Positions 1-64,000 of a stretch of 64,000 nucleotides of DNA are shown here, piece after piece. Position numbers and translations under genes: made by a program. The stretch lies in contig CP131057.1 of the NCBI GenBank assembly GCA_030657355.1, positions 331,501 through 395,500 of the forward strand, given 5' to 3'. Source of the DNA: Radicibacter daui. GTDB lineage: Bacteria; Pseudomonadota; Alphaproteobacteria; Radicibacterales; Radicibacteraceae. The notes beneath the pieces were generated by a model. That model saw only the letters and a list, made by a program, of their open reading frames with translations. It was not told the DNA's origin and made no database searches. Position 1 is the stretch's first letter, and each line of letters starts with the position of its first letter.

Positions 1-232
1 ACAGGCGCTTGATGAAGAAGCGCAGCAGGTCGGGATCGCGGTCGAAACTGTTGGTGACCAGATAGCCGCTGACAACGAAGAAACATTCAACCGCCAGCGC
101 CGCATAATTATAGGGCCAGGGCGGAGATTCTATGCCGACGAACGCCTTGAAGTGGCCGAGGACCACCAGCAGGGCAAGTCCCAGACGAAGAGGGGTGAAG
201 TTGTTATCGGCAAAGCCTTTTTCGTGGCTCAT
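1..232 (-). CDS. Acyltransferase family 3 membrane protein (N-terminal part)
   Basis: Only the first 77 residues are present; the gene runs off the left edge. The visible part starts MSHEKGFADNNFTPLRLGLA, followed by a hydrophobic segment with LGHF, then FFVVSGYLV and FFIKRL. This matches the N-terminus of membrane acyltransferase 3 proteins (OafA/ExoZ type), where the His after the first membrane segment and the FFxxSG(F/Y)L motif are conserved. Such enzymes transfer acyl groups to sugars of exopolysaccharide or LPS. An AGGAGG sits 5-6 bases before the ATG. The family is well supported; its link to the polysaccharide made by the adjacent genes is inferred from context. Confidence 0.85.
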   Translation of the reverse strand, partial: MSHEKGFADNNFTPLRLGLALLVVLGHFKAFVGIESPPWPYNYAALAVECFFVVSGYLVTNSFDRDPDLLRFFIKRL

Positions 233-591
233 CAAAACCTCCTCGCACGGCTCATGCCGGGGTGGAACGGCTGGCGCACCGGCAAAGGGCGCATCATGGA
301 AACCGGATCGGTCCGGGAGTATCCCGGCTGCCTGCCAGGCAATCGCGGCCAGTAGCCTTTGCTCAACCGACAAAAGCCGCAGTGGCTCCTGCGGCAAATG
401 CCGGAAAATCGGATGTGCCCATAAGCCAGTAATCGTGCGGATGAATTAAGGGCTGATTTCTCATCGAAATCTTTAGGGCAGAGGGCGTGGACCATGTTGT
501 GATCATGCTGTGACCCGCCGAATTTCACGGTTCGCGATGATCTCCAGGGTGTTATGGCGTCGTTACACCAACAGGAGATGACCCGACGGGG
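233..591. other. Divergent intergenic region, acyltransferase / flippase
   Basis: No convincing gene lies here. It must hold the promoters of the leftward acyltransferase and the rightward flippase. A small hairpin is visible (arms 376-382 and 389-395, GCCGCAG/CTGCGGC, 6-base loop) with no T-run. Short overlapping frames on both strands lack a ribosome site and look like shadows. Confidence 0.5.
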
Positions 592-1986
592 ATGATGATG
601 CGGGAAGATGTGTCCGTGATTGAACCGGCCCTTGGGCGATGGCGGCGACTGGTATCGCCGCGCGAGCAGACGCGGCGGCTGAAGGGCCTTCTGGAAGCGC
701 GGCCGTTCCTGCGCAATGTCTCCATCATGCTGAGCGGGTCAGCCGGCGGCCAGATGGTCAGTATCCTGCTGTCGCCGCTACTGACCCGGCTTTATACGCC
801 CCAGCAATTCGGCATCCTGAGCGTCTATTCGGCGCTGCTGACCATTCTCGTCGTCATCGCCTCGCTGCGTTACGAACTGGCGCTGCCGCTGGCGCGTACG
901 GATCGTGATGCACTCAATCTGGTGGGTGTTTGCGGTGGGGTGTTGCTGGTGACCACCGCGGCCATCGGGCTCGTCGCCTTTCTGGTGCCCACACCCGTCG
1001 TGCAGGCATTGTGGACCACGCCGCCGGAAAGCAGTGAGCTCCTGATCTATCGCGGCCTGCTCGTGCTCGGTTATTTCTGCCTTGGCGGTTATTACATCGC
1101 GCTGCAGCTGGCGACCCGCGCCAGCGCTTTTCCGGCGATCGCCAAAACACGCCTTGCCCAGGGCGTGGTAGGGCCGATCGGGCAGATCGGCCTTGCCCTG
1201 CTGGGTGCCGGTACGCCCGGCCTGCTGATCGGCAATATTCTCGGCCAGTCCGCCGGAACTTTCGGCCTTTTCGGCTGCGTCATCACCCGGCTGCGAAGCT
1301 TGCTGGAGGCGCTTTCCTGGCGCCGCATGATCGTGCTGGCGCGGCGTTATGTGCGTTTTCCGCTCATCAGCAGCTGGGCGGCGCTGATCGATGCGGCCGG
1401 CAGCAGCCAGCTGCTCTATCTGCTTGCCGCCGTCGCCTATTCACCGCATGTCGCCGGCTTTATCTTCCTTGTCGAGCGGGTGGTGTCGCGGCCGCTCAAC
1501 ATCGTCGGCACCTCCATCCTGCAGGTCTATATCGGCGAGGCAGGACGCATCGTTGCCAGCGATCCCGCCGCTCTCAAGCGGCGTTTCCGCCAGGTCGTCT
1601 CCCGCCAGTTCATGATGGCCGTTGCCTGGGTGCTGGTTGCCAACATTGCCGGCTCGCTGCTCTTCGCCACCGTGTTCGGCCAGCAGTGGGAGGAGGGCAT
1701 CTTCTACCTGCGTGCGCTCAGCATTGGTTATCTGGCCCAGGCCGTGGTGCAGCCGGTTTTCCACACCCTCCAGATCCTCGAAAAACAGGGGCTGGCGGCT
1801 GGCTGGCAGATCGGGCGGCTGGTGCTGACGGTGACGGTCTTCATGGCCGGCACCCGCCTCGGGCTGGAACCCTGGTGGGGCATCGCCGGTTATAGCGCGG
1901 CGCAGGCCCTTTGCTGCCTCGTGCTGATCCTCATCATGGTGCGGGCCATCGATGCGCGCCGCAAACAGAAGGAGATGGCGCCATGA
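592..1986 (+). CDS. Polysaccharide flippase, Wzx/MATE-like
   Basis: 464 residues with about 12 predicted membrane helices after a basic N-terminal stretch of ~45 residues. The region around residues 40-90 (LSGSAGGQMVSILLSPLLTRLYTP) has the look of the oligosaccharide flippase family (MOP superfamily, RfbX/Wzx), which moves undecaprenyl-linked repeat units across the inner membrane. It sits beside polysaccharide genes, which agrees. Three ATG codons lie in tandem (592, 595, 598); an AGGAG is at 573-577, rather far, so any of them could be used. The stop overlaps the next gene's ATG (ATGA), so the two are translationally linked. No Wzy polymerase is visible in this window. Confidence 0.85.
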   Translation: MMMREDVSVIEPALGRWRRLVSPREQTRRLKGLLEARPFLRNVSIMLSGSAGGQMVSILLSPLLTRLYTPQQFGILSVYSALLTILVVIASLRYELALPLARTDRDALNLVGVCGGVLLVTTAAIGLVAFLVPTPVVQALWTTPPESSELLIYRGLLVLGYFCLGGYYIALQLATRASAFPAIAKTRLAQGVVGPIGQIGLALLGAGTPGLLIGNILGQSAGTFGLFGCVITRLRSLLEALSWRRMIVLARRYVRFPLISSWAALIDAAGSSQLLYLLAAVAYSPHVAGFIFLVERVVSRPLNIVGTSILQVYIGEAGRIVASDPAALKRRFRQVVSRQFMMAVAWVLVANIAGSLLFATVFGQQWEEGIFYLRALSIGYLAQAVVQPVFHTLQILEKQGLAAGWQIGRLVLTVTVFMAGTRLGLEPWWGIAGYSAAQALCCLVLILIMVRAIDARRKQKEMAP

Positions 1987-2378
1987 GGCCCGGTATTTTG
2001 CTGATCGGCTCTCTCGCCCTGGCCGCGCTGTCACCGGCGGTCCTGCCGTCGGCGGTACAGGCCGCGCCGTTCTGTGTCCGGGTCACCGGTCTTCCGGATC
2101 AGTGCCTTTATGCGGACCCGCAAGCCTGCCAGCGCGAAGCCGCACGTCAGGGCGGGCGCTGCGAAGCCAACCCCGCCGAAATCGAGGCCCCGGTCTCGGC
2201 TTTCAATTATTGTCTCGCCCAGGCGGGCGGCGTCATGTCCTGCGTCTATCCGGCTTTCTCGGATTGCGCGGGCGATGCCCGGCGGCTGGGCGGTGCCTGT
2301 GTGGCAGCAAGGCCGCTTGCACCACCCAACCCGGTCAAGCAGCCAGGTGTCGACCCTTATGGCGTCCAGCGCCCCTGA
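1983..2378 (+). CDS. Secreted DUF3551-like Cys-rich small protein (two repeats)
   Basis: 131 residues starting at the ATG that overlaps the flippase stop. Residues 1-25 form a signal peptide (hydrophobic stretch ending VQAA). The mature part has two related Cys-containing segments: one around FCVRVTGLPDQCLYADPQAC...GGRC and one around YCLAQAGGVMSCVYPAFSDC...GGAC. This Cys pattern and spacing resemble DUF3551, small secreted alphaproteobacterial proteins of unknown function that usually carry one copy. The close coupling to a flippase suggests a cell-surface role, but no activity can be named. The tail is Pro-rich. Confidence 0.7.
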   Translation: MRPGILLIGSLALAALSPAVLPSAVQAAPFCVRVTGLPDQCLYADPQACQREAARQGGRCEANPAEIEAPVSAFNYCLAQAGGVMSCVYPAFSDCAGDARRLGGACVAARPLAPPNPVKQPGVDPYGVQRP

Positions 2379-2397
2379 GGGGCGCCGGCACCGCCGG

Positions 2398-4353
2398 TTA
2401 CTGGGACGGAGCGTCCTGAAGCCCGGGAACGAAGCGCCCATATCCCCGGGCGGGGAACCCGGTGACCGGCAGCGACCCCTGCGGATCGTCCGGGGAGCGG
2501 CCGATATAGGTCTGGTAGCGGCTGCCCGAGCGCAGTGACTCTTCCACCAGCGTCGCCGACAGCCAGGAGCCGACGTTCCTGAAAGCCGGCACACTCGCAT
2601 CGGCACCGTCCCGCACGACATAAATCAGGCCGCCGAAAATCTCGCTCCGGGCCCCGGCCTGATTATCGAGGATGGTCGTCACCCCTTCCGTCTTGAGGCC
2701 GAGAATGACCAGCGGGCTGCCCTGGTTGATGATGCGGGTGGTGGTGCCCTCACTGTCGAACTGCCGGGCAAAAACCGGCTGGGACCCGGTTATGCGCAGC
2801 AGGCCGCAGCACATGTTGTCCAGAAAAGCCTGCCCGCCCGTCGCCCGGCGGTCCAGCATGGTGACCCCGGCGGAGACGACATCGCGCAGGACAATGTCGC
2901 GGGAACCCGACAGCTCAACCCCGACCTGAAGACCGGTGCCGGCGGTGTCGAAGGCGAGCCGTTCGATGGTCAGTGGAGCTCCGGCGGTCGCCGCCCGGAA
3001 GATGCCGTTGTCGCGCGAGAAGGTCCACGGCCGGGGGCTGTAGGGTACGATGGTCGAGTTCATGCCCACAATGCGCTCGACGCTGGCCGGCACGTCGATA
3101 TTGGCGCTCACCGGATAGGTCCCGTTTGGCAGATAGATGACGGCCGCGCCGGAGGCAAAGGCGCTGCGCAGCGCGGTGGTGGCATCTTCGGACGGGTTGC
3201 CGGTAGCGCCATAGGTCGCGACGCTCACCCATCGATCCGTCGGGGGAGAGGGCGCGACAGGGGGCTCCTGCAAGGCAAGGTGCCATGAGGGCGTGACAAG
3301 AGGTTGCGGCTGGGCATCAGCTTGCAGGATGACGTTCTGACGTGTGCCGCTAACAGCAAAATCGCGCAGAACGGCGTAGGCATCGTTCTGGAGCACATCG
3401 GCAATGCCAGCGCCCGGCGCGCTGCCACCATCGACGGCAAGGAATGCCTTGTCGCCGCGATTGAGGATGCGGGCGTTCGCCCCGCTGATCTGCAGATCGC
3501 GGAAGGTAAGTGCATTCTGGTCATTAACGATGGCGGCGCTGGTCTGGCTGCTGAGGCGGATATGCTCGAAGGTCAGCCCATATTCAGTCTGGGCGGTCGC
3601 GATGCCGGTGGCAAAACCGTTGACGGTCAGGTTCTGCACCAGGGTGGGGCCGGGCCATTTACGGGTCATGGAAAGGCCGACAAGCCCGCTGCCTGTCCCG
3701 GCGGTGAGCGTGACGTTGCGGATGGCGTCACTGTTGTTGCCGAGAAAATCGATGGCAATGGCGCCGGGATTGCCGCTGCCGACATCGATGGTTATGTCCT
3801 CGACGAAGTTCATATAGGCATCGTTGCCCTCGCCGCGCCCGGTATAGTCCTTGTTGCCATCGGTCGGTGAACCGCTCAGCAGCTTGGAGGTCGTGAAGAT
3901 CACGGCCATGGGGTGCTGCGGATCGCCATATCCCGGCGTGGCGTCGGCGAGCTTCAGGATCGTGCCGGCTTCGGACTCTCCCAGCAGGATAAAACCGGAG
4001 GCGAACTTGCCGTTCGCATAGCGTTTCAGCAGCGGGGCGGAGATCAGGTAGGTGCCATCGGGCACGAAGACGACCCGGTCATGCCAGAAACTGGCGCCGG
4101 TATCGCCGCCGCTGGCGGCGAGTGCCGCCAGAAAGGCCGCCGTGTCATCGTTGCGACCATTGCCCCGGGCGCCGTAATCACGAACGTTGAGGGCGCCGGC
4201 GTTAGCCGGATAGCTGCCTGCCGCCGCCGGCCCTGCCAGCGGCAACGCCAGCAGGACGGCAAGCAGCAAGAAGAGGAAGGGGTGGCAGATAGGCCTATGC
4301 CGCTGCGACCGTCCGGGGGCTGGCGAGCAAGGTATACTGGGCCTCGTAATCAT
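2398..4353 (-). CDS. Secreted pectate-lyase-superfamily beta-helix protein
   Basis: 651 residues. After a hydrophobic signal segment (about residues 25-46) it has a Pectate_lyase_3-type opening (NVRDYGARGNGRNDDTAAF, then a PDGTYLIS-like motif), followed by beta-helix-like repeats. A second related opening (VATYGATGNPSEDATTALRS ... LPNGTYPVS) lies near residue 375, so it probably contains two stacked right-handed beta-helices. Such proteins in capsule or exopolysaccharide operons act as polysaccharide lyases, hydrolases or epimerases; which one cannot be told. It is last in the minus-strand operon and overlaps the GT4 gene by 59 bases. GGAG lies ten bases before this ATG. No better start is seen closer to the signal peptide. 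Confidence 0.8.
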   Translation of the reverse strand: MITRPSIPCSPAPGRSQRHRPICHPFLFLLLAVLLALPLAGPAAAGSYPANAGALNVRDYGARGNGRNDDTAAFLAALAASGGDTGASFWHDRVVFVPDGTYLISAPLLKRYANGKFASGFILLGESEAGTILKLADATPGYGDPQHPMAVIFTTSKLLSGSPTDGNKDYTGRGEGNDAYMNFVEDITIDVGSGNPGAIAIDFLGNNSDAIRNVTLTAGTGSGLVGLSMTRKWPGPTLVQNLTVNGFATGIATAQTEYGLTFEHIRLSSQTSAAIVNDQNALTFRDLQISGANARILNRGDKAFLAVDGGSAPGAGIADVLQNDAYAVLRDFAVSGTRQNVILQADAQPQPLVTPSWHLALQEPPVAPSPPTDRWVSVATYGATGNPSEDATTALRSAFASGAAVIYLPNGTYPVSANIDVPASVERIVGMNSTIVPYSPRPWTFSRDNGIFRAATAGAPLTIERLAFDTAGTGLQVGVELSGSRDIVLRDVVSAGVTMLDRRATGGQAFLDNMCCGLLRITGSQPVFARQFDSEGTTTRIINQGSPLVILGLKTEGVTTILDNQAGARSEIFGGLIYVVRDGADASVPAFRNVGSWLSATLVEESLRSGSRYQTYIGRSPDDPQGSLPVTGFPARGYGRFVPGLQDAPSQ

Positions 4354-5542
4354 CGATCATGCGCTCCACGGAGAAGCGCCCGGCAAGCGCTGCCGACGCC
4401 TCCTGGAGGGCCGGCAGGGCATCCGGGTCATTGGCAAGGCGCATCATGATCGCGGCCAGTGCCCCGGCGTCACCGGGCGGGAACAGGAACCCGGTGCGGC
4501 CGGGCTCAATGAATTCGGGAATGCCGCCGATATCGCTGGCAACCATGCCAAGGCCGTAAGCAGCGGCCTCGACGATGGCGACAGGGGCGTTTTCGTACCA
4601 GAGCGAGGGCAGCAGCATATGGCCGGCACTTGCCAGTGCGGCCGTCTTGGCCTCGCCATCAAGGAAGCCGAGATAGCGGATGCGCGGATCGGCAGCCGCT
4701 GCCGCCCGTACGCGCTCTTCCAGCGGCCCCTTGCCGGCGATGGAAAGTTCGACCGGCAGGTCCGCCGGCAGGCGGGCCATGGCCTCCAGCACGGTCTCGA
4801 CGCCTTTTTCCACCGTCAGCCGCGTCAGCATCAGGAAACGGGAACGGCTGTCGGGAGAACGCTGGCGCCTTATGTCCGCGGCATCGGCGGGAAGCGGGAT
4901 GCCGTTATGGACGACACTCTGGCTCGTCGCACGAAGGCCGGCACGCTGGTGCAGGTCCAGCAGGAAGCGGGAGGGGCTGGCGAAAAGGTCGACATAGCGT
5001 GTCGTGCGGATGTGCCAGTGCCGGTAAAGCTTGCAGTGCGCCCGGGGCCTTGTGCACAGCTTCCAGTCTCCGGTCAGCATGAAGGCGCGCGGGCAGAGCA
5101 GATGATAATCATGGGCGGTGTGCAGTACCGGTACGCCTTCCGCCCGGGCCTGCGCCCAGATGGCGGCGGAAAAACCGTCGATCAGATGGCTGTGCAGCAC
5201 CGTCGGCCGGCTGCGGTCGAGGATGCCGCGCAGGCGCTCCCCGGCGGCCGTGTTCCAGGCGTCGCGCGCATGCCAAAGCCATTTACGCGGCCCGGGGTTC
5301 AGCGAGCGCTCGAACGACCAGTAGACATTGGGCGGGAAGAAACGGATGACCTCCACCCCGTTGCGCATCTCGACCGGATAAGGCTCCATCTCAGGGCCGC
5401 AGGTGGAAACCACCGTTACCCGGTGGCCACGCTCGACCAGCCCCTCGCACAGCCAGGCGACGATACGCTCGGCGCCTCCGGCCATCAGGGGCGGGTAGAG
5501 GTTGTTGACCACCATCACATGCTGCGGGTCCATCCTTCTCAT
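4295..5542 (-). CDS. GT4-family glycosyltransferase
   Basis: 415 residues. The N-terminus (VNNLYPPLMAGGAERIVAWL) and the later SLWYENAPVAIVEAAAYG segment are typical of retaining GT-B glycosyltransferases of family GT4, with the E-x7-E motif that binds the nucleotide-sugar donor. A LTVEKGVETVLEAM stretch marks the second Rossmann domain. It probably adds a sugar to the lipid-linked repeat unit on the cytoplasmic face. The start at MRRMDPQH is chosen because GAGGAG lies six to eight bases upstream; the frame stays open further upstream but overlaps the previous gene. It sits 10 bases after the CpsD-like gene. Sugar specificity cannot be read from sequence. Confidence 0.88.
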   Translation of the reverse strand: MRRMDPQHVMVVNNLYPPLMAGGAERIVAWLCEGLVERGHRVTVVSTCGPEMEPYPVEMRNGVEVIRFFPPNVYWSFERSLNPGPRKWLWHARDAWNTAAGERLRGILDRSRPTVLHSHLIDGFSAAIWAQARAEGVPVLHTAHDYHLLCPRAFMLTGDWKLCTRPRAHCKLYRHWHIRTTRYVDLFASPSRFLLDLHQRAGLRATSQSVVHNGIPLPADAADIRRQRSPDSRSRFLMLTRLTVEKGVETVLEAMARLPADLPVELSIAGKGPLEERVRAAAAADPRIRYLGFLDGEAKTAALASAGHMLLPSLWYENAPVAIVEAAAYGLGMVASDIGGIPEFIEPGRTGFLFPPGDAGALAAIMMRLANDPDALPALQEASAALAGRFSVERMIDDYEAQYTLLASPRTVAAA

Positions 5543-5552
5543 GCGGCTCTCC

Positions 5553-6218
5553 TCACACCAGCCCGGCCATCCAGTGCGGCACATGGTTGCGCCGGCCATG
5601 CAGCACGGCGCCAAGGATGGGCCTGTGGCAGCGCCGCAGCAGCTCACGCAGCCGGATGGCGGAGGAGCGAGGCGTCAGTTCAGCCTCGATGACGACGATG
5701 TTGCCATCGACCTGTCCGGAAAGGACGGCGCCCAGCGGCTCGCTGTCCGCCGGCGGCGGCACGACGATCACCATGTCGAACTGGCGGCGGAACTCTGCGA
5801 GGCAGGCCCCGATTTCCTCCGCGCGTGCGGCGGACAGGTTGCGGCCGGGCAGGCTGCGCAGATCGGCGATATAAAGGTCGCGGCAGGAAAGCTTCACCAG
5901 CTCGGACGGCTGGGCCAGCGGGGTCCAGGAGTCCCGGGTGCAGTTGAGCACGAGAATGCGCTTGCCGAGCATGGCGGTGGCGGCGCAGGCCATGTCCAGC
6001 GCGATTTCGGTACTGCCATTGCCGGCAGAGGCGGCCAGCAGCTGTATGGCAACGCCGTCCTGGTCGGCCAGAGACGCCTCGATCTCCAGATAGAGCTCGA
6101 TCAGATCGACCGTCGCCAGATCTTCCGGTACCGGCAGGTTGATCTCACGGGCCTTGGGCTCATGCCGGGCCGGGCGGACAGGAGGCAGCGGCCGTGAGGT
6201 GATGTCGATCGTCGTCAT
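5553..6218 (-). CDS. CpsD/CapB-like ATPase of polysaccharide export, degenerate nucleotide site
   Basis: 221 residues with the order of a bacterial tyrosine kinase (BY-kinase) cytoplasmic domain, but all three nucleotide motifs are altered. The expected Walker A (GEGKST-like) reads SAGNGSTEIALDMA, with no Lys. The Walker A' (normally hydrophobics plus DxD) reads ILVLNCTRDS. Walker B reads FDMVIVVPPP. The C-terminus has no tyrosine cluster. The gene overlaps the end of the Wzc/GumC-like gene by four bases, the usual pairing of a co-polymerase with its kinase. It is therefore likely a pseudokinase partner that keeps the structural role. Family placement rests on fold pattern and context. Confidence 0.75.
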   Translation of the reverse strand: MTTIDITSRPLPPVRPARHEPKAREINLPVPEDLATVDLIELYLEIEASLADQDGVAIQLLAASAGNGSTEIALDMACAATAMLGKRILVLNCTRDSWTPLAQPSELVKLSCRDLYIADLRSLPGRNLSAARAEEIGACLAEFRRQFDMVIVVPPPADSEPLGAVLSGQVDGNIVVIEAELTPRSSAIRLRELLRRCHRPILGAVLHGRRNHVPHWMAGLV

Positions 6219-7696
6219 TCTCCGTCTCCATAAGCAAGCAGTTGCAGGGGCGGGCGATGGGGTTGGCGTTCGAAACTGGCGAGCACCGGCAGGTCGAGCA
6301 GGTAGACAACCTGCTCGGCGGTGGTGAAGCGATCATCCCGGGCTTCGCGCATCAGAACGGCGATGGTGGCGAGGATGAAGCCGCCCATCAGGCAGACCGC
6401 CAGCGTGATCAGCGTGCGCGGACGCACCGGACGGTAGGGATGGGTCGGCTCGCTCAGCACCGTGGCCGGCGAGATGCGCTCGTTATTGAGATTGCCTTTG
6501 ACCAGGGCGTCGGTGTGCTGCACGGACAGCGTCTTGTAGGCGTCCTCCGCCATCTGGTATTCGCGCGTCAGCCCGTTGAAGGTGCTGCGATTGCTGCGCA
6601 GCTCGGCAAGGCGCTTGTCGAGCGTCGCCATCTGCCCTTCCAGCACCTGCACCGGCTCGGCGCTGCTTTTGGCATCGGCAGCGGCCCGCAGGTAATCGGT
6701 CTCCACGGTCTGGTAGACGGTATTGGGCGCATTCGCTGAACGCCCTTCCAGCTCCGCCTCGCGGGCGGCAACCTCCTTCTGGGCAGCGGCGATGCCGGCC
6801 CGGAGGGCGGCGGTCGCCGGGCCGCCGGGGCGATAGGTCGTCAGCATCTGGCTTTGTTTGGTCTGCAGTTCGGCAAGGCGGGTGCGGGCCTCATCGAGCG
6901 CGCGGTACTTCTCGCCATTGGCCGTCTCCGGCACCTTCTGCGGTACGGTCTGCAGCAGTTGCTCCAGTTGCTTCTGCTTCTGCTGCGCCTGGGCCAGATT
7001 GGCGCGGGCGACATGCAGGCTGGTATCCAGATCGCCGCGCTGGGTCAGCAGATCCTCTTCTTCCTGGTCGTAATTGGTGATGCCCCAGCGGTCCTTGAAC
7101 TGCTCGAGGGCGTTCTGGGCGTTGGTCAGGCGCGTTTCGGCCTGCTTGACCTCGCTGGCGAGGAAGCCCTCATGCGGGTTGTGATAGATCTGAGTCTGCC
7201 GGGCAACATAGAGGTCGATCAGCTTGCGCACCAGCTGCGGTGCCAGGTCCCGGTCGGGATGCTGGAGCGACAGGGTGATAATGTTGTCCTGTGCGCCGGC
7301 AACCGCCTGCAAGCTGTCGAGGAAGCGGGTTACCGCCGCATCCATGGGCGTGCCCCTGGATGGCGGGTTTTCGGCGATGTCGGGATAGACCCGCTCGATG
7401 CCGAAAGAACTGATGGTTGCTTGCGCCAGGTCATGACTGTGCAGGATTGCCGCATTGGCGAGCACGATCTCGCGCCGGTCAGAGGGCGTCAGCTCCGTGG
7501 CCGGCGCCCGCTCGACCTCGGGCGTCGACCAGTTGCCGAACGTGATCACCAGCTCTGCCGTCGATTCATACTTCTTGGTTGCAATCGCCAGATAGGCGAC
7601 GCCGGAGAGCACGACGGCCAGGAAGATGGTCATGAACAGGCGCCATCGTTTGAAAATGGCGACCGGCACTCCATAGGGTATTGCGGCCATATGCAT
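6215..7696 (-). CDS. Wzc/GumC-like polysaccharide co-polymerase (chain length determinant)
   Basis: 493 residues. An N-terminal membrane helix (about residues 20-40, after FKRWRLFMTIFLAVVL) and a C-terminal one (ITLAVCLMGGFILATIAVL) flank a long periplasmic region rich in coiled coil (Gln/Glu/Ala, about residues 170-400). This is the Wzz domain plus GNVR-like layout of GumC/ExoP-type PCP-2 proteins, which set chain length and connect to the outer-membrane exporter. It lacks its own kinase domain; that is the separate downstream gene. The start at MHMAAIPYG is preferred: GGAGG stands at a good distance before it, and the longer frame adds an implausible leader. Confidence 0.88.
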   Translation of the reverse strand: MHMAAIPYGVPVAIFKRWRLFMTIFLAVVLSGVAYLAIATKKYESTAELVITFGNWSTPEVERAPATELTPSDRREIVLANAAILHSHDLAQATISSFGIERVYPDIAENPPSRGTPMDAAVTRFLDSLQAVAGAQDNIITLSLQHPDRDLAPQLVRKLIDLYVARQTQIYHNPHEGFLASEVKQAETRLTNAQNALEQFKDRWGITNYDQEEEDLLTQRGDLDTSLHVARANLAQAQQKQKQLEQLLQTVPQKVPETANGEKYRALDEARTRLAELQTKQSQMLTTYRPGGPATAALRAGIAAAQKEVAAREAELEGRSANAPNTVYQTVETDYLRAAADAKSSAEPVQVLEGQMATLDKRLAELRSNRSTFNGLTREYQMAEDAYKTLSVQHTDALVKGNLNNERISPATVLSEPTHPYRPVRPRTLITLAVCLMGGFILATIAVLMREARDDRFTTAEQVVYLLDLPVLASFERQPHRPPLQLLAYGDGE

Positions 7697-7737
7697 TTGC
7701 TGTCCTCCGAAGGCTCGGGAGAGCGAACTCGTCCGGA

Positions 7738-8484
7738 TCAGTTGTTCGGGTTGAGCTGGTAGGTGACGCCGGCGTTGTACGGCAGGAACTGCTGCACATG
7801 CTGGTTCCACCAGGCGTAGGCCTCATAGACGCCGGTGCGCGGCACATAGACGGTGTCATATTGCGCAAGGCGCACATCGGCCTCGGGATGCCGGCCGGTG
7901 ATGATGCCCATGTAGTCGACAGCCAGCGCTTCGGGCTTGTCATCCTTGCCGCGACGCAGCACGAAGACCTTGGTCCGGTCCGCACTGAGCTTCACGCCGC
8001 CAGCCCGGGCAAGCGCCTGGCTGATGGTGAGGTTGGGCCCGACGGTCACGAACTCGCCCGGATCATTCACCTCACCGCCTACATAGACGCGGTTGGGCGC
8101 GAAGGAATGGACGACGACACCGATCTGCGGGTCGCTGAGCACCGATCTGTAGCGCTTGCGCAAATCCGTGGCGACCTGAGCCGGGGTGCGGCTATAGGCC
8201 GGCACATCCTCGGCAATGGCTGTGGAGATCATCCCGTCGGGACGCACCACCACATCCTCGTTCAGCTCCGGATTGAGGTAGAGGCGGACATAAAGCAGGT
8301 CACCTACCTGCAGCCGGTAAGGGGCAAGCTTCGACGGGCCGGCGGCAACCGGCATCGGCGTCAGCGGGGCGGGCGGCAGGTTGCTCGCCACGGTCTGCGC
8401 GCAACCGGTCAGCAGCGCTATCAGAAGAAGCGCTGCTGCCGGGCGGCCGGATTTTATGAAAGGAAAACGGCGACGATGGATCAT
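7738..8484 (-). CDS. Wza-like polysaccharide export lipoprotein (OPX)
   Basis: 248 residues. A lipoprotein signal peptide ends in the lipobox LLTGC. A poly_export domain follows (YRLQVGDLLYVRLYLNPEL, with VRPDGMIS), then a SLBB-type segment (VYVGGEVNDPGEF). These proteins form the outer-membrane channel for exported polysaccharide. At about 250 residues it is shorter than E. coli Wza and closer to the GumB/ExoF class. It lies between the priming transferase and the co-polymerase gene, 41 bases upstream of the latter, as expected for an export operon. Confidence 0.9.
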   Translation of the reverse strand: MIHRRRFPFIKSGRPAAALLLIALLTGCAQTVASNLPPAPLTPMPVAAGPSKLAPYRLQVGDLLYVRLYLNPELNEDVVVRPDGMISTAIAEDVPAYSRTPAQVATDLRKRYRSVLSDPQIGVVVHSFAPNRVYVGGEVNDPGEFVTVGPNLTISQALARAGGVKLSADRTKVFVLRRGKDDKPEALAVDYMGIITGRHPEADVRLAQYDTVYVPRTGVYEAYAWWNQHVQQFLPYNAGVTYQLNPNN

Positions 8485-8507
8485 GCTGGAAGCACCACTC
8501 CGTTCGA

Positions 8508-9287
8508 TCAGTAAGCGCCGCTGCGCCGCAAGACTGCGGCCGGAGTGCGCACCAGGATCAGAACGTCGCTGATGAAGCCCCAGTTGCGGGCATAGTGCCG
8601 GTCCATCTGCACACGCTCGCCATAACCGGTGTCGTTACGCCCGCTGATCTGCCAGATGCCGGTGATGCCGGGGCGGCAGCGGACATAGTCATGAAAGGCC
8701 GCGCCATAGCGCCGCACTTCGTCGGTCACGATGGGGCGGGGGCCGACAAGGCTCATGTCGCCCGACAGCACGTTGAAGATCTGCGGCAGCTCATCAAGGC
8801 TGGTGGAGCGCAGGAACTTGCCGACCCGCGTGATGCGGGGGTCGTTGCGCAGCTTGAAGTCACGCTCCCATTCCGCGCGGGCTGCCGGATCGCGGGCCAG
8901 CAGCTCGGCCAGCACGGCGCCCGCATCGGGCACCATGGTGCGGAATTTCCAGCACGGGAAGGTGCGGCCGCAGGCGCCGATGCGGCGATGGCCGAACAGC
9001 ACCGGGCCGCCATCGGCCCGGGCCAGCACGGCGATGACGATGAAGAGCGGGGAGAGCAGCAGCAGGAGCAGCGAAGCGGCCAGGATATCGAACAGGCGCT
9101 TGCTGGCCTGCGTGGCCGGGTCGCGCCGGATGCCGGGGCGCCGCGGGCTGTCCACGCGCTGGTCGATGGCGGCGGCATGCAGGCGATGCCAGTCATAGCC
9201 ACCGGTGGCGTAACCACGGCCGATAGCGGCCGATGACGACATCGTCGTGTGCTGCGGCATGCTGCCGACGAGGGCTTGCGTTGTCAT
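8508..9287 (-). CDS. Priming undecaprenyl-phosphate sugar transferase (WbaP/ExoY family)
   Basis: 259 residues. A Gly/Ser/Thr-rich N-terminal stretch precedes one strong hydrophobic segment (LFDILAASLLLLLLSPLFIV) and the bacterial sugar transferase catalytic domain, with the hallmarks KFRTM, SLDELPQ, LVGPRP and RPGITGIWQ. These enzymes start repeat-unit assembly by moving a sugar-1-phosphate onto undecaprenyl phosphate at the inner membrane. It lacks the four extra N-terminal helices of WbaP, so it is the short ExoY/PssA form. It is the first gene of the minus-strand operon. The ATG at 9287 is preferred to an in-frame TTG six codons upstream because GGGAG lies 11 bases before it. Confidence 0.92.
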   Translation of the reverse strand: MTTQALVGSMPQHTTMSSSAAIGRGYATGGYDWHRLHAAAIDQRVDSPRRPGIRRDPATQASKRLFDILAASLLLLLLSPLFIVIAVLARADGGPVLFGHRRIGACGRTFPCWKFRTMVPDAGAVLAELLARDPAARAEWERDFKLRNDPRITRVGKFLRSTSLDELPQIFNVLSGDMSLVGPRPIVTDEVRRYGAAFHDYVRCRPGITGIWQISGRNDTGYGERVQMDRHYARNWGFISDVLILVRTPAAVLRRSGAY

Positions 9288-9300
9288 GTTGCAGTCCACT

Positions 9301-9312
9301 CCCAAGCTTGGG
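9301..9312. promoter_or_regulatory. 12-bp perfect palindrome at the head of the polysaccharide operon
   Basis: CCCAAGCTTGGG is a perfect palindrome 14 bases upstream of the sugar transferase ATG, and it overlaps the probable Shine-Dalgarno GGGAG. It could be an operator or a translational control site. A 12-bp palindrome can also arise by chance in 64 kb, so the call is weak. Confidence 0.3.
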
Positions 9313-9509
9313 TCTTGTCACGAACCCCGCCCGCCGGCCTGTTTTGAGGAGCCGGCGCAGGATTTTCGAGGGTGACTTCTAACGTGGAGCAACCTTAACA
9401 ACCGCCCAGTGGCCGGGGTTGTGGTCAATCTGTGATCGGGATGTTGCGCTGCACACCCTGTTACGCGGGCCGGCGGGCTGCCCTGTGGAAGGCCCGGAAA
9501 ATAAGGATT

Positions 9510-11147
9510 TCAAGCGATGTTGTGCGGCAGGCACACATGGATGCGCAGGCCGCCGCCGGGATGGTTGGAGGCGCTTACGGTGCCATTCAGTGCCTCGACA
9601 TGATGGCGCACGATCCAGAGGCCGAGCCCGGCATGTGCCGGCAGTCCGGCGCTGTCGCCGGGCGGGCGGAAGGAAAAATGACGATCGAAGATACGGTCGA
9701 TCTTTCCCGCGTCCACGCCGGGCCCCTGATCATCGATCAGAAGATCAATCCTGCCGGCTGTATCGATGAGCGTGGTGGTGATCGTGCTGCCGGAAGGGCT
9801 GAAGCTGATGGCATTGTCGAGGATGTTCTCGACGATGATGTCGAGAATGCCTTCCGGCGCCAGCACCCGCACATCGCTGTCGAGATGGCGGACAAAGCGG
9901 ATGTTCTTGTCGAGCGAGATATCGCCGGCATTCTGCAGCGCATCCGTCAGGAGGCCGGTGAGGTCGATCCAGAGCTTGGGGGCCTCGATGAAGTCCGCTG
10001 TGTCGTTGCCCAGCCTCTGGGCTGCCGAGATCTGGACAGAGAGGCGCTCCAGCGCCGTTTCAATGAGCTGGGCGGAGCGCTCCAGGCGCTTGTCGCCAGG
10101 CGGCACCACGGCTTTCAGCGGCTGCAGGGCGGACTGGATGATCGCCAGTGGCGCCTTGACGGAGTGGGCGGTCTCCTCCGCGCTGTTGCGGATATTGGCG
10201 GCAGCGCGGTGCAGGTCGCGCACCAGCCGGTCAAAATCGGCGGCAACGCTGGCAAGTTCGGGCAGGGTATTGCGCTCGGCGAAGGCAGCGGCGCCAACCG
10301 GGTTGCTGCGCACCTCGCGCGCCACACGGCGGAACTGGCGCAGCGCGCCGCGCATCCTCAGCGCCATCAGCACGGCAAGGGCGGCGAAAGCCAGATAGAT
10401 GACAGCCGCCATGCGGACCGCATCGGTCTGCCAGTAGGGGCGCCCGAAAGTCGTGCTCAGCAGCTCGGTACTGTTGTTGGTGGAAACGAGCACCCAGCAG
10501 CCGAGCTTGCCCTGGATGGGAAGGGCCGAGGTCATGATTTCCTCGCGGCCATCGCTCTGCTGGTAACGCAGCTCGACCGGCTGGTCCCAGCTGCAGCTGT
10601 CGGCCAGTGATTTGAGGATGCCATGCCGGGCCAGCACGGCCAGCTCTGCATCGATCTGGTTGGCGGCGGCGTAGGGCGCCGAGCCGACAAGATAAAACCC
10701 GCTTGCCGCTCCGCCGCCGCGGGGCTGGAACATCAGTTTGAGGACGGTGCCGTCTCCGGCAAACGGGGCGAGCGTCGCATTGAGCCCTGCCGGCGACAGG
10801 CTCTTGCGATCCATAAGCTGTGTCTCCAGGGCCTGGGCGACCAGCCAGTCCTGCTTGCGCAGGCTTTCGGTCACCAGCTCATGGCTGCGCCGGTCGGCTT
10901 CCTCGAACTGCCCGTACAGCACAACGGGCAGGGCGACAAAAATGCCGACCAGCACAATGAGCATCAGCGTCAGCGATGACGCGGCCCGGCCTACGGAATT
11001 CCGGATCCGCTCAGGAAACTGCCGGAGTGTTCTTCCAGCAATATCCAAACGCGGCAAAATTCTCGATCTCGGTGAAATCGGGATCGAGGGCTCGGAATTT
11101 ATTGCGAATTCGCTTGATCGAGGATCTGACATTTGTCCGGTAACCAT
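9510..11147 (-). CDS. Sensor histidine kinase, partner of the ChvI-like regulator
   Basis: Up to 545 residues. Two membrane helices (about residues 58-79 and 246-263) enclose a periplasmic sensor domain of about 165 residues. A HAMP-like linker follows, then an H-box AHSVKAPLAIIQSAL (His328; closer to the PhoQ form HSLKTPLA than to HELKTPL), an N-box ENILDNAISFSP, a G1 DDQGPGV and a G2 GLGLWIV. It phosphorylates the upstream-encoded regulator. The longest frame overlaps the regulator by 137 bases; the real start may be internal (a TTG near residue 34 or the region before the first helix) and is unresolved. Its neighbours suggest control of polysaccharide export. Confidence 0.85.
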   Translation of the reverse strand: MVTGQMSDPRSSEFAINSEPSIPISPRSRILPRLDIAGRTLRQFPERIRNSVGRAASSLTLMLIVLVGIFVALPVVLYGQFEEADRRSHELVTESLRKQDWLVAQALETQLMDRKSLSPAGLNATLAPFAGDGTVLKLMFQPRGGGAASGFYLVGSAPYAAANQIDAELAVLARHGILKSLADSCSWDQPVELRYQQSDGREEIMTSALPIQGKLGCWVLVSTNNSTELLSTTFGRPYWQTDAVRMAAVIYLAFAALAVLMALRMRGALRQFRRVAREVRSNPVGAAAFAERNTLPELASVAADFDRLVRDLHRAAANIRNSAEETAHSVKAPLAIIQSALQPLKAVVPPGDKRLERSAQLIETALERLSVQISAAQRLGNDTADFIEAPKLWIDLTGLLTDALQNAGDISLDKNIRFVRHLDSDVRVLAPEGILDIIVENILDNAISFSPSGSTITTTLIDTAGRIDLLIDDQGPGVDAGKIDRIFDRHFSFRPPGDSAGLPAHAGLGLWIVRHHVEALNGTVSASNHPGGGLRIHVCLPHNIA

Positions 11148-11835
11148 CCTCGCCGCTGCCGGCGATGAAACCGAAGGAGCGCACGCAGTCGTATATCTCG
11201 CGATAGGTCACGTGGTTTCCGGGGTTTTCGACCAGTCGCCGAACGATGTTGAATTCGGTGACGGTCAGCCCGACATCCGTGCCGCGCCAATGGGCCCGGC
11301 TGAAGCGCGGCCGCAAGGTAAGGGCGCCGTGATCGATCACATCCTCGCTCGGCATGTCAGACGGCTGTTTGGCCGACTGGGCGATGAGCCGCGCCCGTTT
11401 GGCCAGCACCGGCACACCGCGGGACTTGTCCATGAAGTCCAGCGCCCCGCGGTCCAGCGCCGCCATCTCGTAGCTGGTGCCGGAATGGCCGGTGAGGATA
11501 AGGACGGGGATCTGCACGCCCTGGCGCCTGAGCTGCGGCAGCAGGTCAATGCCGTTGGTGGTCGGCAGGTTCCAGTCCAGCACGATGACATCGGTATCGT
11601 TGCCGGCCGCAAAATAATCCAGCAAGGGCGGGGTGTCCGCGAAGTCCGTGACAGCGAAGCCGTGATCTTCCAGCTCCGCCCGGACCACCTCGCGATAGTC
11701 ATCGTCATCATCGACGAAGGCGAGGCGCAGGGCGCCCTCAATCCGGGGATTTTCCGTTGGCAACATCGAGGTTGCTGTCAGGGGTAATGCCAAATCTGGT
11801 CTCGCAAGGGCTTGTGTTTCCGGTGTTGTGTTCAT
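11011..11835 (-). CDS. OmpR-family response regulator, ChvI-like
   Basis: 274 residues. The receiver domain has an acidic pocket VDDDDD (about residues 41-46), phospho-acceptor Asp87 in VLDWNLP, the conserved Thr in ILTGHSG and Lys in DKSRG. The C-terminal winged helix contains YREIYDCVRSFGFIAGSGED, then a GYRTNVR...IKRIRNKFR stretch, very close to ChvI/ExoI proteins of Rhizobiales, which control exopolysaccharide synthesis. GAGGTGA lies six bases before the ATG. A roughly 24-residue N-terminal extension precedes the receiver. It is followed by the kinase gene and then by the polysaccharide operon, supporting regulation of that operon. Confidence 0.9.
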   Translation of the reverse strand: MNTTPETQALARPDLALPLTATSMLPTENPRIEGALRLAFVDDDDDYREVVRAELEDHGFAVTDFADTPPLLDYFAAGNDTDVIVLDWNLPTTNGIDLLPQLRRQGVQIPVLILTGHSGTSYEMAALDRGALDFMDKSRGVPVLAKRARLIAQSAKQPSDMPSEDVIDHGALTLRPRFSRAHWRGTDVGLTVTEFNIVRRLVENPGNHVTYREIYDCVRSFGFIAGSGEDGYRTNVRSSIKRIRNKFRALDPDFTEIENFAAFGYCWKNTPAVS

Positions 11836-12244
11836 CGCTGCTCACCTCGTAGGTCAGAGTTCGAAACACGCGGGTTTCGACATCCGGATAGAGCGTGACG
11901 GTCAGGAGACAATCGCGCCGGCGAAATGACAGCTTCCTCCCCGGTATCTCATCCCAGCTCGCGCTGGGTGGCCCTAGCTGGGCCAGCAAGCTTTCTTCAT
12001 CCATTCCGACTGGGCTCAGGGGCACTGGCGCAGGTGTTCCGGACTTGCGCGGATTGGGTTGGGGCAGGGGGGGCAACGCCGCCTGCCGTGTGGAGGGTGT
12101 GGCGGGCTGCGGCCGAGGCACTTCGGCGGCGGGCTCCCCGGCGGTTCTTACCTGCGACGGATTGACGAGCGCGCAACCGTATAACAACAGCAGGAGGAGA
12201 CCGCCGCTCCAGGGATGAAGTCGACGCAGGTGCGCAAACAACAT
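11738..12244 (-). CDS. Lipoprotein of unknown function upstream of the two-component system
   Basis: 168 residues, start at MLFAHLRRLHPW. A lipoprotein signal peptide ends LLLLLLYGC (Cys24). A Pro-rich linker of about 50 residues leads to a small conserved-looking domain with LLAQLGPPSASWDEIPGRKL, then a Cys, VTLYPDVETR and TLTYEV. This pattern resembles SmpA/BamE-like small envelope domains, but the match is only suggestive. The gene overlaps the response regulator by 98 bases on the same strand, so the three probably form one unit; a role as an envelope sensor or accessory to the kinase is an inference. The ribosome site (GGGGG) is weak. Confidence 0.65.
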   Translation of the reverse strand: MLFAHLRRLHPWSGGLLLLLLYGCALVNPSQVRTAGEPAAEVPRPQPATPSTRQAALPPLPQPNPRKSGTPAPVPLSPVGMDEESLLAQLGPPSASWDEIPGRKLSFRRRDCLLTVTLYPDVETRVFRTLTYEVSSDEHNTGNTSPCETRFGITPDSNLDVANGKSPD

Positions 12245-12777
12245 TTCAGACCCCCGAAACGCCCTGCCGGCCAGGGGCCGGCACGCTGGGTTTCCACCTG
12301 CCAAAGAACTGCCAGGGCACGGATGCCCTGACCTTTGGCGCGCGCCTGACGACATTCCTGTCCTCAGGTTCGTTATAACCACGGGGCGTTTCCTTCGGGC
12401 GGGATGGAGCACTTGTGGTCCCTTTTCCGCACCCATGCCTAACGCGCCTCGAGCCGCTCCGTTCCGGGTCAATTTTGTCCTTGGTCCCGGCCGGCCGGTG
12501 CCAGCGGCACCGGGTATTTTTACGATTGCAGCCCGTAAGGCAGGCGCCGCTTTCCTGCGGAGCCCATACCGGCTGGCAGCAGAAGGGCCTTTCCCTCAAG
12601 GGTTTGGCCCGTTCGCCTGCCACCGGTAAAAACCAACTGTGTCCAGCGTGGAGAAAAACCGGAGCTAAAATATGGCGCCGAAAGCCGCAATGTGGCGGCG
12701 CTGCTTTTTCCGGTTGTGTGCGCAAGGGGCGGGCGGGCCCGGCAGGCCTTGTCGGCTGCGGGCCCGCCCTTTGCCGG
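12245..12777. other. Intergenic region between gcd and the lipoprotein gene
   Basis: No supported gene in 533 bases. Short frames on both strands lack ribosome sites and have no protein-like composition. It should hold the promoter of the leftward lipoprotein-regulator-kinase unit and the 3' end of gcd. A strong hairpin (see 12731-12769) lies just after the gcd stop. Confidence 0.6.
12731..12769 (-). terminator. GC-rich hairpin after gcd
   Basis: Perfect 11-bp arms GGGCGGGCCCG (12731-12741) and CGGGCCCGCCC (12759-12769) with a 17-base loop, nine bases beyond the gcd stop. No T-run follows on the minus strand, so it may terminate poorly or act as a 3' stability hairpin. Confidence 0.5.
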
Positions 12778-15111
12778 TCAGGATGCCTTTTTCGGCAGAT
12801 TGTAGGCGATGACGTAATCGCCGGGCTTGGTGCCGATGGAGCCGTGACCCCCTGCAACAATCAGCACGAATTGCCGGCCGTCCGCGGCTGTATAGCTCAT
12901 CGGTGTGGCCTGGCCGCCGGCCGGCAGGCGCAGCTTTAGCAGCTGCCTGCCATCCGTCACGTCATAGGCCCGCAGATAGTCGTCCACCGCTGCGGCGAGG
13001 AAGGCAACGCCGCCCCGGGTCAGCAGCGGGCCGCCGATTCCCGGCACACCCAGCCGGAAGGGTAGCGGAAGGGGCGTCATGTCGTAGACGGTGCCGTTCT
13101 TGTGCTTGTAGACGATCTTGCCGGTGGTGAGGTCAACACCGGTCACATAGCCCCAGGGCGGCGCCTGGCAGGGGATGCCCAGCGGACCGAGGAAGGGGCC
13201 CATATAGACGCCGTAAGGCGCACCCTCATTGCGGTTGAGCCCCTGTTCGCTGGCCTTTTCGTCGCCCTTGGGCGGGATTTCATCCCGCGGCACCAGCCTT
13301 GAGGTGAAGGCAAGATAGGTCGGCATGCCGAACATGATCTGGCGTTCGGGATCGACCGCTACGCTGCCCCAGTTGAAGACACCGAAATTGCCCGGATAGA
13401 CGATGGTGCCCTTGAGCGAGGGCGGGGTGTAACGACCTTCATACTGGTGCTGGCGCAGGGAGATGCGGCAGGCCAGCTGATCGATCAGCGTGACACCCCA
13501 CATATCCTTGCCCTCAAGCGGCGGCGGATTGAAGGAGAGGGCGGAAAGCGGCTGGGTGGGGGAGGTGAAATCCCCTTCCACGGCGCCGCCCGGAGCGTTG
13601 ACCTCCTGCACGGGGATGATCGGCTCGCCGCTGCGCCGGTCGAGTACGTAGATATCGCCCTGCTTGGTGGGGCCGACGAGCGCCGGCACCTTTTCGCCAT
13701 TCGGCCGGGTGAGGTCGAGCAGCACGGGCTGGGCGGGCACGTCCATGTCCCACAGGTCGTGGTGCACCGTCTGGCGCACCCAGCGCAACTTGCCGGTCCC
13801 GATATCGAGCGCGACGATGGAGGAGGAGAAGCGTTCGACATTGGCGCTGCGGTTCATGCCCAGCTGGTCCGGCACCTGATTGCCGAGCGGGATGTAGACC
13901 ATGCCCAGATCCGGGTCGACGCTGAAGACTGACCAGCTGTTGGGGGGGTTGGTGGTGTAGGTCTCATCCGGCGGCAGCGGCGCGGTTTCATCCGGATTGC
14001 CGGAATCCCAGTTCCACAGCAGGGTGCCGGAGCGAATGTCAAAGGCGCGGATGACGCCGGACTGCTCCTGGGTGGAATAATTGTCGTTGACCGAGCCTCC
14101 GATGATCAGCCGGTCACCCACGGCGACAGGCGGGGACGTCGAGTAATAATAGCCGGCAGGGTCGTACTTCATGCCGGCTTCCAGATGCAGTACACCGTTA
14201 TCGGCGAAGGACCGGCAAATCTCGCCGGTGCGGGCATCGAGCGCGACAAGACGGGCATCCGATGTCGGCAGATAGATGCGCTGCGCGCAGGTCTGCGTCT
14301 TGTCCGCCGCCGGATCGGCCCAGTAGGTGACGCCGCGGCAGGTCTGGTGCTGGCGGTTCGGGTTGAGCCCGACCTTGGGGTCGAACTTCCATTTCTCCTT
14401 GCCGGTGGCGGCATCGAGCGCGATGGCCCAGCTGTGCGGTGTGCAGAGGTAAAGCGTATCGTCGACCTTGAGCGGCGTTACCTGATAGGTGGTCTCGCCC
14501 ACATCGTCCGGCCCTTTCATGTCGCCGGTCTCGTACTGCCAGGCGACTTTCAGCTGATCGACATTCTGGGGCGTGATCTGGTCGAGCGGCGAATAGCGCT
14601 GCCCGTAGGGCGTGCGCCCGTACTGGTGCCAGTCACCGTCCGGTACATCCCCGCCCGTCCGCGCGGAGGCGAGCTTTTCGGTGGGCAGCGACCCGGCGAG
14701 ATCGTGCGGATCGTTCGCCATGGAGCCGGCCGCCACGGCGACGGAGAGCAGAACAGGGGCGGCGAGGCACCAGAAACTGATCCTGCCGTAACCATCGATC
14801 ACCAGCCGGCGCCTGATCCAGGGGGTCAGCAACCAGAGGCCGAGGATGATGATGATCCCGCCACGCGGGCCGAGCTGCCACCAGTCGAACCCGGCTTCCC
14901 AGATCGCCCAGACAAGGCTGATGAGGGTGAGAAGGCCAAAGAGGGCAAGGGCGACATTGCGCCGGCGGTGCAGCAGGAAGGCCGTGACCAGAAAAACGAC
15001 ACCGGCGAAGAGATAATAGATGCTGCCGCCCAGGATCAGCAGCCACAGGCCGCCGGCGGCCAGCAGCACCCCGATGGCGACGAAGACGAGCGATGTCAGC
15101 AGGAGGAGCAT
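12778..15111 (-). CDS. gcd: Membrane-bound PQQ-dependent glucose dehydrogenase
   Basis: 777 residues from the ATG at 15111; an in-frame GTG 20 codons upstream (15171) is also possible. The first ~125 residues have five hydrophobic helices ending in WWQLGPRGG and RRLV, as in E. coli Gcd. The rest is a PQQ beta-propeller: DGDWHQYGRTPYGQRYSPLD at its start, VDDTLYLCTPHSWAIALDAA, GDIYVLDRRSGEP and DLWDMDVPAQP. It oxidises glucose to gluconolactone in the periplasm and passes electrons to ubiquinone. Length and domain order fit the mGDH family well. It stands alone; no PQQ synthesis genes are in this window. The ribosome site is weak for either start. Confidence 0.95.
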   Translation of the reverse strand: MLLLLTSLVFVAIGVLLAAGGLWLLILGGSIYYLFAGVVFLVTAFLLHRRRNVALALFGLLTLISLVWAIWEAGFDWWQLGPRGGIIIILGLWLLTPWIRRRLVIDGYGRISFWCLAAPVLLSVAVAAGSMANDPHDLAGSLPTEKLASARTGGDVPDGDWHQYGRTPYGQRYSPLDQITPQNVDQLKVAWQYETGDMKGPDDVGETTYQVTPLKVDDTLYLCTPHSWAIALDAATGKEKWKFDPKVGLNPNRQHQTCRGVTYWADPAADKTQTCAQRIYLPTSDARLVALDARTGEICRSFADNGVLHLEAGMKYDPAGYYYSTSPPVAVGDRLIIGGSVNDNYSTQEQSGVIRAFDIRSGTLLWNWDSGNPDETAPLPPDETYTTNPPNSWSVFSVDPDLGMVYIPLGNQVPDQLGMNRSANVERFSSSIVALDIGTGKLRWVRQTVHHDLWDMDVPAQPVLLDLTRPNGEKVPALVGPTKQGDIYVLDRRSGEPIIPVQEVNAPGGAVEGDFTSPTQPLSALSFNPPPLEGKDMWGVTLIDQLACRISLRQHQYEGRYTPPSLKGTIVYPGNFGVFNWGSVAVDPERQIMFGMPTYLAFTSRLVPRDEIPPKGDEKASEQGLNRNEGAPYGVYMGPFLGPLGIPCQAPPWGYVTGVDLTTGKIVYKHKNGTVYDMTPLPLPFRLGVPGIGGPLLTRGGVAFLAAAVDDYLRAYDVTDGRQLLKLRLPAGGQATPMSYTAADGRQFVLIVAGGHGSIGTKPGDYVIAYNLPKKAS

Positions 15112-15664
15112 GGCGGGTATCTCGGTCCGGTGTTGACGGCTGGAATTCTGGCGGCGCGAGCGACTTGCCACGGCAAAAGGCAGTTCCCGGTGCAGGGGCG
15201 GGCGGCAGGGCCGTGCCGGCTTGAAGAAGAGCGAAGACCAGCGCAGGAATGGAATAAGTTTGAAAATGGGAAGAAGGCCTGAGGTCCCGTCGTGCGTTCG
15301 CTCGCGGGTATGGGTTCAGGAAGGCCCCCTTTACGGCGTTATGTGTTCAACTCCTGAAAAAGGAACATCGTTCCCGACTCTTGCGGACCGGATCGATATG
15401 TCGCAGGAGGGTGGATGTTGTGAAAATTCCCGATAAGACGTGGAAGTAATTGAGTCTTCTTATGGCTCTCAGCTGATATGTGTCGGGCAGTCGAATTTAT
15501 TTAAAATATGCAGTGAGTATTATTTTATGTTGAAGATTTTTGGATTGAATATCAGGTAATTCAATATCAATTAATAAGTAAGGCTTTCCATGTGCCTGCC
15601 TTGCGCAAATTTTATTCACAGGTTATTTATCAAAGTCCGTCGATTCTGGCGGTAATTTTCCGAA
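15112..15664. other. Intergenic region gcd / HWE kinase, partly AT-rich
   Basis: 553 bases without a supported gene, holding divergent promoters. The part from about 15420 to 15610 is clearly AT-rich. Two repeats are visible: a dyad GGAAC-ATC-GTTCC at 15362-15374 and an inverted repeat ATTGAAT/ATTCAAT (15544-15550 and 15559-15565). The GGAAC has no NGTT at EcfG spacing, so it is not called a stress promoter. Confidence 0.5.
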
Positions 15665-17809
15665 ATGACACCCCGCTTTGCGGGTTCGGGAACGGACGTG
15701 GTGATGGGGCAGGAAAGCACTCACATCTCGCCGCTGGCCAAAAAGGCCTTACCTCCGCAGCATGCCGGAGGCGGGTATGCGCTCCCTTTTTATGATCCTG
15801 AAATTCCGCAAGGGGGCGACTACGCCGTCTGGGAGCTGGATTTTCAGGCGGTTGTGCGTTGCCTTGCCGATCTGCGCCTGCAGGGCGTGCGCGATCTCGG
15901 CGAGTATCTGCAGCGCCGGCCGGACCAGCTGGATCAGTTGCTGAAGATGATCAGGATTGTTTCCGTCAGCAGTGGCTCCGGCCGCGGCTTCGGGAAATCG
16001 CGGCTCGGCCGGTTGTCCTGGGCCCGGATTGTCCACTCCATGGCGCACGAAGCGAGGGCGAACCTGATCCTCGCCCTTGATATGGACAGGGAGCCCGCCC
16101 GGCAGCACCTGAGGGTGAGGCCGGATGCCGGCGCACCTGTTGACGCTGCGTTGTCGGTGATCTTTGCGACCAGCAAAAGATCGCCGGCGATTGCCTATCT
16201 GACGGAGGTGAAGGCCCAGGTGTTCAGTGAGCCGGTTGAAGCAGTCGAGATGCAGAAGCAGATAATGGGCGAGCTCAAAAAGCTCTCCAAAAGCATCTCG
16301 CGTACCTCAAATGACGAAACGACGGTTACCCTGATCCTGAAGGCCGCGCTCAAGATTTCCGGTGCGGACTATTGCCTGTTTCTGCGACCAGGCCCCCCGG
16401 CGCGTCGCGGGCGGCTGAATATTGCTGCTGTCGTCAGGGCCGGGCCGAAACGCCAGCTACCGGATGGGCCGGACCTGCGGCAGCTGGAATTCGGGGCGGC
16501 CTTCTTCAATGTCAGCGCGCCGCGGCCCTTCAGGATGCCCGGCAACGCCAGCAGCTATGGCCTGCCGACGGTCTTCAACGGCCAGCTTGCGGCGGGCTCC
16601 TATCTTGCCGTGCCCTTTGCCTGCGAGCATGGCACCCAGACCTGCAGCATCCTGCTCGCCCGCAAGGCGGGGGAGGCCTATCCGGCCGAGGTGGTGAACG
16701 CCCTGTCGATCATGTCGGCGCTGGCGACCCTGTCACTCGACAAGGCTTTTCTGGCGCGGCGCTCGCGGGAGGAGCAGGAGCGGCACCGGCAGGATTTCCG
16801 CGCAGCCCAGCAATTGGCGGCAATAGTTGAATCCTCGGGCGATGCCATCTTCACCAAGGATCTGGACGGCACCATCACCAGCTGGAATGCAGGCGCACGG
16901 CGCCTTTTCGGTTATGAGGCGAATGAGGCTGTCGGCCGCCCGGTTGCCATGCTTATTCCACCCGAGCGCCGGGACGAGGAAACGGAAATCCTCACCAGGA
17001 TAAGGGCCGGCAAGCGGGTGGAGCATTATGAGACGGAGCGCCTGCACAAGAATGGTAACCGTATCAACATCTCGCTGACCGTCTCGCCGGTCCGCGATCT
17101 CGACGGGCAGATTGTCGGGGCCTCCAAGGTCGCGCGGGACATTACCGATACCGTTCGGGCCAAGAACCTGCAGCGGCTCCTGCTGCAGGAGATGGATCAC
17201 CGGATCAAGAACCTGTTTGCCCTGTGCAGCAGTATCGTCTCCCTGTGCGGGCACAAGGCCTCTTCGCCGCGCGATCTGGTGCAGGCCATCCGGTCACGGT
17301 TCATGTCGTTGGCGCGGGCGCATGATCTTGTCTTTTCGAGCCATCGCCCTGAAGGCGGGGTGCAGGGGGGCGGGACAAACCCCGCCGGGACTGTCGGCCT
17401 TCTTGGTCTTGTCGAAACAGTGCTGGTGCCGTTTCAGGACCAGCTCGCCGAGGGGCTCCCCCGTATCAGGATTGCAGGCGCCAACCCCGAGGTTTCCGGC
17501 TCGAGCCTTGCGACCGTTGCCCTGCTGGTGCACGAATTTGCCACCAATGCAGCCAAATACGGCTCCCTGGGGCAGGTGGATGGCCGCGTTGATATCCAAA
17601 GCGTCATTCGCGGCGACATGCTTCATTTGCAGTGGCGCGAGACCGGCACACTGGTCCGGCCGCCGGACGATATTGTCGAAGGGTTCGGCAGTGTCATGAC
17701 CCGCGCCGCCATCGAAAAGCAGCTGAGCGGCGAAATCGCCCGGCGCTGGGGCGAGGGCGGTATCGAGATCGAGATGACAATCGCGATGGAGCGTCTCAAG
17801 GGCGGGTAG
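15665..17809 (+). CDS. HWE-family histidine kinase with GAF and PAS domains
   Basis: 714 residues, with no membrane helix. The first ~200 residues match nothing I recognise. A GAF-like domain spans about 220-375, a PAS domain about 385-500 (AIVESSGDAIFTKDLDGTI, then WNAGARRLFGYEANEAVGRP), and a kinase core begins with MDHRIKNLFALCSSIVSL (His512). The N-box is LVHEFATNAAKYGSL (His623) and a WRE motif follows, both diagnostic of the HWE subfamily. HWE kinases often feed PhyR in the alphaproteobacterial general stress response, consistent with the EcfG-type genes that follow. The ribosome site before 15665 is weak; an ATG at 15704 is an alternative start. Confidence 0.88.
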   Translation: MTPRFAGSGTDVVMGQESTHISPLAKKALPPQHAGGGYALPFYDPEIPQGGDYAVWELDFQAVVRCLADLRLQGVRDLGEYLQRRPDQLDQLLKMIRIVSVSSGSGRGFGKSRLGRLSWARIVHSMAHEARANLILALDMDREPARQHLRVRPDAGAPVDAALSVIFATSKRSPAIAYLTEVKAQVFSEPVEAVEMQKQIMGELKKLSKSISRTSNDETTVTLILKAALKISGADYCLFLRPGPPARRGRLNIAAVVRAGPKRQLPDGPDLRQLEFGAAFFNVSAPRPFRMPGNASSYGLPTVFNGQLAAGSYLAVPFACEHGTQTCSILLARKAGEAYPAEVVNALSIMSALATLSLDKAFLARRSREEQERHRQDFRAAQQLAAIVESSGDAIFTKDLDGTITSWNAGARRLFGYEANEAVGRPVAMLIPPERRDEETEILTRIRAGKRVEHYETERLHKNGNRINISLTVSPVRDLDGQIVGASKVARDITDTVRAKNLQRLLLQEMDHRIKNLFALCSSIVSLCGHKASSPRDLVQAIRSRFMSLARAHDLVFSSHRPEGGVQGGGTNPAGTVGLLGLVETVLVPFQDQLAEGLPRIRIAGANPEVSGSSLATVALLVHEFATNAAKYGSLGQVDGRVDIQSVIRGDMLHLQWRETGTLVRPPDDIVEGFGSVMTRAAIEKQLSGEIARRWGEGGIEIEMTIAMERLKGG

Positions 17810-17826
17810 GCTGGCCCCGGAGGCGC

Positions 17827-18015
17827 TCAACTTCTTGAGACGTGGTCCGGTTTGCCCTTGCGTCTGGTGGTGGCCAGTTCCTCGAGTTCCTTTTCAGTCA
17901 TCGATTCTTCCATCGACCGCGACGCTCCCTTGAGGTCGCTTTTCCTGATCTCGCCACGCTTGGCGGCGAGGGCAGCTCCGGCTGCTTTTTGCTGTGCCTG
18001 GGATTTTGCTGGCAA
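17827..18015 (-). CDS. DUF3008 small stress-associated protein
   Basis: 62 residues, starting at a TTG so that the protein begins (M)PAKSQAQQKAAGAALAAKRG and continues with KSDLKGASRSM and MTEKELEELATT, then KGKPDHV. This is the DUF3008 pattern, a short basic protein family common in alphaproteobacteria with no known activity. GGAGG lies five bases before this TTG; an ATG four codons earlier overlaps that ribosome site, which makes it unlikely. It is convergent with the HWE kinase gene, with 17 bases between the stops. A GGAAC-N16-GGTT element lies upstream on the same strand, suggesting EcfG control. Confidence 0.85.
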   Translation of the reverse strand: MPAKSQAQQKAAGAALAAKRGEIRKSDLKGASRSMEESMTEKELEELATTRRKGKPDHVSRS

Positions 18016-18116
18016 TTTTTCCTCCATTCCCGGCGGCGGGGACGCCCGATGCGGCCCCGATAGCTGGTCCGGTGCCGCCTGGCGGCGTTTCCGGCCGGCG
18101 CCGTGGATGCAAACCC

Positions 18117-18141
18117 AACCGCCTTCGGGCCCTGAAGTTCC
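18117..18141 (-). promoter_or_regulatory. EcfG-type promoter candidate for the DUF3008 gene
   Basis: On the minus strand GGAAC (18141-18137) is followed after 16 bases by GGTT (18120-18117), about 100 bases before the DUF3008 start. The EcfG consensus is GGAAC-N16/17-CGTT, so the -10 differs at one position. Confidence 0.5.
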
Positions 18142-18211
18142 GTGCCCGCTTCGGCCGGCATCGCGGCCTGCTGGCCGGGACCTGGCCCCAGAAGCCGGGC
18201 CGCGCGGTGAA

Positions 18212-18236
18212 GGAACAATCCCGGTGTGCCCCTGTT
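18212..18236 (+). promoter_or_regulatory. EcfG-type promoter candidate for the SDR gene
   Basis: GGAAC (18212-18216), 16 bases, then TGTT (18233-18236), 35 bases before the ATG of the short-chain dehydrogenase. One mismatch to the EcfG -10 consensus CGTT. Confidence 0.55.
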
Positions 18237-18271
18237 GGGAAGCGAGACCAACAAGGTAAGGATCAGCCCAG

Positions 18272-19123
18272 ATGACCGATACAGTTCTGCCCCCTCAGCA
18301 TCAGCAGCATCAGCCCGGTGTGGAAGCGGAAATGCAGCCCGAGCCGCGCTTCGAGCCACGTTTTGCCGGCAGCGCAAGGCTCAAGGACAAGGTCGCGCTG
18401 ATCTCCGGCGGCGACAGCGGGATTGGCCGGGCGGTCGCCGTGGGCATGGCCCGGGAAGGGGCCGATATCGCCATCATCTATCTCGACGAGGATGAGGACG
18501 CAGCGCGAACGGCAGAACTGGTGGAGCATGAAGGCCGCCGCTGCCTGACCTGCCGGGGCGATATCGGGGACGAACAATTCTGCGAGCAGGCCGTCAATCA
18601 GGTGATGGACACCTTCGGCCGCCTCGACATTCTGGTGAACAATGCGGCCGAGCAGCACCCGGTCAGCGAAACACTGGAAATACCGGCCGGCCAGCTGGAG
18701 CGTACCTTCCGCACCAATGTGTTCGGTTATTTCAACCTGACCAAGATGGCGCTCCGGCAGATGAAGGCGGGTGCCGCCATCGTCAATACGACATCGGTGA
18801 CCGCCTATAAGGGCAGCCCCGCGCTGATCGACTATTCCGCCACGCGCGGCGCCATCGTGGCCTTTACCCGGTCCCTGTCGCAGGCGCTGGCCGAGCGCAG
18901 TATCCGGGTGAACGCGGTGGCGCCGGGCCCGATCTGGACGCCGCTCATACCGGCGTCGTTCGACGAGGAACGTGTCGCCAGACATGGACAGGGCGTGCCG
19001 ATGAAACGCCCCGGCCAGCCGGCGGAGGTGGCTTCATGCCACGTTTTTCTCGCCAGTGAAGAGGCCTCCTACATGTCCGGGCAGGTGCTGCACCCCAATG
19101 GCGGTACGGTGGTTTCTTCCTGA
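18272..19123 (+). CDS. Short-chain dehydrogenase/reductase (stress-protein type), Arg at the catalytic Lys position
   Basis: 283 residues with a ~38-residue N-terminal extension rich in Gln/His/Pro, then a Rossmann fold: SGGDSGIGRAVA (nucleotide loop), NNAA, TTSVTAY (Ser175), and Tyr188 in YSATRGA. The family motif is Y-x3-K; here the codon is CGC (Arg192). The layout resembles the YhdF/YgfF/Gsp39-like SDRs seen with general-stress genes. NAD(P)-dependent oxidation of a small alcohol or sugar is the expected chemistry but the substrate is unknown, and the Lys-to-Arg change may lower activity. AAGG lies about 12 bases before the ATG. A GGAAC-N16-TGTT element lies upstream. Confidence 0.88.
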   Translation: MTDTVLPPQHQQHQPGVEAEMQPEPRFEPRFAGSARLKDKVALISGGDSGIGRAVAVGMAREGADIAIIYLDEDEDAARTAELVEHEGRRCLTCRGDIGDEQFCEQAVNQVMDTFGRLDILVNNAAEQHPVSETLEIPAGQLERTFRTNVFGYFNLTKMALRQMKAGAAIVNTTSVTAYKGSPALIDYSATRGAIVAFTRSLSQALAERSIRVNAVAPGPIWTPLIPASFDEERVARHGQGVPMKRPGQPAEVASCHVFLASEEASYMSGQVLHPNGGTVVSS

Positions 19124-19166
19124 AGCCGGCTTCATCGGTAGCCCGCACCGCCGGTTCCGGCCCTTC

Positions 19167-19191
19167 GGAACATTCGCCGCCGGTTGCGGTT
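19167..19191 (+). promoter_or_regulatory. EcfG-type promoter candidate for the DUF4142 pair
   Basis: GGAAC (19167-19171), 16 bases, then GGTT (19188-19191), about 100 bases before the first DUF4142 gene. One mismatch to CGTT, the same variant as in front of DUF3008. Confidence 0.5.
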
Positions 19192-19288
19192 CGGGTCGCA
19201 AGAGATGTCCTGGCCCTGCCGCTCCGGTGCGGGCGGTTGCGGGCCGGGGATCAGATTTGAAAAATCAGGAAAAAAGCGAGGCACTCCC

Positions 19289-19918
19289 ATGTCCAGTTAC
19301 CGGCGCCTGCACTCACCGGCGGCATCCGGCAAACCATTGCGGCGCCGGCCTGCCTTTATGGTCTGGCGTCTGCTCGGGCTTGCCGGGGTGCTGGCCCTGC
19401 TGGCGGCCCCGTCGCCGGCGCTTGCCCAGACCGGGGCGTCGCCGTCAGATCCGCAGCCGGTGCCGCAGCAAAACCCGGTCCGCGTCCACCATCCCTCCCA
19501 GGACGAGCGCTTTGTGAACGGGGCCATGGCAGGCGGCTTGTTCGAAATTCGCTCCAGCAAGCTTGCACTTGAAAAGGCCCAGCGCGGCGACGTGAAGCAG
19601 GTCGCGCAGATGCTCATCAAGGACCACACCAGGAGCGAAAGGGAGCTGGAGCAGATCGTGGGCAAACAGATGCCCGACCTGAGGCTGCCGGCGAGCCTGC
19701 CGATGAAGGAAAAGAGCCAGGTGCAGGAGTTGCGAAACACCAGCTCCAGTGATTTTGACGCGGCCTTCATCACCATGCAGATGAAGGCACATCAGGCCGC
19801 CATCGACATCTTTTCCGAGGCGGCGAAGAACGCCAGCCAGCCCGAACTGAAGGCCTTTGCCAGGAAAACGCTCCGGGTTCTGGAGACCCATCTCCAGCGG
19901 ATCCAGAAGCTTGCCTGA
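19289..19918 (+). CDS. DUF4142 exported protein (first of a pair)
   Basis: 209 residues. A signal peptide (hydrophobic stretch ending PALAQ, about residue 46) leads to a helical DUF4142 domain: ERFVNGAMAGGLFEIRSSKL, VKQVAQMLIKDHTRSEREL, then FDAAFITMQMKAHQAAIDIF and a final helix with LKAFARKTLRVLETHL. The fold is ferritin-like (four-helix) and periplasmic; its function is not established. The start at MSSYRRL is supported by GAGG nine bases upstream; the frame is open further upstream without a ribosome site. A second DUF4142 gene follows 32 bases later, so the two are probably co-transcribed. Confidence 0.85.
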   Translation: MSSYRRLHSPAASGKPLRRRPAFMVWRLLGLAGVLALLAAPSPALAQTGASPSDPQPVPQQNPVRVHHPSQDERFVNGAMAGGLFEIRSSKLALEKAQRGDVKQVAQMLIKDHTRSERELEQIVGKQMPDLRLPASLPMKEKSQVQELRNTSSSDFDAAFITMQMKAHQAAIDIFSEAAKNASQPELKAFARKTLRVLETHLQRIQKLA

Positions 19919-19950
19919 GGGCGGGTGTCCGACCTCAAGGAGGAAACCAT

Positions 19951-20595
19951 ATGTTCCACATCTTTCGCCGATCCGGCCTCTGGGCCGCGACAGGTCTGAT
20001 CGTTGCCGGCAGCTTCTGTGCGGCGGCCTGGGGGCAAAATCCTGCCGTGGAACGGCCGCTGCCCGAAGACCAGACCGGGCCAGCAAGCCGCATCGGGCCG
20101 ATCTATGACGGTCAGGAACTGGGCAACGAGAACAATGGCGGGGCGGGCGCTGATGTGCTGCATAATCCCGACGCCTTTATCTCGGCCGCCACGAGCGTGA
20201 ACCAGGCGGCGATGCAGAGCAGCCAGGCCGCGCTGACCTCAAGTGACAGCAGCCGGGTGCAGCGTTTTGCCCGGGCGCAGATCAAGGCGCATGACGAGAT
20301 TGATGACCAGCTGGAAGCCTTGACGCAGCAAAAGCAGCTGACGCCGCCCAGTCAGGCTTCGCTCCTCAGTGACCATCACCAGAAGCTTTTGACCGCGCTC
20401 AACAAGTGGCAACCGGCGGAGTTCGATCATTCCTATGCGCGTCTTCAGGTCCAGCTGCTCAAGGAGCAGACGCAGTTCTATCGCGCTTATGCCGCGCGCG
20501 GCGAGGATCCCGATCTGAGGGAATTCGCGGCCCGGGAGCTGGAGAACTCGCGCAGTTTGCTGGAAAAGGCAGGCAGTTTTGCCGCTTCCTTGTAG
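19951..20595 (+). CDS. DUF4142-like exported protein (second of the pair)
   Basis: 214 residues. A clear signal peptide (LIVAGSFCAAAWGQ) is followed by a linker and a helical domain: NPDAFISAATSVNQAAMQSS, RVQRFARAQIKAHDEIDDQL, then EFDHSYARLQVQLLKEQTQF and LREFAARELENSRSLL. The helix pattern matches DUF4142 but is more divergent than its upstream neighbour. It has a strong AAGGAGG ribosome site. Probably a periplasmic ferritin-fold protein induced under stress with its neighbour; no activity is known. Confidence 0.78.
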   Translation: MFHIFRRSGLWAATGLIVAGSFCAAAWGQNPAVERPLPEDQTGPASRIGPIYDGQELGNENNGGAGADVLHNPDAFISAATSVNQAAMQSSQAALTSSDSSRVQRFARAQIKAHDEIDDQLEALTQQKQLTPPSQASLLSDHHQKLLTALNKWQPAEFDHSYARLQVQLLKEQTQFYRAYAARGEDPDLREFAARELENSRSLLEKAGSFAASL

Positions 20596-20885
20596 GGGGG
20601 CGCCGGAGCGCAGCGCCCACGGCAATGGGGCGTAATTTCCGTTCGGCGGTTTAAATTTTCCCCATATGATAAATCTTAACAGCGAGATTTCGCTGTTTTG
20701 TATCATAAAGTACAGATTATTAATGAATATGTCATAAATCATAACTTTGTATATTTTATCTATGTGCACTTTTGAACATATGGTTATGGAGTTATTATTT
20801 AGGAACCACTGATCTTTCAATCCCGTTTATTTGGGGAAGCACCGAGGCCGTTCCGGCCATTCCTCATGTGCGGGAGTTTCTTTAA
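20596..20885. other. AT-rich leader region of the sigma factor gene
   Basis: About 290 bases with low GC from 20640 to 20800 and no supported gene. It contains the perfect EcfG-type promoter at 20802-20827. The AT-rich stretch may help promoter opening or bind nucleoid proteins; this is an inference. Confidence 0.5.
20802..20827 (+). promoter_or_regulatory. Perfect EcfG-type promoter of the sigma factor gene
   Basis: GGAAC (20802-20806), 17 bases, CGTT (20824-20827), matching the EcfG consensus exactly, 58 bases before the sigma factor ATG. This implies auto-activation or activation by another EcfG paralogue. Confidence 0.75.
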
Positions 20886-21398
20886 ATGGAGCCCAGCAGA
20901 AACGCTGTCCTCAACGGGTCGGTTGAACTTATGCCGGCCTTGAAGGCCTTCGCCTTCAGCCTGACCCGCGATCCGGCAAGTGCGGAGGATCTCTGCCAGG
21001 AAACCATGCTGAAAGTGATCCGCAGCCTCGACAAGTTTGAGCCCGGTACCTGCCTCAAGTCGTGGATGTTCACCATCATGCGCAATACCTTTCGTAATGA
21101 CATGAAGCGCAAGTGGCGGGAAAACAACAATAATTACGACACATTGATTGCCACGCAGCAGGCGCCCGGCCAGCAGGAAGACAGCCTGAGGCTACATGAG
21201 ACGGCAGACGCGCTGGACCGCCTCTCCAGCAAACACCGGGAGGTGATTGTGCTCATCGGGGCACTGGGCGTCAGCTACGAGGATGCGGCCGGGATCGCCG
21301 GCTGCGCGGTGGGTACGATCAAGAGCAGGTTATGGCGCGCGCGCCAGCATCTGGAATCCATGGTGGATGGTAAAACGCCGCTCTCCCCGCGGCACTGA
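20886..21398 (+). CDS. EcfG-type (ECF15-like) sigma factor of the general stress response
   Basis: 170 residues. Region 2 (about residues 15-80) carries LTRDPASAEDLCQETMLKVI and LDKFEPGT...WMFTIMRNTF, the last being characteristic of EcfG proteins. Region 4 (about 108-155) carries LSSKHREVIVLIGALGVSYE and GCAVGTIKSRLWRARQHL. In alphaproteobacteria EcfG drives the general stress response and is released by the PhyR-NepR partner switch. Neither phyR nor nepR is visible within this window, so this may be a paralogue controlled from elsewhere. An exact GGAAC-N17-CGTT promoter precedes it. The ribosome site before the ATG is weak. Confidence 0.85.
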   Translation: MEPSRNAVLNGSVELMPALKAFAFSLTRDPASAEDLCQETMLKVIRSLDKFEPGTCLKSWMFTIMRNTFRNDMKRKWRENNNNYDTLIATQQAPGQQEDSLRLHETADALDRLSSKHREVIVLIGALGVSYEDAAGIAGCAVGTIKSRLWRARQHLESMVDGKTPLSPRH

Positions 21399-21545
21399 AG
21401 TGCGCTTCAGTGCCGTAAATCCGCTCTGCTTTTCGCGCCCCGGATCATTCGCCGGCAGGATTTGCAGGCGCTATTGCCCGGCGCACACACCGGGGCATGG
21501 GGCTTTGCGGGTTTTCCGCCCGTCAGGGCCTTGCCGGAGGACCAC

Positions 21546-22268
21546 ATGAATGTCGCCGTATTTCCGGACTGGCTGCACAGCCTCTCCGTTCTTTCCCTTA
21601 TGGTGGCCGCCATCTGTGCGGTGGTGATTGCCGTCGATGAAACCGGCCGGCGCCAGCATATGTGGATCATGTATATCGTGTGGCCGCTGACGGCATTGTT
21701 CGGCAGCGTGCTGTGGCTTGCCTTCTACTGGAGTTGCGGCAGGGGAATGCCGGGGAAGGCCACGTCGGGCGGTGAACACACGCAGGCCCCCATGCCGGTC
21801 GCGGTTGCAAAGGGGGCGAGCCATTGCGGCGCCGGCTGCACCCTTGGCGACATCATTGCCGAGTGGCTGGCCTTCCTTGTGCCGACCGTGGCCGTGGCGT
21901 TCGGGTGGAAGAGCCTGTTTGCCGAAAAGCTGTTTGCCGTCTGGGTGCTGGATTATCTGGTGGCCTTCGGCCTTGGTGTCGCTTTCCAGTATTTCACCAT
22001 CAAGCCGATGCGGGATCTTTCCGTGGGCGGCGGCATCATCGCCGCGCTCAAGGCCGATATCGCCTCCATCACAGCATGGCAGGTGGGGATGTATGGCTTT
22101 ATGGCCATCGCCCAGTTCGCCTGGTTTGGGCCCGCTTATGGCGGCCATGCCGAAGTCAACACGCCTGAATTCTGGTTTGCCATGCAGATCGCCATGATCT
22201 GCGGCTTCTGCACGGCTTTCCCCGTCAACTGGCTGCTGGTCCGCGCCGGTCTCAAGGAGCGGATGTAA
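21546..22268 (+). CDS. DUF4396 membrane protein
   Basis: 240 residues with about six hydrophobic helices (segments near 10-30, 40-60, 110-135, 140-160, 180-200 and 215-235). Between helices two and three lies a His/Cys motif, HCGAGCTLGDIIAEW, the hallmark of DUF4396 and possibly metal-binding. Function is unknown. GGAGG five bases before the ATG supports this start. It follows the sigma factor gene after about 150 bases on the same strand and may share regulation, though I see no EcfG-type promoter of its own. Confidence 0.8.
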   Translation: MNVAVFPDWLHSLSVLSLMVAAICAVVIAVDETGRRQHMWIMYIVWPLTALFGSVLWLAFYWSCGRGMPGKATSGGEHTQAPMPVAVAKGASHCGAGCTLGDIIAEWLAFLVPTVAVAFGWKSLFAEKLFAVWVLDYLVAFGLGVAFQYFTIKPMRDLSVGGGIIAALKADIASITAWQVGMYGFMAIAQFAWFGPAYGGHAEVNTPEFWFAMQIAMICGFCTAFPVNWLLVRAGLKERM

Positions 22269-22311
22269 ACGGCCGTGGACGTGATCTGACCGTCAGGGAA
22301 GGAGCTATTCT

Positions 22312-22755
22312 ATGAACCTGCATCTTAAGGCCGGAAGCTGGATCGTCGTATGTGACGGCGCCAGGGCGCTTTTTCTGCGCAATGCCGGCGATGCGCTGGA
22401 GCCCGCGCTCAAGACCGAAAAGGTCATGACGGGCGAGACGGCGGCAACACGCGACATTGGCACCGACAGGCCAGGCCGCGCGCCTTCATCGCCGGGGCAG
22501 GGCCGTTCGGCGATGGAGGAGACCGACTGGCACACCCAGGCCGAGGACCGTTTTCTGGCGGAGGTCGTGCATACGATGAGCCGCCTTGTCGGCGAGCGAG
22601 GCATTCATGACCTGACCCTGGTCGGCCCGCCCCGTGCCCTCGGCGTCATGCGCCCGCATTTGCCGGAGCACGTGCGTTCCGTGCTTGCCCGCGAGGTGGG
22701 AAAGGATCTGGTCAACCTGCCGGTGGCAGAGATCGAGGCGCACCTGACGGCCTGA
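22312..22755 (+). CDS. Host attachment protein family (PF10116-like)
   Basis: 147 residues. The sequence opens WIVVCDGARALFLRNAGD and contains AEDRFLAEVVHTMSRL, then LTLVGPPRALGVMRPHL, and ends KDLVNLPVAEIEAHL. This order matches the 'protein required for attachment to host cells' family (eRF1/archaeal-release-factor-like fold), named from an Agrobacterium mutant; the biochemical role is unclear. AAGGAG lies seven bases before the ATG. It closes the stress-related block and is convergent with glmS. Confidence 0.85.
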   Translation: MNLHLKAGSWIVVCDGARALFLRNAGDALEPALKTEKVMTGETAATRDIGTDRPGRAPSSPGQGRSAMEETDWHTQAEDRFLAEVVHTMSRLVGERGIHDLTLVGPPRALGVMRPHLPEHVRSVLAREVGKDLVNLPVAEIEAHLTA

Positions 22756-22763
22756 GGGCCGTC
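22746..22763. terminator. Small hairpin between convergent host-attachment gene and glmS
   Basis: GACGGCC-TGAG-GGCCGTC, 7-bp arms and a 4-base loop, overlapping the stop codon of the host-attachment gene. There is no T-run, so it is only a possible terminator for either strand. Confidence 0.35.
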
Positions 22764-22777
22764 GGTGCGCCCGGTCA

Positions 22778-24601
22778 TTATTCCACCGTCACGCTCTTGG
22801 CGAGATTGCGCGGCTGGTCGACATCGGTGCCCTTGTGCACGGCGGTGTGGTAGGCGAGCAGCTGTACCGGCACGGCATAGAGGATCGGTGCGACGAAGCC
22901 GTCGATCTCCGGCATTTCCAGCGTCGCGGTCGCCAGCGAGCCGATGGTCTCGATGCCCTTTTTGTCCGAGATCAGGATGATGCGCCCGCCGCGGGCGGCT
23001 ACTTCCTGCACATTGCTGGCGACCTTTTCGAACAGGGCGTCATGCGGGGCGACGACGACCACCGGCACGCTCTCGTCGATGAGGGCGATGGGGCCGTGCT
23101 TCAGCTCACCTGCCGCATAACCTTCGGCATGGATATAGCTGATTTCCTTGAGTTTAAGCGCGCCTTCCAGTGCGATGGGGTAGGAAGAGCCACGGCCGAG
23201 ATAAAGCACGTCGCGCACATCGGTGAAGCGGCGCGTGAGGTCGCGCACCTGCTCTTCCAGATGCAGGACCTGGGCGATGCGGGAAGGAGCATCGCGCAGG
23301 GCGAGGGCGAGCCGGTTTTCATCCTCGGTCGACACGGTCTTGCGGGCGCGGGCAATGGCGATGGCCAGGCAGGCGAGCACGCTCAGCTGTGTGGTAAAGG
23401 CCTTGGTGGAGGCAACGCCGATCTCCGGTCCTGCGAGGGTATAGAGCACGCTGTCGCTCTCCCGCGCGATGGTGCTTTCCGGCACGTTGACGATGCTGAG
23501 GATATACTGACCCTGACGGCGGCAATAACGCAGCGCTTCCAGCGTATCGAGCGTCTCGCCGGACTGGGAGATGAAGAGGGCGAGGCCCTTTTCCGGCAGC
23601 GGCGCTTCACGGTAGCGGAACTCGGAGGCGATATCGATCTCGACCGGGATACGGGCGATGCGCTCCAGCCAGTATTTGGCGACGAAACCGGCCAGATAGG
23701 CGGTGCCGCAGGCGATGATGGTGATGCGGCTGAGGCTGGCGAAATCGACATCCATCTCTGGCAGGGCGATGTGGCCGGTGGAGGGGTGGACGAAGGCGTT
23801 CAGCGTGTCCGTCAGCGCCTCGGTCTGCTCGTAGATTTCCTTCTGCATGAAATGGCTGAAATTGCCTTTGCCGATCATGGCGCCGGTCACATGGCTCTGA
23901 CGCACCGCGCGCTCTACCGGCTGGTCGTCGACGTCATAAACCTTGAAGCCGTCGCGGGTGATCTCCACCCAGTCGCCATCGGCGAGATAACAGATGGAGC
24001 TGGTATAGGGTGCAAGCGCAATGGCATCGGAGGCGAGATACATCTCGCCGGTGCCCACGCCAACGGCGAGCGGGGTGCCGCGGCGGGCGCCGATCAGCAG
24101 ATCTTCCACGCCGGAGAACATCAGCACCAGCGAGAAGGCGCCCTGCAGGCGCTTGAAGGCGGTGGCTGCCGCATGGCGCGGGCTCATGCCCTGACCGATA
24201 TAAAGGCTCACAAGATGGGCGACGATCTCGGTATCGGTGTCGCTGGTGAAGACCCGGCCGGCCGCTTCCAGCTCCCGCTTCAACTCGCGGAAATTCTCGA
24301 TGATGCCGTTGTGAACAATGGCGACTTCTGCCGTGGCGTGCGGGTGGGCGTTGTTTTCGGACGGGGCGCCGTGGGTTGCCCAGCGGGTATGGCCGATGCC
24401 GATGGTGCCGCCGATGGGCTGCTCGTCCACCAGCTTTTCGAGATTGAAGAGCTTGCCGGGAGCACGGCGGCGGGCGAGTTTCCCGCCCTCCAGCGTGGCG
24501 ATGCCGGCACTGTCATAACCGCGATATTCAAGCCGCTTCAGCCCGTCGATCAGCAGGGAGGCGACCGGCTTGACGCCGACGATACCGATGATGCCGCACA
24601 T
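22778..24601 (-). CDS. glmS: Glutamine-fructose-6-phosphate aminotransferase
   Basis: 607 residues starting MCGIIGIVG, so that Cys2 becomes the N-terminal nucleophile of the class II glutaminase domain (about residues 1-220; GHTRWATHGAPSENNAHPH and NGIIENF are present). Two SIS domains follow (CGTAYLAGFVAKYWLE; SQSGETLDTLEALR; LGRGSSYPIALEGALKLKEI) and the usual C-terminal ending AKSVTVE. It makes glucosamine-6-phosphate from fructose-6-phosphate and glutamine, the first step to UDP-GlcNAc for peptidoglycan, lipid A and polysaccharide. The longer frame with nine extra residues is rejected because it would bury the nucleophile. It is 61 bases after glmU on the same strand. Confidence 0.98.
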   Translation of the reverse strand: MCGIIGIVGVKPVASLLIDGLKRLEYRGYDSAGIATLEGGKLARRRAPGKLFNLEKLVDEQPIGGTIGIGHTRWATHGAPSENNAHPHATAEVAIVHNGIIENFRELKRELEAAGRVFTSDTDTEIVAHLVSLYIGQGMSPRHAAATAFKRLQGAFSLVLMFSGVEDLLIGARRGTPLAVGVGTGEMYLASDAIALAPYTSSICYLADGDWVEITRDGFKVYDVDDQPVERAVRQSHVTGAMIGKGNFSHFMQKEIYEQTEALTDTLNAFVHPSTGHIALPEMDVDFASLSRITIIACGTAYLAGFVAKYWLERIARIPVEIDIASEFRYREAPLPEKGLALFISQSGETLDTLEALRYCRRQGQYILSIVNVPESTIARESDSVLYTLAGPEIGVASTKAFTTQLSVLACLAIAIARARKTVSTEDENRLALALRDAPSRIAQVLHLEEQVRDLTRRFTDVRDVLYLGRGSSYPIALEGALKLKEISYIHAEGYAAGELKHGPIALIDESVPVVVVAPHDALFEKVASNVQEVAARGGRIILISDKKGIETIGSLATATLEMPEIDGFVAPILYAVPVQLLAYHTAVHKGTDVDQPRNLAKSVTVE

Positions 24602-24662
24602 GCTTTTCTCTCGTCCTTCGTGCTTCAAAAATTGGCTTAAGATATGTGTTCAGATAACTGAA

Positions 24663-26024
24663 TCAGCTTGATTTCTTTGCCGCAGCCTTCGCGGCGGCCT
24701 TCTCGTCGTGATAGCGCACCGCGCGCCCTTCGGCGGTCTTTTGCTCGCCGCGGGCAACGGCCACCGCTTCGGCCGGAACGTCGCGGGAAATAACGCTTCC
24801 CGCGCCCACCACCGCCCGGTTACCGACGCTGACCGGCGCCACCAGCGCGGTGTTGGAGCCGATGAGCACGCCGTCGCCGATCTTTGTGCGATGCTTGAGG
24901 TAACCGTCGTAATTGCAGGTAATCGTGCCGGCACCGATATTGGTGCCGGTGCCGATGTCGGCATCGCCGATATAGGTCAGGTGATTGGCCTTGGCGCCTG
25001 CCGCGAGCGTAGCGTTCTTGACCTCGACGAAATTGCCGACATGCACATCCTCTCCCAGCTCGGCGCCGGGGCGCAGGCGGGCGAAGGGGCCGATACGGCC
25101 GCCCTTGCCGATGGTCACGCCTTCCAGATGGCTGAAGGCCTGGATCTCGACACCATCGGCAATCTCGACGCCCGGGCCGATCACCACATTGGGGTGGATG
25201 ATGACATCGCGGCCAAGCTTCGTATCGGCTGCCAGCCACACGGTCTGGGGCGCAATCAGTGTCACGCCGGCCGCCATCGCCGTCGCGCGCAGGCGCTGCT
25301 GGAACAGCTCCTCGGCGGCGGCAAGGTCGGCACGGGAATTGATGCCGGTGGCCTCCACCGGCTCACCTGTCACCAGTCGGGCCTCGCGGCCGGCAGCGCG
25401 GGCGAGGGCAACGAGGTCGGTAAGATAAAGTTCGCCGGTTACCGTGCTCGGCTCCAGCCGAGCCAGCAACTGCGGCAACAGGGCGGCATCGATGGCCATG
25501 ACGCCGGCATTGCCGATGGGCAGGGCGCGCTCGGCGGGGCTTGCATCCTTGACCTCGACGATGCGCTCCAGCGCCTCGCCCGTCACCACCATGCGGCCGA
25601 AGGCGTTTTCCGCCGGTACCGGCACGCCGAGCACGGCAACGGCGGGCGCCGGGGCTGGGCCAACGGCGGATACAAGTTTCTCAAGAGTTTCTGCCGTCAT
25701 CAGCGGCGTGTCACCAAACAAGATCAGCACGGTGCCGGCGGTGAAACCTTCCAGCGCCGGCAGCGCGGCGCGCACGGCATCGCCGGTACCGTTCTGGGTC
25801 ACCTGCACCACGGTCGGGTGGGGGTTTGCGACTGCGGCGACATCCTCCATGCCGGGGCCGACCACGACGACAATGCGGCTTGCTGCCAGCGTCTCGGCAG
25901 CGGAAATCACATGCCCGAGCAGCGGCTTATGGCCGAGGCGGTGCAGCACCTTGGGCAGCGCCGACTTCATGCGCGTGCCTTTGCCGGCGGCGAGGATGAT
26001 GCAGGCCAATTGGGTGCTGTTCAT
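24663..26024 (-). CDS. glmU: Bifunctional UDP-GlcNAc pyrophosphorylase / glucosamine-1-phosphate acetyltransferase
   Basis: 453 residues, normal length. The N-terminal pyrophosphorylase domain has LAAGKGTRMKSALPKVLH, FGDTPL and VTGEPVEATGINSRADLA. The C-terminal left-handed beta-helix has hexapeptide repeats with GPFARLRPGAELG, NFVEVKNA, NHLTYIGDADIG and NIGAGTITCNYDGYLKH. It acetylates glucosamine-1-phosphate and then makes UDP-GlcNAc. It is upstream of glmS on the same strand and probably co-transcribed; together with an unlinked glmM they form the UDP-GlcNAc pathway, which can also feed the exopolysaccharide locus. Confidence 0.98.
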   Translation of the reverse strand: MNSTQLACIILAAGKGTRMKSALPKVLHRLGHKPLLGHVISAAETLAASRIVVVVGPGMEDVAAVANPHPTVVQVTQNGTGDAVRAALPALEGFTAGTVLILFGDTPLMTAETLEKLVSAVGPAPAPAVAVLGVPVPAENAFGRMVVTGEALERIVEVKDASPAERALPIGNAGVMAIDAALLPQLLARLEPSTVTGELYLTDLVALARAAGREARLVTGEPVEATGINSRADLAAAEELFQQRLRATAMAAGVTLIAPQTVWLAADTKLGRDVIIHPNVVIGPGVEIADGVEIQAFSHLEGVTIGKGGRIGPFARLRPGAELGEDVHVGNFVEVKNATLAAGAKANHLTYIGDADIGTGTNIGAGTITCNYDGYLKHRTKIGDGVLIGSNTALVAPVSVGNRAVVGAGSVISRDVPAEAVAVARGEQKTAEGRAVRYHDEKAAAKAAAKKSS

Positions 26025-26321
26025 GTGTCCGTCTCGTTCTCTTCAGCCTGTTTGGCAGGTTTTTGAACCAGTTGAGCGTCTGCTTGCCACAGCACCCCCT
26101 ACCAGTCCAATTCAACAATTGTTGCCGTTTGTTGCCGGGGCGAATTTTAGCCGCTGGGGAACCGGTCAAGGCAGGCGCGGCAAAAAATCCGGCAAATTGT
26201 GTAAAAGATATGCAATCTATCTCTCCGATCCGACCGTCGGAACCCGCCTTTGTTACCATTTCCGGACATGGCGTGGCTCTTGCGGAGGGGAAAGGTCAAC
26301 GCCGTCGACAGAAGCGACCGA

Positions 26322-27851
26322 ATGAACCTGCCGCCTTATCGCCTTGCCCTTAAAGGCATAACCAAATCCTTTCCGGGTGTCCTTGCCAATGATGCCGTCG
26401 ATCTCGCCCTTCAGGCAGGAGAGATCCACGCTCTTCTCGGCGAAAACGGGGCAGGCAAGAGTACACTGGTCAAGATTCTCTATGGCGTATTGCAGGCGGA
26501 TGCGGGCGAAATTCTCTGGCATGGAAGCCCGGTTGAAATCGGCAGCCCGGCGGCTGCGCGCAAACTGGGCATCGCCATGGTGTTCCAGCATTTTTCACTC
26601 TTCGAGACGCTGACGGTTGCGGAGAATGTGTGGCTCGGCATCGACAAGACCGAGCCGCTGGCGGTTGTGGCCGGGAAGGTTCGCGAGACCTCCGAGCGTT
26701 ATGGTCTGCCGCTCGATCCGAACCGGCATGTGCATGAGCTTTCCGTTGGTGAGCGCCAGCGCATAGAAATCGTGCGCTGTCTGCTGCAGAACCCGGAACT
26801 CCTGGTGATGGACGAGCCGACCTCGGTGCTGACACCGCAGGAGGCCGACCGCCTGTTTGAAACCCTGCGGCGCCTCGCGGCCGAGGGCATGACCATTCTC
26901 TATATCTCCCACAAGCTGGACGAAATCCGGGCGCTGTGCGGCAAGGCCACCATCCTGCGCGGCGGCAAGCGCGTGGCCGAGGCGGTGCCGGCTGAAGAAA
27001 GCTCCCGCTCTCTTGCCCGGTTGATGATCGGGCAGGATTTTGCCGAAGCTGAACGCAAGCCGGATGAGGGCCGCATTGGCGCCAAGCGCCTGACGGTGGG
27101 CGGCCTGACCATCGCCTCCACCAGCCCCTTCGGTACCCCGCTCGACAAGGTGAGCTTCGAGATCCGGGGCGGCGAAATCCTCGGCATGGCCGGTGTCGCC
27201 GGCAACGGGCAGGCAGAGCTGATCTCCGCTCTTATCGGGGAGGAAAAAGTGCCGGTCGGCATGCTGGCGCTCGATGGCACCGACATCGGCGACAAGGGCC
27301 CGGCGGAGCGCCGCAGTCTTGGCCTTGCCGTGGTGCCGGAAGAGCGGCAGGGACGCAGCGCCGTGCCGGAGCTGACGCTGGCTGAAAATGCACTGCTCAC
27401 CGGACACCAGCGTTTCTCGCTTGTGCGTCACGGTCTTGTGCAGGCCGCGGACGCAGCCAGACGCGCAGGCGAAATCATCAGCCGCTTTGCCGTCAAGGCT
27501 AACGGGCCGCAGGCGGAAGCGCGCGGACTTTCCGGCGGAAACCTGCAGAAATTCATCATTGGGCGCGAGATCGGGCAGGCGCCGGGCGTCTTTGTCGCCT
27601 CCGCCCCTACCTGGGGTGTTGACGCCGGCGCGGCGGCTGCCATTCATCAGGCCATCATCGACCTTGCGGCCACCGGGGCGGCCGTTCTCATCATCTCGCA
27701 GGATCTCGACGAACTCATGGTCATGTCAGACCGTATCTGCGCCATCTGTGCCGGACGTGTTTCTCCCGCCATCGATAGGGCGGAGGCCACGACCGAGCGC
27801 ATCGGCCTGATGATGGGCGGCTCCTTTACGGTTGCCGGGGAGGCTGCCTGA
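26322..27851 (+). CDS. ABC transporter ATPase, BMP/nucleoside importer type (two ATPase domains)
   Basis: 509 residues from the ATG at 26322. The first ABC domain has Walker A GENGAGKSTLVK, signature LSVGERQRIEIV and Walker B LLVMDEPTSVLT. The second has a reduced Walker A region (GVAGNGQAELISAL), signature LSGGNLQKFIIGREI and ASAPTWGVD in the Walker B position, as usual for the sugar/nucleoside class of double ATPases. It drives uptake with the two permeases and the BMP binding protein that follow. The frame is open 24 codons further upstream, but the ABC domain begins just after MNLPPYRL. The ribosome site is weak for all starts. Confidence 0.92.
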   Translation: MNLPPYRLALKGITKSFPGVLANDAVDLALQAGEIHALLGENGAGKSTLVKILYGVLQADAGEILWHGSPVEIGSPAAARKLGIAMVFQHFSLFETLTVAENVWLGIDKTEPLAVVAGKVRETSERYGLPLDPNRHVHELSVGERQRIEIVRCLLQNPELLVMDEPTSVLTPQEADRLFETLRRLAAEGMTILYISHKLDEIRALCGKATILRGGKRVAEAVPAEESSRSLARLMIGQDFAEAERKPDEGRIGAKRLTVGGLTIASTSPFGTPLDKVSFEIRGGEILGMAGVAGNGQAELISALIGEEKVPVGMLALDGTDIGDKGPAERRSLGLAVVPEERQGRSAVPELTLAENALLTGHQRFSLVRHGLVQAADAARRAGEIISRFAVKANGPQAEARGLSGGNLQKFIIGREIGQAPGVFVASAPTWGVDAGAAAAIHQAIIDLAATGAAVLIISQDLDELMVMSDRICAICAGRVSPAIDRAEATTERIGLMMGGSFTVAGEAA

Positions 27852-27852
27852 C

Positions 27853-28971
27853 ATGTCTCACAAGAAAGTGCCGCTGCTCAGGCTGGAGCCGCGTGCCGAA
27901 ACGGCACGCGTCATGGTCTATGCCGCTCCGCTCATTGCGGTCGTGCTGACGCTCATCGGTGGCTCTGTCCTGTTTGCGCTCATGGGCTTTGCCCCGCATG
28001 TGGCGCTCTACAACTTCTTCATTGCGCCGATCAGCGACACCTACGGCCTCAGCGAGCTGGCGGTGAAGGCAACGCCGCTGGTGCTGATTGCCATCGGCCT
28101 GTCGCTCGGCTTCCGTGCCAATGTATGGAACATCGGTGCCGAGGGGCAGCTCACCATCGGGGCGCTCTTTGGCGGCATGGTGGCGCTGGCGCTCAATGAT
28201 CTGACAGGCTGGTATATCCTGCCGCTGGAAATCATCGCCGGCGTGCTGGCCGGCATGGCCTGGGCGGCGATCCCGGCCTTTTTGCGCACGCGCTTCAATA
28301 CCAACGAAATTCTGGTGAGCCTGATGCTCACCTATATCGCCCAGCTGCTGCTCAACCTGCTGGTGCACGGGGTGCTGCGTGACCCGGCGGCACTCGGTTT
28401 TCCGCAGTCGAAGGCCTTTTCGGATTCGACCCTGCTGCCGACCATTCTTGACGGCACCCGCGTTACTTCCAGCACCATCATCACCCTCCTCATCGTCGGG
28501 ATAGCCTGGGTGGTGGTGGCAAAGAGCTTTGTCGGCTTCCAGATCCGCGTGGCAGGCCTTGCCCCGGCAGCGGCACGTTATGCCGGTTTTCGCCAGCCGC
28601 GCCTTGTGTGGATGACCTTGCTGGCCGGCGGCGGTCTTGCCGGGCTCGCCGGTATCTTCGAGGTGGCGGGGCCTATCGGCCAGCTGCAGCCGACGATTTC
28701 GCCGGGTTACGGCTTTACCGCCATCATCGTGGCCTTCCTTGGCCGCCTGCATCCGCTCGGCATCCTGCTGGCGGGGCTTCTGGTGGCGCTCAGCTATCTG
28801 GGCGGTGAGGCGGTGCAGATCAATATGGGTATGCCGCTGGCGGTAACCGGCGTGTTCCAGGGCATGCTGCTGTTTTTCCTGCTCGCCTGCGATGTGCTGG
28901 TGAGTTACCGGATCCGCTGGCGTGGGACCGGACAGGGAGCAGTAACGGGTGCCCGGGCGGCGAAGGGGTAA
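27853..28971 (+). CDS. ABC transporter permease, BMP/nucleoside importer (first)
   Basis: 372 residues with about nine or ten hydrophobic helices and the BPD_transp_2-type sequence IGLSLGFRANVWNIGAEGQL and FLRTRFNTNEILVSLML, close to YufP/NupP-type permeases of purine nucleoside importers. The ATG is two bases after the stop of the ATPase gene, with GGGGAGG upstream. It forms the membrane channel with the next gene product. Confidence 0.92.
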   Translation: MSHKKVPLLRLEPRAETARVMVYAAPLIAVVLTLIGGSVLFALMGFAPHVALYNFFIAPISDTYGLSELAVKATPLVLIAIGLSLGFRANVWNIGAEGQLTIGALFGGMVALALNDLTGWYILPLEIIAGVLAGMAWAAIPAFLRTRFNTNEILVSLMLTYIAQLLLNLLVHGVLRDPAALGFPQSKAFSDSTLLPTILDGTRVTSSTIITLLIVGIAWVVVAKSFVGFQIRVAGLAPAAARYAGFRQPRLVWMTLLAGGGLAGLAGIFEVAGPIGQLQPTISPGYGFTAIIVAFLGRLHPLGILLAGLLVALSYLGGEAVQINMGMPLAVTGVFQGMLLFFLLACDVLVSYRIRWRGTGQGAVTGARAAKG

Positions 28972-28978
28972 GGCAGCG

Positions 28979-29905
28979 ATGTTTCTCGACACAACCGGCG
29001 CCATCATTGCCGCGACCATCATCGCCGCCACGCCTCTGCTGCTTGCCGCCATCGGCGAGCTGGTGACGGAGAAGTCCGGCGTGCTCAATCTCGGTGTCGA
29101 AGGCATGATGCTGGTGGGCGCGGTTGCCGGCTTTGCCGTCGACAGTGCCGGCGGCGGCGCCTTTGGCGGCCTCATCGCCGCCATGCTGGCCGGCGCCGCC
29201 ATGGCCGCGCTTTTCGGTTTCCTGACACTTTTCCTGCTGACCAACCAGGTGGCGACGGGCCTTGCGCTCACCATGTTCGGCACCGGGCTTTCCGCGCTCG
29301 CCGGGCAGGGTTTTGTCGGCACCACCGTGCCGCGTCTCGGCAAGATCGATATCCCGCTGCTGAGCCAGATCCCGCTTCTGGGGCCTGCTTTCTTTTCTCA
29401 CGACGCGCTGGTTTACGGCTCCGTGCTCATCACCGCGGCGGTCTGGTATTTCCTCTACCGCACCCGCGGGGGCCTTATCCTGCGCGCGATGGGGGAGAGT
29501 GCGGATGTGGCGCATGCCATCGGTTATCCGGTGATCGGTATCCGCTTTGCCGCCGTGCTGTTTGGCGGAGCGATGGCGGGGCTGGGCGGGGCCTATCTCT
29601 CGCTCGCCTATACGCCGCTCTGGGCGGAGAACATGACGGCGGGGCGCGGATGGGTCGCGCTGGCGCTCGTCGTTTTTGCCACCTGGCGGCCATGGCGCGC
29701 CATGCTTGGTGCCTATATCTTCGGCGGGGTAACCATTGCCCAGCTGCATGTTCAGGGAATGGGGGTGTCGATACCGCCGCAGCTTCTCTCGATGCTGCCG
29801 TACGCGGCCACCATCGTCGTTCTCGTCATCATTTCACGCGACGCAACGCGCGTGAAACTCAACGCGCCGGCGGCCCTGGGCAAGCCCTTCCTGCCGACGG
29901 CGTGA
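28979..29905 (+). CDS. ABC transporter permease, BMP/nucleoside importer (second)
   Basis: 308 residues with about eight hydrophobic helices. ATPLLLAAIGELVTEKSGVL, then NLGVEGMMLVGAVAG, is typical of YufQ/NupQ-like permeases, as is the GENPDVAHAIGYPV-like segment (here GESADVAHAIGYPVIGIRFA). The ATG lies seven bases after the previous stop, with AAGG (in GGGTAAGGCAGCG) close by. It pairs with the upstream permease. Confidence 0.92.
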   Translation: MFLDTTGAIIAATIIAATPLLLAAIGELVTEKSGVLNLGVEGMMLVGAVAGFAVDSAGGGAFGGLIAAMLAGAAMAALFGFLTLFLLTNQVATGLALTMFGTGLSALAGQGFVGTTVPRLGKIDIPLLSQIPLLGPAFFSHDALVYGSVLITAAVWYFLYRTRGGLILRAMGESADVAHAIGYPVIGIRFAAVLFGGAMAGLGGAYLSLAYTPLWAENMTAGRGWVALALVVFATWRPWRAMLGAYIFGGVTIAQLHVQGMGVSIPPQLLSMLPYAATIVVLVIISRDATRVKLNAPAALGKPFLPTA

Positions 29906-29949
29906 CAACAACAGGTTTAACAGCAAGCTCCAACAGGGGAGAGCAAGTG

Positions 29950-31035
29950 ATGAGCAAGAGCATCCTGTCGCGGGTCCTGGGAACGGCTGCCGCCGTGGCC
30001 CTCGGCCTCGCCGCCGCAGGCGCCCATGCCGACGGCAAGGTCAAGGCCGGTTTCATCTATGTCGGTCCGCACAATGACGGCGGTTACAGCCAGCAGCACG
30101 ACATGGGCCGCCTTGAAGCCCAGAAGAACCTCGGCGACAAGGTCGAGACCTCCTATGTGGAAAGCGTGCCGGAAGGTGCTGATGCCGAGCGCGTGATCCG
30201 CCAGATGGCCGCCTCCGGTGCCAACATCATCTTCACCACCTCCTTCGGCTTCATGGATGCGACCATCAAGGTTGCCAAGCAGTTCCCGAAGGTGAAGTTC
30301 GAGCACGCCACCGGCTACAAGACGGCTGACAATGTCGGCATCTACAATGCGCGCTTCTATGAAGGCCGCGCTGTCATCGGCACCATGGCCGGGCGCCTGA
30401 CCAAGACCAACAAGATTGGCTACGTCGCCTCGTTCCCGATCCCGGAAGTTATCCAGGGCATCAACTCCGCCACGCTGGCTGCCCGCGCGGTGAACCCGAA
30501 CGTCACCATGAGCGTGGTATGGGTCAACAGCTGGTATGATCCCGGCAAGGAAGCCGCCGCCGCCCAGGCCCTGATGGACCAGGGCGTGGACGTCATCATG
30601 CAGCACACCGACAGCCCGGCGCCGCTGCAGGCCGCTGCGCAGCGCGGGTTCTGGGGCTTTGGCCAGTCTGGCGACATGCACCAGTACGCGCCGGACGCCC
30701 AGGCGACCGGCATCGTCGACCATTGGGGCGACTATTACACCCAGCGCATCCAGGCCGTGATCGACGGCACCTGGAAGCCGGACAACACCTGGGGTGGTTT
30801 TGCGGCCAACATGGTCAACCTCGCTACCTTCTCCGACAAGCTGCCGGCTGATGTGAAGGCGGAAGCGCTGAAGGTTGAGGACGATATCAAGACCGGCAAG
30901 CGCCACCCCTTCCAGGGCCCGATCAAGAAGCAGGACGGCTCCGAGGTTATCCCGGCCGGCAAGACCCTGTCCGACGACGAGCTCTCGGGCATGAACTACT
31001 ATGTCGAAGGCGTGATCGGCACGATCCCGAACTAA
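29950..31035 (+). CDS. BMP-family substrate-binding protein
   Basis: 361 residues. A signal peptide ends AAAGAHA near residue 26. The mature part has VKAGFIYVGPHNDGGYSQQH, an opening shared with the basic membrane protein family (PF02608), then FTTSFGFMDATIKVAKQFP, IGYVASFPIPEVIQGINS and VWVNSWYDPGKEAAAAQAL. Members bind purine nucleosides or related ligands in the periplasm. GGGGAG stands eight bases before the ATG. It is the last gene of the four-gene importer unit and is followed by a strong terminator. The true ligand is not established by sequence alone. Confidence 0.93.
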   Translation: MSKSILSRVLGTAAAVALGLAAAGAHADGKVKAGFIYVGPHNDGGYSQQHDMGRLEAQKNLGDKVETSYVESVPEGADAERVIRQMAASGANIIFTTSFGFMDATIKVAKQFPKVKFEHATGYKTADNVGIYNARFYEGRAVIGTMAGRLTKTNKIGYVASFPIPEVIQGINSATLAARAVNPNVTMSVVWVNSWYDPGKEAAAAQALMDQGVDVIMQHTDSPAPLQAAAQRGFWGFGQSGDMHQYAPDAQATGIVDHWGDYYTQRIQAVIDGTWKPDNTWGGFAANMVNLATFSDKLPADVKAEALKVEDDIKTGKRHPFQGPIKKQDGSEVIPAGKTLSDDELSGMNYYVEGVIGTIPN

Positions 31036-31074
31036 GACAACGGTTCCTCCACCTTCGGGCCGGAGAAACAGGAA

Positions 31075-31104
31075 ACCCCGCCGGACCGCTCCGGCGGGGT
31101 TTTG
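31075..31104 (+). terminator. Rho-independent terminator of the BMP importer operon
   Basis: Perfect 10-bp arms CCCCGCCGGA (31076-31085) and TCCGGCGGGG (31090-31099) around a CCGC loop, followed by TTTTG. On the other strand it also lies beyond the stop of the convergent TonB receptor gene. Confidence 0.9.
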
Positions 31105-31143
31105 TTTGGGCGCCTTGAGGGAAGGCGACCGGAAGGGGTGGTC

Positions 31144-33384
31144 TCAGAACTTCACGGTCGCGGAGACCTTGAAGGTGCGGCCCGGCTGCGAATAGTAGTC
31201 CTGCTGCAGGGTCGTGTCGGACGGGATGTCCAGCGGGTCGTAGTAGGTCTTGTCCAGCAGGTTGTAGACACCGGCCTGCAGGGTCACGTTCTTGAGTGGC
31301 TGATACCAGCCGGTGAAGTCGACAGTGGCATAGCCAGGCGTCTTCTGGACTTCCGTCTCGGCCTGATCATGCGCCATGGCCAGGGTCAGGTAGGAGTCGA
31401 CACCCCAGTTTTCCTTGGCATAGCCGGCATTCAGCATGGTCTTGAAGGCCGGAATGGTGTCGATGTAGTCACCGCTGTCGTCATCCTCGCCATAGGCATA
31501 GGCCAGCGAGCCGGTGGTATGGAGGCCGTTGTCGAACTTGTAGTGCGCGGTCGCCTCACCGCCATAGATCGTGACCTTGTTGCGGTTGACATATTCGGTG
31601 ACCCCGAGCGGGAAGTCCGTCGTGGCACCCAGGCTCTCAGTGTCGATGAAGTTGCGGTACTTGTTGTAGTAGCCGGAGAGGCTGCCGCCGAACTTCTCGT
31701 CGCCCAGATTGGCACCGATTGAGTAACCGTTACTGGTCTCGGGCTTCAGGTCCGGATTGCCGAGGCTGACATAGCTGCCGACACCGCCATAGGCCTGGTA
31801 GAGCTCGTTGACGGTCGGCGCGCGGAAGGCTTGCGCCCACTGGCCGTAGAGCGTTACCTCGGGAATCACATCCCACTCAGCCCGCAGCTTGGGCGAAATC
31901 TTGTGGTCGGAGCTTTCATCCGGCAGGCCGGTATAAGCGGCGTTCCCGGTGAAGCTGGCGGTTTCCTGCGGCTTTTGCTCATACCAGTCGAAACGGGCTC
32001 CGGGGATAAGGCGAACGGTATTGTCCACGAAGCCGATCTGGTCCTGGGCGAAGAGGCCCAGGGTCAAGCCTTCCACGTCCGGCATGTCAGACTGGTTGTT
32101 GTGGAAGAAAGCGCAGGAAGCGGGAGTCGGCGTCGTTGTGGCGCAGCTGTCTTGACCCGCCGCATATTGTGAATCTTCATTACGGTCGAGGTTACCGCCG
32201 AAGGAGAGCTTATGAGGCGCCAAAGCCTCAAATTCCTTCACTAGGGTGCCATTCAGGCCATACATCGTGGTTTCACGGTCGGCGTCACGGCTATAATCGC
32301 CGACAACACCTGTGAGCCGGTAGGTACTGATATCGTCGCCGAGCTTGACGCGTTGCCAGTAGACATTGGCATTGGCTTCATCGAACCAGCTTCTGCCATC
32401 AGAGGACTTGAAATCGTAGGAGCCGGAAAGGCGCTTGCGCTCGACCGTCTTGTCGTTGTCGTAATTGCCGACACCATAGGTCGCGGGAGCCACCGTGAAG
32501 AGTGAGGCCTCGTCGTCGCGGTGGAAGATTTCACCGGTAAGGCCCAGCCTGGTGTCGTCGCCGACATACTGGTTCAGCTTGGCGAGGAAACTTTCCTGAT
32601 CATAGTCGTCGGGATTGGCCGCCGTGCGGACGGTTGGGCCGGCGCCCTTGTCGTCACCCTTGTTATCCGTTTCATGGCCGTTCTTGTACCCGCCCTGAAC
32701 CATCAGGTAGGTGTTGTCTGCCCGGCCGGCGAGGGCCTGGTTGAGGCTCCAGCTGCGGTCCGTGGTGTCGATCGCTACTTTGCTGATGCCGCCAAAGGTG
32801 GCGTCGCCCTCAAGAATATCCTCCGGGTCCAGCGTGCGCAGGGCCACGCTTCCCCCCAGGGCCCCGCTTCCCGCGACGCTTGAATCTGAGCCGCGGACGA
32901 CATCAAGCTGCGACAGGCTGGAGAAATCGACCGTGTTGGCGCCACCGCTGTAGCCGCTGACTCCGGGGTCGCCATTACGCACGGCGTCCGTGACCCAGGG
33001 CAGCGGAATGCCATCGATCGTCATCGCTACACGAGGGCCGTCAAGGCCGCGGATATTGAAGCTCTCGCTGGTGTTGTTGTAGCTCACACCGGGCGCCAGA
33101 CGGTCGACCTCGGTGTAGCTGTCGACCTGCTTGGCGTCGATCTCATCCTTGGTGACCGTGATCGTGGCCGGCGTATCGGTGGCCGGGGTCACAACGGTGC
33201 GGGTGTCCTCGACAACGACTGGTGCGGTAACTGCGGCGCCGCTGCTGTCGGTCGTCGCCGTGGATGCTGTGCTGCCGGTGCTCTGCGCTTTGGCAGCGGT
33301 GCCATAGGCGGTGACAAGGCTGAAGGCGGCCAGCGCCAGGGAGCAGGCGGTTGCTGACAGCAGCCGGTCTTTTTCTCTTCTCAT
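31144..33384 (-). CDS. hmuR: TonB-dependent hemin/hemoprotein receptor
   Basis: 746 residues from MRREKDRLL; GAGG lies eight bases before this ATG. A signal peptide (about 1-33) is followed by a Ser/Thr/Ala-rich stretch and a plug domain (TPATITVTKDEIDAKQVDSY; FNIRGLDGPRVAMTIDGIPL), then a 22-stranded barrel ending KVSATVKF with the C-terminal Phe of outer-membrane proteins. The sequence fits the TonB-dependent hemoglobin/transferrin/lactoferrin receptor family. The adjacent divergent hmuSTUV genes make heme the likely ligand. Fur/Irr-like palindromes in the shared promoter suggest iron repression. The symbol is given by context. Confidence 0.88.
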   Translation of the reverse strand: MRREKDRLLSATACSLALAAFSLVTAYGTAAKAQSTGSTASTATTDSSGAAVTAPVVVEDTRTVVTPATDTPATITVTKDEIDAKQVDSYTEVDRLAPGVSYNNTSESFNIRGLDGPRVAMTIDGIPLPWVTDAVRNGDPGVSGYSGGANTVDFSSLSQLDVVRGSDSSVAGSGALGGSVALRTLDPEDILEGDATFGGISKVAIDTTDRSWSLNQALAGRADNTYLMVQGGYKNGHETDNKGDDKGAGPTVRTAANPDDYDQESFLAKLNQYVGDDTRLGLTGEIFHRDDEASLFTVAPATYGVGNYDNDKTVERKRLSGSYDFKSSDGRSWFDEANANVYWQRVKLGDDISTYRLTGVVGDYSRDADRETTMYGLNGTLVKEFEALAPHKLSFGGNLDRNEDSQYAAGQDSCATTTPTPASCAFFHNNQSDMPDVEGLTLGLFAQDQIGFVDNTVRLIPGARFDWYEQKPQETASFTGNAAYTGLPDESSDHKISPKLRAEWDVIPEVTLYGQWAQAFRAPTVNELYQAYGGVGSYVSLGNPDLKPETSNGYSIGANLGDEKFGGSLSGYYNKYRNFIDTESLGATTDFPLGVTEYVNRNKVTIYGGEATAHYKFDNGLHTTGSLAYAYGEDDDSGDYIDTIPAFKTMLNAGYAKENWGVDSYLTLAMAHDQAETEVQKTPGYATVDFTGWYQPLKNVTLQAGVYNLLDKTYYDPLDIPSDTTLQQDYYSQPGRTFKVSATVKF

Positions 33385-33499
33385 GATGTTTGCCTCGCAG
33401 TCGGTGCCCGGCACGCCCTCTGCCGGCACGACGCATTCCCTTGGGAAAGGGAAGGAGTGGGCGGGCGTGCAGTTGATTATCGTTCGCAACAAAGTGCGT

Positions 33500-33518
33500 A
33501 GTGCGAATGGCTCGCATT
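33500..33518. promoter_or_regulatory. Fur/Irr-like box on the receptor side
   Basis: Inverted repeat TGCGA-ATGGC-TCGCA (33502-33516) flanked by AG and TT, about 116 bases upstream of the TonB receptor start. It matches 17 of 19 positions of the second box in its arm and flank pattern (the arms TGCGA/TCGCA are identical). Confidence 0.55.
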
Positions 33519-33721
33519 TGCGGATCGTGTCAACAAGGCTTCGGGAATAAGGCCGCATGCAGGGCGCGGGGGCGGGCAGCGTGGCGAAAGCGCAACGGCG
33601 ATAGGGAAGAATTTTCTAATGAATCTGCGGCCTTTGGGCAGTTTTTCTGATTTTGGGGCCATTGGCTGAAACGCCGCTCAGGGCCGTTGACACCCTCTCC
33701 GGCTGCTGACAAGAAATCAGC

Positions 33722-33740
33722 AATGCGAGTCATTCGCATT
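33722..33740. promoter_or_regulatory. Fur/Irr-like box on the hmuS side
   Basis: AATGCGAGTCATTCGCATT, a perfect 7-5-7 inverted repeat, 100 bases before the hmuS start. Shape and sequence resemble alphaproteobacterial Fur-family operators upstream of heme and siderophore uptake genes. Confidence 0.7.
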
Positions 33741-33840
33741 AAAAATTACCTCGGCCAATGCTCCCCGGGACGCTGGCCGGGACGCTTTGGCCCGGGCTGA
33801 CACATCGCTGCTGGCGCCCGTTTTCATGGAGGCATTCCGG

Positions 33841-34941
33841 ATGACCCTCGTTTCCCCCGCGCCGCAATCGGCCGACCTTCCTGCCTCCCGTCTGGAGACG
33901 CTGCGCCGCCAGCGTCACGATCTGCTGGCGGCCGATCCGAAATTGCGGGCCCGCGATGTCGCCGAGAAACTCGACATCAGTGAAGCCGAGCTTCTGCTGG
34001 TCGATCCCGCCAACCGCGTGACCCTGCTTTCCGGCGAATGGCTGGAGATGGTGGGAGACCTTGCCACGCTCGGTCCGGTCATGGCGCTGACGCGCAATGA
34101 AGAGGCGGTGATCGAGAAGGTGGGCACCTATGGCAAGCCGAGCGGCAGCCACAGGGCCGCCGTCATCATCAACGGTACCATCGACCTACGCCTTTTCACC
34201 AGCCGCTGGCATCTGGCCGCTGCTGTCGAGGTGGGCGTGGGAGATGCCACCCGCCGCAGCATCCAGTTCTTCGACCAGCATGGCGTTGCCATGCACAAGG
34301 TCCATGCCAGGCCGGAAACCGATCTTGCTGCCCTTGCCGCTTATATCGAGCGCTGGAAGGCGCCGGTGCAGCCGCATGAACTGACGCTGGAGCCGGCACC
34401 GGCCAGTGAACGCCCGGCGACTATCGACCTGGATGTGCCGGCCTTCCGCGAGGCCTGGCTCGGCATGCGCGACGTGCATGAGTTTTTCGGCATCATCAAG
34501 AAGTTCGGCGTGCCGCGCGAGCAGGCGCTGAGGGAAGTCGGCCCCGACCTTTGCCAGCCGGTGCCGGTATCAACCTTCCGCGAAGCGCTGAACCATGCCG
34601 CGAGCACCGGCCTTTCCATCATGATCTTCGTTGGCAACTCCGGTTGCATCGAGATCCATACCGGCCCTATCAGCCGTGTCGAGATCATGGGCCCCTGGCT
34701 CAACATCCTCGATCCGGGCTTCAACCTGCATCTGCGCGAAGATCTGGTGACCTCGGCCTATGCCCTGCGTCGCCCGACATCGGAAACCTGGCTACACAGC
34801 CTCGAGCTTTACAACGCGAACGGCGAGCATGTGCTGATCATGCTGGGCGAGCGCAAGGCGCATGATCCGGAACTGCCGGAATGGACCGCGCTGGTCGAGA
34901 AGCTCGCCGGGTTCGCCCCGCTTCCGGAAGGTATTCGCTGA
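33841..34941 (+). CDS. hmuS: Hemin-degrading factor HmuS/ChuX-HemS family
   Basis: 366 residues. Two homologous halves are visible: one with RVTLLSGEWLEMVGDLATLG and VMALTRNEEAVIEKVGTY, the other with NSGCIEIHTGPISRVEIMGP and WLNILDPGFNLHLRED. This is the duplicated HemS/ChuS/HmuS structure, cytoplasmic proteins that bind heme and release its iron or hand it on. The start at MTLVSP is chosen because GGAGG lies eight bases before it; two other in-frame ATGs lie up to 18 codons upstream. The stop overlaps the hmuT ATG by one base, so it heads the hmuSTUV operon, divergent from the receptor. Confidence 0.93.
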   Translation: MTLVSPAPQSADLPASRLETLRRQRHDLLAADPKLRARDVAEKLDISEAELLLVDPANRVTLLSGEWLEMVGDLATLGPVMALTRNEEAVIEKVGTYGKPSGSHRAAVIINGTIDLRLFTSRWHLAAAVEVGVGDATRRSIQFFDQHGVAMHKVHARPETDLAALAAYIERWKAPVQPHELTLEPAPASERPATIDLDVPAFREAWLGMRDVHEFFGIIKKFGVPREQALREVGPDLCQPVPVSTFREALNHAASTGLSIMIFVGNSGCIEIHTGPISRVEIMGPWLNILDPGFNLHLREDLVTSAYALRRPTSETWLHSLELYNANGEHVLIMLGERKAHDPELPEWTALVEKLAGFAPLPEGIR

Positions 34942-35828
34942 TGCGCACCCTGCCGCTGAAGGGCAGTCTTGCCCTGATGGCCCTGCTTGCGGGACTGGCC
35001 GCAAGCAGGGCTGTTGCCGACGAAGCCGTGCGGGTGCCGGATGCGGCCCGCATCGTCAGCGCCGACGGTTCGGTGACGGAGATCCTGGTAGCACTCGGCT
35101 ATGAGGACAGGCTGGTGGCCGTCGATACCACCAGCCTCTACCCGCCTGAAGTGACCCGGCTGCCGAAGATCGGCTATGCCCGTGCCCTTTCCGCGGAGGG
35201 GCTGCTCTCGCTGCATCCGGATGTGATCGTCGCCGGCCATGATGCCGGTCCGCCCGAGGTGCTGGCACAGGTGCGCGCCTCTGGCGTGCCGCTCGCCCTG
35301 ACACCGGCGGCCGAGGATGGCGAGAGCCTTGCCGTCAAAATCCGGGCGGTAGGTGAAGCCGTGGGGGCGGACGCTGCGGCCGATAGCCTGGCGGCCGATG
35401 TCGAAGGCAAGCTGGGCAAGATCGAGACGCAGGTGGCCGCAGCCGGCACCCGGCCCCGCGTGCTGTTTCTGATGAGCGCGGGGGAGGGGGCGCCGCGTGC
35501 TGCCGGGGCCCACACCAGTGCCGCGGCGATGATCGCCCTTGCCGGCGGCATCAATGCCGCCGAAGGCTATGACGGTTACAAGCCGATTTCGGCCGAAGCC
35601 GCTGTGGCGACCAAACCCGATTACATCGTAGTGCCCAGCCATACCGCCGCTGCCTTGGGTGGGGCGGATAAGCTGGCCCAGCTGCCGCAGCTTGCGCTGA
35701 CGCCGGCAGCGCAGAAGGGCAACATCGTGGTGATGGATACCATGTATCTGCTCGGTTTTGGCCCGCGCACGCCGGATGCCGTGGCCGATCTGTTCCACGC
35801 CCTGCATCCGGGCTCCGGCCCGTCATGA
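34941..35828 (+). CDS. hmuT: Periplasmic heme-binding protein
   Basis: 295 residues. A signal peptide (MRTLPLKGSLALMALLAGLA ... AVA, about 25 residues) precedes a class III binding protein fold: RIVSADGSVTEILVALGYED, VDTTSLYPPEVTRLPKIGYA, LSLHPDVIVAG, and a C-terminal VVMDTMYLLGFGPRTPDAVA. It takes heme from the receptor in the periplasm and delivers it to HmuUV. The ATG overlaps the hmuS stop. The order hmuS-T-U-V and the tight overlaps support assignment. Confidence 0.93.
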   Translation: MRTLPLKGSLALMALLAGLAASRAVADEAVRVPDAARIVSADGSVTEILVALGYEDRLVAVDTTSLYPPEVTRLPKIGYARALSAEGLLSLHPDVIVAGHDAGPPEVLAQVRASGVPLALTPAAEDGESLAVKIRAVGEAVGADAAADSLAADVEGKLGKIETQVAAAGTRPRVLFLMSAGEGAPRAAGAHTSAAAMIALAGGINAAEGYDGYKPISAEAAVATKPDYIVVPSHTAAALGGADKLAQLPQLALTPAAQKGNIVVMDTMYLLGFGPRTPDAVADLFHALHPGSGPS

Positions 35829-36910
35829 GCCGGATGGCGCTCGATACTGCCGCGCAGCCGCTGGCTGCCTGGCGCCTCGGGCGTCGGGGCCGGTTTGTGG
35901 TGCTTGGCCTGATGGTGGTGCTGGCTTTTCTCGCCTCCATCAGGCTGGGCGCGGTTTCCGTGACCGGAGCCGATATCGCCGGAGCGCTGCTTTCGCCGCT
36001 CGGCATCACCCTGCCGGGGGCGGATGCCGGCACGGTCGAGGTGCTGAAGATCATCCGTCTGCCGCGGGCGGTACTGGCCCTTTTTGTCGGCGCCGGGCTT
36101 GCGGTTGCCGGCGCGGCGCTGCAGGGGCTCTTTCGCAATCCGCTGGCTGACCCGGGGTTGATCGGCGTTTCCAGCGGGTCTGGCCTTGCTGCCGCCCTGG
36201 TCATCATTCTGGGCGCGTCCTTCACCTTTCTGCTGCCGCCGCCCATCCGCCCGGTGGTCCTGCCGCTGGCGGCTTTTGTCGGCGGCTGCATCGCAACGGT
36301 GCTGGTGTTCCTTCTGGGTACCCGGCGCGGCGCCAGCAGCGTTGCCCTTATCCTGCTGGCCGGTGTTGCCGTCGGCGCCATCTGCCAGACCGGCATTGGC
36401 CTGCTTACCTATATCAGCACGGATAACCAGCTGCGGACCTTCGCCTTCTGGAGCATGGGCAGCCTTGCCGGCGGCAACTGGGCCGGCATGGCGCCGGCGC
36501 TTTTCCTGATCGCTGTCGGCGTTGCCGTTCTTGCCCGCCAGGCCAGCGCCCTCAATGCCTTCCTGCTGGGGGAGGCCGAGGCCTGGCATGTCGGCATTGA
36601 TGTGACCCGCCTCAAGCATGTGACGATCATCATGAGCGCGCTTGTCGTTGGCGCCTGCGTTGCGGTTTCGGGTGGTATCGGGTTTGTCGGGCTCGTCGTG
36701 CCGCATCTGGTGCGCATGATGTTCGGCCCCGATCATCGCACCCTCATCCCGGCCTCTGGCCTGATGGGAGCAGCTCTTTTGTCGCTTGCAGACATTATCG
36801 CCCGTCTGGCCGTTATCCCGGCGGAGCTGCCCATCGGCATCGTCACCACGCTGGTGGGCGGGCCTTTCTTCATCTGGCTGCTGCTCGGCCAAAGGCGAAA
36901 GATGTTCTGA
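35825..36910 (+). CDS. hmuU: Heme ABC transporter permease
   Basis: 361 residues of the FecCD family with about ten helices. Hallmarks are RLPRAVLALFVGAGLAVAGA, LQGLFRNPLADPGLIGVSSG and the late FVGLVVPHLVRMMFGPDHRT. It begins ATGA across the hmuT stop (four-base overlap) and ends at the hmuV ATG. It forms the inner-membrane channel for heme. Confidence 0.95.
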   Translation: MSRMALDTAAQPLAAWRLGRRGRFVVLGLMVVLAFLASIRLGAVSVTGADIAGALLSPLGITLPGADAGTVEVLKIIRLPRAVLALFVGAGLAVAGAALQGLFRNPLADPGLIGVSSGSGLAAALVIILGASFTFLLPPPIRPVVLPLAAFVGGCIATVLVFLLGTRRGASSVALILLAGVAVGAICQTGIGLLTYISTDNQLRTFAFWSMGSLAGGNWAGMAPALFLIAVGVAVLARQASALNAFLLGEAEAWHVGIDVTRLKHVTIIMSALVVGACVAVSGGIGFVGLVVPHLVRMMFGPDHRTLIPASGLMGAALLSLADIIARLAVIPAELPIGIVTTLVGGPFFIWLLLGQRRKMF

Positions 36911-37764
36911 TGCTGGCCCTGCGGAATATCCATGTGCGGCGCAATGGCCGCGACCTGCTGGCCGGTGTCGATCTCGATGTGCGGGCGGGGCAGGTCACCG
37001 CCGTGCTCGGCCCCAATGGTGCCGGCAAGTCCACGCTGCTTTCCGTCGCCGCCGGGACCCTGCGACCGGAAGGTGGCACGGCCCGGCTGGAAGGGCGTGC
37101 CTTGTCCGGACACCGCCCGCTGGAACTGGCACGGCGCCGGGCGGTACTGCCCCAGCGTGAGAGCCTGGAATTCGGTTTCACGGTGGAGCAGGTGGTGGCG
37201 ATGGGGCGCATAGCCTTTGCCCGCGACGGCAACCCCGCGCTTGACCGCGAAGCGGTAGCTCTGGCGCTGGAGGCGGTGGACATGCAGCACCTCGCGGCGA
37301 ACCCCTATACCCAACTTTCCGGCGGCGAGCGCCAGCGCGCCCAGCTTGCCCGCGTACTGGCGCAGCTTCACCATACCGGGGGACCGCAAGGGCTGCTGCT
37401 GCTGGATGAACCTTCCAGTGCGCTTGATCTTTCCCACCAGCGCCAGCTGGTCCTCGCCATGCGGCGGCTGGCCGGTGCCGGCTGCGGCGTGCTGGTCATC
37501 CTGCATGATCTTGGCCTTGCCGCAGCGGTCGCGGATGAAGTGTTGGTGCTGGCGGAAGGGCGGGTGCGGGCGTGCAGCACGCCGGAGGCGGTGCTGACCC
37601 GCGAGCTTGTTGCCGACGTCTATAATGTACCGGCACTGGTGCGGCAGGATGCCGCGCTCGGCCATGTGCTGGTGCAGCCTGTATGGCGCGAGGGCGCGGG
37701 AACCGGCGCTGCCTCTGTGGCGGCTCCCACACAAAAGGCATTTCTGGCCGCCGCGGCCGAATAG
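36910..37764 (+). CDS. hmuV: Heme ABC transporter ATPase
   Basis: 284 residues. Walker A is GPNGAGKSTLLSVAAGTL, the signature is LSGGERQRAQLARVLAQL, Walker B is LLLLDEPSSALD and the switch His is in ILHDLGLAA. VLPQRESLEFGFTVEQVVAM is typical of HmuV/BtuD-like proteins. Its ATG overlaps the hmuU stop by one base. A C-terminal Ala-rich extension of ~25 residues has no known role. Confidence 0.95.
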   Translation: MLALRNIHVRRNGRDLLAGVDLDVRAGQVTAVLGPNGAGKSTLLSVAAGTLRPEGGTARLEGRALSGHRPLELARRRAVLPQRESLEFGFTVEQVVAMGRIAFARDGNPALDREAVALALEAVDMQHLAANPYTQLSGGERQRAQLARVLAQLHHTGGPQGLLLLDEPSSALDLSHQRQLVLAMRRLAGAGCGVLVILHDLGLAAAVADEVLVLAEGRVRACSTPEAVLTRELVADVYNVPALVRQDAALGHVLVQPVWREGAGTGAASVAAPTQKAFLAAAAE

Positions 37765-37840
37765 GCCCCTTGCCGCGACGCAGCATTCCGCCCATCTGCA
37801 AAAGCCTCAGGCATCCACAGACGAGCGGGAGTTACCCTCC

Positions 37841-38956
37841 GTGGTCAATCACAAGTCCCTTCTTTTCACGCCGGCCAGGCTTGGCGACATCACGCTTGCC
37901 AATCGCGTGGTCATGGCGCCGCTGACCCGCAGCCGTGCTGACGCTAACGATGCGGTCACCGACCTGACGGTCGAGTACTACCGCCAGCGCGCCAGTGCCG
38001 GCCTTATCATCACCGAAGCCTCGCCGATTTCTCAGCAGGGCAAGGGTTATGCCTTCACCCCGGGCATCTGGTCCTCCCGGCAGGTGGAAGCCTGGCGCCG
38101 GGTAACGGATGCGGTGCATGCCGAAGGCGGCAAGATCGTCATCCAGCTCTGGCATGTCGGCCGCATTTCTCATCCCAGCCTGCAGAAGGATGGCGCCCTG
38201 CCGGTTGCCCCTTCCGCCATTCAGCCGGAAGGCCAGGCCTTTACCGAAACCGGCTTCCAGCCCTTCGTCACCCCGCGTGCGCTGGACGTGAACGAGCTGC
38301 CGGGCATCGTCGAGGACTATCGCCGCGCCACGCGCAATGCGCTGGAGGCCGGTTTTGATGGCGTCGAGATCCATGCCGCCAATGGCTACCTGCTTGACCA
38401 GTTCCTGCGCGACAAGACCAACCACCGCACCGATACCTATGGCGGCAGTATCGATAACCGCATGCGTTTCCCGCTTGAGGTGGTAGATGCGGTGGTGAGC
38501 GTTGCCGGCGCTGGCCGCACCGGTATCCGCATCTCGCCGATCACCCCCTCCAACGATATTGCCGACAGCAATCCGGAGCCGCTGTTCCGCCGTTTCGTGA
38601 CCGAGCTTTCGGCACGCGGCCTTGCCTATCTGCATGTGGTGGAAGGCGCCACGGGCGGTGATCGTCAGCTGCCCGGCGGTTTCGACACCACGACCCTGCG
38701 CCCGCTCTTCAAGGGCGCCTATATGGGCAATAACGGCTACGATCTGGCGCTGGCACAAAAGCAGCTGGAGACGGACGCCGCCGATGTCATCGCCTTCGGC
38801 CGTCCCTTCATTGCAAACCCGGATCTGGTCGAGCGTCTGCGCCTTGGTGCTCCGCTCAATACTCTGGACCGTGCCACGCTCTATGGCGGCAGCGCCAAAG
38901 GCTATACCGACTATCCGGCGCTGACGGACGCGCAGAAGAAAGCGCTGGTTGCCTGA
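37841..38956 (+). CDS. Old yellow enzyme (alkene reductase, NemA-like)
   Basis: 371 residues from a GTG start, with GGAG nine bases upstream; the frame is open upstream through hmuV sequence but has no better start. The TIM barrel shows LFTPARLGDITLANRVVMAP, LTRSRAD, QLWHVGRISHP, the substrate-binding HAANGYLLDQFLRDKTNHRT and DTYGGSIDNRMRF, and the late FGRPFIANPDLVERL. FMN-dependent reductases of this family reduce the C=C bond of activated alkenes and nitro esters with NADPH. It is 76 bases downstream of hmuV on the same strand; no functional link to heme uptake is evident. Confidence 0.94.
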   Translation: MVNHKSLLFTPARLGDITLANRVVMAPLTRSRADANDAVTDLTVEYYRQRASAGLIITEASPISQQGKGYAFTPGIWSSRQVEAWRRVTDAVHAEGGKIVIQLWHVGRISHPSLQKDGALPVAPSAIQPEGQAFTETGFQPFVTPRALDVNELPGIVEDYRRATRNALEAGFDGVEIHAANGYLLDQFLRDKTNHRTDTYGGSIDNRMRFPLEVVDAVVSVAGAGRTGIRISPITPSNDIADSNPEPLFRRFVTELSARGLAYLHVVEGATGGDRQLPGGFDTTTLRPLFKGAYMGNNGYDLALAQKQLETDAADVIAFGRPFIANPDLVERLRLGAPLNTLDRATLYGGSAKGYTDYPALTDAQKKALVA

Positions 38957-38982
38957 GGCAACCGACCATCGTTGCATTTCAG

Positions 38983-39014
38983 AAAAACCCGCCGACTGAT
39001 GCCGGCGGGTTTTT
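38983..39014. terminator. Bidirectional terminator, alkene reductase / UPF0303 gene
   Basis: AAAAACCCGCCG (38983-38994) and CGGCGGGTTTTT (39003-39014) with an 8-base loop, and runs of A and T on both sides. It lies between the stops of two convergent genes. Confidence 0.88.
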
Positions 39015-39018
39015 CTTT

Positions 39019-39489
39019 TCACTTCTTCAGATAGCTCCGCAGTACATCGACGATAAGGGCGTGATCTTCCAGCTGCGGCAGGCCGCTGACGGTAATGGTG
39101 CCGATAACGCCGGCGCCGCGCACGCCGAGCGGAAAACAGCCGCCATGGGCCAGGTAGTCGTCGGTACTGAGATAATATTTGGTGTTGAAGTCGGCGCCGC
39201 CGGCCTCGGCCTTGAGGCGCATATAGAGCGAGGCATGCTGGAAGCGGTTGGTAACCGCCGATTTGCGCCGCACCCACTCGGCATTGTCCTGCGAGGTGCC
39301 AGCAAGGGCGCTGTAGAAAAGAAGCTGCCCGTTGCGGCTGATGGCGATGACCACCCCCGCCTTGCGCTTCACTGCTTCCGCGCGCAGCGCCGAGCCTACT
39401 TCCCAGGCGGTGTCGGTATCGAATTGCTCGAACTGGAGTTCGGCTTCCTGGGCCAGGATTTCTTCCGACGTGAACGATACGGCGCTCAT
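39019..39489 (-). CDS. UPF0303 / heme-degrading-domain family protein
   Basis: 156 residues from MSAVSFTSEE, with GGAGG six bases upstream. The sequence contains LQFEQFDTDTAWEVGSALRA, VVIAISRNGQLLFYSALAGT and LAHGGCFPLGVRGAGVIGTI. This is the UPF0303 family (yeast Ybr137w-like), grouped in Pfam with the GlcG/HbpS 'heme-degrading' domain. The activity of the family is not settled. The neighbouring heme-uptake genes make a link to heme tempting, but they end before the alkene reductase and run on the other strand. Confidence 0.85.
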   Translation of the reverse strand: MSAVSFTSEEILAQEAELQFEQFDTDTAWEVGSALRAEAVKRKAGVVIAISRNGQLLFYSALAGTSQDNAEWVRRKSAVTNRFQHASLYMRLKAEAGGADFNTKYYLSTDDYLAHGGCFPLGVRGAGVIGTITVSGLPQLEDHALIVDVLRSYLKK

Positions 39490-39570
39490 GTTTTCCTCCC
39501 CGATGATGCTGTCTCCGGCGTAGCGGGTCGGGGGGAGGCTTGTCACCTGAAATCCCGCGAACGGCACCGA

Positions 39571-39960
39571 TCATCTGATAATGAAAATTTTCGCCCCGAT
39601 GCGATCAGCTATGGAGCCCCACTGCCGGTCTGCAGTCCATGCAGGCAGTCCTTCCTGGAGGGAAAGTGCAAGACAGAACCTGTCGCCGAGGGACAGGCCA
39701 GCATCCGAGGTGAGTGCCCGTAAACGTCCGGCAAGGCGCGCCGTTTCCGTATCTGCGGCTAGAATGCTGAAAGGAAGCGGCCGGAGCATGGCGTCCACTT
39801 CGATTGCGGGCATGCCGGCATGAACAAAGTGGCTGACGACCTCGGCGTAATTGACGGCACTGATCCAGGCGTCGTGAATGACCCCAGCAACTTCTGCACC
39901 GCCGGGCTCTTCCCGGAGCATCGCCAGAAGTGCCGAAGCGTCGAGTATGACGCCGCTCAT
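39571..39960 (-). CDS. vapC: VapC-type PIN-domain toxin
   Basis: 129 residues of a PIN fold with the acidic residues that hold the metal: Asp7 (ILDASALL), Glu40 (NYAEV), Asp93 (SLGDRFCLAL) and Asp111 (TADRQW). PIN toxins are RNases that cut tRNA or rRNA when free of antitoxin. The gene overlaps the antitoxin gene by four bases (ATGA), typical for this type of module. All key residues are intact, so it is likely active. Confidence 0.9.
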   Translation of the reverse strand: MSGVILDASALLAMLREEPGGAEVAGVIHDAWISAVNYAEVVSHFVHAGMPAIEVDAMLRPLPFSILAADTETARLAGRLRALTSDAGLSLGDRFCLALSLQEGLPAWTADRQWGSIADRIGAKIFIIR

Positions 39961-40202
39961 TCCCCACTCTCTGACCGGCGATTGGCCAGGAATGCATCGA
40001 CCGAGGTTTCTGGTTTGTCCGCTGTGTAACGGCGCGCCAATGCCTGTGCGTGAGCGACTGACTGGGCAACCGTGCGCAGGATCAGGCCGTTGTCTGTTTC
40101 TTCAATTAACAGCGCGCCACCATTGGCGAGGCCAAGACGTTTGCGCAGTTCGGCGGGCAGGCTTAACCGCCCATTCGGGGTGATGTTGACATGAAAGGTC
40201 AT
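39957..40202 (-). CDS. vapB: AbrB/SpoVT-type antitoxin (VapB)
   Basis: 81 residues. A swapped-hairpin AbrB domain occupies the N-terminus (MTFHVNITPNGRLSLPAELR, then KRLGL and GLILRTV), and a C-terminal tail (KPETSVDAFLANRR) would wrap the toxin. The start is set at MTFHV, with GAGG upstream; a longer frame adds seven residues and overlaps the operator-side sequence. It precedes the PIN toxin gene. An inverted repeat just upstream is the probable autoregulatory operator. Confidence 0.88.
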   Translation of the reverse strand: MTFHVNITPNGRLSLPAELRKRLGLANGGALLIEETDNGLILRTVAQSVAHAQALARRYTADKPETSVDAFLANRRSESGE

Positions 40203-40221
40203 TTTTTCCTCATTTTTACAC

Positions 40222-40251
40222 ATGTGCCATATTTTTCATTTTGTGGCACAT
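40222..40251. promoter_or_regulatory. Operator-like inverted repeat of the vapBC pair
   Basis: ATGTGCCA (40222-40229) and TGGCACAT (40244-40251), perfect 8-bp arms with a 14-base spacer, 19 bases upstream of the antitoxin ATG. Position and shape fit a VapBC autorepression site. Confidence 0.65.
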
Positions 40252-40304
40252 AGTACGCCGCGTGGCGCATTGTGGCCATTCAGATCCAAAGGTTGTTGTG
40301 AGCG

Positions 40305-43300
40305 TTACCGAAAATCCCGCGAGCGGATGGTGAGCGGGGCGTCGCCGGCAAGGCCGGCATCGGCTTCCCGGTCAAGGCCATGCAGCAGGGAGCTGAGATC
40401 GTCGACCTGCTGCGCCACCACATGAATGACATCGCCTTCGATCTGCAAACGGCCATGGCAGAGGGCGAGGGTGGCGGCGAGGATGGTCGGGCGCTGTTTT
40501 TCAAACAGGGCAGGCCAGATGATGGCATTGGCGCAGCCGGTTTCATCCTCCAGCGTCATGAACATGACACCGCTGGCACTGCCGGGGCGCTGGCGCACCA
40601 GCACGATGCCGGCAATGGAGACAAGCTCGCCATCCTTGTGGGCTTTGAGTTCTGCCGCCGGCACCACGCGCCGGGCCTCCATCTCCCGCCTGAGCCAGGA
40701 AAGCGGGTGGCGGCGCAGGCTGAGGCCGGTGTGGCGGTAATCTTCCATCATCTCGCGCGGGGCCGGCATGACGGGCAGGGCCATGGCGGCAGGGATGTTA
40801 TCCGGCGCGGCTTGCCGGTCATCGGCGCCGGCAGCGGCAAAGAGCGGCAGCGGTTCATCGGGCAGGCCCCGGATCTCCCACAGCGCCTCCCGCCTTGCCT
40901 TGCCAAGGGCGGGCAGGAACGCATCGGCATCGGCTAGATGGCGCAGGGCTTCCACAGGAATGCCGGCCCGCCGCCACAGGTCGGGAAGGTCGCGGAAGGG
41001 CCCGGCTTCCCGTACCTCGGCCAGCCGGTCGGCATGGTCCTTCGACAGGCCCTTTACCTCGCGCAGGCCAAGGCGCAGGGCGAAGCTGCCCCCGTTCTTG
41101 CGATCCCGGCCGGGCAGGGGCTCCAGCGTGTTGTCCCAGACGGAAGCGCCGACGCAGACTGGCCGCACTTCCACTCCATGGCGGCGCGCATCGGCCACGA
41201 TCTGCGCCGGGGCATAAAAGCCCATGGGCTGGGAATTAAGGAGAGCGGCGGCGAAAACCTCCGGATGATGGCATTTGAGCCAGGAGGAGGCATAGGCCAG
41301 CAGAGCGAAGGAGGCTGAATGGCTTTCAGGGAAACCGTAGGAGCTGAAGCCTTCAAGCTGGCGAAAAATACTCTCGGCGAATTCAAGGCTGTAGTTGTTC
41401 CCGAGCATGCCGGAGATCAGCATTTCCCGGTAGTTGCCGATGGTGCCGGTGTTCTTGAAAGTGGCCATCGCGCGTCGCAGGCCATCCGACTGGGTGGCGC
41501 TGAAACCGGCACACACCATGGCGATGCGCATGGCCTGTTCCTGAAACAGCGGCACGCCGAGGGTTTTTCCCAACACCTCCTTGAGTTCGTCACGGCCCTG
41601 AAAATCCACGAGCGCAGGATTTTCGCGCCGGCGCAGATAGGGGTGGACCATGTTGCCCTGGATGGGGCCGGGGCGGACAATGGCGATTTCGATGACAAGA
41701 TCGTAGAAATTCTTTGGCTTCAGCCGGGGCAGCATCGACATCTGCGCCCGGCTTTCAATCTGGAACACGCCGATGGTATCGGCCTTCTGGATCATGGCGT
41801 AGGTGGCAGGGTCTTCCGCGGGCACGGTGGCAAGTTCCAGCGGCAGTGCCTTATGGCTTTCCATCAGCGCGAAAGCGCGCCTCAGGCAGCCCAGCATGCC
41901 AAGCCCCAGCACATCGACCTTCATGAATTTCAGCAGGTCGATATCGTCCTTGTCCCACTCGATGGTCTGGCGGTTTTCCATCGCTGCCGGCTCCACCGGC
42001 ACCAGTTCATCGAGCCGGGTTTCCGTCAGCACGAAACCGCCGGGATGCTGGGAGAGGTGGCGGGGAAAGCCCATCAGCTCGCGCGCCAGCTCCAGCGTCA
42101 TCCTGAGGCGCCGGTCTTCAAGGTTAAGGCCGATGCCGGCGAGTTTTTCTTCCTCCAGCCCGTTACGGTCCCAGTGTCCGGCCTGGCCTGATAGGGCAGC
42201 AATCACATCCTCGCTAAGGCCCATGACCTTGCCGACATCGCGGATGGCGCCGCGGGTACGATAGCGGGTAACAACGGCGGTAAGCGCTGCGCGGTGGCGG
42301 CCATAACGCTCATAGATCCACTGGATTACCTCCTCGCGCCGCTCATGCTCAAAATCGACATCGATGTCCGGTGGCTCCCGCCGCTCCTCGCTGACGAAAC
42401 GCTCGAAGAGGAGGTCGTTTTTTGCCGGATCGATGCTGGTAATGCCGAGCACATAACAGACGGTGCTGTTGGCCGCCGAGCCCCGGCCCTGACAGAGGAT
42501 GTCTTGCGAACGGGCAAACCGGACAATGGCGTGGACGGTGAGGAAATAGGGGGCGTAACCAAGCCGGCCGATCAGGGCCAGCTCATGGGCGATCTGTTGA
42601 CGGACCTTTTCGGGCGCTCCCTCCGGATAGCGCCCCGGCAGGTGCTGCTCGATCCGCCGCTCCAGCGTCTGCTGTGCGCTGAGGCCGGGCTCATCCTCCT
42701 CCAGCGGATACTGATAAGTCAGCTCATCAAGGCTGAAGGTGCAGCGGCGCATCACCTCGCCGGTGCGGGCAAGGGCCTGGGGGTGGCGGGCAAACAGGCG
42801 GGCCATTTCCTGCGGCGTTTTCAGGTGCCGGTCGGCAAAGCGCTCCTTGCGGAAACCGGCAGCATCGATGGTGGTGCCCTCCCGGATACAGGTGACGACA
42901 TCCTGCAAAATGCGCCGGCGCGGTTCGTGATAAAGCACATCATTGGTCACGATGGCGGGCACGGCATGCTCGCTGCCCATCCGCTCCAGCGCTTCCAGCC
43001 GCTGCGCATCGCCCGGCCGGCGGCGCAGGGTGAGGGCGATGTAACAGGATTTGCCGAAAAGGCGCCGCAGGCGGGCCAGCTGGAAGGCAAGGCGTTCATC
43101 AGCCTCGTCCGGCACCAGAATGGCCACCAGCCCTTCCTGCCAGGCTTCCACATCGTCCCAGAAAAGCTGGCACTGCCCCTTGCCGGCGCGAGCCTTGCCG
43201 AGGGAGAGCAACCGGCACAGCCGGGCATAACCGGCGCGGCCCTCAGGATAAAGCAGCAGGGTGGTGCCGTCGTCCAGATCGATGCGGGTGCCGATGATGA

Positions 43301-43481
43301 GGCGCACACCCTGCTCGCGCGCGGCTTCATGCGCCCGCACGATGCCGGCTAGCGAATGCCGGTCGGTGATGGCAAGGGCGGCGATGCCCAGCAGTTTTGC
43401 CTGCGCAAACAGCTCCGCGCAGCTGGAAGCACCGCGCAGAAAGGAAAAATGGCTGGTGACCTGAAGTTCGGCATAATCCAT
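40305..43481 (-). CDS. dnaE2: Error-prone DNA polymerase III alpha subunit DnaE2
   Basis: 1058 residues. A PHP domain opens the protein ([30 protein letters not shown]), followed by the C-family polymerase core ([52 protein letters not shown]) and a C-terminal OB fold ([20 protein letters not shown]). It has the length of DnaE2 and no Gln-rich tail for the beta clamp as in DnaE1. It carries out SOS mutagenic bypass with ImuA and ImuB. The ATG at 43481 has GGGAG upstream; a GTG eight codons earlier overlaps the imuB stop. Confidence 0.95.
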
Positions 43482-43501
43482 CGGCGGATGCTCCCGGCCT
43501 C

Positions 43502-45037
43502 TCACGAAAAGAAGCCGTGCAGGAACCAGCGCATGCTGCCGGTTGCCTCGTCAGCGCCATCACCGTTGCGGAAGAGCCAGAAGCGCCGGCCCTCCTCATC
43601 CTCGACACAGAAATAGTCGCGCACGGCAAACCATTCAGCGTCATCCAGCCACCATTCGCCGAAGATGCGCTCCGGCCCGTCGGCCCGCTTCACGCGCCGG
43701 CGTTTGCCGCGCCAGGAAAAGAAGACGGGCGGCTGGTCAGGCAGCAGCGCCATGGTCTCGACCGGTTCGGGCCGGGGCAGCAGGCGGGCAGGGCGGGGCA
43801 GGGCCGCGGGCCAGCTTTCTTCCGTGGGAGCCGCAAGGGCGGGGAGTCTTGCAAGGCTGCGCTCCGGCACCTCGCTTTCCACCGGCGCGAGGCGATAGAG
43901 CCGCCGGATGCCGGGCCGGTTGGCAAGGCGGTCGATGAGGGGAGAAAGATCGGCCTTGCCCGCGACCATTTCTCCCGCAAGCCCTTGCTGCTGGCTGGCC
44001 TGCAGCGGTTCAGCAAGGCTGGCGACGAGCCGGGCCTGCTCGATGCCGAAACCGGGTTCGATCTGCTCGATCTGCCGCACCATGAGCCGGGTCAGGTGGC
44101 CGGTATCCCGCACAGAGCGGGCGGTGCCGATGCGCAAGGCCTGCAGACTGCCATCGACACGGGTCAGCAGCAGATCAAGCCGGCGGGCGCCAAGGGCGCG
44201 TTTTTCCAGTCCGCGGCACAGATCCTCCACCAGACGGGTGATGAGGGTGGCGAGAGCTTCGGCCGTCAGCACCGGTTCTGCGAGCGGCAGGGCGGCCTGA
44301 ATGGACTCCCTTGGCAGAACCGGGGTAAGCGGTTCATCCCGCCGGCCATGGGCCTGGTCCAGCCGTTCGGCAATACTGGCGCCGAAACGCAGCGCCATCG
44401 GCGCCCGCGGCGCAGCCTCCAGAGCGCCGATGCTGGCAAGGCCGAGGCGATGGAGGCCGGTGATGGTCTCCGGGGCAAGGCGCAGGGCCGGCAACGGCAG
44501 CGGGGCGAGCGCCCGGCCAAGAGCGCCTTGATCCGGCGGCAGCACCAGCCAGCGCCGGCCGCCATAACGGGCGAGCGCGTGGGCCGCGCCGGGGGTGGCG
44601 GCGAGGGCAACGTGGGCTGAAAGGCGTCGGGCAGAAAGCCGACCAATCAGGTCCTGAACCAGCGCCTCTTCCCCCTGCTTGAGGTGGGCGGCGCCGGTTA
44701 CCTCGATCCACAGGCCATCGCTGCCATCCACCTGCACAACGGGGCTGTAATGGCGATGGGCCCAGAGCGCCAAAGTTTTTAGCGCAGCGGCATCCCCTGC
44801 CGGATCCGCCTCCGCCACCACAAGGCCGGGCACTCGGGCACGGGCATGGGCAAGGGTAAGGCCGGGCTTGAGGCCCAGCCGGCGGGCAGCCTCATCCACG
44901 GCATAGAGCAGCCGGCTGCTCCCCTCCCGCCAGCTGAGCACGACAGGCTCAGCCGGTGAGGGCGCGGCGGATCCGAGCCGCCGCCGCAGCCGGTCCGTCG
45001 GCCAGTGCGGCAGGTAGAGCGAGACGACCCTGCGCAT
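43502..45037 (-). CDS. imuB: ImuB, Y-family-like SOS mutagenesis protein
   Basis: 511 residues from [22 protein letters not shown] lies six bases upstream. It aligns with the Y-family palm and fingers ([20 protein letters not shown]) but, like known ImuB proteins, shows no catalytic acidic triad: the usual DxD-type and SxDE motifs are absent. The C-terminal region carries [20 protein letters not shown], a conserved ImuB segment, and FWLFRNGD. It is thought to act as a scaffold that brings DnaE2 to the beta clamp. It starts inside the end of imuA (89-base overlap) and precedes dnaE2. Confidence 0.92.
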
Positions 45038-45767
45038 CGCAGGCCTCCATTTCCCACACTTGTGGTTCTGCCCCCCGGCAGCGCAGCAGTTCCACCCGCC
45101 AGCGGGCGCGGGCAAGGCCGATGCCGGGTTGGCCGGGAGCGGCGGGGGTATCCAGCACGGCCGGCGAGGGCAATGGGGCGATGCGCCAGCGTGTGGTGGC
45201 CGCCGTCGGGCGGGTGATTTCCTTGTCCATGAGGGCCGGTTTTGCCCGCAGCAGCACGAAGGCGAGGCTGGCAGTGGCCTCGGCGGCCAGTTGCAGGCGG
45301 CGGCCGGCCGTCATGGCAAGGCGCGGCAACTCTCCCACCACCCCGGCAAGCCCGCCATGGCCCAGCCCCTCTTCCATGGCTGCAAGGCGCACGGCTTCCT
45401 CCTCCGCCTCGACATAGATGACCCGGTCTGGGTGCAGCCCGGCCTGGGCAATGCCGGGGGCAAAGAGGGGGGCATGGGGGGTGGTGGTCCCGCCCGGGTG
45501 CGCCGGCGGCAGGCACCAGAGCACGATGCCGGGCCGCCGGGCGAGCAGGCCGGCGATGAAAAGTGCCGGCAAGGCACCGTCATCGCTGCCTTCGCCGGCG
45601 CCGCCCACCTCATGCAGCGCGCCGAGCGCCAACCCGCCGTCGGGCAGGTGGCCATCAAGCGCCGCCAGCCCGAACGGCAGCACACCGGCGCGGGGCCGGC
45701 CGCCGCGCTCGATCTGGCGCAGACGTTCCCGCAAGGCGTCGACGACTTCTTCCCGCCGCTGAGCCAT
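44949..45767 (-). CDS. imuA: ImuA, RecA-like SOS mutagenesis accessory protein
   Basis: 272 residues with the ImuA/SulA-like pattern: AGVLPFGLAALDGHLPDGGL, ALHEVGG, LWCLPPAHPG and VIYVEAEEEAVRLAAMEEGL. It is related to RecA but lacks a full Walker A. The gene heads the imuA-imuB-dnaE2 cassette and has a clear LexA box just upstream. Damage-induced mutagenesis is its expected role. The 89-base overlap with imuB is longer than the usual few bases. Confidence 0.92.
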   Translation of the reverse strand: MAQRREEVVDALRERLRQIERGGRPRAGVLPFGLAALDGHLPDGGLALGALHEVGGAGEGSDDGALPALFIAGLLARRPGIVLWCLPPAHPGGTTTPHAPLFAPGIAQAGLHPDRVIYVEAEEEAVRLAAMEEGLGHGGLAGVVGELPRLAMTAGRRLQLAAEATASLAFVLLRAKPALMDKEITRPTAATTRWRIAPLPSPAVLDTPAAPGQPGIGLARARWRVELLRCRGAEPQVWEMEACDAQGRLALPAALADGPAAAAARIRRALTG

Positions 45768-45807
45768 GGCCCGGGCCTTACCTTTCTATTCCGGTTTATC
45801 TGAATAT

Positions 45808-45822
45808 GTTCTCTATTTGTTC
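45808..45822. promoter_or_regulatory. LexA box of the imuA-imuB-dnaE2 operon
   Basis: GTTC-TCTATTT-GTTC, an exact match to the alphaproteobacterial LexA site GTTC-N7-GTTC, 41 bases upstream of imuA. It implies SOS repression. Confidence 0.85.
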
Positions 45823-45895
45823 CAATATGGGCCGAGAGTCAATGCGGGCAAGTGGGGACTTGCCCGTGAGGGGAGAGCGGAGCGGAGAGAGGGGA

Positions 45896-46840
45896 TTAGA
45901 GCTGCAAGCCCGCCGTTTCGGGGAAGCCCGCCATCAGGTTGAGATTCTGCACGGCCGCGCCGCTGGCGCCCTTGCCCAGATTGTCGAGCGCGGCGGCAAG
46001 ACGCAGATGGCCGGTTTTGGGATTGGCGAAGACGAACAGCTCCAGCCGGTCGCTGCCGGCGGCCCGCTCGATGGTCAGGCCGGTCATGGCGGCGCTGTCG
46101 GTTAGCGAGGCCACGGTGACGAGCGGCGCACCAAGATAGGCTTCGGCCAGCGCTTCATGCACCTGATCGACAGTGGTGCCGGGGGTCAGCTGGCTTAGAT
46201 GCAGCGGCACTTCCACGATCATGCCGCGATAGGCGGCCGTCTCCGCCGGGGCGAAGATCGGCGGCAGGGCAAGGCCGGCATGCTGCTGCATTTCCGGTAC
46301 ATGCTTGTGGGCAAGGCCGAGCCCGTAGGCCCGCAGGATGGTGGGCGGCTTTTCGCCCTGTTCGAACTCGGCGATGCGGGCCTTGCCGCCGCCGGAATAA
46401 CCCGAAGTGGCGTTGATCGTCAGCGGCGTGGTTGCCGCCAGCAGGCCGGCCCGCACCAGCGGGCGGACCAGGGCAAGGAAACCGGTGGGATAACAGCCCG
46501 GATTGGAGACAAAACGGGCCCTGGTGATCTCTTCCCGGCGGGAGGGTTCGATCTCCGCCATGCCATAGGTCCAGCCCGGCGCTACCCGGTGGGCGGTGGA
46601 GGCATCGATATAACGCACCGGCAGATCGGCGCCGAGGGTAACGGCTTCCCGCGCGGCATCATCGGGCAGGCAGAGGATGGCAATATCGGCCTGCTCCAGC
46701 GCATGGCGCCGGGCCGCGCTGTCCTTGCGCTGCTCGTCCCCCAGAACCAGCAGTTCCAGCCCGTCGCGATTGCCCAGCCGCTGTGCAATCTCAAGGCCGG
46801 TGGTGCCGGCGCCGCCATCCACAAAAACACGCACGCTCAT
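45896..46840 (-). CDS. argC: N-acetyl-gamma-glutamyl-phosphate reductase (short, type 2)
   Basis: 314 residues from MSVRVFVDGGAGTTGLEIAQ; the nucleotide site is GGAGTTG. The active-site Cys is in FVSNPGCYPTGFLA. NATSGYSGGGK, LAHKHVPEMQQHAGL and EVPLHLSQL complete the type 2 ArgC pattern, about 30 residues shorter than type 1. It makes N-acetylglutamate semialdehyde in arginine synthesis. The upstream frame is open for 49 more codons but has no ribosome site, and it overlaps the start of the divergent MFS gene region. No other arg genes are in the window. Confidence 0.96.
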   Translation of the reverse strand: MSVRVFVDGGAGTTGLEIAQRLGNRDGLELLVLGDEQRKDSAARRHALEQADIAILCLPDDAAREAVTLGADLPVRYIDASTAHRVAPGWTYGMAEIEPSRREEITRARFVSNPGCYPTGFLALVRPLVRAGLLAATTPLTINATSGYSGGGKARIAEFEQGEKPPTILRAYGLGLAHKHVPEMQQHAGLALPPIFAPAETAAYRGMIVEVPLHLSQLTPGTTVDQVHEALAEAYLGAPLVTVASLTDSAAMTGLTIERAAGSDRLELFVFANPKTGHLRLAAALDNLGKGASGAAVQNLNLMAGFPETAGLQL

Positions 46841-47067
46841 GCCAACTGTCCTTGCCTTCTTTTGCCGGCCAGACCTGCCGGAGACCCGCAAGATATGGGC
46901 AACACGGTCATCCTGCGAGAGTTTTTCCAGCCTGGTGTTTTTTGCTCCCTCTGCAATTTCCCCGGCGTGACGATGCGCCTTGCACAAAAAGCCCCCGACA
47001 AGCGACAGGTTGTATGCTCAACTGCCGCAAAGGCCGTCCGCCACCGACGGCGGCAGGGGGCAATGGC

Positions 47068-48306
47068 TTGAAAAGAAAGATTTTTGCCGGCTGGTTTGTC
47101 GTCCTCGGGGCGCATGTGCTGCTCGCCCTTATCTTTGGCGGCGCCTATTCCTTCGGGGCTTTTTTCTCGCGCCTGCAAGCGAGCTACGGTGCCGGCAATT
47201 TTTCGGTGGCCTCGGCTTTTTCGCTGAGTGCGCTCATCTACTATACGGTCGGCGCTTTTGCCGGCGCACTGGCGGACCGGTTTTCGACCCGGCTGCTGGC
47301 GGGCGGCGGTATCCTGCTGCTGGCGTCCGGATTTTTTGCCGCCAGTCTTGCTGGCAGCTCCTTGCAGCTTTTCATCCTGCTGTTCTGCTGCCTTACCGGG
47401 CTTGGTATCGGCCTTGTCTATGTGCCGGCGGTCACCACGGTGCAGCGCTGGTTCATCCGTCAGCGCAGCAAGGCCTCGGGTCTGACCCTTGCCGGCACGG
47501 GGCTTGGCACCTTTATCGGCCCGGTGGTGGCAGGGCTATTGATGCAGCATTTTTCCTGGCCGGTGACGATGCGGATCTTCTCACTGGTCATTGCCGTGTT
47601 CGGCCTTGCCGCCGCCTTCCTGCTGCATCCGCGGCCCGCCGCTCTCGGCCTGCTGCCGGATGGAGAGGCCGTGCCAGCCGACCCGGCGCATGTCCTTGCC
47701 CGGCCTGCGGCGGCGGGCATGGCTTTGGGAGAGGCAGTGCGGGGGGCAACCTTCTGGTGGTTCTTCGCCGCCATCCTGCTGGGCTCGGTCTGTCTTTTCC
47801 TCGGCCTTGTCCATATCGGCCCCTTTGCCAGCGGCCTTGGCATCGCCCCGGCCGGGGCCAATCTGCTGATCGGGCTCATCGGTGCGGGCAATGTCGGGGG
47901 ACGGCTGTTTCTGGGGCCGGTCGGTGACAGGATCGGCGTTGTGCGGCTCTTGTCGATTCTGCTTCTCCTGCTGGCGCCGCTTAACCTGCTGTGGCTGTTC
48001 TCGGCAGCATTCTGGCCGCTGGCACTGTTTGCCGTGCTGTTCGGTATCGCCAATGGCGGCTGCATCTCTCTGTTTCCGGCTGTGGCGGCGGGCTGGTTCG
48101 GCACCGCCCGGCTGGGCGCAATCCTCGGTGCGCTTTACATCTCTGTCGGCATCGCTGCGCTTGGCGGTGGCAGCCTTGGTGGATTGATGGTGGATCTTTC
48201 AGGCAGTTACAGCCTGCCCATTGCCCTCGGGGCGGGGCTCAACCTGCTGGCGGCGGCCTGTCTTTTGCTGGCCCGGCGCAACTCAAATCTAAAGATGTAT
48301 CCCTAA
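47068..48306 (+). CDS. Major facilitator superfamily transporter
   Basis: 412 residues from a TTG start (AGGGGG lies seven bases before it; an ATG 18 codons upstream is possible but gives a Pro-rich leader). About 12 hydrophobic helices: IFAGWFVVLGAHVLLALIFG first, then LADRFSTRLL between helices 2 and 3, VTTVQRWFIRQRSKASGLTL around helix 4, GRLFLGPVGDRIGVVRLLSI and a final helix near residue 395. The pattern resembles the oxalate/formate and monocarboxylate antiporter-type MFS branch. Substrate unknown. It is divergent from argC, 227 bases away. Confidence 0.88.
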   Translation: MKRKIFAGWFVVLGAHVLLALIFGGAYSFGAFFSRLQASYGAGNFSVASAFSLSALIYYTVGAFAGALADRFSTRLLAGGGILLLASGFFAASLAGSSLQLFILLFCCLTGLGIGLVYVPAVTTVQRWFIRQRSKASGLTLAGTGLGTFIGPVVAGLLMQHFSWPVTMRIFSLVIAVFGLAAAFLLHPRPAALGLLPDGEAVPADPAHVLARPAAAGMALGEAVRGATFWWFFAAILLGSVCLFLGLVHIGPFASGLGIAPAGANLLIGLIGAGNVGGRLFLGPVGDRIGVVRLLSILLLLLAPLNLLWLFSAAFWPLALFAVLFGIANGGCISLFPAVAAGWFGTARLGAILGALYISVGIAALGGGSLGGLMVDLSGSYSLPIALGAGLNLLAAACLLLARRNSNLKMYP

Positions 48307-48370
48307 GAGCGCGGCTGTCGGGCCGATCGATACTTTTGAGAGCTTTTACAGTTGCCCGGCTGGGGCATAA

Positions 48371-50083
48371 ATGACCCACGTCCTTATGCCAGCAAGCCCG
48401 GCCATGCGTCTGCCCGTTATCGCCATCCGTCCCCTGATCGGCCTTGTCCTCACGCTGTTCTGCCTCGTGAGTGTCGGGGCCTGTCTTGCGCTGACGGGTC
48501 TGCTGGCCGCCCGTCATGAGACGATGGAAATTGGCGAAGACCTCGCGACCTCTGCCGGCGTCATGAGCAGCAAGCTCCAGGAACGCATGGCCGCAAGGCT
48601 GCATGATGTGCAGCTGACAGCGTCCATCCTGCACACCGCAGCCGACATGAAGGCCGCCCGGCCGCTGCTCGACGATCTGGCGGCCCAGATGCCGGCCTAT
48701 GCCTGGATCGGCGTGACCGATGCCAAAGGAACGGTAGAGGCTTCTACCGGCGGCATTCTGGAAGGCGCCAATGTCTCCGAGCGGCCGTGGTTTCGCTTCG
48801 GTTTTGTGCAGCCTTACCTTGGCGACGTGCACGAGGCGGTGCTGCTGGCGAAATATCTTCCCCCGGATCAGCCCGGCTCGCAGGAGCCGCTGCGTTTTGT
48901 CGATGTGTCGGCGCCGGTCCATAACGCCGCCGGTGAAACCGTCGGCGTCGTCGGGGCCCATCTGAGCTGGCGCTGGATAAGCGCAATCGGCAGCGTGCTG
49001 ACCACGACAGGCAAGAGCGACGCGAGCGCGCTGCTGCTGGATGCTGCGGGCCGGGTAATAGCCGGCGCGCCCTTTGGCACGGAGCTTTCTTCGCTTGCCA
49101 GCGTAACCCGTGCCCGGGCGGGCGGAACCGGCTTTGTGCGGGAGATGCATCCGGACGGGCAGGATTACATGGTGGGCTACACCGTCTGGCAGCCGGACCC
49201 GGCGCTGGGAAGCCTCAAATGGATCGTTTTGGCGCGCGAGCCGGCAAGCCGGGCCTTCCAGCCGGTACGGCAGCTCATGCACTATATTCTTGCCGTTGGC
49301 GGCGCGCTGCTGGTGTTCGGCCTCATCGCCGCCTGGATGATGGCGCGGGCCATTGCAGCTCCGCTGACGGGGCTTGCCGCAGCTGCGCGTGCCTTGCGCG
49401 CGGGGCCGGATGCGGTCGCCACGTTGCCCCGCGCCTACGGGCTCAAGGAAGTAAGCGAACTGTCGCTGGCGCTGCGCAGCATGGTGCTGCGCCTGTCGGT
49501 CGTCGAGCGGCGGCACGAGCTGCTGCAGGAGGAAGGAGCCCAGAAAACCCGCCGGCTGGAGAGCGATCTCACCACGGCACGCCAGCAGGCCGATACCGAT
49601 CCACTGACCGGGCTCTTCAACCGGCGTGCCCTGATGCGGGATGGCGCGGCGCTGTTCGACCGGCTGCGGGGCCAGCAGCGCAGCTTTTCCGCCGTTATTC
49701 TCGATATCGACCATTTCAAGCAGGTGAATGACCGTTTTGGCCATATGGTCGGCGATACCGCTATCCGCTTCGTCGTCGATGTTGCCGGCAAGTCCTGCCG
49801 CGACAGTGATCTTCTGGCCCGCGTGGGGGGAGAGGAGTTCGTCATTTTGCTGCCGGGCGCCGATCTTGGTGCGGCCGAAGAGCTGGCCGAACGGCTGCGT
49901 GAGCGTATCGAGCAGACATCTCTGGTGATCGAGGGCAATCATGTCCCGCTCACCATCAGCCTCGGCTGCGCCGAAGCTGCCGGCATGGAAGACCTGCAAG
50001 GCCTGCTGGACCGCGCCGACCGGGCGCTTTATGCCGCCAAGTCGGAGGGGCGTAACCGGGTACGCCGCGCCGCCGCCGTCTAG
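48371..50083 (+). CDS. Diguanylate cyclase with periplasmic Cache-like domain (first of tandem pair)
   Basis: 570 residues. A first helix (about 18-45), a periplasmic sensor of about 240 residues (dCache-like: YAWIGVTDAKGTVEASTGGI, ERPWFRFG, VGVVGAHLSWRWI), a second helix (LMHYILAVGGALLVFGLIAA), a HAMP-like linker and a GGDEF domain with DPLTGLFNRRAL, LDIDHFKQVNDRFGH and RVGGEEFVILLP. The active-site GGEEF is intact and an RDSD I-site lies just before it, so it should make c-di-GMP with product inhibition. An ATG at 48404 (MRLPVIAI) matches the paralogue's start and may be the true one. Confidence 0.9.
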   Translation: MTHVLMPASPAMRLPVIAIRPLIGLVLTLFCLVSVGACLALTGLLAARHETMEIGEDLATSAGVMSSKLQERMAARLHDVQLTASILHTAADMKAARPLLDDLAAQMPAYAWIGVTDAKGTVEASTGGILEGANVSERPWFRFGFVQPYLGDVHEAVLLAKYLPPDQPGSQEPLRFVDVSAPVHNAAGETVGVVGAHLSWRWISAIGSVLTTTGKSDASALLLDAAGRVIAGAPFGTELSSLASVTRARAGGTGFVREMHPDGQDYMVGYTVWQPDPALGSLKWIVLAREPASRAFQPVRQLMHYILAVGGALLVFGLIAAWMMARAIAAPLTGLAAAARALRAGPDAVATLPRAYGLKEVSELSLALRSMVLRLSVVERRHELLQEEGAQKTRRLESDLTTARQQADTDPLTGLFNRRALMRDGAALFDRLRGQQRSFSAVILDIDHFKQVNDRFGHMVGDTAIRFVVDVAGKSCRDSDLLARVGGEEFVILLPGADLGAAEELAERLRERIEQTSLVIEGNHVPLTISLGCAEAAGMEDLQGLLDRADRALYAAKSEGRNRVRRAAAV

Positions 50084-50185
50084 AAAATATAATTCGTTCA
50101 GAGAATTATCTCTGAACCCTTTTATTTGTAATGATTCTGGGTCTTAATCTGAGTGTCCTTGTATGCTTTGCGGGACCTGTGATCC

Positions 50186-51850
50186 ATGCGATTGCCTGCC
50201 ATAGCCTTGCGGCCTCTCATCGGCAGCGTATTGACGCTGGTCTGCGTGGCTTGCATTTGCGCCTGCCTGCTGCTGACAGGCTGGCTGGCGGTGCGGCACG
50301 AAACCGCCCAGATCGGGAACAATCTCGGCATTTCCGCCAACTCTCTGCGTGACCGGTTGCAGCCGCGGCTGGAATCCCGTCTGCGCGATATCGAATTGCT
50401 GGCACTGCCGTTGGGATTGGCGCCGGGCCCGGAGGGGTTGAAGGCAAGCCGGTCCGTGCTGGAAGCCCTGGCTGAAAGGTTGCCGGCCTATGCCTGGATC
50501 GGTGCGGTTGCAACCGACGGTACGGTGCTGGCGGCCACACGCGGCGTCCACGAGGGGGAGAATGTCGCCCGTCAACCCTGGTTCCGTGCCGGGCTTGAAG
50601 GGCCCACCCTCAGCCTGCCGTCGCCGGATATGCCGGCCGGGCAGGGGGGACTCGTCGATGTTTCCGCCCCTGTCCGCGACAAGGAGGGCAAGGTGATAGG
50701 GGTTGTCGGCGCCCAGGTGAGCCGGCGCTGGATCAATACGATTACCAGCCTGCTGAGCGATGTGGCGACCGACGGGAATGGCGCGGCCAGTGCCCTGCTG
50801 CTGGATGCCGGGGGGCATGTTCTGGCCGGAGGCGAGAGCGGCAGCGATCTTTCCGCCCTTGCCAGTGTCCGGCAGGCCCGGTCAGGCGAAGGCGGCTATC
50901 TGCGCGAGCGCTGGCTGGACGGGAAGGACCATCTTGTCGGTTACGCGCTCTGGCGTCCTTCCCGCAGGGTGGCCGATCTTGGCTGGGTGGTGCTGGTGAG
51001 TGAACCGGTCAGCTCGGCGCTCACGCCGGTGAAGCAACTGCTTTATTCCATCATGGCGGCCGGCGCGTTGCTGCTGGTTCTGGCGCTGATGCTGGCCTGG
51101 CTCCTGGCCCGGGCCATCTCCGCCCCGCTCAGCGGCCTCGCCGCCGCTGCCCGGGCGCTGCAGATCGGCGTTGATGGCGATGGTATCCTGCCGCGCGCTT
51201 ATGGCCTGCGCGAGGTCGGCGATCTTTCACTGGCGCTGCGCAGCATGCTGATGCGCCTTTCTGTGGCGGAGCGGCAGCGCGAAAAGCTGCAGTCCGAAGG
51301 GGAACAAACGGCACGCCGGCTGGAGGATGATCTGAGCCATGCCCGCCACATGGCCGATACCGATCCGCTGACCGGCCTCTTCAACCGGCGGGCCCTGATG
51401 CGCGATGGCCTCGACCTTCTTGCGCGCCTTTGCCAGCAGGGGCGCTGCCTCTCGGCCATAATGCTCGACATCGACCATTTCAAGCTGGTGAATGACAGGT
51501 TCGGCCACATGGTGGGGGATGCCGCCCTGCTTTTTGTTGCCGAATGCGCCCGGCAATCCTACCGCGAGAGCGATCTTATCGCCCGTATCGGCGGAGAGGA
51601 GTTCACCATCCTCCTGCCCGGTGCGGATCTCCGCACGGCGCGGGAACTGGCCGAGCGCCTGCGTACGCGCATCGGGCAGGGTTTCCAGACCGCCGAGGGG
51701 ATAAAAGTGTCGCTGACCGTCAGCCTCGGCTGCGCCGAGGTCAAGCCCGGAGAGGGGCTGGAGGCGATGCTGGACCGGGCCGACCGCGCGCTCTACGCGG
51801 CCAAGACGGATGGCCGCAACCGGGTGTGTATCGCGGCAATGTCCGGCTGA
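50186..51850 (+). CDS. Diguanylate cyclase with periplasmic Cache-like domain (second of tandem pair)
   Basis: 554 residues, the same architecture as the gene before it and clearly a duplicate: it opens MRLPAIALRPLIGSVLTLVC (versus MRLPVIAIRPLIGLVLTLFC), and shares YAWIGAVATDGTVLAATRGV, QPWFRAG, and the GGDEF core DPLTGLFNRRALMRDG and ARIGGEEFTILLPGADL. The GGEEF and RESD I-site are intact. The two differ most in the periplasmic domain, which suggests different signals. It lies about 100 bases after the first copy on the same strand; whether they are co-transcribed is not clear. Confidence 0.9.
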   Translation: MRLPAIALRPLIGSVLTLVCVACICACLLLTGWLAVRHETAQIGNNLGISANSLRDRLQPRLESRLRDIELLALPLGLAPGPEGLKASRSVLEALAERLPAYAWIGAVATDGTVLAATRGVHEGENVARQPWFRAGLEGPTLSLPSPDMPAGQGGLVDVSAPVRDKEGKVIGVVGAQVSRRWINTITSLLSDVATDGNGAASALLLDAGGHVLAGGESGSDLSALASVRQARSGEGGYLRERWLDGKDHLVGYALWRPSRRVADLGWVVLVSEPVSSALTPVKQLLYSIMAAGALLLVLALMLAWLLARAISAPLSGLAAAARALQIGVDGDGILPRAYGLREVGDLSLALRSMLMRLSVAERQREKLQSEGEQTARRLEDDLSHARHMADTDPLTGLFNRRALMRDGLDLLARLCQQGRCLSAIMLDIDHFKLVNDRFGHMVGDAALLFVAECARQSYRESDLIARIGGEEFTILLPGADLRTARELAERLRTRIGQGFQTAEGIKVSLTVSLGCAEVKPGEGLEAMLDRADRALYAAKTDGRNRVCIAAMSG

Positions 51851-51875
51851 GGCTTGCGTCCGGTTCAAAAAAAGA

Positions 51876-51902
51876 AAGGCCGCCCGGTCAGGGGGCGGCC
51901 TT
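51876..51902. terminator. Bidirectional hairpin terminator
   Basis: AAGGCCGCCC (51876-51885) and GGGCGGCCTT (51893-51902) with a 7-base loop, between the stops of the second diguanylate cyclase and the convergent coiled-coil gene. An A-run precedes it, giving a U-run for minus-strand transcripts. Confidence 0.75.
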
Positions 51903-51925
51903 CCTGCGGCATCGCGTAAGCCGGT

Positions 51926-52690
51926 TTAGTCGACCGCTTCCATCTGGTCGGCTTCGCTGGCCCATTTTTTCATGAGCGCCACCTGCACGCCCATCGCCTT
52001 GTACTCGTCGCGCCACTTGTGCACGTACTTGTCCTGCTCTTCCTTGTCTTTCAGGTAATTGCTCATGATCGAGTGATGATCCATGGCGGCGAAGTTCTCG
52101 ACATCCTCGACCGTCGTCTTGGCCGTGATGGTGAACCATTTGTTGACCCAGGCGGAATCGCGGCCGAGGCCCTTGGCCTTGTCGATGGCTTTGGTCTGGC
52201 TGGCGATGATGGCATCGATATCGTCGATAACCTCCAGGTAACCCTTGATCTTGGCCTTGTATTCCTTGCTGGCCAGCCACTTTGATTTCTTCTTTTCGGC
52301 GATCGCTCGCAGCTTCTTGTTTTCGGCGGCGGCATCAGCCAGCTGCTTGCGCAAGGCGGCAATACCGTCTTCAAAGGCGCTCGACGCCTTCTCGCAATGG
52401 CCAAGCAGGGTCTTGCGCCAGGACTCAAGCCCCTTGCCGAGCGTGGCAAGTTCTGAGTCCATGAGATCCTTCATGGTCTTTTTCTTGTTGTCGGCAATCG
52501 TGGTGCCTTCCTTTTCGAAGCGGGCGAAAAGGTAAAGGTGGATGCTGTTCCAGCCTTCGGTGGCGGTCTGCGCCAGCTGCTCGATGCGATCACTCTCGGC
52601 ACTGACCTTCTTTTTCAGTTCTTCGACAATACCGGGATTATTGACCAGGCTTTTTTGCAGGTTGAGCAGCGCTGTCCTGAGTTGACCCAT
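51926..52690 (-). CDS. Hypothetical coiled-coil protein
   Basis: 254 residues from MGQLRTALLNLQKSLVNNPG, with a G-rich ribosome site about seven bases upstream; a longer frame adds seven residues. It is highly charged and Lys-rich, with heptad-like stretches (IEQLAQTATEGWNSIHLYLF; ALRKQLADAAAENKKLRAIA; KIKGYLEVIDDIDAIIASQT). No signal peptide, membrane helix or known domain is seen. Structural or protein-binding roles are possible but none is claimed. A TTAA-N7-TTAAC site upstream hints at CtrA control. Convergent with the diguanylate cyclases. Confidence 0.75.
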   Translation of the reverse strand: MGQLRTALLNLQKSLVNNPGIVEELKKKVSAESDRIEQLAQTATEGWNSIHLYLFARFEKEGTTIADNKKKTMKDLMDSELATLGKGLESWRKTLLGHCEKASSAFEDGIAALRKQLADAAAENKKLRAIAEKKKSKWLASKEYKAKIKGYLEVIDDIDAIIASQTKAIDKAKGLGRDSAWVNKWFTITAKTTVEDVENFAAMDHHSIMSNYLKDKEEQDKYVHKWRDEYKAMGVQVALMKKWASEADQMEAVD

Positions 52691-53031
52691 GATGACCCCC
52701 CGTTCATTCAAGGCGGGGCGCCCGATGCCCCCGGGACCGGCCCGCCGATCAAAAGGATGGTTAACATAGTGTTAATTTCCGGAAAACAGAAGCCGGTATG
52801 ACGAGGGGCGTGGATCAGCGGTTTTCGTGTTTTTGTTAACCCGGCCACTGGAAAAAAGAATATTAATGCGTAAATCAAGGCTTGCGCGCATTTAACTTTC
52901 GCGGCAGAACCGGCTTTCCATGGCGGATGCCGCCAAAGCGCGGCATACTGGACCTCGTGACTGGCCAGCAGAAGCCGGCAGGAATATGAACACCATTCCG
53001 GATCGCCTACTCGAACCAAGGACGTAAGACA
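52691..53031. other. Divergent intergenic region, coiled-coil gene / ilvD
   Basis: 341 bases with no supported gene. It holds the CtrA-like site and an AT-rich stretch at 52830-52890 with a further TTAAC half-site near 52836. Antisense frames spanning it belong to ilvD shadow sequence. Confidence 0.5.
52759..52775 (-). promoter_or_regulatory. CtrA-like site upstream of the coiled-coil gene
   Basis: On the minus strand TTAACACTATGTTAAC fits the CtrA consensus TTAA-N7-TTAAC; the TTAACA/TGTTAA arms (52761-52766, 52770-52775) also make a 6-3-6 dyad. It lies about 70 bases upstream of the coiled-coil gene start. It could also be another regulator's operator. Confidence 0.45.
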
Positions 53032-54879
53032 GTGCCGACCTATCGCTCCCGAACCACCACCCATGGCCGCAACATGGCCGGTGCGCGCGGCCTCTGGCGC
53101 GCCACGGGCATGAAGGATGGAGATTTCGGCAAGCCGATCATTGCGGTCGTCAACTCCTTCACCCAGTTCGTGCCCGGCCACGTCCACCTCAAGGATCTGG
53201 GCCAGCTGGTGGCCCGCGAGATCGAGAAGGCCGGCGGTGTTGCCAAGGAATTCAACACCATTGCGGTCGATGACGGTATCGCGATGGGCCATGACGGCAT
53301 GCTCTATTCGTTGCCCTCGCGCGATCTGATCGCCGACAGCGTGGAATATATGGTGAATGCCCATTGCGCCGACGCGATGGTCTGCATCTCCAATTGCGAC
53401 AAGATCACCCCGGGCATGCTGATGGCGGCGCTGCGCCTCAACATTCCGGTCGTCTTCGTCTCCGGCGGCCCGATGGAAGCCGGCAAGGTGCTGCTGGGCG
53501 GCAAGAAGCGCGCGCTCGACCTCGTCGACGCGATGGTCGCCGCTGCCGACGACAAGGTGAGCGACGAGGATGTGAAGATCATCGAGCGCTCGGCCTGCCC
53601 GACCTGCGGTTCCTGCTCCGGCATGTTCACCGCCAACTCGATGAACTGCCTCACCGAGGCGCTGGGTCTTTCGTTGCCGGGCAATGGCTCGACGCTGGCG
53701 ACCCATGCCGACCGTGAGCGCCTGTTCCTGGAGGCCGGCCATCTGGTGGTCGATCTTGCCCGCCGCTATTACGAGCAGGACGATGCTTCCGTGCTGCCGC
53801 GTTCCGTCGCCTCCTTCAAGGCGTTCGAGAATGCGATGACGCTCGACATCTCCATGGGCGGTTCCACCAACACGGTGCTGCATCTGCTCGCCGCCGCCCA
53901 TGAGGCCGGCGTCGACTTCACCATGAAGGATATCGACCGCCTCTCCCGCAAGGTGCCGGTGCTCTGCAAGGTCGCCCCGTCCGTGCCCGACATCCATATG
54001 GAAGATGTGCACCGCGCCGGCGGCATCATGGGCATCCTCGGCGAGCTGGATCGTGGCGGGCTCATCCACACCGACCTGCCGACCGTGCACGCCGCCACGC
54101 TCGGCGAGGCGCTTGATCGCTGGGATATCAAGCGCACCGAAAGCGAAGCGGTCAGCAACTTCTTCCGCGCCGCGCCCGGCGGTGTGCCGACGCAGGTGGC
54201 TTTCAGCCAGAACCAGCGCTGGCGCGAGCTGGACAGCGACCGCGAGACGGGCGCCATCCGCAGCGTCGAGCATGCCTTCTCCAAGGATGGTGGCCTCGCT
54301 GTCCTCTACGGCAATCTTGCGGTTGATGGCTGCATCGTGAAGACGGCGGGCGTTGACGCCTCCATCCTCAAATTCTCCGGTCCGGCCCGCATCTTCGAAA
54401 GCCAGGATGCTTCGGTGGAAGCTATTCTGGCCGGCGAGATCAAGGCTGGCGACGTGCTGGTCATCCGCTATGAAGGCCCGCGTGGTGGCCCCGGCATGCA
54501 GGAAATGCTCTATCCGACGAGCTATCTGAAGTCCAAGGGCCTCGGCAAGGCCTGTGCCCTCATCACCGACGGGCGTTTTTCCGGCGGCACCTCCGGCCTT
54601 TCCATCGGCCATGTCTCGCCGGAAGCGGCTGAAGGCGGCGCCATCGGTCTGGTTGAGGAAGGCGATATCATCGAGATCGATATCCCGAACCGCAGCATCA
54701 ACATGAAGGTGGATGAGGCGGAGATCGCCCGCCGTCGCACCGCGCGTGATGCGGCCAATGGCTGGCACCCGGCCGCACCGCGCCAGCGTGCCATCTCCCC
54801 GGCACTCCAGGCCTACGCCGCCATGACCACAAGCGCAGCCCGCGGCGCCGTGCGGGATGTGACGCAGTTGAAGCGTTGA
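53032..54879 (+). CDS. ilvD: Dihydroxy-acid dehydratase
   Basis: 615 residues from a GTG start with AAGGA upstream; length equals E. coli IlvD. Hallmarks: [30 protein letters not shown] (Cys122), [20 protein letters not shown] (Cys195), [20 protein letters not shown] and [20 protein letters not shown]. Cys122 and Cys195 fall at the iron-sulfur cluster positions known for E. coli. It makes 2-keto acids for valine and isoleucine synthesis, and for pantothenate. A rho-independent terminator follows. No other ilv genes are in this window. Confidence 0.97.
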
Positions 54880-54904
54880 TTGAAATATATTGATGGAACC
54901 GCTG

Positions 54905-54940
54905 GAAGGGGAAGGCGCCAACCTTCCCCTTCTTTTTATT
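54905..54940 (+). terminator. Rho-independent terminator of ilvD
   Basis: GAAGGGGAAGG (54905-54915) and CCTTCCCCTTC (54922-54932) with a 6-base loop, followed by TTTTTATT. It marks the left end of the AT-rich islet. Confidence 0.9.
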
Positions 54941-54957
54941 TCAGCTGTGATGGTAAA

Positions 54958-54963
54958 TATAAT
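54958..54963 (+). promoter_or_regulatory. Candidate -10 element of the islet genes
   Basis: TATAAT, 45 bases upstream of the hydrolase ATG. No good -35 is seen (TTATTT at about 16 bases), so this is tentative. Confidence 0.4.
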
Positions 54964-55007
54964 ACAATGTCCGATATTAATAAATAATTTGATCTACGGG
55001 GCTGCCA

Positions 55008-56280
55008 ATGACTTGCGAAGTGGCCATAATGAATAGCAATGCTATTGTCCTGGCGGCAGACAGTGCTATGACAATGACAAGATGGGAAGGAGGCAAGGAA
55101 GTAAAGAGATATCACAATGGCGCAAATAAGATATTTCAACTTTCAGAGTACGAACCCGTTGGATTAATGATTTATAATGATGCGAATGTGCAAGGGGTGC
55201 CTTGGGAGCTTTTAGTTAAGGAATATAGGAAGCACATAGGGTCTACTAGCTTTCAGAATATAAAGCTCTATGCGGAAGATTTTTTCCGTTTTGTTCAAAG
55301 TTTTTCTGTGTTCACTGTTGATTATAAAGAAAAAAATTTTATAAACTCATGCTCTTCAATCGGAAAAATATTTTTTAGGTATATTTTTATTCAAAATGAT
55401 GCGGTTAAATTCGCCGAGTCTCAAGATCAAAAAAATTTAGAACTAGATAAAATTATCCGAAATGAGATTTCTGTACTTGATTCTGCTGAAATTCCGGCCG
55501 GATTTATTGATCAGGATATAGATGAAGCTATCGCTAAGTATGGCGATTCAGTAGCAAATAACATTAGAGATTATGCATCTGGGGACGAGCTAGCTTTAAA
55601 TTTTATCGGGTTGGATTTTGATTTATTGGCTCAATTTAGTATTAAATCTCTATATAAAAAGAGAACTTTTATGGATAGTACCGGCATCGTAGTGGCTGGT
55701 TATGGAGAAGATGATTTTTTTTCCGAGTTTTATAGAGTATACCTCGTACGGAAGTATACTTGATAAAATAGCTTACGACGAAAAATCTAGTAACAGCATT
55801 AATCTAGAAACAGTAGCTGGTATCAAGGCATTTGCTACAGACGCTATGATATCGACATTCTTATTTGGTATAAGTGCTAGCGGATTTTCTACTGCTATAG
55901 ATGAGTGCAAGAAAGAAATAGAAAATGTTGCAAGATCGACAGGTTTTGAAAATCATCCGGATTTTTTGTCAAGTTTAAGTTCTTCAGTTGGAGAATTTGG
56001 AAAAAATATAATGGAGGAAGCTAGAAAAACACATTATTGGCCATTGTGGAATGTTATAACATCCCTTCCGTTGGACGATATGGCTGAATTAGCTGAGACC
56101 CTTGTGCGTCTTGAGTCATTAAAGGAAAAGGTAACTCAGCCTACTCAATCGGTAGGAGGTCCCGTTGATGTCGCTATCATCACCAAGCACGACGGATTCA
56201 TATGGAAGAAAAGAAAATTATATTTCGAAGGCAACCTTAATCCGAGATATTTTGCTAAGATAAACGCGCTCGGAAAATAA
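55008..56280 (+). pseudogene. Proteasome/HslV-like N-terminal-threonine hydrolase, frame broken at a T8 run
   Basis: Two overlapping frames (55008-55763 and the +1 frame to 56280) read as one protein of about 423 residues if one T of the T8 run at 55715-55722 is skipped: VVAGYGEDDFF then PSFIEY. The N-terminus after Met is TCEVAIMNSNAIVLAADSAM, placing Thr1 and Asp17 exactly as in proteasome beta subunits and HslV; a Lys (ANKIF, residue 40) could be the third catalytic residue. The core fold should cover about 200 residues; the rest (LESLKEKV, VGGPVDVAIITKHDGFIWKK near the end) is unlike proteasomes. Function unknown; proteolysis or amide hydrolysis is inferred. The gene may be inactive, slippage-controlled, or intact with a sequencing error. 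GGGG lies six bases before the ATG. Confidence 0.8.
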
Positions 56281-56300
56281 ACCGCTGTCAGGGGATTCAG

Positions 56301-56480
56301 ATGGATTGGACAAAATATTACTGGAACTCTGTTGCATCCACACCAAATGTCAGGGCCGAAATTGTCCTCGCGGAAGGTAAGTTGGATGTAAATGAAAGCA
56401 AAATGGAAGACAGCGAATCAATCAAGTTATATAAAAATCTTGTTTCTGAAGCTATGAAGAGGGGGTTGAGTGAAGTTTGA
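56301..56480 (+). CDS. 59-residue small protein downstream of the hydrolase
   Basis: Starts MDWTKYYWNSVASTPNVRAE and ends AMKRGLSEV; 59 residues, charged, with no signal peptide or membrane helix. AGGGGA lies six bases before the ATG and the start is 20 bases after the hydrolase stop, so the two are likely co-transcribed. It shares the low-GC codon use of the hydrolase. No family is recognised. It could be a partner, regulator or immunity-type protein of the hydrolase, but that is speculation. Confidence 0.65.
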   Translation: MDWTKYYWNSVASTPNVRAEIVLAEGKLDVNESKMEDSESIKLYKNLVSEAMKRGLSEV

Positions 56481-56619
56481 TCTGTTATTAATTAGCTGAT
56501 TAATGGCATGATTTAGTTATTTATCCAATTAAATAGAATATTAATTTATTTTATGATAATATCAAGTTGATAAAGAGCGCCTCCCTACTTGTAGATTTTT
56601 CTCCTGATGCAGGATCTGT

Positions 56620-57672
56620 CTAGGTCAGCCGCCGGCTGCCATCAGCCGAAAAGAGGTGGATGGCTTCAGCATCGATCCGCAGGCGGATCGTGGCTCCGGG
56701 GGCAAGTGACACGCGCTCGCGAAAGACACCGATAACCCGCGTCCCGCCCAGCATCATGGTCACCTGCGTTTCGGATCCCATTGGCTCGACGAGCAGAATC
56801 TCCGCCGGGACGCCTGTGTCATCGAGCGCAAAGCCTTCCGGCCGGACGCCATAGACGGCCCTGGTTCCGGCAAGAGGTGCTGCCCCGTCTGCCAGCGGCA
56901 GGAGGACACCCGGAGCGGCAAAACCCTGCGCCGTAATCTCCCCGACCAGAAAATTCATTGCCGGCGAACCGATAAAACCGGCGACGAACTGGTTGGCCGG
57001 CTGGTCGTAAAGCGCCAGCGGAGCACCGACCTGCTCGACCCGGCCACCGTTCAGCACGACGATCTTGTCCGCCATCGTCATCGCTTCCACCTGGTCGTGC
57101 GTCACATAGATCGTGGTGGTCCTGAGTTTCTGGTGCAGGCCCTTGATCTCCGCCCGCATGACGACGCGCAGCTTGGCGTCAAGATTGGAGAGCGGCTCGT
57201 CGAACAGGAAAACCTGCGGATCGCGCACAATGGCCCGGCCCATGGCAACGCGCTGGCGCTGGCCGCCGGAAAGCTGGCGGGGATAACGCTCCAGCAGGGG
57301 GCCGAGGCCGAGAATATCGGCGGCCCATTTCACCCGCTCGGCAATCTCCGCTTTGCCGGCACCGCGATGCTCCAGCGAAAAGCCCATGTTGGTGGCAACC
57401 GTCATATGTGGATAGAGCGCATAGTTCTGGAACACCATGGCGATGTCCCGGTCCTTGGGATCGAGGTTGTTGACCACGCGCCCACCGATGCGAACCTCCC
57501 CGCCGGTGATGGTCTCCAACCCCGCGATCATGCGCAGCAGGGTGGACTTGCCGCAGCCGGACGGGCCGACCAGCACGACGAATTCGCCGTCGTTTATCTC
57601 AAGATCCACGCCATGGATGATGTCGGCAGCGCCGTAGCTCTTGCGAACCTCGTTAAGGGTAACTTCAGCCAT
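56620..57672 (-). CDS. Sugar ABC transporter ATPase (MalK/UgpC type)
   Basis: 350 residues from the ATG at 57672. Walker A is [18 protein letters not shown], the signature [16 protein letters not shown], Walker [17 protein letters not shown] and the switch [14 protein letters not shown]. The C-terminal OB-type regulatory domain ([16 protein letters not shown]) is present, as in CUT1 sugar importers. It powers uptake with the two permeases and the binding protein of the same operon and is its last gene. Convergent with the AT-rich islet. Confidence 0.95.
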
Positions 57673-57691
57673 CAATCGGATTTCCGCTTCT

Positions 57692-58534
57692 TCAGCCCTT
57701 GAGGCCGGTATGCGCGAGCCCTTCGACGAATTGCTTCTGCGCGATGATGAAAACGATGAGGACGGGCAGGGCGGTCAGCGTCGCGGCGGCGAGCTGGATG
57801 TTCCACATCGGGCCGCCATAGGCGTCGACATATTGGGTAAGGGCCTGCGGCAGCGTGAACTTGTCGGCACTGGAGAGGAACACGATGGGCTCCAGATAGA
57901 GGTTCCAGCTGTGCAGGAAGGTGAAGATCGCGACCGAGGCCAGAGCAGGCCTGGCAAGTGGCAGGGCGATCTTGCGGAAAATCTTGAAGCGCCCGAGCCC
58001 GTCGACGCGGGCCGCTTCTTCCAGCTCCACCGGCAGCGTCACGAAGAATTGCCGCATGACGAAGGTGGCAAACACGCTGGGGGCGCCGAAGATCGGCACC
58101 AGGATGAGCGGCCAGTGGGTGTTCACCATCCCGGCCTTCAGGAACATCTGGAAGAGCGGCACGATGGTGACTTCGGACGGGATCAGCAGCCCGAGCAGCA
58201 CGACCATGAAGATCGTGTTGGCGAAGGGAAAGCGGATGCGGGCAAAGGCATAGCCGGCCATGGACGAGAGGATCATGGTGCCGGCGGTTACCAGAGCCGC
58301 GATATAGGCAGAGTTCCAGTACTGCCGCACGAAGGGCTGCAGCTCGAACACCCGTGAATAGGTCGACCAGTCGTAACTCTGCGGCAGGAGCTGCGGCGGG
58401 AAGGCAAAGATGTCGCTGATGGGTTTGACCGAGGAGGTCACCATCCACCAGGTCGGGAAGACGAAGGGGATGAGCAGGACGCACAGAAGCCCGTAGAGGG
58501 CGAGCTTCAGACGCGGCGGGATCTCAGTTTTCAT
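57692..58534 (-). CDS. Sugar ABC transporter permease (MalG/UgpE type)
   Basis: 280 residues from [10 protein letters not shown], with six helices. The ATPase-coupling loop reads [20 protein letters not shown] followed by PLARPALAS, the EAA motif of CUT1 permeases. The gene starts inside the end of the previous permease (11-base overlap), GAGG is upstream, and 19 bases separate it from the ATPase gene. Confidence 0.94.
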
Positions 58535-59456
58535 GGAAGACGATCCTCTTGCGCATCTGCCACTGGGCAAAGGTCAACACCGCGACGATCACGAACAGCA
58601 GGATCGACAGCGTCGAGCCGTAGCCGAAGAAGTGGAACTGAAAGGCCTGCTGGTAGAGGTAATAGACCAGCACCGTGGTGGAGAGGCCGGGGCCGCCCTG
58701 CGTCAGCACCGCAATCTGGGCAAAGACCTGCAACGAGCCGACGATGGTGATGATCGAGGTCAGCAGGATCGTCGGGCTGATCAGCGGCAGGGTGATGCGG
58801 CGGAACTGCTTGAAGCGCGGCGCGCCATCGATGCGGGCCGCCTCGTAAAGCTCGTTCGGCACGCCCTGGAGGGCGGCCAGAAACAGCACCATGTTGAGGC
58901 CGACATTCTTGAACACCTGCACGGCGATGACGGAAATCATCGCCGTCACTTCGCCGCGCAGCCAGTTGGGCCCTTCGATGCCAAACACCTGCAGCACGCC
59001 GTTGATACCGCCGTTTTTCTGCAGGAGAAAACCCCAGACGATCGTCCACGCCACCAGCGACACGACGACAGGCGAGAAGAACAGCGTGCGGAAGACAGTG
59101 ATGCCGGCAAGTTTCTGGTTGAGCAGCACCGCCAGCAGCAGGGCAAGCGACATATTGAAGATGACGAGACCGGCGGAAAAGACCGCCGTCGTGCCCAGCA
59201 CTTCAACAAGGCTGCCGTCTTCCACCAGCATGCGGTAGTTCTGCGTGCCGGTGTAGGTGAAGGTACCCGCCAGCACATTCCACTCGTGCAGCGAATACCA
59301 GAAGACGAGGCCGAGCGGGATCAGCACGAAGGTAACGATCCCGACGAGCTGCGGAGCGATGAACAGGAAGCCGGCAAGGCTGTCGCGTCGGGCAATCGTC
59401 CAGAACGGCGACGGCGCGCGGCCTTCCGAAGGGGCGTTATCCTCGGCGACAGCCAT
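58524..59456 (-). CDS. Sugar ABC transporter permease (MalF/UgpA type)
   Basis: 310 residues, six helices after a 25-residue cytoplasmic N-terminus. The EAA motif is YEAARIDGAPRFKQFRRITL followed by PLISPTI. It is paired with the MalG-like permease and follows the binding-protein gene by 12 bases. Confidence 0.94.
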   Translation of the reverse strand: MAVAEDNAPSEGRAPSPFWTIARRDSLAGFLFIAPQLVGIVTFVLIPLGLVFWYSLHEWNVLAGTFTYTGTQNYRMLVEDGSLVEVLGTTAVFSAGLVIFNMSLALLLAVLLNQKLAGITVFRTLFFSPVVVSLVAWTIVWGFLLQKNGGINGVLQVFGIEGPNWLRGEVTAMISVIAVQVFKNVGLNMVLFLAALQGVPNELYEAARIDGAPRFKQFRRITLPLISPTILLTSIITIVGSLQVFAQIAVLTQGGPGLSTTVLVYYLYQQAFQFHFFGYGSTLSILLFVIVAVLTFAQWQMRKRIVFHEN

Positions 59457-59468
59457 GACCGCTTCTCC

Positions 59469-60737
59469 TCAGCGCTTCAGCAGCGGGCCGATCTGGCCGC
59501 AGATCTTCTGGAGCGTGCCGGCAACATCGGCTTCCGGCTGCCAGAGAGCATCAAGGCCGGAGCGAACCATCTGCTGGAGCTGGGCAAAACCGGTATGGCC
59601 GGGAATGACCGTGCCGGTCGCAATGCCGGAGATGACCACGCTGTCGATCTGCTGCTGGCTGAGCAGCGGGTTGGTCTTCTTCAGCACTTCGGCATTCAGC
59701 AATGATTTGCGGGCCGAGGGGAAGAACTGGCTGAGTTTGACCGAGTTCTCCGGGTTCGTCATATAAGCGACGAACCGGGCGGCGAGATCGGCATGTTTGC
59801 CGGCCGCCAGCACGCCGACACCCGCCTGCCCGATAAGCGCATACTCCCCGGCCGGCCCCTTGGGCAGCGGCACCAGATCCCAGTCGAACGGCTTTTCCTT
59901 CGGCAGCAGCGAGGCGCGGCTGATCTGGGTGATGGTCATTGCCGCGTTGCCGGCGAAGAAATCGACGGTTTCGCCGGGGCCGGGCATCGCTTGCTGCTTG
60001 AAGATAGCATCATGAACGGTGGTGAGGGCATCCACCATCGGCTTTTCCGCCATGGTGCAGCTTTTGCCATCGGCGCTCCAGGGCGCCGCCCCCCAGCCAT
60101 TCCAGATCGCGGCGAGGTTTTGCCAGGCCTGATAATTGAAATCGCGAACGATGAGGCCGCCCTTGCCGGTCTTGCCCACGGCGGAGGCGGTGGCGAAGGC
60201 ATTTTCCCAGGTCCACTGACCGGCGGCGATCAGTTCCGCCGGGGTTTTTGCGCCGGCGGCCTTGATGAGATCGTTGTTGACGAAGATGCCGAAAGGGGAC
60301 GTCGAGAACGGATAGGCGTAGAGCGTGCCATCCTTCGTCCAGCGCCCGGCCGCCGTCGCGCTCAGCTCATCGGCATTATATCCCTTGGTCGCCTTCAGCG
60401 TATCGGTGAGCGGATAGAGGGCACCGGAATTGACGAAGTCATAAGCGGCGGTCTCAAAAATCCACGCCATGTCAGGTGCGTTGCCGCCGGCGATCTGCGT
60501 GGTGAGCGCCGTCATGTAGGTATCGTAGGGCAGGGACTCATAAGTCACCGTCACGCCCGGATGCTGCTGCTCGAAACCGGCGGAAATATCGTTGAAGAGC
60601 TTCAGATGAGCCGGATTGGCGCTCCAGATGGTCATGCGCAGGTTGACGGCATCGTCGGCGTGCGCGGATCCGGCCAGCGGCAAGGCTGCCAGGGTCAGTG
60701 CGGCGAGCGTGGATTTGAGCGTTTTATTGTTTTTCAT
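59469..60737 (-). CDS. Extracellular sugar-binding protein of the ABC importer
   Basis: 422 residues. A signal peptide ends LAGSAHA (residue 27). The mature part reads as a family 1 solute-binding protein: VNLRMTIWSANPAHLKLFND, FEQQHPGVTVTYESLPYDTY and GGNAPDMAWIFETAAYDFVN. It captures a sugar in the periplasm. Substrate unknown; the FAD oxidoreductase in the same operon suggests an unusual sugar or sugar derivative. The ribosome site (GGGAGG) is strong. Confidence 0.93.
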   Translation of the reverse strand: MKNNKTLKSTLAALTLAALPLAGSAHADDAVNLRMTIWSANPAHLKLFNDISAGFEQQHPGVTVTYESLPYDTYMTALTTQIAGGNAPDMAWIFETAAYDFVNSGALYPLTDTLKATKGYNADELSATAAGRWTKDGTLYAYPFSTSPFGIFVNNDLIKAAGAKTPAELIAAGQWTWENAFATASAVGKTGKGGLIVRDFNYQAWQNLAAIWNGWGAAPWSADGKSCTMAEKPMVDALTTVHDAIFKQQAMPGPGETVDFFAGNAAMTITQISRASLLPKEKPFDWDLVPLPKGPAGEYALIGQAGVGVLAAGKHADLAARFVAYMTNPENSVKLSQFFPSARKSLLNAEVLKKTNPLLSQQQIDSVVISGIATGTVIPGHTGFAQLQQMVRSGLDALWQPEADVAGTLQKICGQIGPLLKR

Positions 60738-60763
60738 GTCGTTCCTCCCTTTCTTCTGATTGC

Positions 60764-62365
60764 TTAATAGGCCGCTACATCCGGCCAGCGGATTTCGATG
60801 CCCTCGCGCCCGAGGGCACGCTGGAAGTCGTGAAGAGGACCGTCCTCTTCCTGCACCTGATGGGGGCTGAGGCCCTTCTCAAGGCAGTAGGCCGCCAGCA
60901 TTCCGGCCACCTCGCCGACATTCCATTCGACCGGGTGAAGGCGATAACAGCCGTTGGTGATGTGGGTGGTGCCGATGTTCTTGCCGGCCGGAATGAGGTT
61001 CTTCATCCGCTGCGGCAGCAGGGCGCCGAGCGGGATTTCAAACGGGCAGGACGGCACGTCGATATAATTGTCGCCGCCTGTCGAGGGATGCAGGTCGATG
61101 CGGTACATGCCGATGCCAACACTGTCGCGATAGTGCATCGCACCCTTGGCGCCGCGTACGGCATAGGAGAGATCCTGCTCGACGATGCGGGTTACCGGCT
61201 TGATGCGGCGGCTCTCGCGGATATAGGGCGCCATCGCCAGACCGTGCTCGGTGCCGGTGATATCCCCGCGCAGGCGAAGGCCGCGATAACCCTGTCCGCC
61301 GTCGAGCCGCGGCGCCTCGGTTTGCAGCCAGTAGAAGACCGAATAGGAAAGGTCGGCTGCCGCCTTGAGGTGCCGGGCTTTTTCGGCCTCGGACACATCG
61401 ATGATGGAACCGTCCATGTAATCGATCATCGGCCAGTTCACGAGGCAGATGTCGGAGGCGTAGAAATCCGGCCGGAAATTGCGGCGGGCCGCTATGCGGC
61501 GGAAAATCCACAGATTTTCATCGCCGCCGCCCTTGCGCTGGTCGGCATCCACCGCCAGCGGATCATCCTCCACATTGGGGGTGAAGGAGCGGGTGGTGAA
61601 TTCCAGCGTGCGGGGGTGCGGGGCGGTAAAGCCGAGCAATGGCCCACCCCAGAATTCGGGCTGATACCGGCGCCAGTAATCATAGTTTTCCGGTTTGTCG
61701 ATGGTCTGGTCACCGTCCACATGGTCGACAGCAAAGCAGATGGAGACGGCCTGGACGTTATCCGGCTGGGCCACGGGCGGTGCGCTCGGCTCCCCGGTAT
61801 CCGATTGCGCCTCGAAGCCCTTGACGTAGTCGGCGCCGGTCATTTGCAAGAGATCGCCAAGCTCGGTCGCATCGAGGATGTAATCGGCAGTGACCGTTAC
61901 CTGCCTGCCGGTATCGCGCTGGCGCAGGGTGACGGCACGCACCGTGTCACCTTCAACATCGGCGGCAACCGGCAGATAGGGCTGCAGGACCGTCAGCCGG
62001 CCGGCGCCGCGATAGGGCATCAGCATGGCTTCGATGACGGCAAGGCTGACGCGCGGCTCTGCGCAGATGCGGCTGACCCAGCCGGCACCGGGATTGAGAT
62101 CATCCCAGGCGCGGGCGCCTTCGGTCAGCGGATAATGGTCGCGGTAATATTGGCGAATGCCGCTGCGCAGCTTGCGATAGGAGCGGGTGATGCCGAACTG
62201 TTCGACCCAGCTATGCTCATCGGAGGGAACGGCCTGGCTGGTCAGCTGGCCGCCGATCCAGTCGAACTCCTCGGTCAGGATGACGCTCTTGCCGGCCCGG
62301 CAGGCGCCAAGTGCCGCCGCCACGCCGCCGAGGCCGCCGCCCACCACCAGAATATCTGCTCGCAT
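60764..62365 (-). CDS. FAD-dependent oxidoreductase (FAD_oxidored family)
   Basis: 533 residues from MRADILVVGGGLGGVAAALG (dinucleotide-binding GxGxxG-type site, here GGGLGGV). A second FAD contact is likely at ILDATELGDLLQMTGADYVK. NLIPAGKNIGTTHITNGCYR and RLHPVEWNVGEVAGMLAAYC near the C-terminus are shared by PF12831-type enzymes. These oxidise or reduce sugars and related compounds, but the substrate here is unknown. A GTG three codons upstream is an alternative start, four bases after the regulator's stop. It lies between the LacI regulator and the importer genes, so it probably acts on the imported compound. Confidence 0.88.
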   Translation of the reverse strand: MRADILVVGGGLGGVAAALGACRAGKSVILTEEFDWIGGQLTSQAVPSDEHSWVEQFGITRSYRKLRSGIRQYYRDHYPLTEGARAWDDLNPGAGWVSRICAEPRVSLAVIEAMLMPYRGAGRLTVLQPYLPVAADVEGDTVRAVTLRQRDTGRQVTVTADYILDATELGDLLQMTGADYVKGFEAQSDTGEPSAPPVAQPDNVQAVSICFAVDHVDGDQTIDKPENYDYWRRYQPEFWGGPLLGFTAPHPRTLEFTTRSFTPNVEDDPLAVDADQRKGGGDENLWIFRRIAARRNFRPDFYASDICLVNWPMIDYMDGSIIDVSEAEKARHLKAAADLSYSVFYWLQTEAPRLDGGQGYRGLRLRGDITGTEHGLAMAPYIRESRRIKPVTRIVEQDLSYAVRGAKGAMHYRDSVGIGMYRIDLHPSTGGDNYIDVPSCPFEIPLGALLPQRMKNLIPAGKNIGTTHITNGCYRLHPVEWNVGEVAGMLAAYCLEKGLSPHQVQEEDGPLHDFQRALGREGIEIRWPDVAAY

Positions 62366-62378
62366 TTCTTTCACGGTT

Positions 62379-63416
62379 TCAGTCCGTTTCCTTGCGGGGC
62401 CCAAGGCTCTCGCCTTCGACCGGTTCACATGTGAGGAGGATTTGCTCGACCGGCGCCGCACTCTCGATGCGGCGCACCAGCATGGCGGTTGCCCGCCGGC
62501 CCATCTCCTCTCGGGGGATGTCGAAGGCAGTGAATTTCATGTGGCTGCGCTCGGCGCGGATGTGGCTGCCGAGCACGACAACCGAGAAATCCCCGGGGAT
62601 GGAAAGGCCCCTCATGCGGGCGACCGCTTCCACACGCACGGCATCCGCCAGTTCGACGAAAAAGGCTGCGGTGGCCCCGCTGGAGAGAATGGCATCGAGG
62701 ATTTCGCCGGCCGGACGGTCTTCCACGGCGATATGGCGGACGAGTTCCACCCCGTCGCCCAGAGCACCGGTGAAGCCGCTCCAGCGGTCAGTGATCGATT
62801 CCGCCGGGCCGCGCGGACCGATATAGGCGAGCCTGGAATGTCCGAAGCGCCGTGCTCGCTCGACGAGCACCCGCGTGCCGTTTTTGTAGTCGCCACCGAC
62901 ATAAGGCACCGGGCCGCCCGCATCGTCGCGGCGACCGATAGCGACAAAGGGATAATCGCCGGCAACCAGTCTTGCGAGTTCGGCGCGATCGAATTCACGG
63001 CCAAGTACGAGGCAGCCATCGGCGATACGCAGCCGGTTGCCATCGGCGAAGATTTTGCGCTCCCGGTCGACGCCGGCGCCGGTGAGCAGCAGCAGGTCGT
63101 AATTCTGCACCTGTGCCTCTTCCTCGATGCCAAGCAGGAAGGGTGCGAAGAAATCGGCCTGGGCGCTGGGAAAGGCGGGCTCGTAGGTAAAGACGCCGAG
63201 GATCCGGTTGAGGCCCTTGACCATGCGGCGGGCGATGGGGTCGGCGACGTAACCCGTCTCGCGGATGATCTGTTCAACGCGCTCGCGGGTTTCCTGCGGA
63301 ATACGCGCCAGCGCCGTCGGCGCGCCATTCAGCACCAGCGAGACGGTTGCCTGGCTGACGCCGGCAAGCTTCGCGATGTCATTCTGCGTCAAGCGCTTGG
63401 GGCCGGCGCCCGGCAT
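62379..63416 (-). CDS. LacI-family transcriptional regulator
   Basis: 345 residues. The N-terminal helix-turn-helix and hinge read LTQNDIAKLAGVSQATVSLV, LNGAP, then TRERVEQIIRETGYVADPIA. The periplasmic-binding-protein-like core has GVFTYEPAF and YIGPRG. It heads the FAD oxidoreductase-ABC importer operon and should sense its sugar. AAGGAGG lies seven bases before the ATG. An 18-bp palindrome just upstream is the likely operator, implying autoregulation of the operon. Confidence 0.94.
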   Translation of the reverse strand: MPGAGPKRLTQNDIAKLAGVSQATVSLVLNGAPTALARIPQETRERVEQIIRETGYVADPIARRMVKGLNRILGVFTYEPAFPSAQADFFAPFLLGIEEEAQVQNYDLLLLTGAGVDRERKIFADGNRLRIADGCLVLGREFDRAELARLVAGDYPFVAIGRRDDAGGPVPYVGGDYKNGTRVLVERARRFGHSRLAYIGPRGPAESITDRWSGFTGALGDGVELVRHIAVEDRPAGEILDAILSSGATAAFFVELADAVRVEAVARMRGLSIPGDFSVVVLGSHIRAERSHMKFTAFDIPREEMGRRATAMLVRRIESAAPVEQILLTCEPVEGESLGPRKETD

Positions 63417-63766
63417 CTCCCTGCCTCCTTCTTATTTGCTAATACGTATTAGCAGAAGGGTACATGTTATTGTCAAGCGGGAACCAGAGCGGCGGAGAGG
63501 TGGCATCGGACAGGTTGGCCCGGCTGAATAACGGGGCCGGGACGCGTCCGGGCGCGGGACTGAGGGAGGCAGAATCAGGCGCGGCGACATTTCTTTCCGG
63601 GCGGAATGGCAGGGCCGCGAACGAACTTTGGAGTTACCGGCTGCACCCCATCCCCGTTCGGAGGTATGAAATCACTCCTTTGAGATGTATTTAATATAGG
63701 AAAATCACTTTTTTGATGACGACGCCCCATCTACCCTCTTTCATGGCCTCAAGGGGGATACGAAAA
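63417..63766. other. Intergenic region, LacI operon / secreted-protein gene
   Basis: 350 bases. It contains the LacI operator and must hold the promoter of the rightward gene; an AT-rich patch (63680-63720) lies before it. No gene is supported here. Confidence 0.5.
63437..63454. promoter_or_regulatory. LacI-type operator palindrome
   Basis: TGCTAATACGTATTAGCA, an 18-bp perfect palindrome centred on CG, 20 bases upstream of the regulator's ATG. Symmetric operators with a central CG are typical of the LacI family. Confidence 0.8.
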
Positions 63767-64000
63767 ATGGAGTGTCCCATGAAGTCGGTTTTGAGCGTTC
63801 TTGCTCTTTCCCTTTCGTTCGTTCTCGCGGCCGCAGGCGCGGCCCGGGCAGATTTGAGTGCCCTGGATCTGACCTCCTTGCCGGCAAAGGACTTTGCTTT
63901 CTGCGTCAATACCGACGCGACTGTAATTCTGACGCCCCAGCTGGCGACCGAAGTTGGTGTGGTTATCACCAATGTTGGCAATTCGATGAGCAACACTTCG
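63767..64000 (+). CDS. Secreted protein of unknown function (N-terminal part)
   Basis: The gene runs off the right edge; 78 residues are visible. The ATG at 63767 has AGGGGG nine bases upstream; an in-frame ATG four codons later (MKSVLSVLALSLSFVLAAAG) gives a more typical signal peptide start. The signal peptide ends AARA. The mature part starts DLSALDLTSLPAKDFAFCVN. No family is recognised. Confidence 0.7.
   Translation, partial: MECPMKSVLSVLALSLSFVLAAAGAARADLSALDLTSLPAKDFAFCVNTDATVILTPQLATEVGVVITNVGNSMSNTS

What the first reader, a model, noticed from the sequence alone, without database searches (positions are those of the whole stretch)
55008..56280. Proteasome-like N-terminal-threonine hydrolase with a long C-terminal region
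After Met removal the protein would begin with Thr1, and Asp17 falls at the exact position of the proteasome/HslV catalytic Asp; a later Lys could complete the site. The total length (about 423 residues) and the C-terminal part are unlike HslV, Anbu or BPH. No HslU, Mpa or other ATPase partner is next to it. Known: Ntn hydrolases of this fold self-process and attack amide bonds. Inferred: this is a stand-alone or small-partner hydrolase of unknown role in an acquired islet.
Basis: partly seen in the sequence, partly recalled or inferred. Interest (0 to 1): 0.8.

Follow-up and report, generated by a model that had tools for sequence, protein, structure and literature searches.

The report
Frameshifted proteasome-like hydrolase plus small partner
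The gene is a real but frameshifted member of a widespread, uncharacterised family of proteasome-like enzymes carried by phages, plasmids, bacteria and archaea (named PMI-4 in 2021), and across the family it travels with a small, mostly unannotated partner gene that earlier work did not report.

Summary
An AT-rich islet (about 54,880-56,620) lies between ilvD and an ABC-transporter operon and encodes a 423-residue protein. It is split by one extra T in an 8-T run. Read through, it matches phrog_5990 along its whole length and is predicted with confidence (pLDDT 89, pTM 0.87) as a proteasome beta-like Ntn fold. Thr1, Asp17 and the active-site Lys are invariant in 143 diverse homologues (one Ser1).

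The 'long C-terminal region' is not an extra domain: two helical inserts interrupt the core, whose last strands are at the C-terminus.

The fold is not new. It fits PMI-4 of Fuchs, Alva and Lupas 2021 (PMC8665760), an uncharacterised family for which they found no telling gene context.

What appears unreported is a second gene. A 35-75-codon ORF directly follows the hydrolase in most loci. A profile of 47 such proteins found 58 matches among 17,364 small ORFs, and all 58 sit behind an intact or decayed PMI-4 gene. The window has an ORF at that position (56301-56480), but it does not match the profile.

Best reading: a regulated stand-alone threonine hydrolase and its small partner, spread as mobile cargo, perhaps for host protection. 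Function is inferred; the window copy is probably a recent pseudogene or an assembly error.

The parts
54880..56620 (.). AT-rich acquired islet between ilvD (53032-54879) and a ugpC-type ABC transporter gene (56620-57675, minus)
   Evidence: GC 30-43% against 60-69% in the flanks; DNA similarity of other replicons to the flanks stops at about 54,873 and resumes at about 56,625
55008..55763 (+). PMI-4-type proteasome-like hydrolase, first reading frame: first strands, H1/H2, first helical insert, start of the second half of the core
   Evidence: phrog_5990 3.5e-46 over positions 1-239; AF2 model of the read-through protein
55011..55013 (+). codon of the nucleophile Thr (residue 1 after Met removal)
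   Evidence: 142 of 143 homologues Thr, one Ser; 28/28 in the set not selected by pattern
55059..55061 (+). codon of catalytic Asp17 (D18 with Met)
   Evidence: 143/143; 28/28 in the set not selected by pattern
55128..55130 (+). codon of the Lys that corresponds to proteasome Lys33 (K41 with Met here, K37 in the reference homologue)
   Evidence: 143/143; 28/28 in the set not selected by pattern; in register with the beta-subunit Lys33 in a profile alignment
55715..55722 (+). run of 8 T at which the reading frame is broken by +1
   Evidence: sequence; only homopolymer of 8 or more in the window; family similarity continues across it in the other frame
55723..56280 (+). PMI-4-type hydrolase, second reading frame: core strands, H3/H4 with long insert, last core strands (SVGGPVDVAIITKHDGFIWKKRK)
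   Evidence: phrog_5990 1.3e-34 over positions 240-426; this profile region also meets Thermoplasma proteasome beta, E 0.03
56301..56480 (+). 59-codon ORF 20 bases downstream, in the position of the family's small partner gene; preceded by a purine-rich AGGGG
   Evidence: position and length match the conserved partner; the window's own sequence does not reach significance against the partner profile

Best explanation
The locus is a horizontally acquired two-gene module. Gene 1 encodes a stand-alone proteasome-like threonine hydrolase of the PMI-4 kind. Methionine aminopeptidase exposes Thr1, which with Asp17 and Lys attacks an amide bond. Two long helical inserts, after H1/H2 and between H3/H4, replace the ring-forming surfaces, so the enzyme probably works as a monomer or a small assembly without an ATPase. 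Gene 2 encodes a small, fast-evolving protein of about 35-75 residues, with a short aromatic-Pro motif and a C-terminal helix. It lies so close behind the hydrolase that the two are probably co-expressed, and it most likely binds the hydrolase and sets its activity or substrate. The pair is cargo on temperate phages, satellites and plasmids and occurs as lone islets in bacteria and archaea. This suggests a conditional host-benefit function, with protection against other phages the leading guess. In this window the hydrolase frame is broken, so the copy is either newly inactivated or misassembled. Shown: fold (predicted), active-site conservation, gene pair, mobility. Inferred: monomer state, binding, protective role.
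For: Fold: AF2 pLDDT 89.2/pTM 0.87 for the window protein and 90.8/0.86 for an intact homologue. All 19 PDB hits with E<=1e-3 for the window protein are 20S proteasome subunits; for the homologue, 14 of 15 are proteasome subunits and one is Anbu. PF00227 is the Pfam family that most members match (7 of 60, best E 0.00024). Active site: T, D and K in 142-143 of 143, and 28/28 each in the set not selected by pattern. Upstream stop within 10 codons in 101 of 142, so little room for a propeptide. Partner: 40-90-aa ORF in 108/139 loci against 33 in shuffles; the partner profile hits 58 of 17,364 small ORFs, all behind an intact or decayed PMI-4 gene. Mobility: phages, satellites, plasmids and patchy occurrence, 10 of 398 genomes of the phylum.
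Against: No activity, complex or phenotype has been shown for any family member. The window's small ORF is not recognisably similar to the partner profile. The window hydrolase sits on a long branch (2.22) and is frameshifted, so this copy may do nothing. Neighbours of chromosomal copies are mostly housekeeping genes, and PADLOC families are not clearly enriched. Foldseek TM-scores are modest (target-normalised about 0.37-0.56) because of the inserts. The Ser129-type G-S-G motif before H3 is replaced by F-A-Q.
Confidence: 0.6

Rival explanations
1. Toxin-antitoxin reading: the hydrolase is a toxic protease kept silent by the small protein, and the pair stabilises the mobile element or kills infected cells.
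For: Two-gene operon with a small, quickly diverging partner, on phages, satellites and plasmids.
Against: Gene order is large-then-small. A decayed hydrolase with its small gene still intact exists (L186), and the window shows the same pattern, as expected if the small protein is harmless alone; this does not separate inhibitor from activator. No toxicity data.
Confidence: 0.2
2. Ligase reading: like connectase, the enzyme forms a Thr1-acyl intermediate with one specific partner, and the small protein is its dedicated substrate, which is cut or joined to another protein.
For: Connectase is a monomeric proteasome homologue with helical inserts that works as a specific ligase (PMC8665760). The strict pairing with one small protein fits a dedicated substrate.
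Against: The small proteins share only a loose motif, and phage versions differ strongly. No invariant cleavable motif is seen.
Confidence: 0.15
3. General proteostasis reading: an uncapped peptidase that clears unfolded proteins under stress, with the small protein as a cap or adaptor; phages merely spread it.
For: Found as lone islets among housekeeping genes in archaea and bacteria that also have HslV or proteasomes; Fuchs et al. suggest such a role for uncapped homologues.
Against: Patchy presence (10/398 genomes) and repeated carriage by phage satellites of about 10 kb argue for a conditional cargo trait.
Confidence: 0.2
4. The broken frame is functional: transcriptional slippage or frameshifting at the 8-T run makes a low level of full-length enzyme.
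For: The downstream frame is intact for 184 codons; the run is the only such homopolymer in the window.
Against: The intact family members read across this site in one frame; a recent indel or assembly error explains the same facts. Broken copies also occur elsewhere (L017, L019, L085, L089, L196).
Confidence: 0.1

Closest known systems
PMI-4, 'proteasome homolog with multiple insertions' (Fuchs, Alva, Lupas 2021, PMC8665760)
   Same: Proteasome-like fold, Thr/Asp/Lys triad, no propeptide, long insert after H1/H2 and between H3/H4. Broad spread in Proteobacteria, Firmicutes, Actinobacteria, Bacteroidetes, Euryarchaeota and phages. The only PMI subfamily with several hundred members.
   Different: The window copy is frameshifted and divergent. 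The paper reports no telling gene context; here a conserved small downstream gene is found. The paper's representative (HDY66466.1) could not be compared directly.
phrog_5990 (PHROGs v4, unknown function)
   Same: Full-length profile match to both halves
   Different: No function assigned; it is the phage-side record of the same family.
Proteasome beta subunit / HslV (PF00227)
   Same: Core strands and helices in order; T1, D17, K33 in register
   Different: About 430 aa instead of about 190, with inserts at ring contacts, no ATPase gene, and F-A-Q in place of the G-S-G before H3
Connectase
   Same: Proteasome-like, acts as a monomer, uses helical inserts to select its substrate (PMC8665760)
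   Different: Connectase lacks H1/H2 and has its insert between S3 and S4; the window protein has H1/H2 and inserts elsewhere
Anbu and BPH
   Same: Stand-alone proteasome homologues without an ATPase neighbour
   Different: Shorter, ring or split-ring forming, without the two inserts

Membership tests
Proteasome-like Ntn hydrolases | alpha-beta-beta-alpha proteasome fold | tested here: met
   AF2 pLDDT 89.2, Foldseek best hits all proteasome subunits, E 8e-5; intact homologue E 3e-5. Predicted, not solved.
Proteasome-like Ntn hydrolases | Thr1/Ser1, Asp17, Lys33 conserved | tested here: met
   142T+1S, 143D, 143K of 143; 28/28 each without pattern selection
Proteasome-like Ntn hydrolases | free Thr1 and hydrolysis of a peptide or amide bond | not testable with these tools
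   needs protein and mass spectrometry
PMI-4 | helical insert after H1/H2 | tested here: met
   helices 104-129, 139-158, 168-191, 204-216 between H2 (85-98) and strand 225-231
PMI-4 | insert between H3 and H4 | tested here: met
   helices 290-310 and 317-351 between 279-286 and 355-376
PMI-4 | no insert between S3 and S4 (distinguishes PMI-5/6 and connectase) | tested here: met
   short turn between strands 21-27 and 30-36
PMI-4 | large spread over bacterial phyla, Euryarchaeota and phages | tested here: met
   at least 428 stretches in GTDB contigs including archaea, 135 in viral contigs
PMI-4 | clusters with the published PMI-4 sequences | not tested
   HDY66466.1 and the Mendeley alignments are not held
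HslV / 20S proteasome | cognate AAA+ unfoldase gene (HslU, Mpa, PAN) next to it | tested here: not met
   no ATPase in the islet; partner is a 35-75-aa protein
HslV / 20S proteasome | closed ring assembly | not testable with these tools
   inserts at ring contacts make it unlikely (inference; PMC8665760)
Known anti-phage defence system | match to a described defence protein model | tested here: not met
   no PADLOC match for the window proteins at E<=10; only scattered weak matches for 60 homologues
Known anti-phage defence system | enriched in defence islands | tested here: inconclusive
   R-M, MADS-type and PD-T4-6 models match a few of 119 neighbour genes, many neighbours housekeeping, no background measured
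Type II toxin-antitoxin | toxicity of one gene neutralised by the other | not testable with these tools
   needs expression tests

The most novel reading that the evidence does not exclude
A two-component system found across bacteria, archaea, temperate phages and phage satellites, in which a non-ring proteasome relative is switched by a dedicated small protein and protects the host of the element from competing phages. It would be an anti-phage effector built on the proteasome fold.
Probability: 0.25. Interest if true: 0.85.

Novelty: new variant of a known kind. Interest (0 to 1): 0.5.

Why it matters
PMI-4 is one of the largest uncharacterised branches of the proteasome family, and the 2021 survey found no gene context to suggest a function. 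A strictly linked small partner gene, mostly unannotated (for example in E. coli), gives a first concrete handle. Co-expression, pull-down and phage challenge of the pair become direct tests. If the pair proves protective, it would tie proteasome evolution to conflict between mobile elements.

Tried and rejected
A direct related-loci search with the window protein found nothing, because the window sequence is too divergent; an alignment query worked. A link with bacterial ubiquitin-like operons (E1/ThiF plus multiubiquitin) was followed: 5 of 9 plasmid copies lie within about 4 kb of one. These are only about two rhizobial lineages, and just 2 of about 75 chromosomal loci hold an E1-like gene, so it is not a general partner. 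Membership in HslV, BPH or Anbu was rejected on size and inserts. A phage-structural role was rejected because satellites, plasmids and archaeal chromosomes carry the gene and it can lie against the late-gene direction. hhalign against small beta and HslV alignments gave low probability (6-10% with beta subunits, under 1% with HslV alone), though the active-site residues aligned in register with the beta subunits; the fold model carries the case instead. Empty-site comparison in close relatives was not possible, since none are held. A partner profile did not recognise the window's own small ORF.

Full report
Observation. Frame A (55008-55763) and frame B (to 56280) join at an 8-T run, 55715-55722, the only homopolymer of eight or more in the window. 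Both halves match one profile, phrog_5990, over positions 1-239 and 240-426 (3.5e-46, 1.3e-34). Reading the word TCCG as one residue gives a 423-residue protein. The second frame is open for 184 codons, about 3e-7 by chance at this base composition, so the break is recent or artificial. The islet has 30-43% GC inside DNA of 60-69%, and similarity of other rhizobial and related replicons to the flanks ends near 54,873 and resumes near 56,625.

Fold and active site. No Pfam, NCBIfam or PADLOC model recognises the window protein. With 109 homologues as alignment, AlphaFold2 gives pLDDT 89.2 and pTM 0.87. The element order is that of a proteasome beta subunit, with extra helices after H1/H2 (104-216) and between H3 and H4 (290-351). 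All 19 PDB matches with E<=0.001 are 20S proteasome subunits. An intact homologue gives 14 proteasome subunits and one Anbu chain. Of 60 homologues scanned one by one, PF00227 is the family most often matched (7 of 60). In 143 non-redundant sequences the second residue is Thr in 142 and Ser in one, and Asp18 and Lys37 are invariant. The patterns used to fetch many of them include the Thr and Asp, so the 28 found by tblastn or profile search were counted apart: 28/28 for each. The upstream in-frame stop lies within 10 codons of the start in 101 of 142, so there is little room for a propeptide; Met removal before Thr is established methionine aminopeptidase chemistry (own knowledge). The G-S-G motif that precedes H3 in the proteasome and HslV sequences looked at is replaced by F-A-Q, a difference in the second shell of the site (position by inference).

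What it is called. Fuchs, Alva and Lupas (PMC8665760) described 22 proteasome-like subfamilies. Only PMI-4 combines inserts at both sites, hundreds of members, many bacterial phyla, Euryarchaeota and phages. I therefore file the window protein as PMI-4-like; direct comparison with their sequences was not possible. They state that no genomic context suggestive of function was found. No later functional work on PMI-4 turned up in the open library.

The partner gene. Directly after the hydrolase most loci have a small ORF: 108 of 139 loci have one of 40-90 codons starting within -40 to +60, against 33 after shuffling the downstream DNA. Shorter ones (35-39 codons) are conserved in a gammaproteobacterial group. 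An iterated profile of 47 of them, consensus roughly KvyrSxeEfEKxYFPks...DPxxxGxxLAkesLekiRxxL, separates from all shuffled decoys. Among 17,364 small ORFs in all fetched loci it has 58 matches at E<0.01. Fifty-two start within 150 bases of the hydrolase stop, five more lie at the same place but have an earlier start codon or a broken hydrolase, and the last, on the other strand of L186, follows a decayed second PMI-4 gene. Groups specific to gamma prophages (ELREWQKKFNP; KDFF) and Bacillota (FFNLP) behave the same way. In E. coli the gene occurs in 9 of 5,426 genomes; the two copies looked at lie in prophage DNA, and each has a 49-codon partner that RefSeq does not annotate. The window's candidate (56301-56480, preceded by AGGGG) has the right place and size but no significant similarity to the profile.

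Context. Copies sit in phages between Q and lysis genes or reversed against the late genes, at the end of a streptococcal prophage, near or at the end of streptococcal satellites, on plasmids and as lone genes among housekeeping genes. The family is patchy (10 of 398 genomes of the phylum) and phyla are mixed on the tree. Four rhizobial plasmid copies and one from Mesorhizobium lie beside E1/multiubiquitin operons, but other copies do not.

Mechanism. Shown: predicted fold, triad, gene pair, mobility. Inferred: Thr1 is exposed by Met removal; the inserts block rings; the partner binds and controls the enzyme; the pair serves the element's host, perhaps against phages. The alternatives (toxin-antitoxin, ligase with the partner as substrate, proteostasis) cannot be separated by sequence. 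The window copy itself is most likely inactive unless the 8-T run is an assembly error or is bypassed by slippage.

Noticed in passing
L186 (VXYV01000049.1), 7489-7725 minus and 8001-9284 plus: Two divergent PMI-4 plus small-gene modules; the minus-strand hydrolase is decayed while its small gene is intact.
   Followed up: partly
L017, L018, L020, L022 (Rhizobium and Mesorhizobium plasmids): PMI-4 copies within about 4 kb of multiubiquitin/E1 (in part also DUF6527 and Clp-type) operons, two apparent lineages.
   Followed up: partly
L172 (Bacteroidetes MAG), start at about 389: A PMI-4 homologue with Ser instead of Thr at the nucleophile position.
   Followed up: no
L017, L019, L085, L089, L196: Other frame-broken or truncated PMI-4 copies, so decay of this gene is not unusual.
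   Followed up: partly
G000:C1:225770-226291 and C1:1292665-1293186: The window's genome also has HslV and a second, weakly matching PF00227 protein.
   Followed up: no
window 48371-50083 and 50186-51850: Two adjacent similar sensor/diguanylate-cyclase-like genes (GGEEF motifs), apparently a tandem duplication.
   Followed up: no
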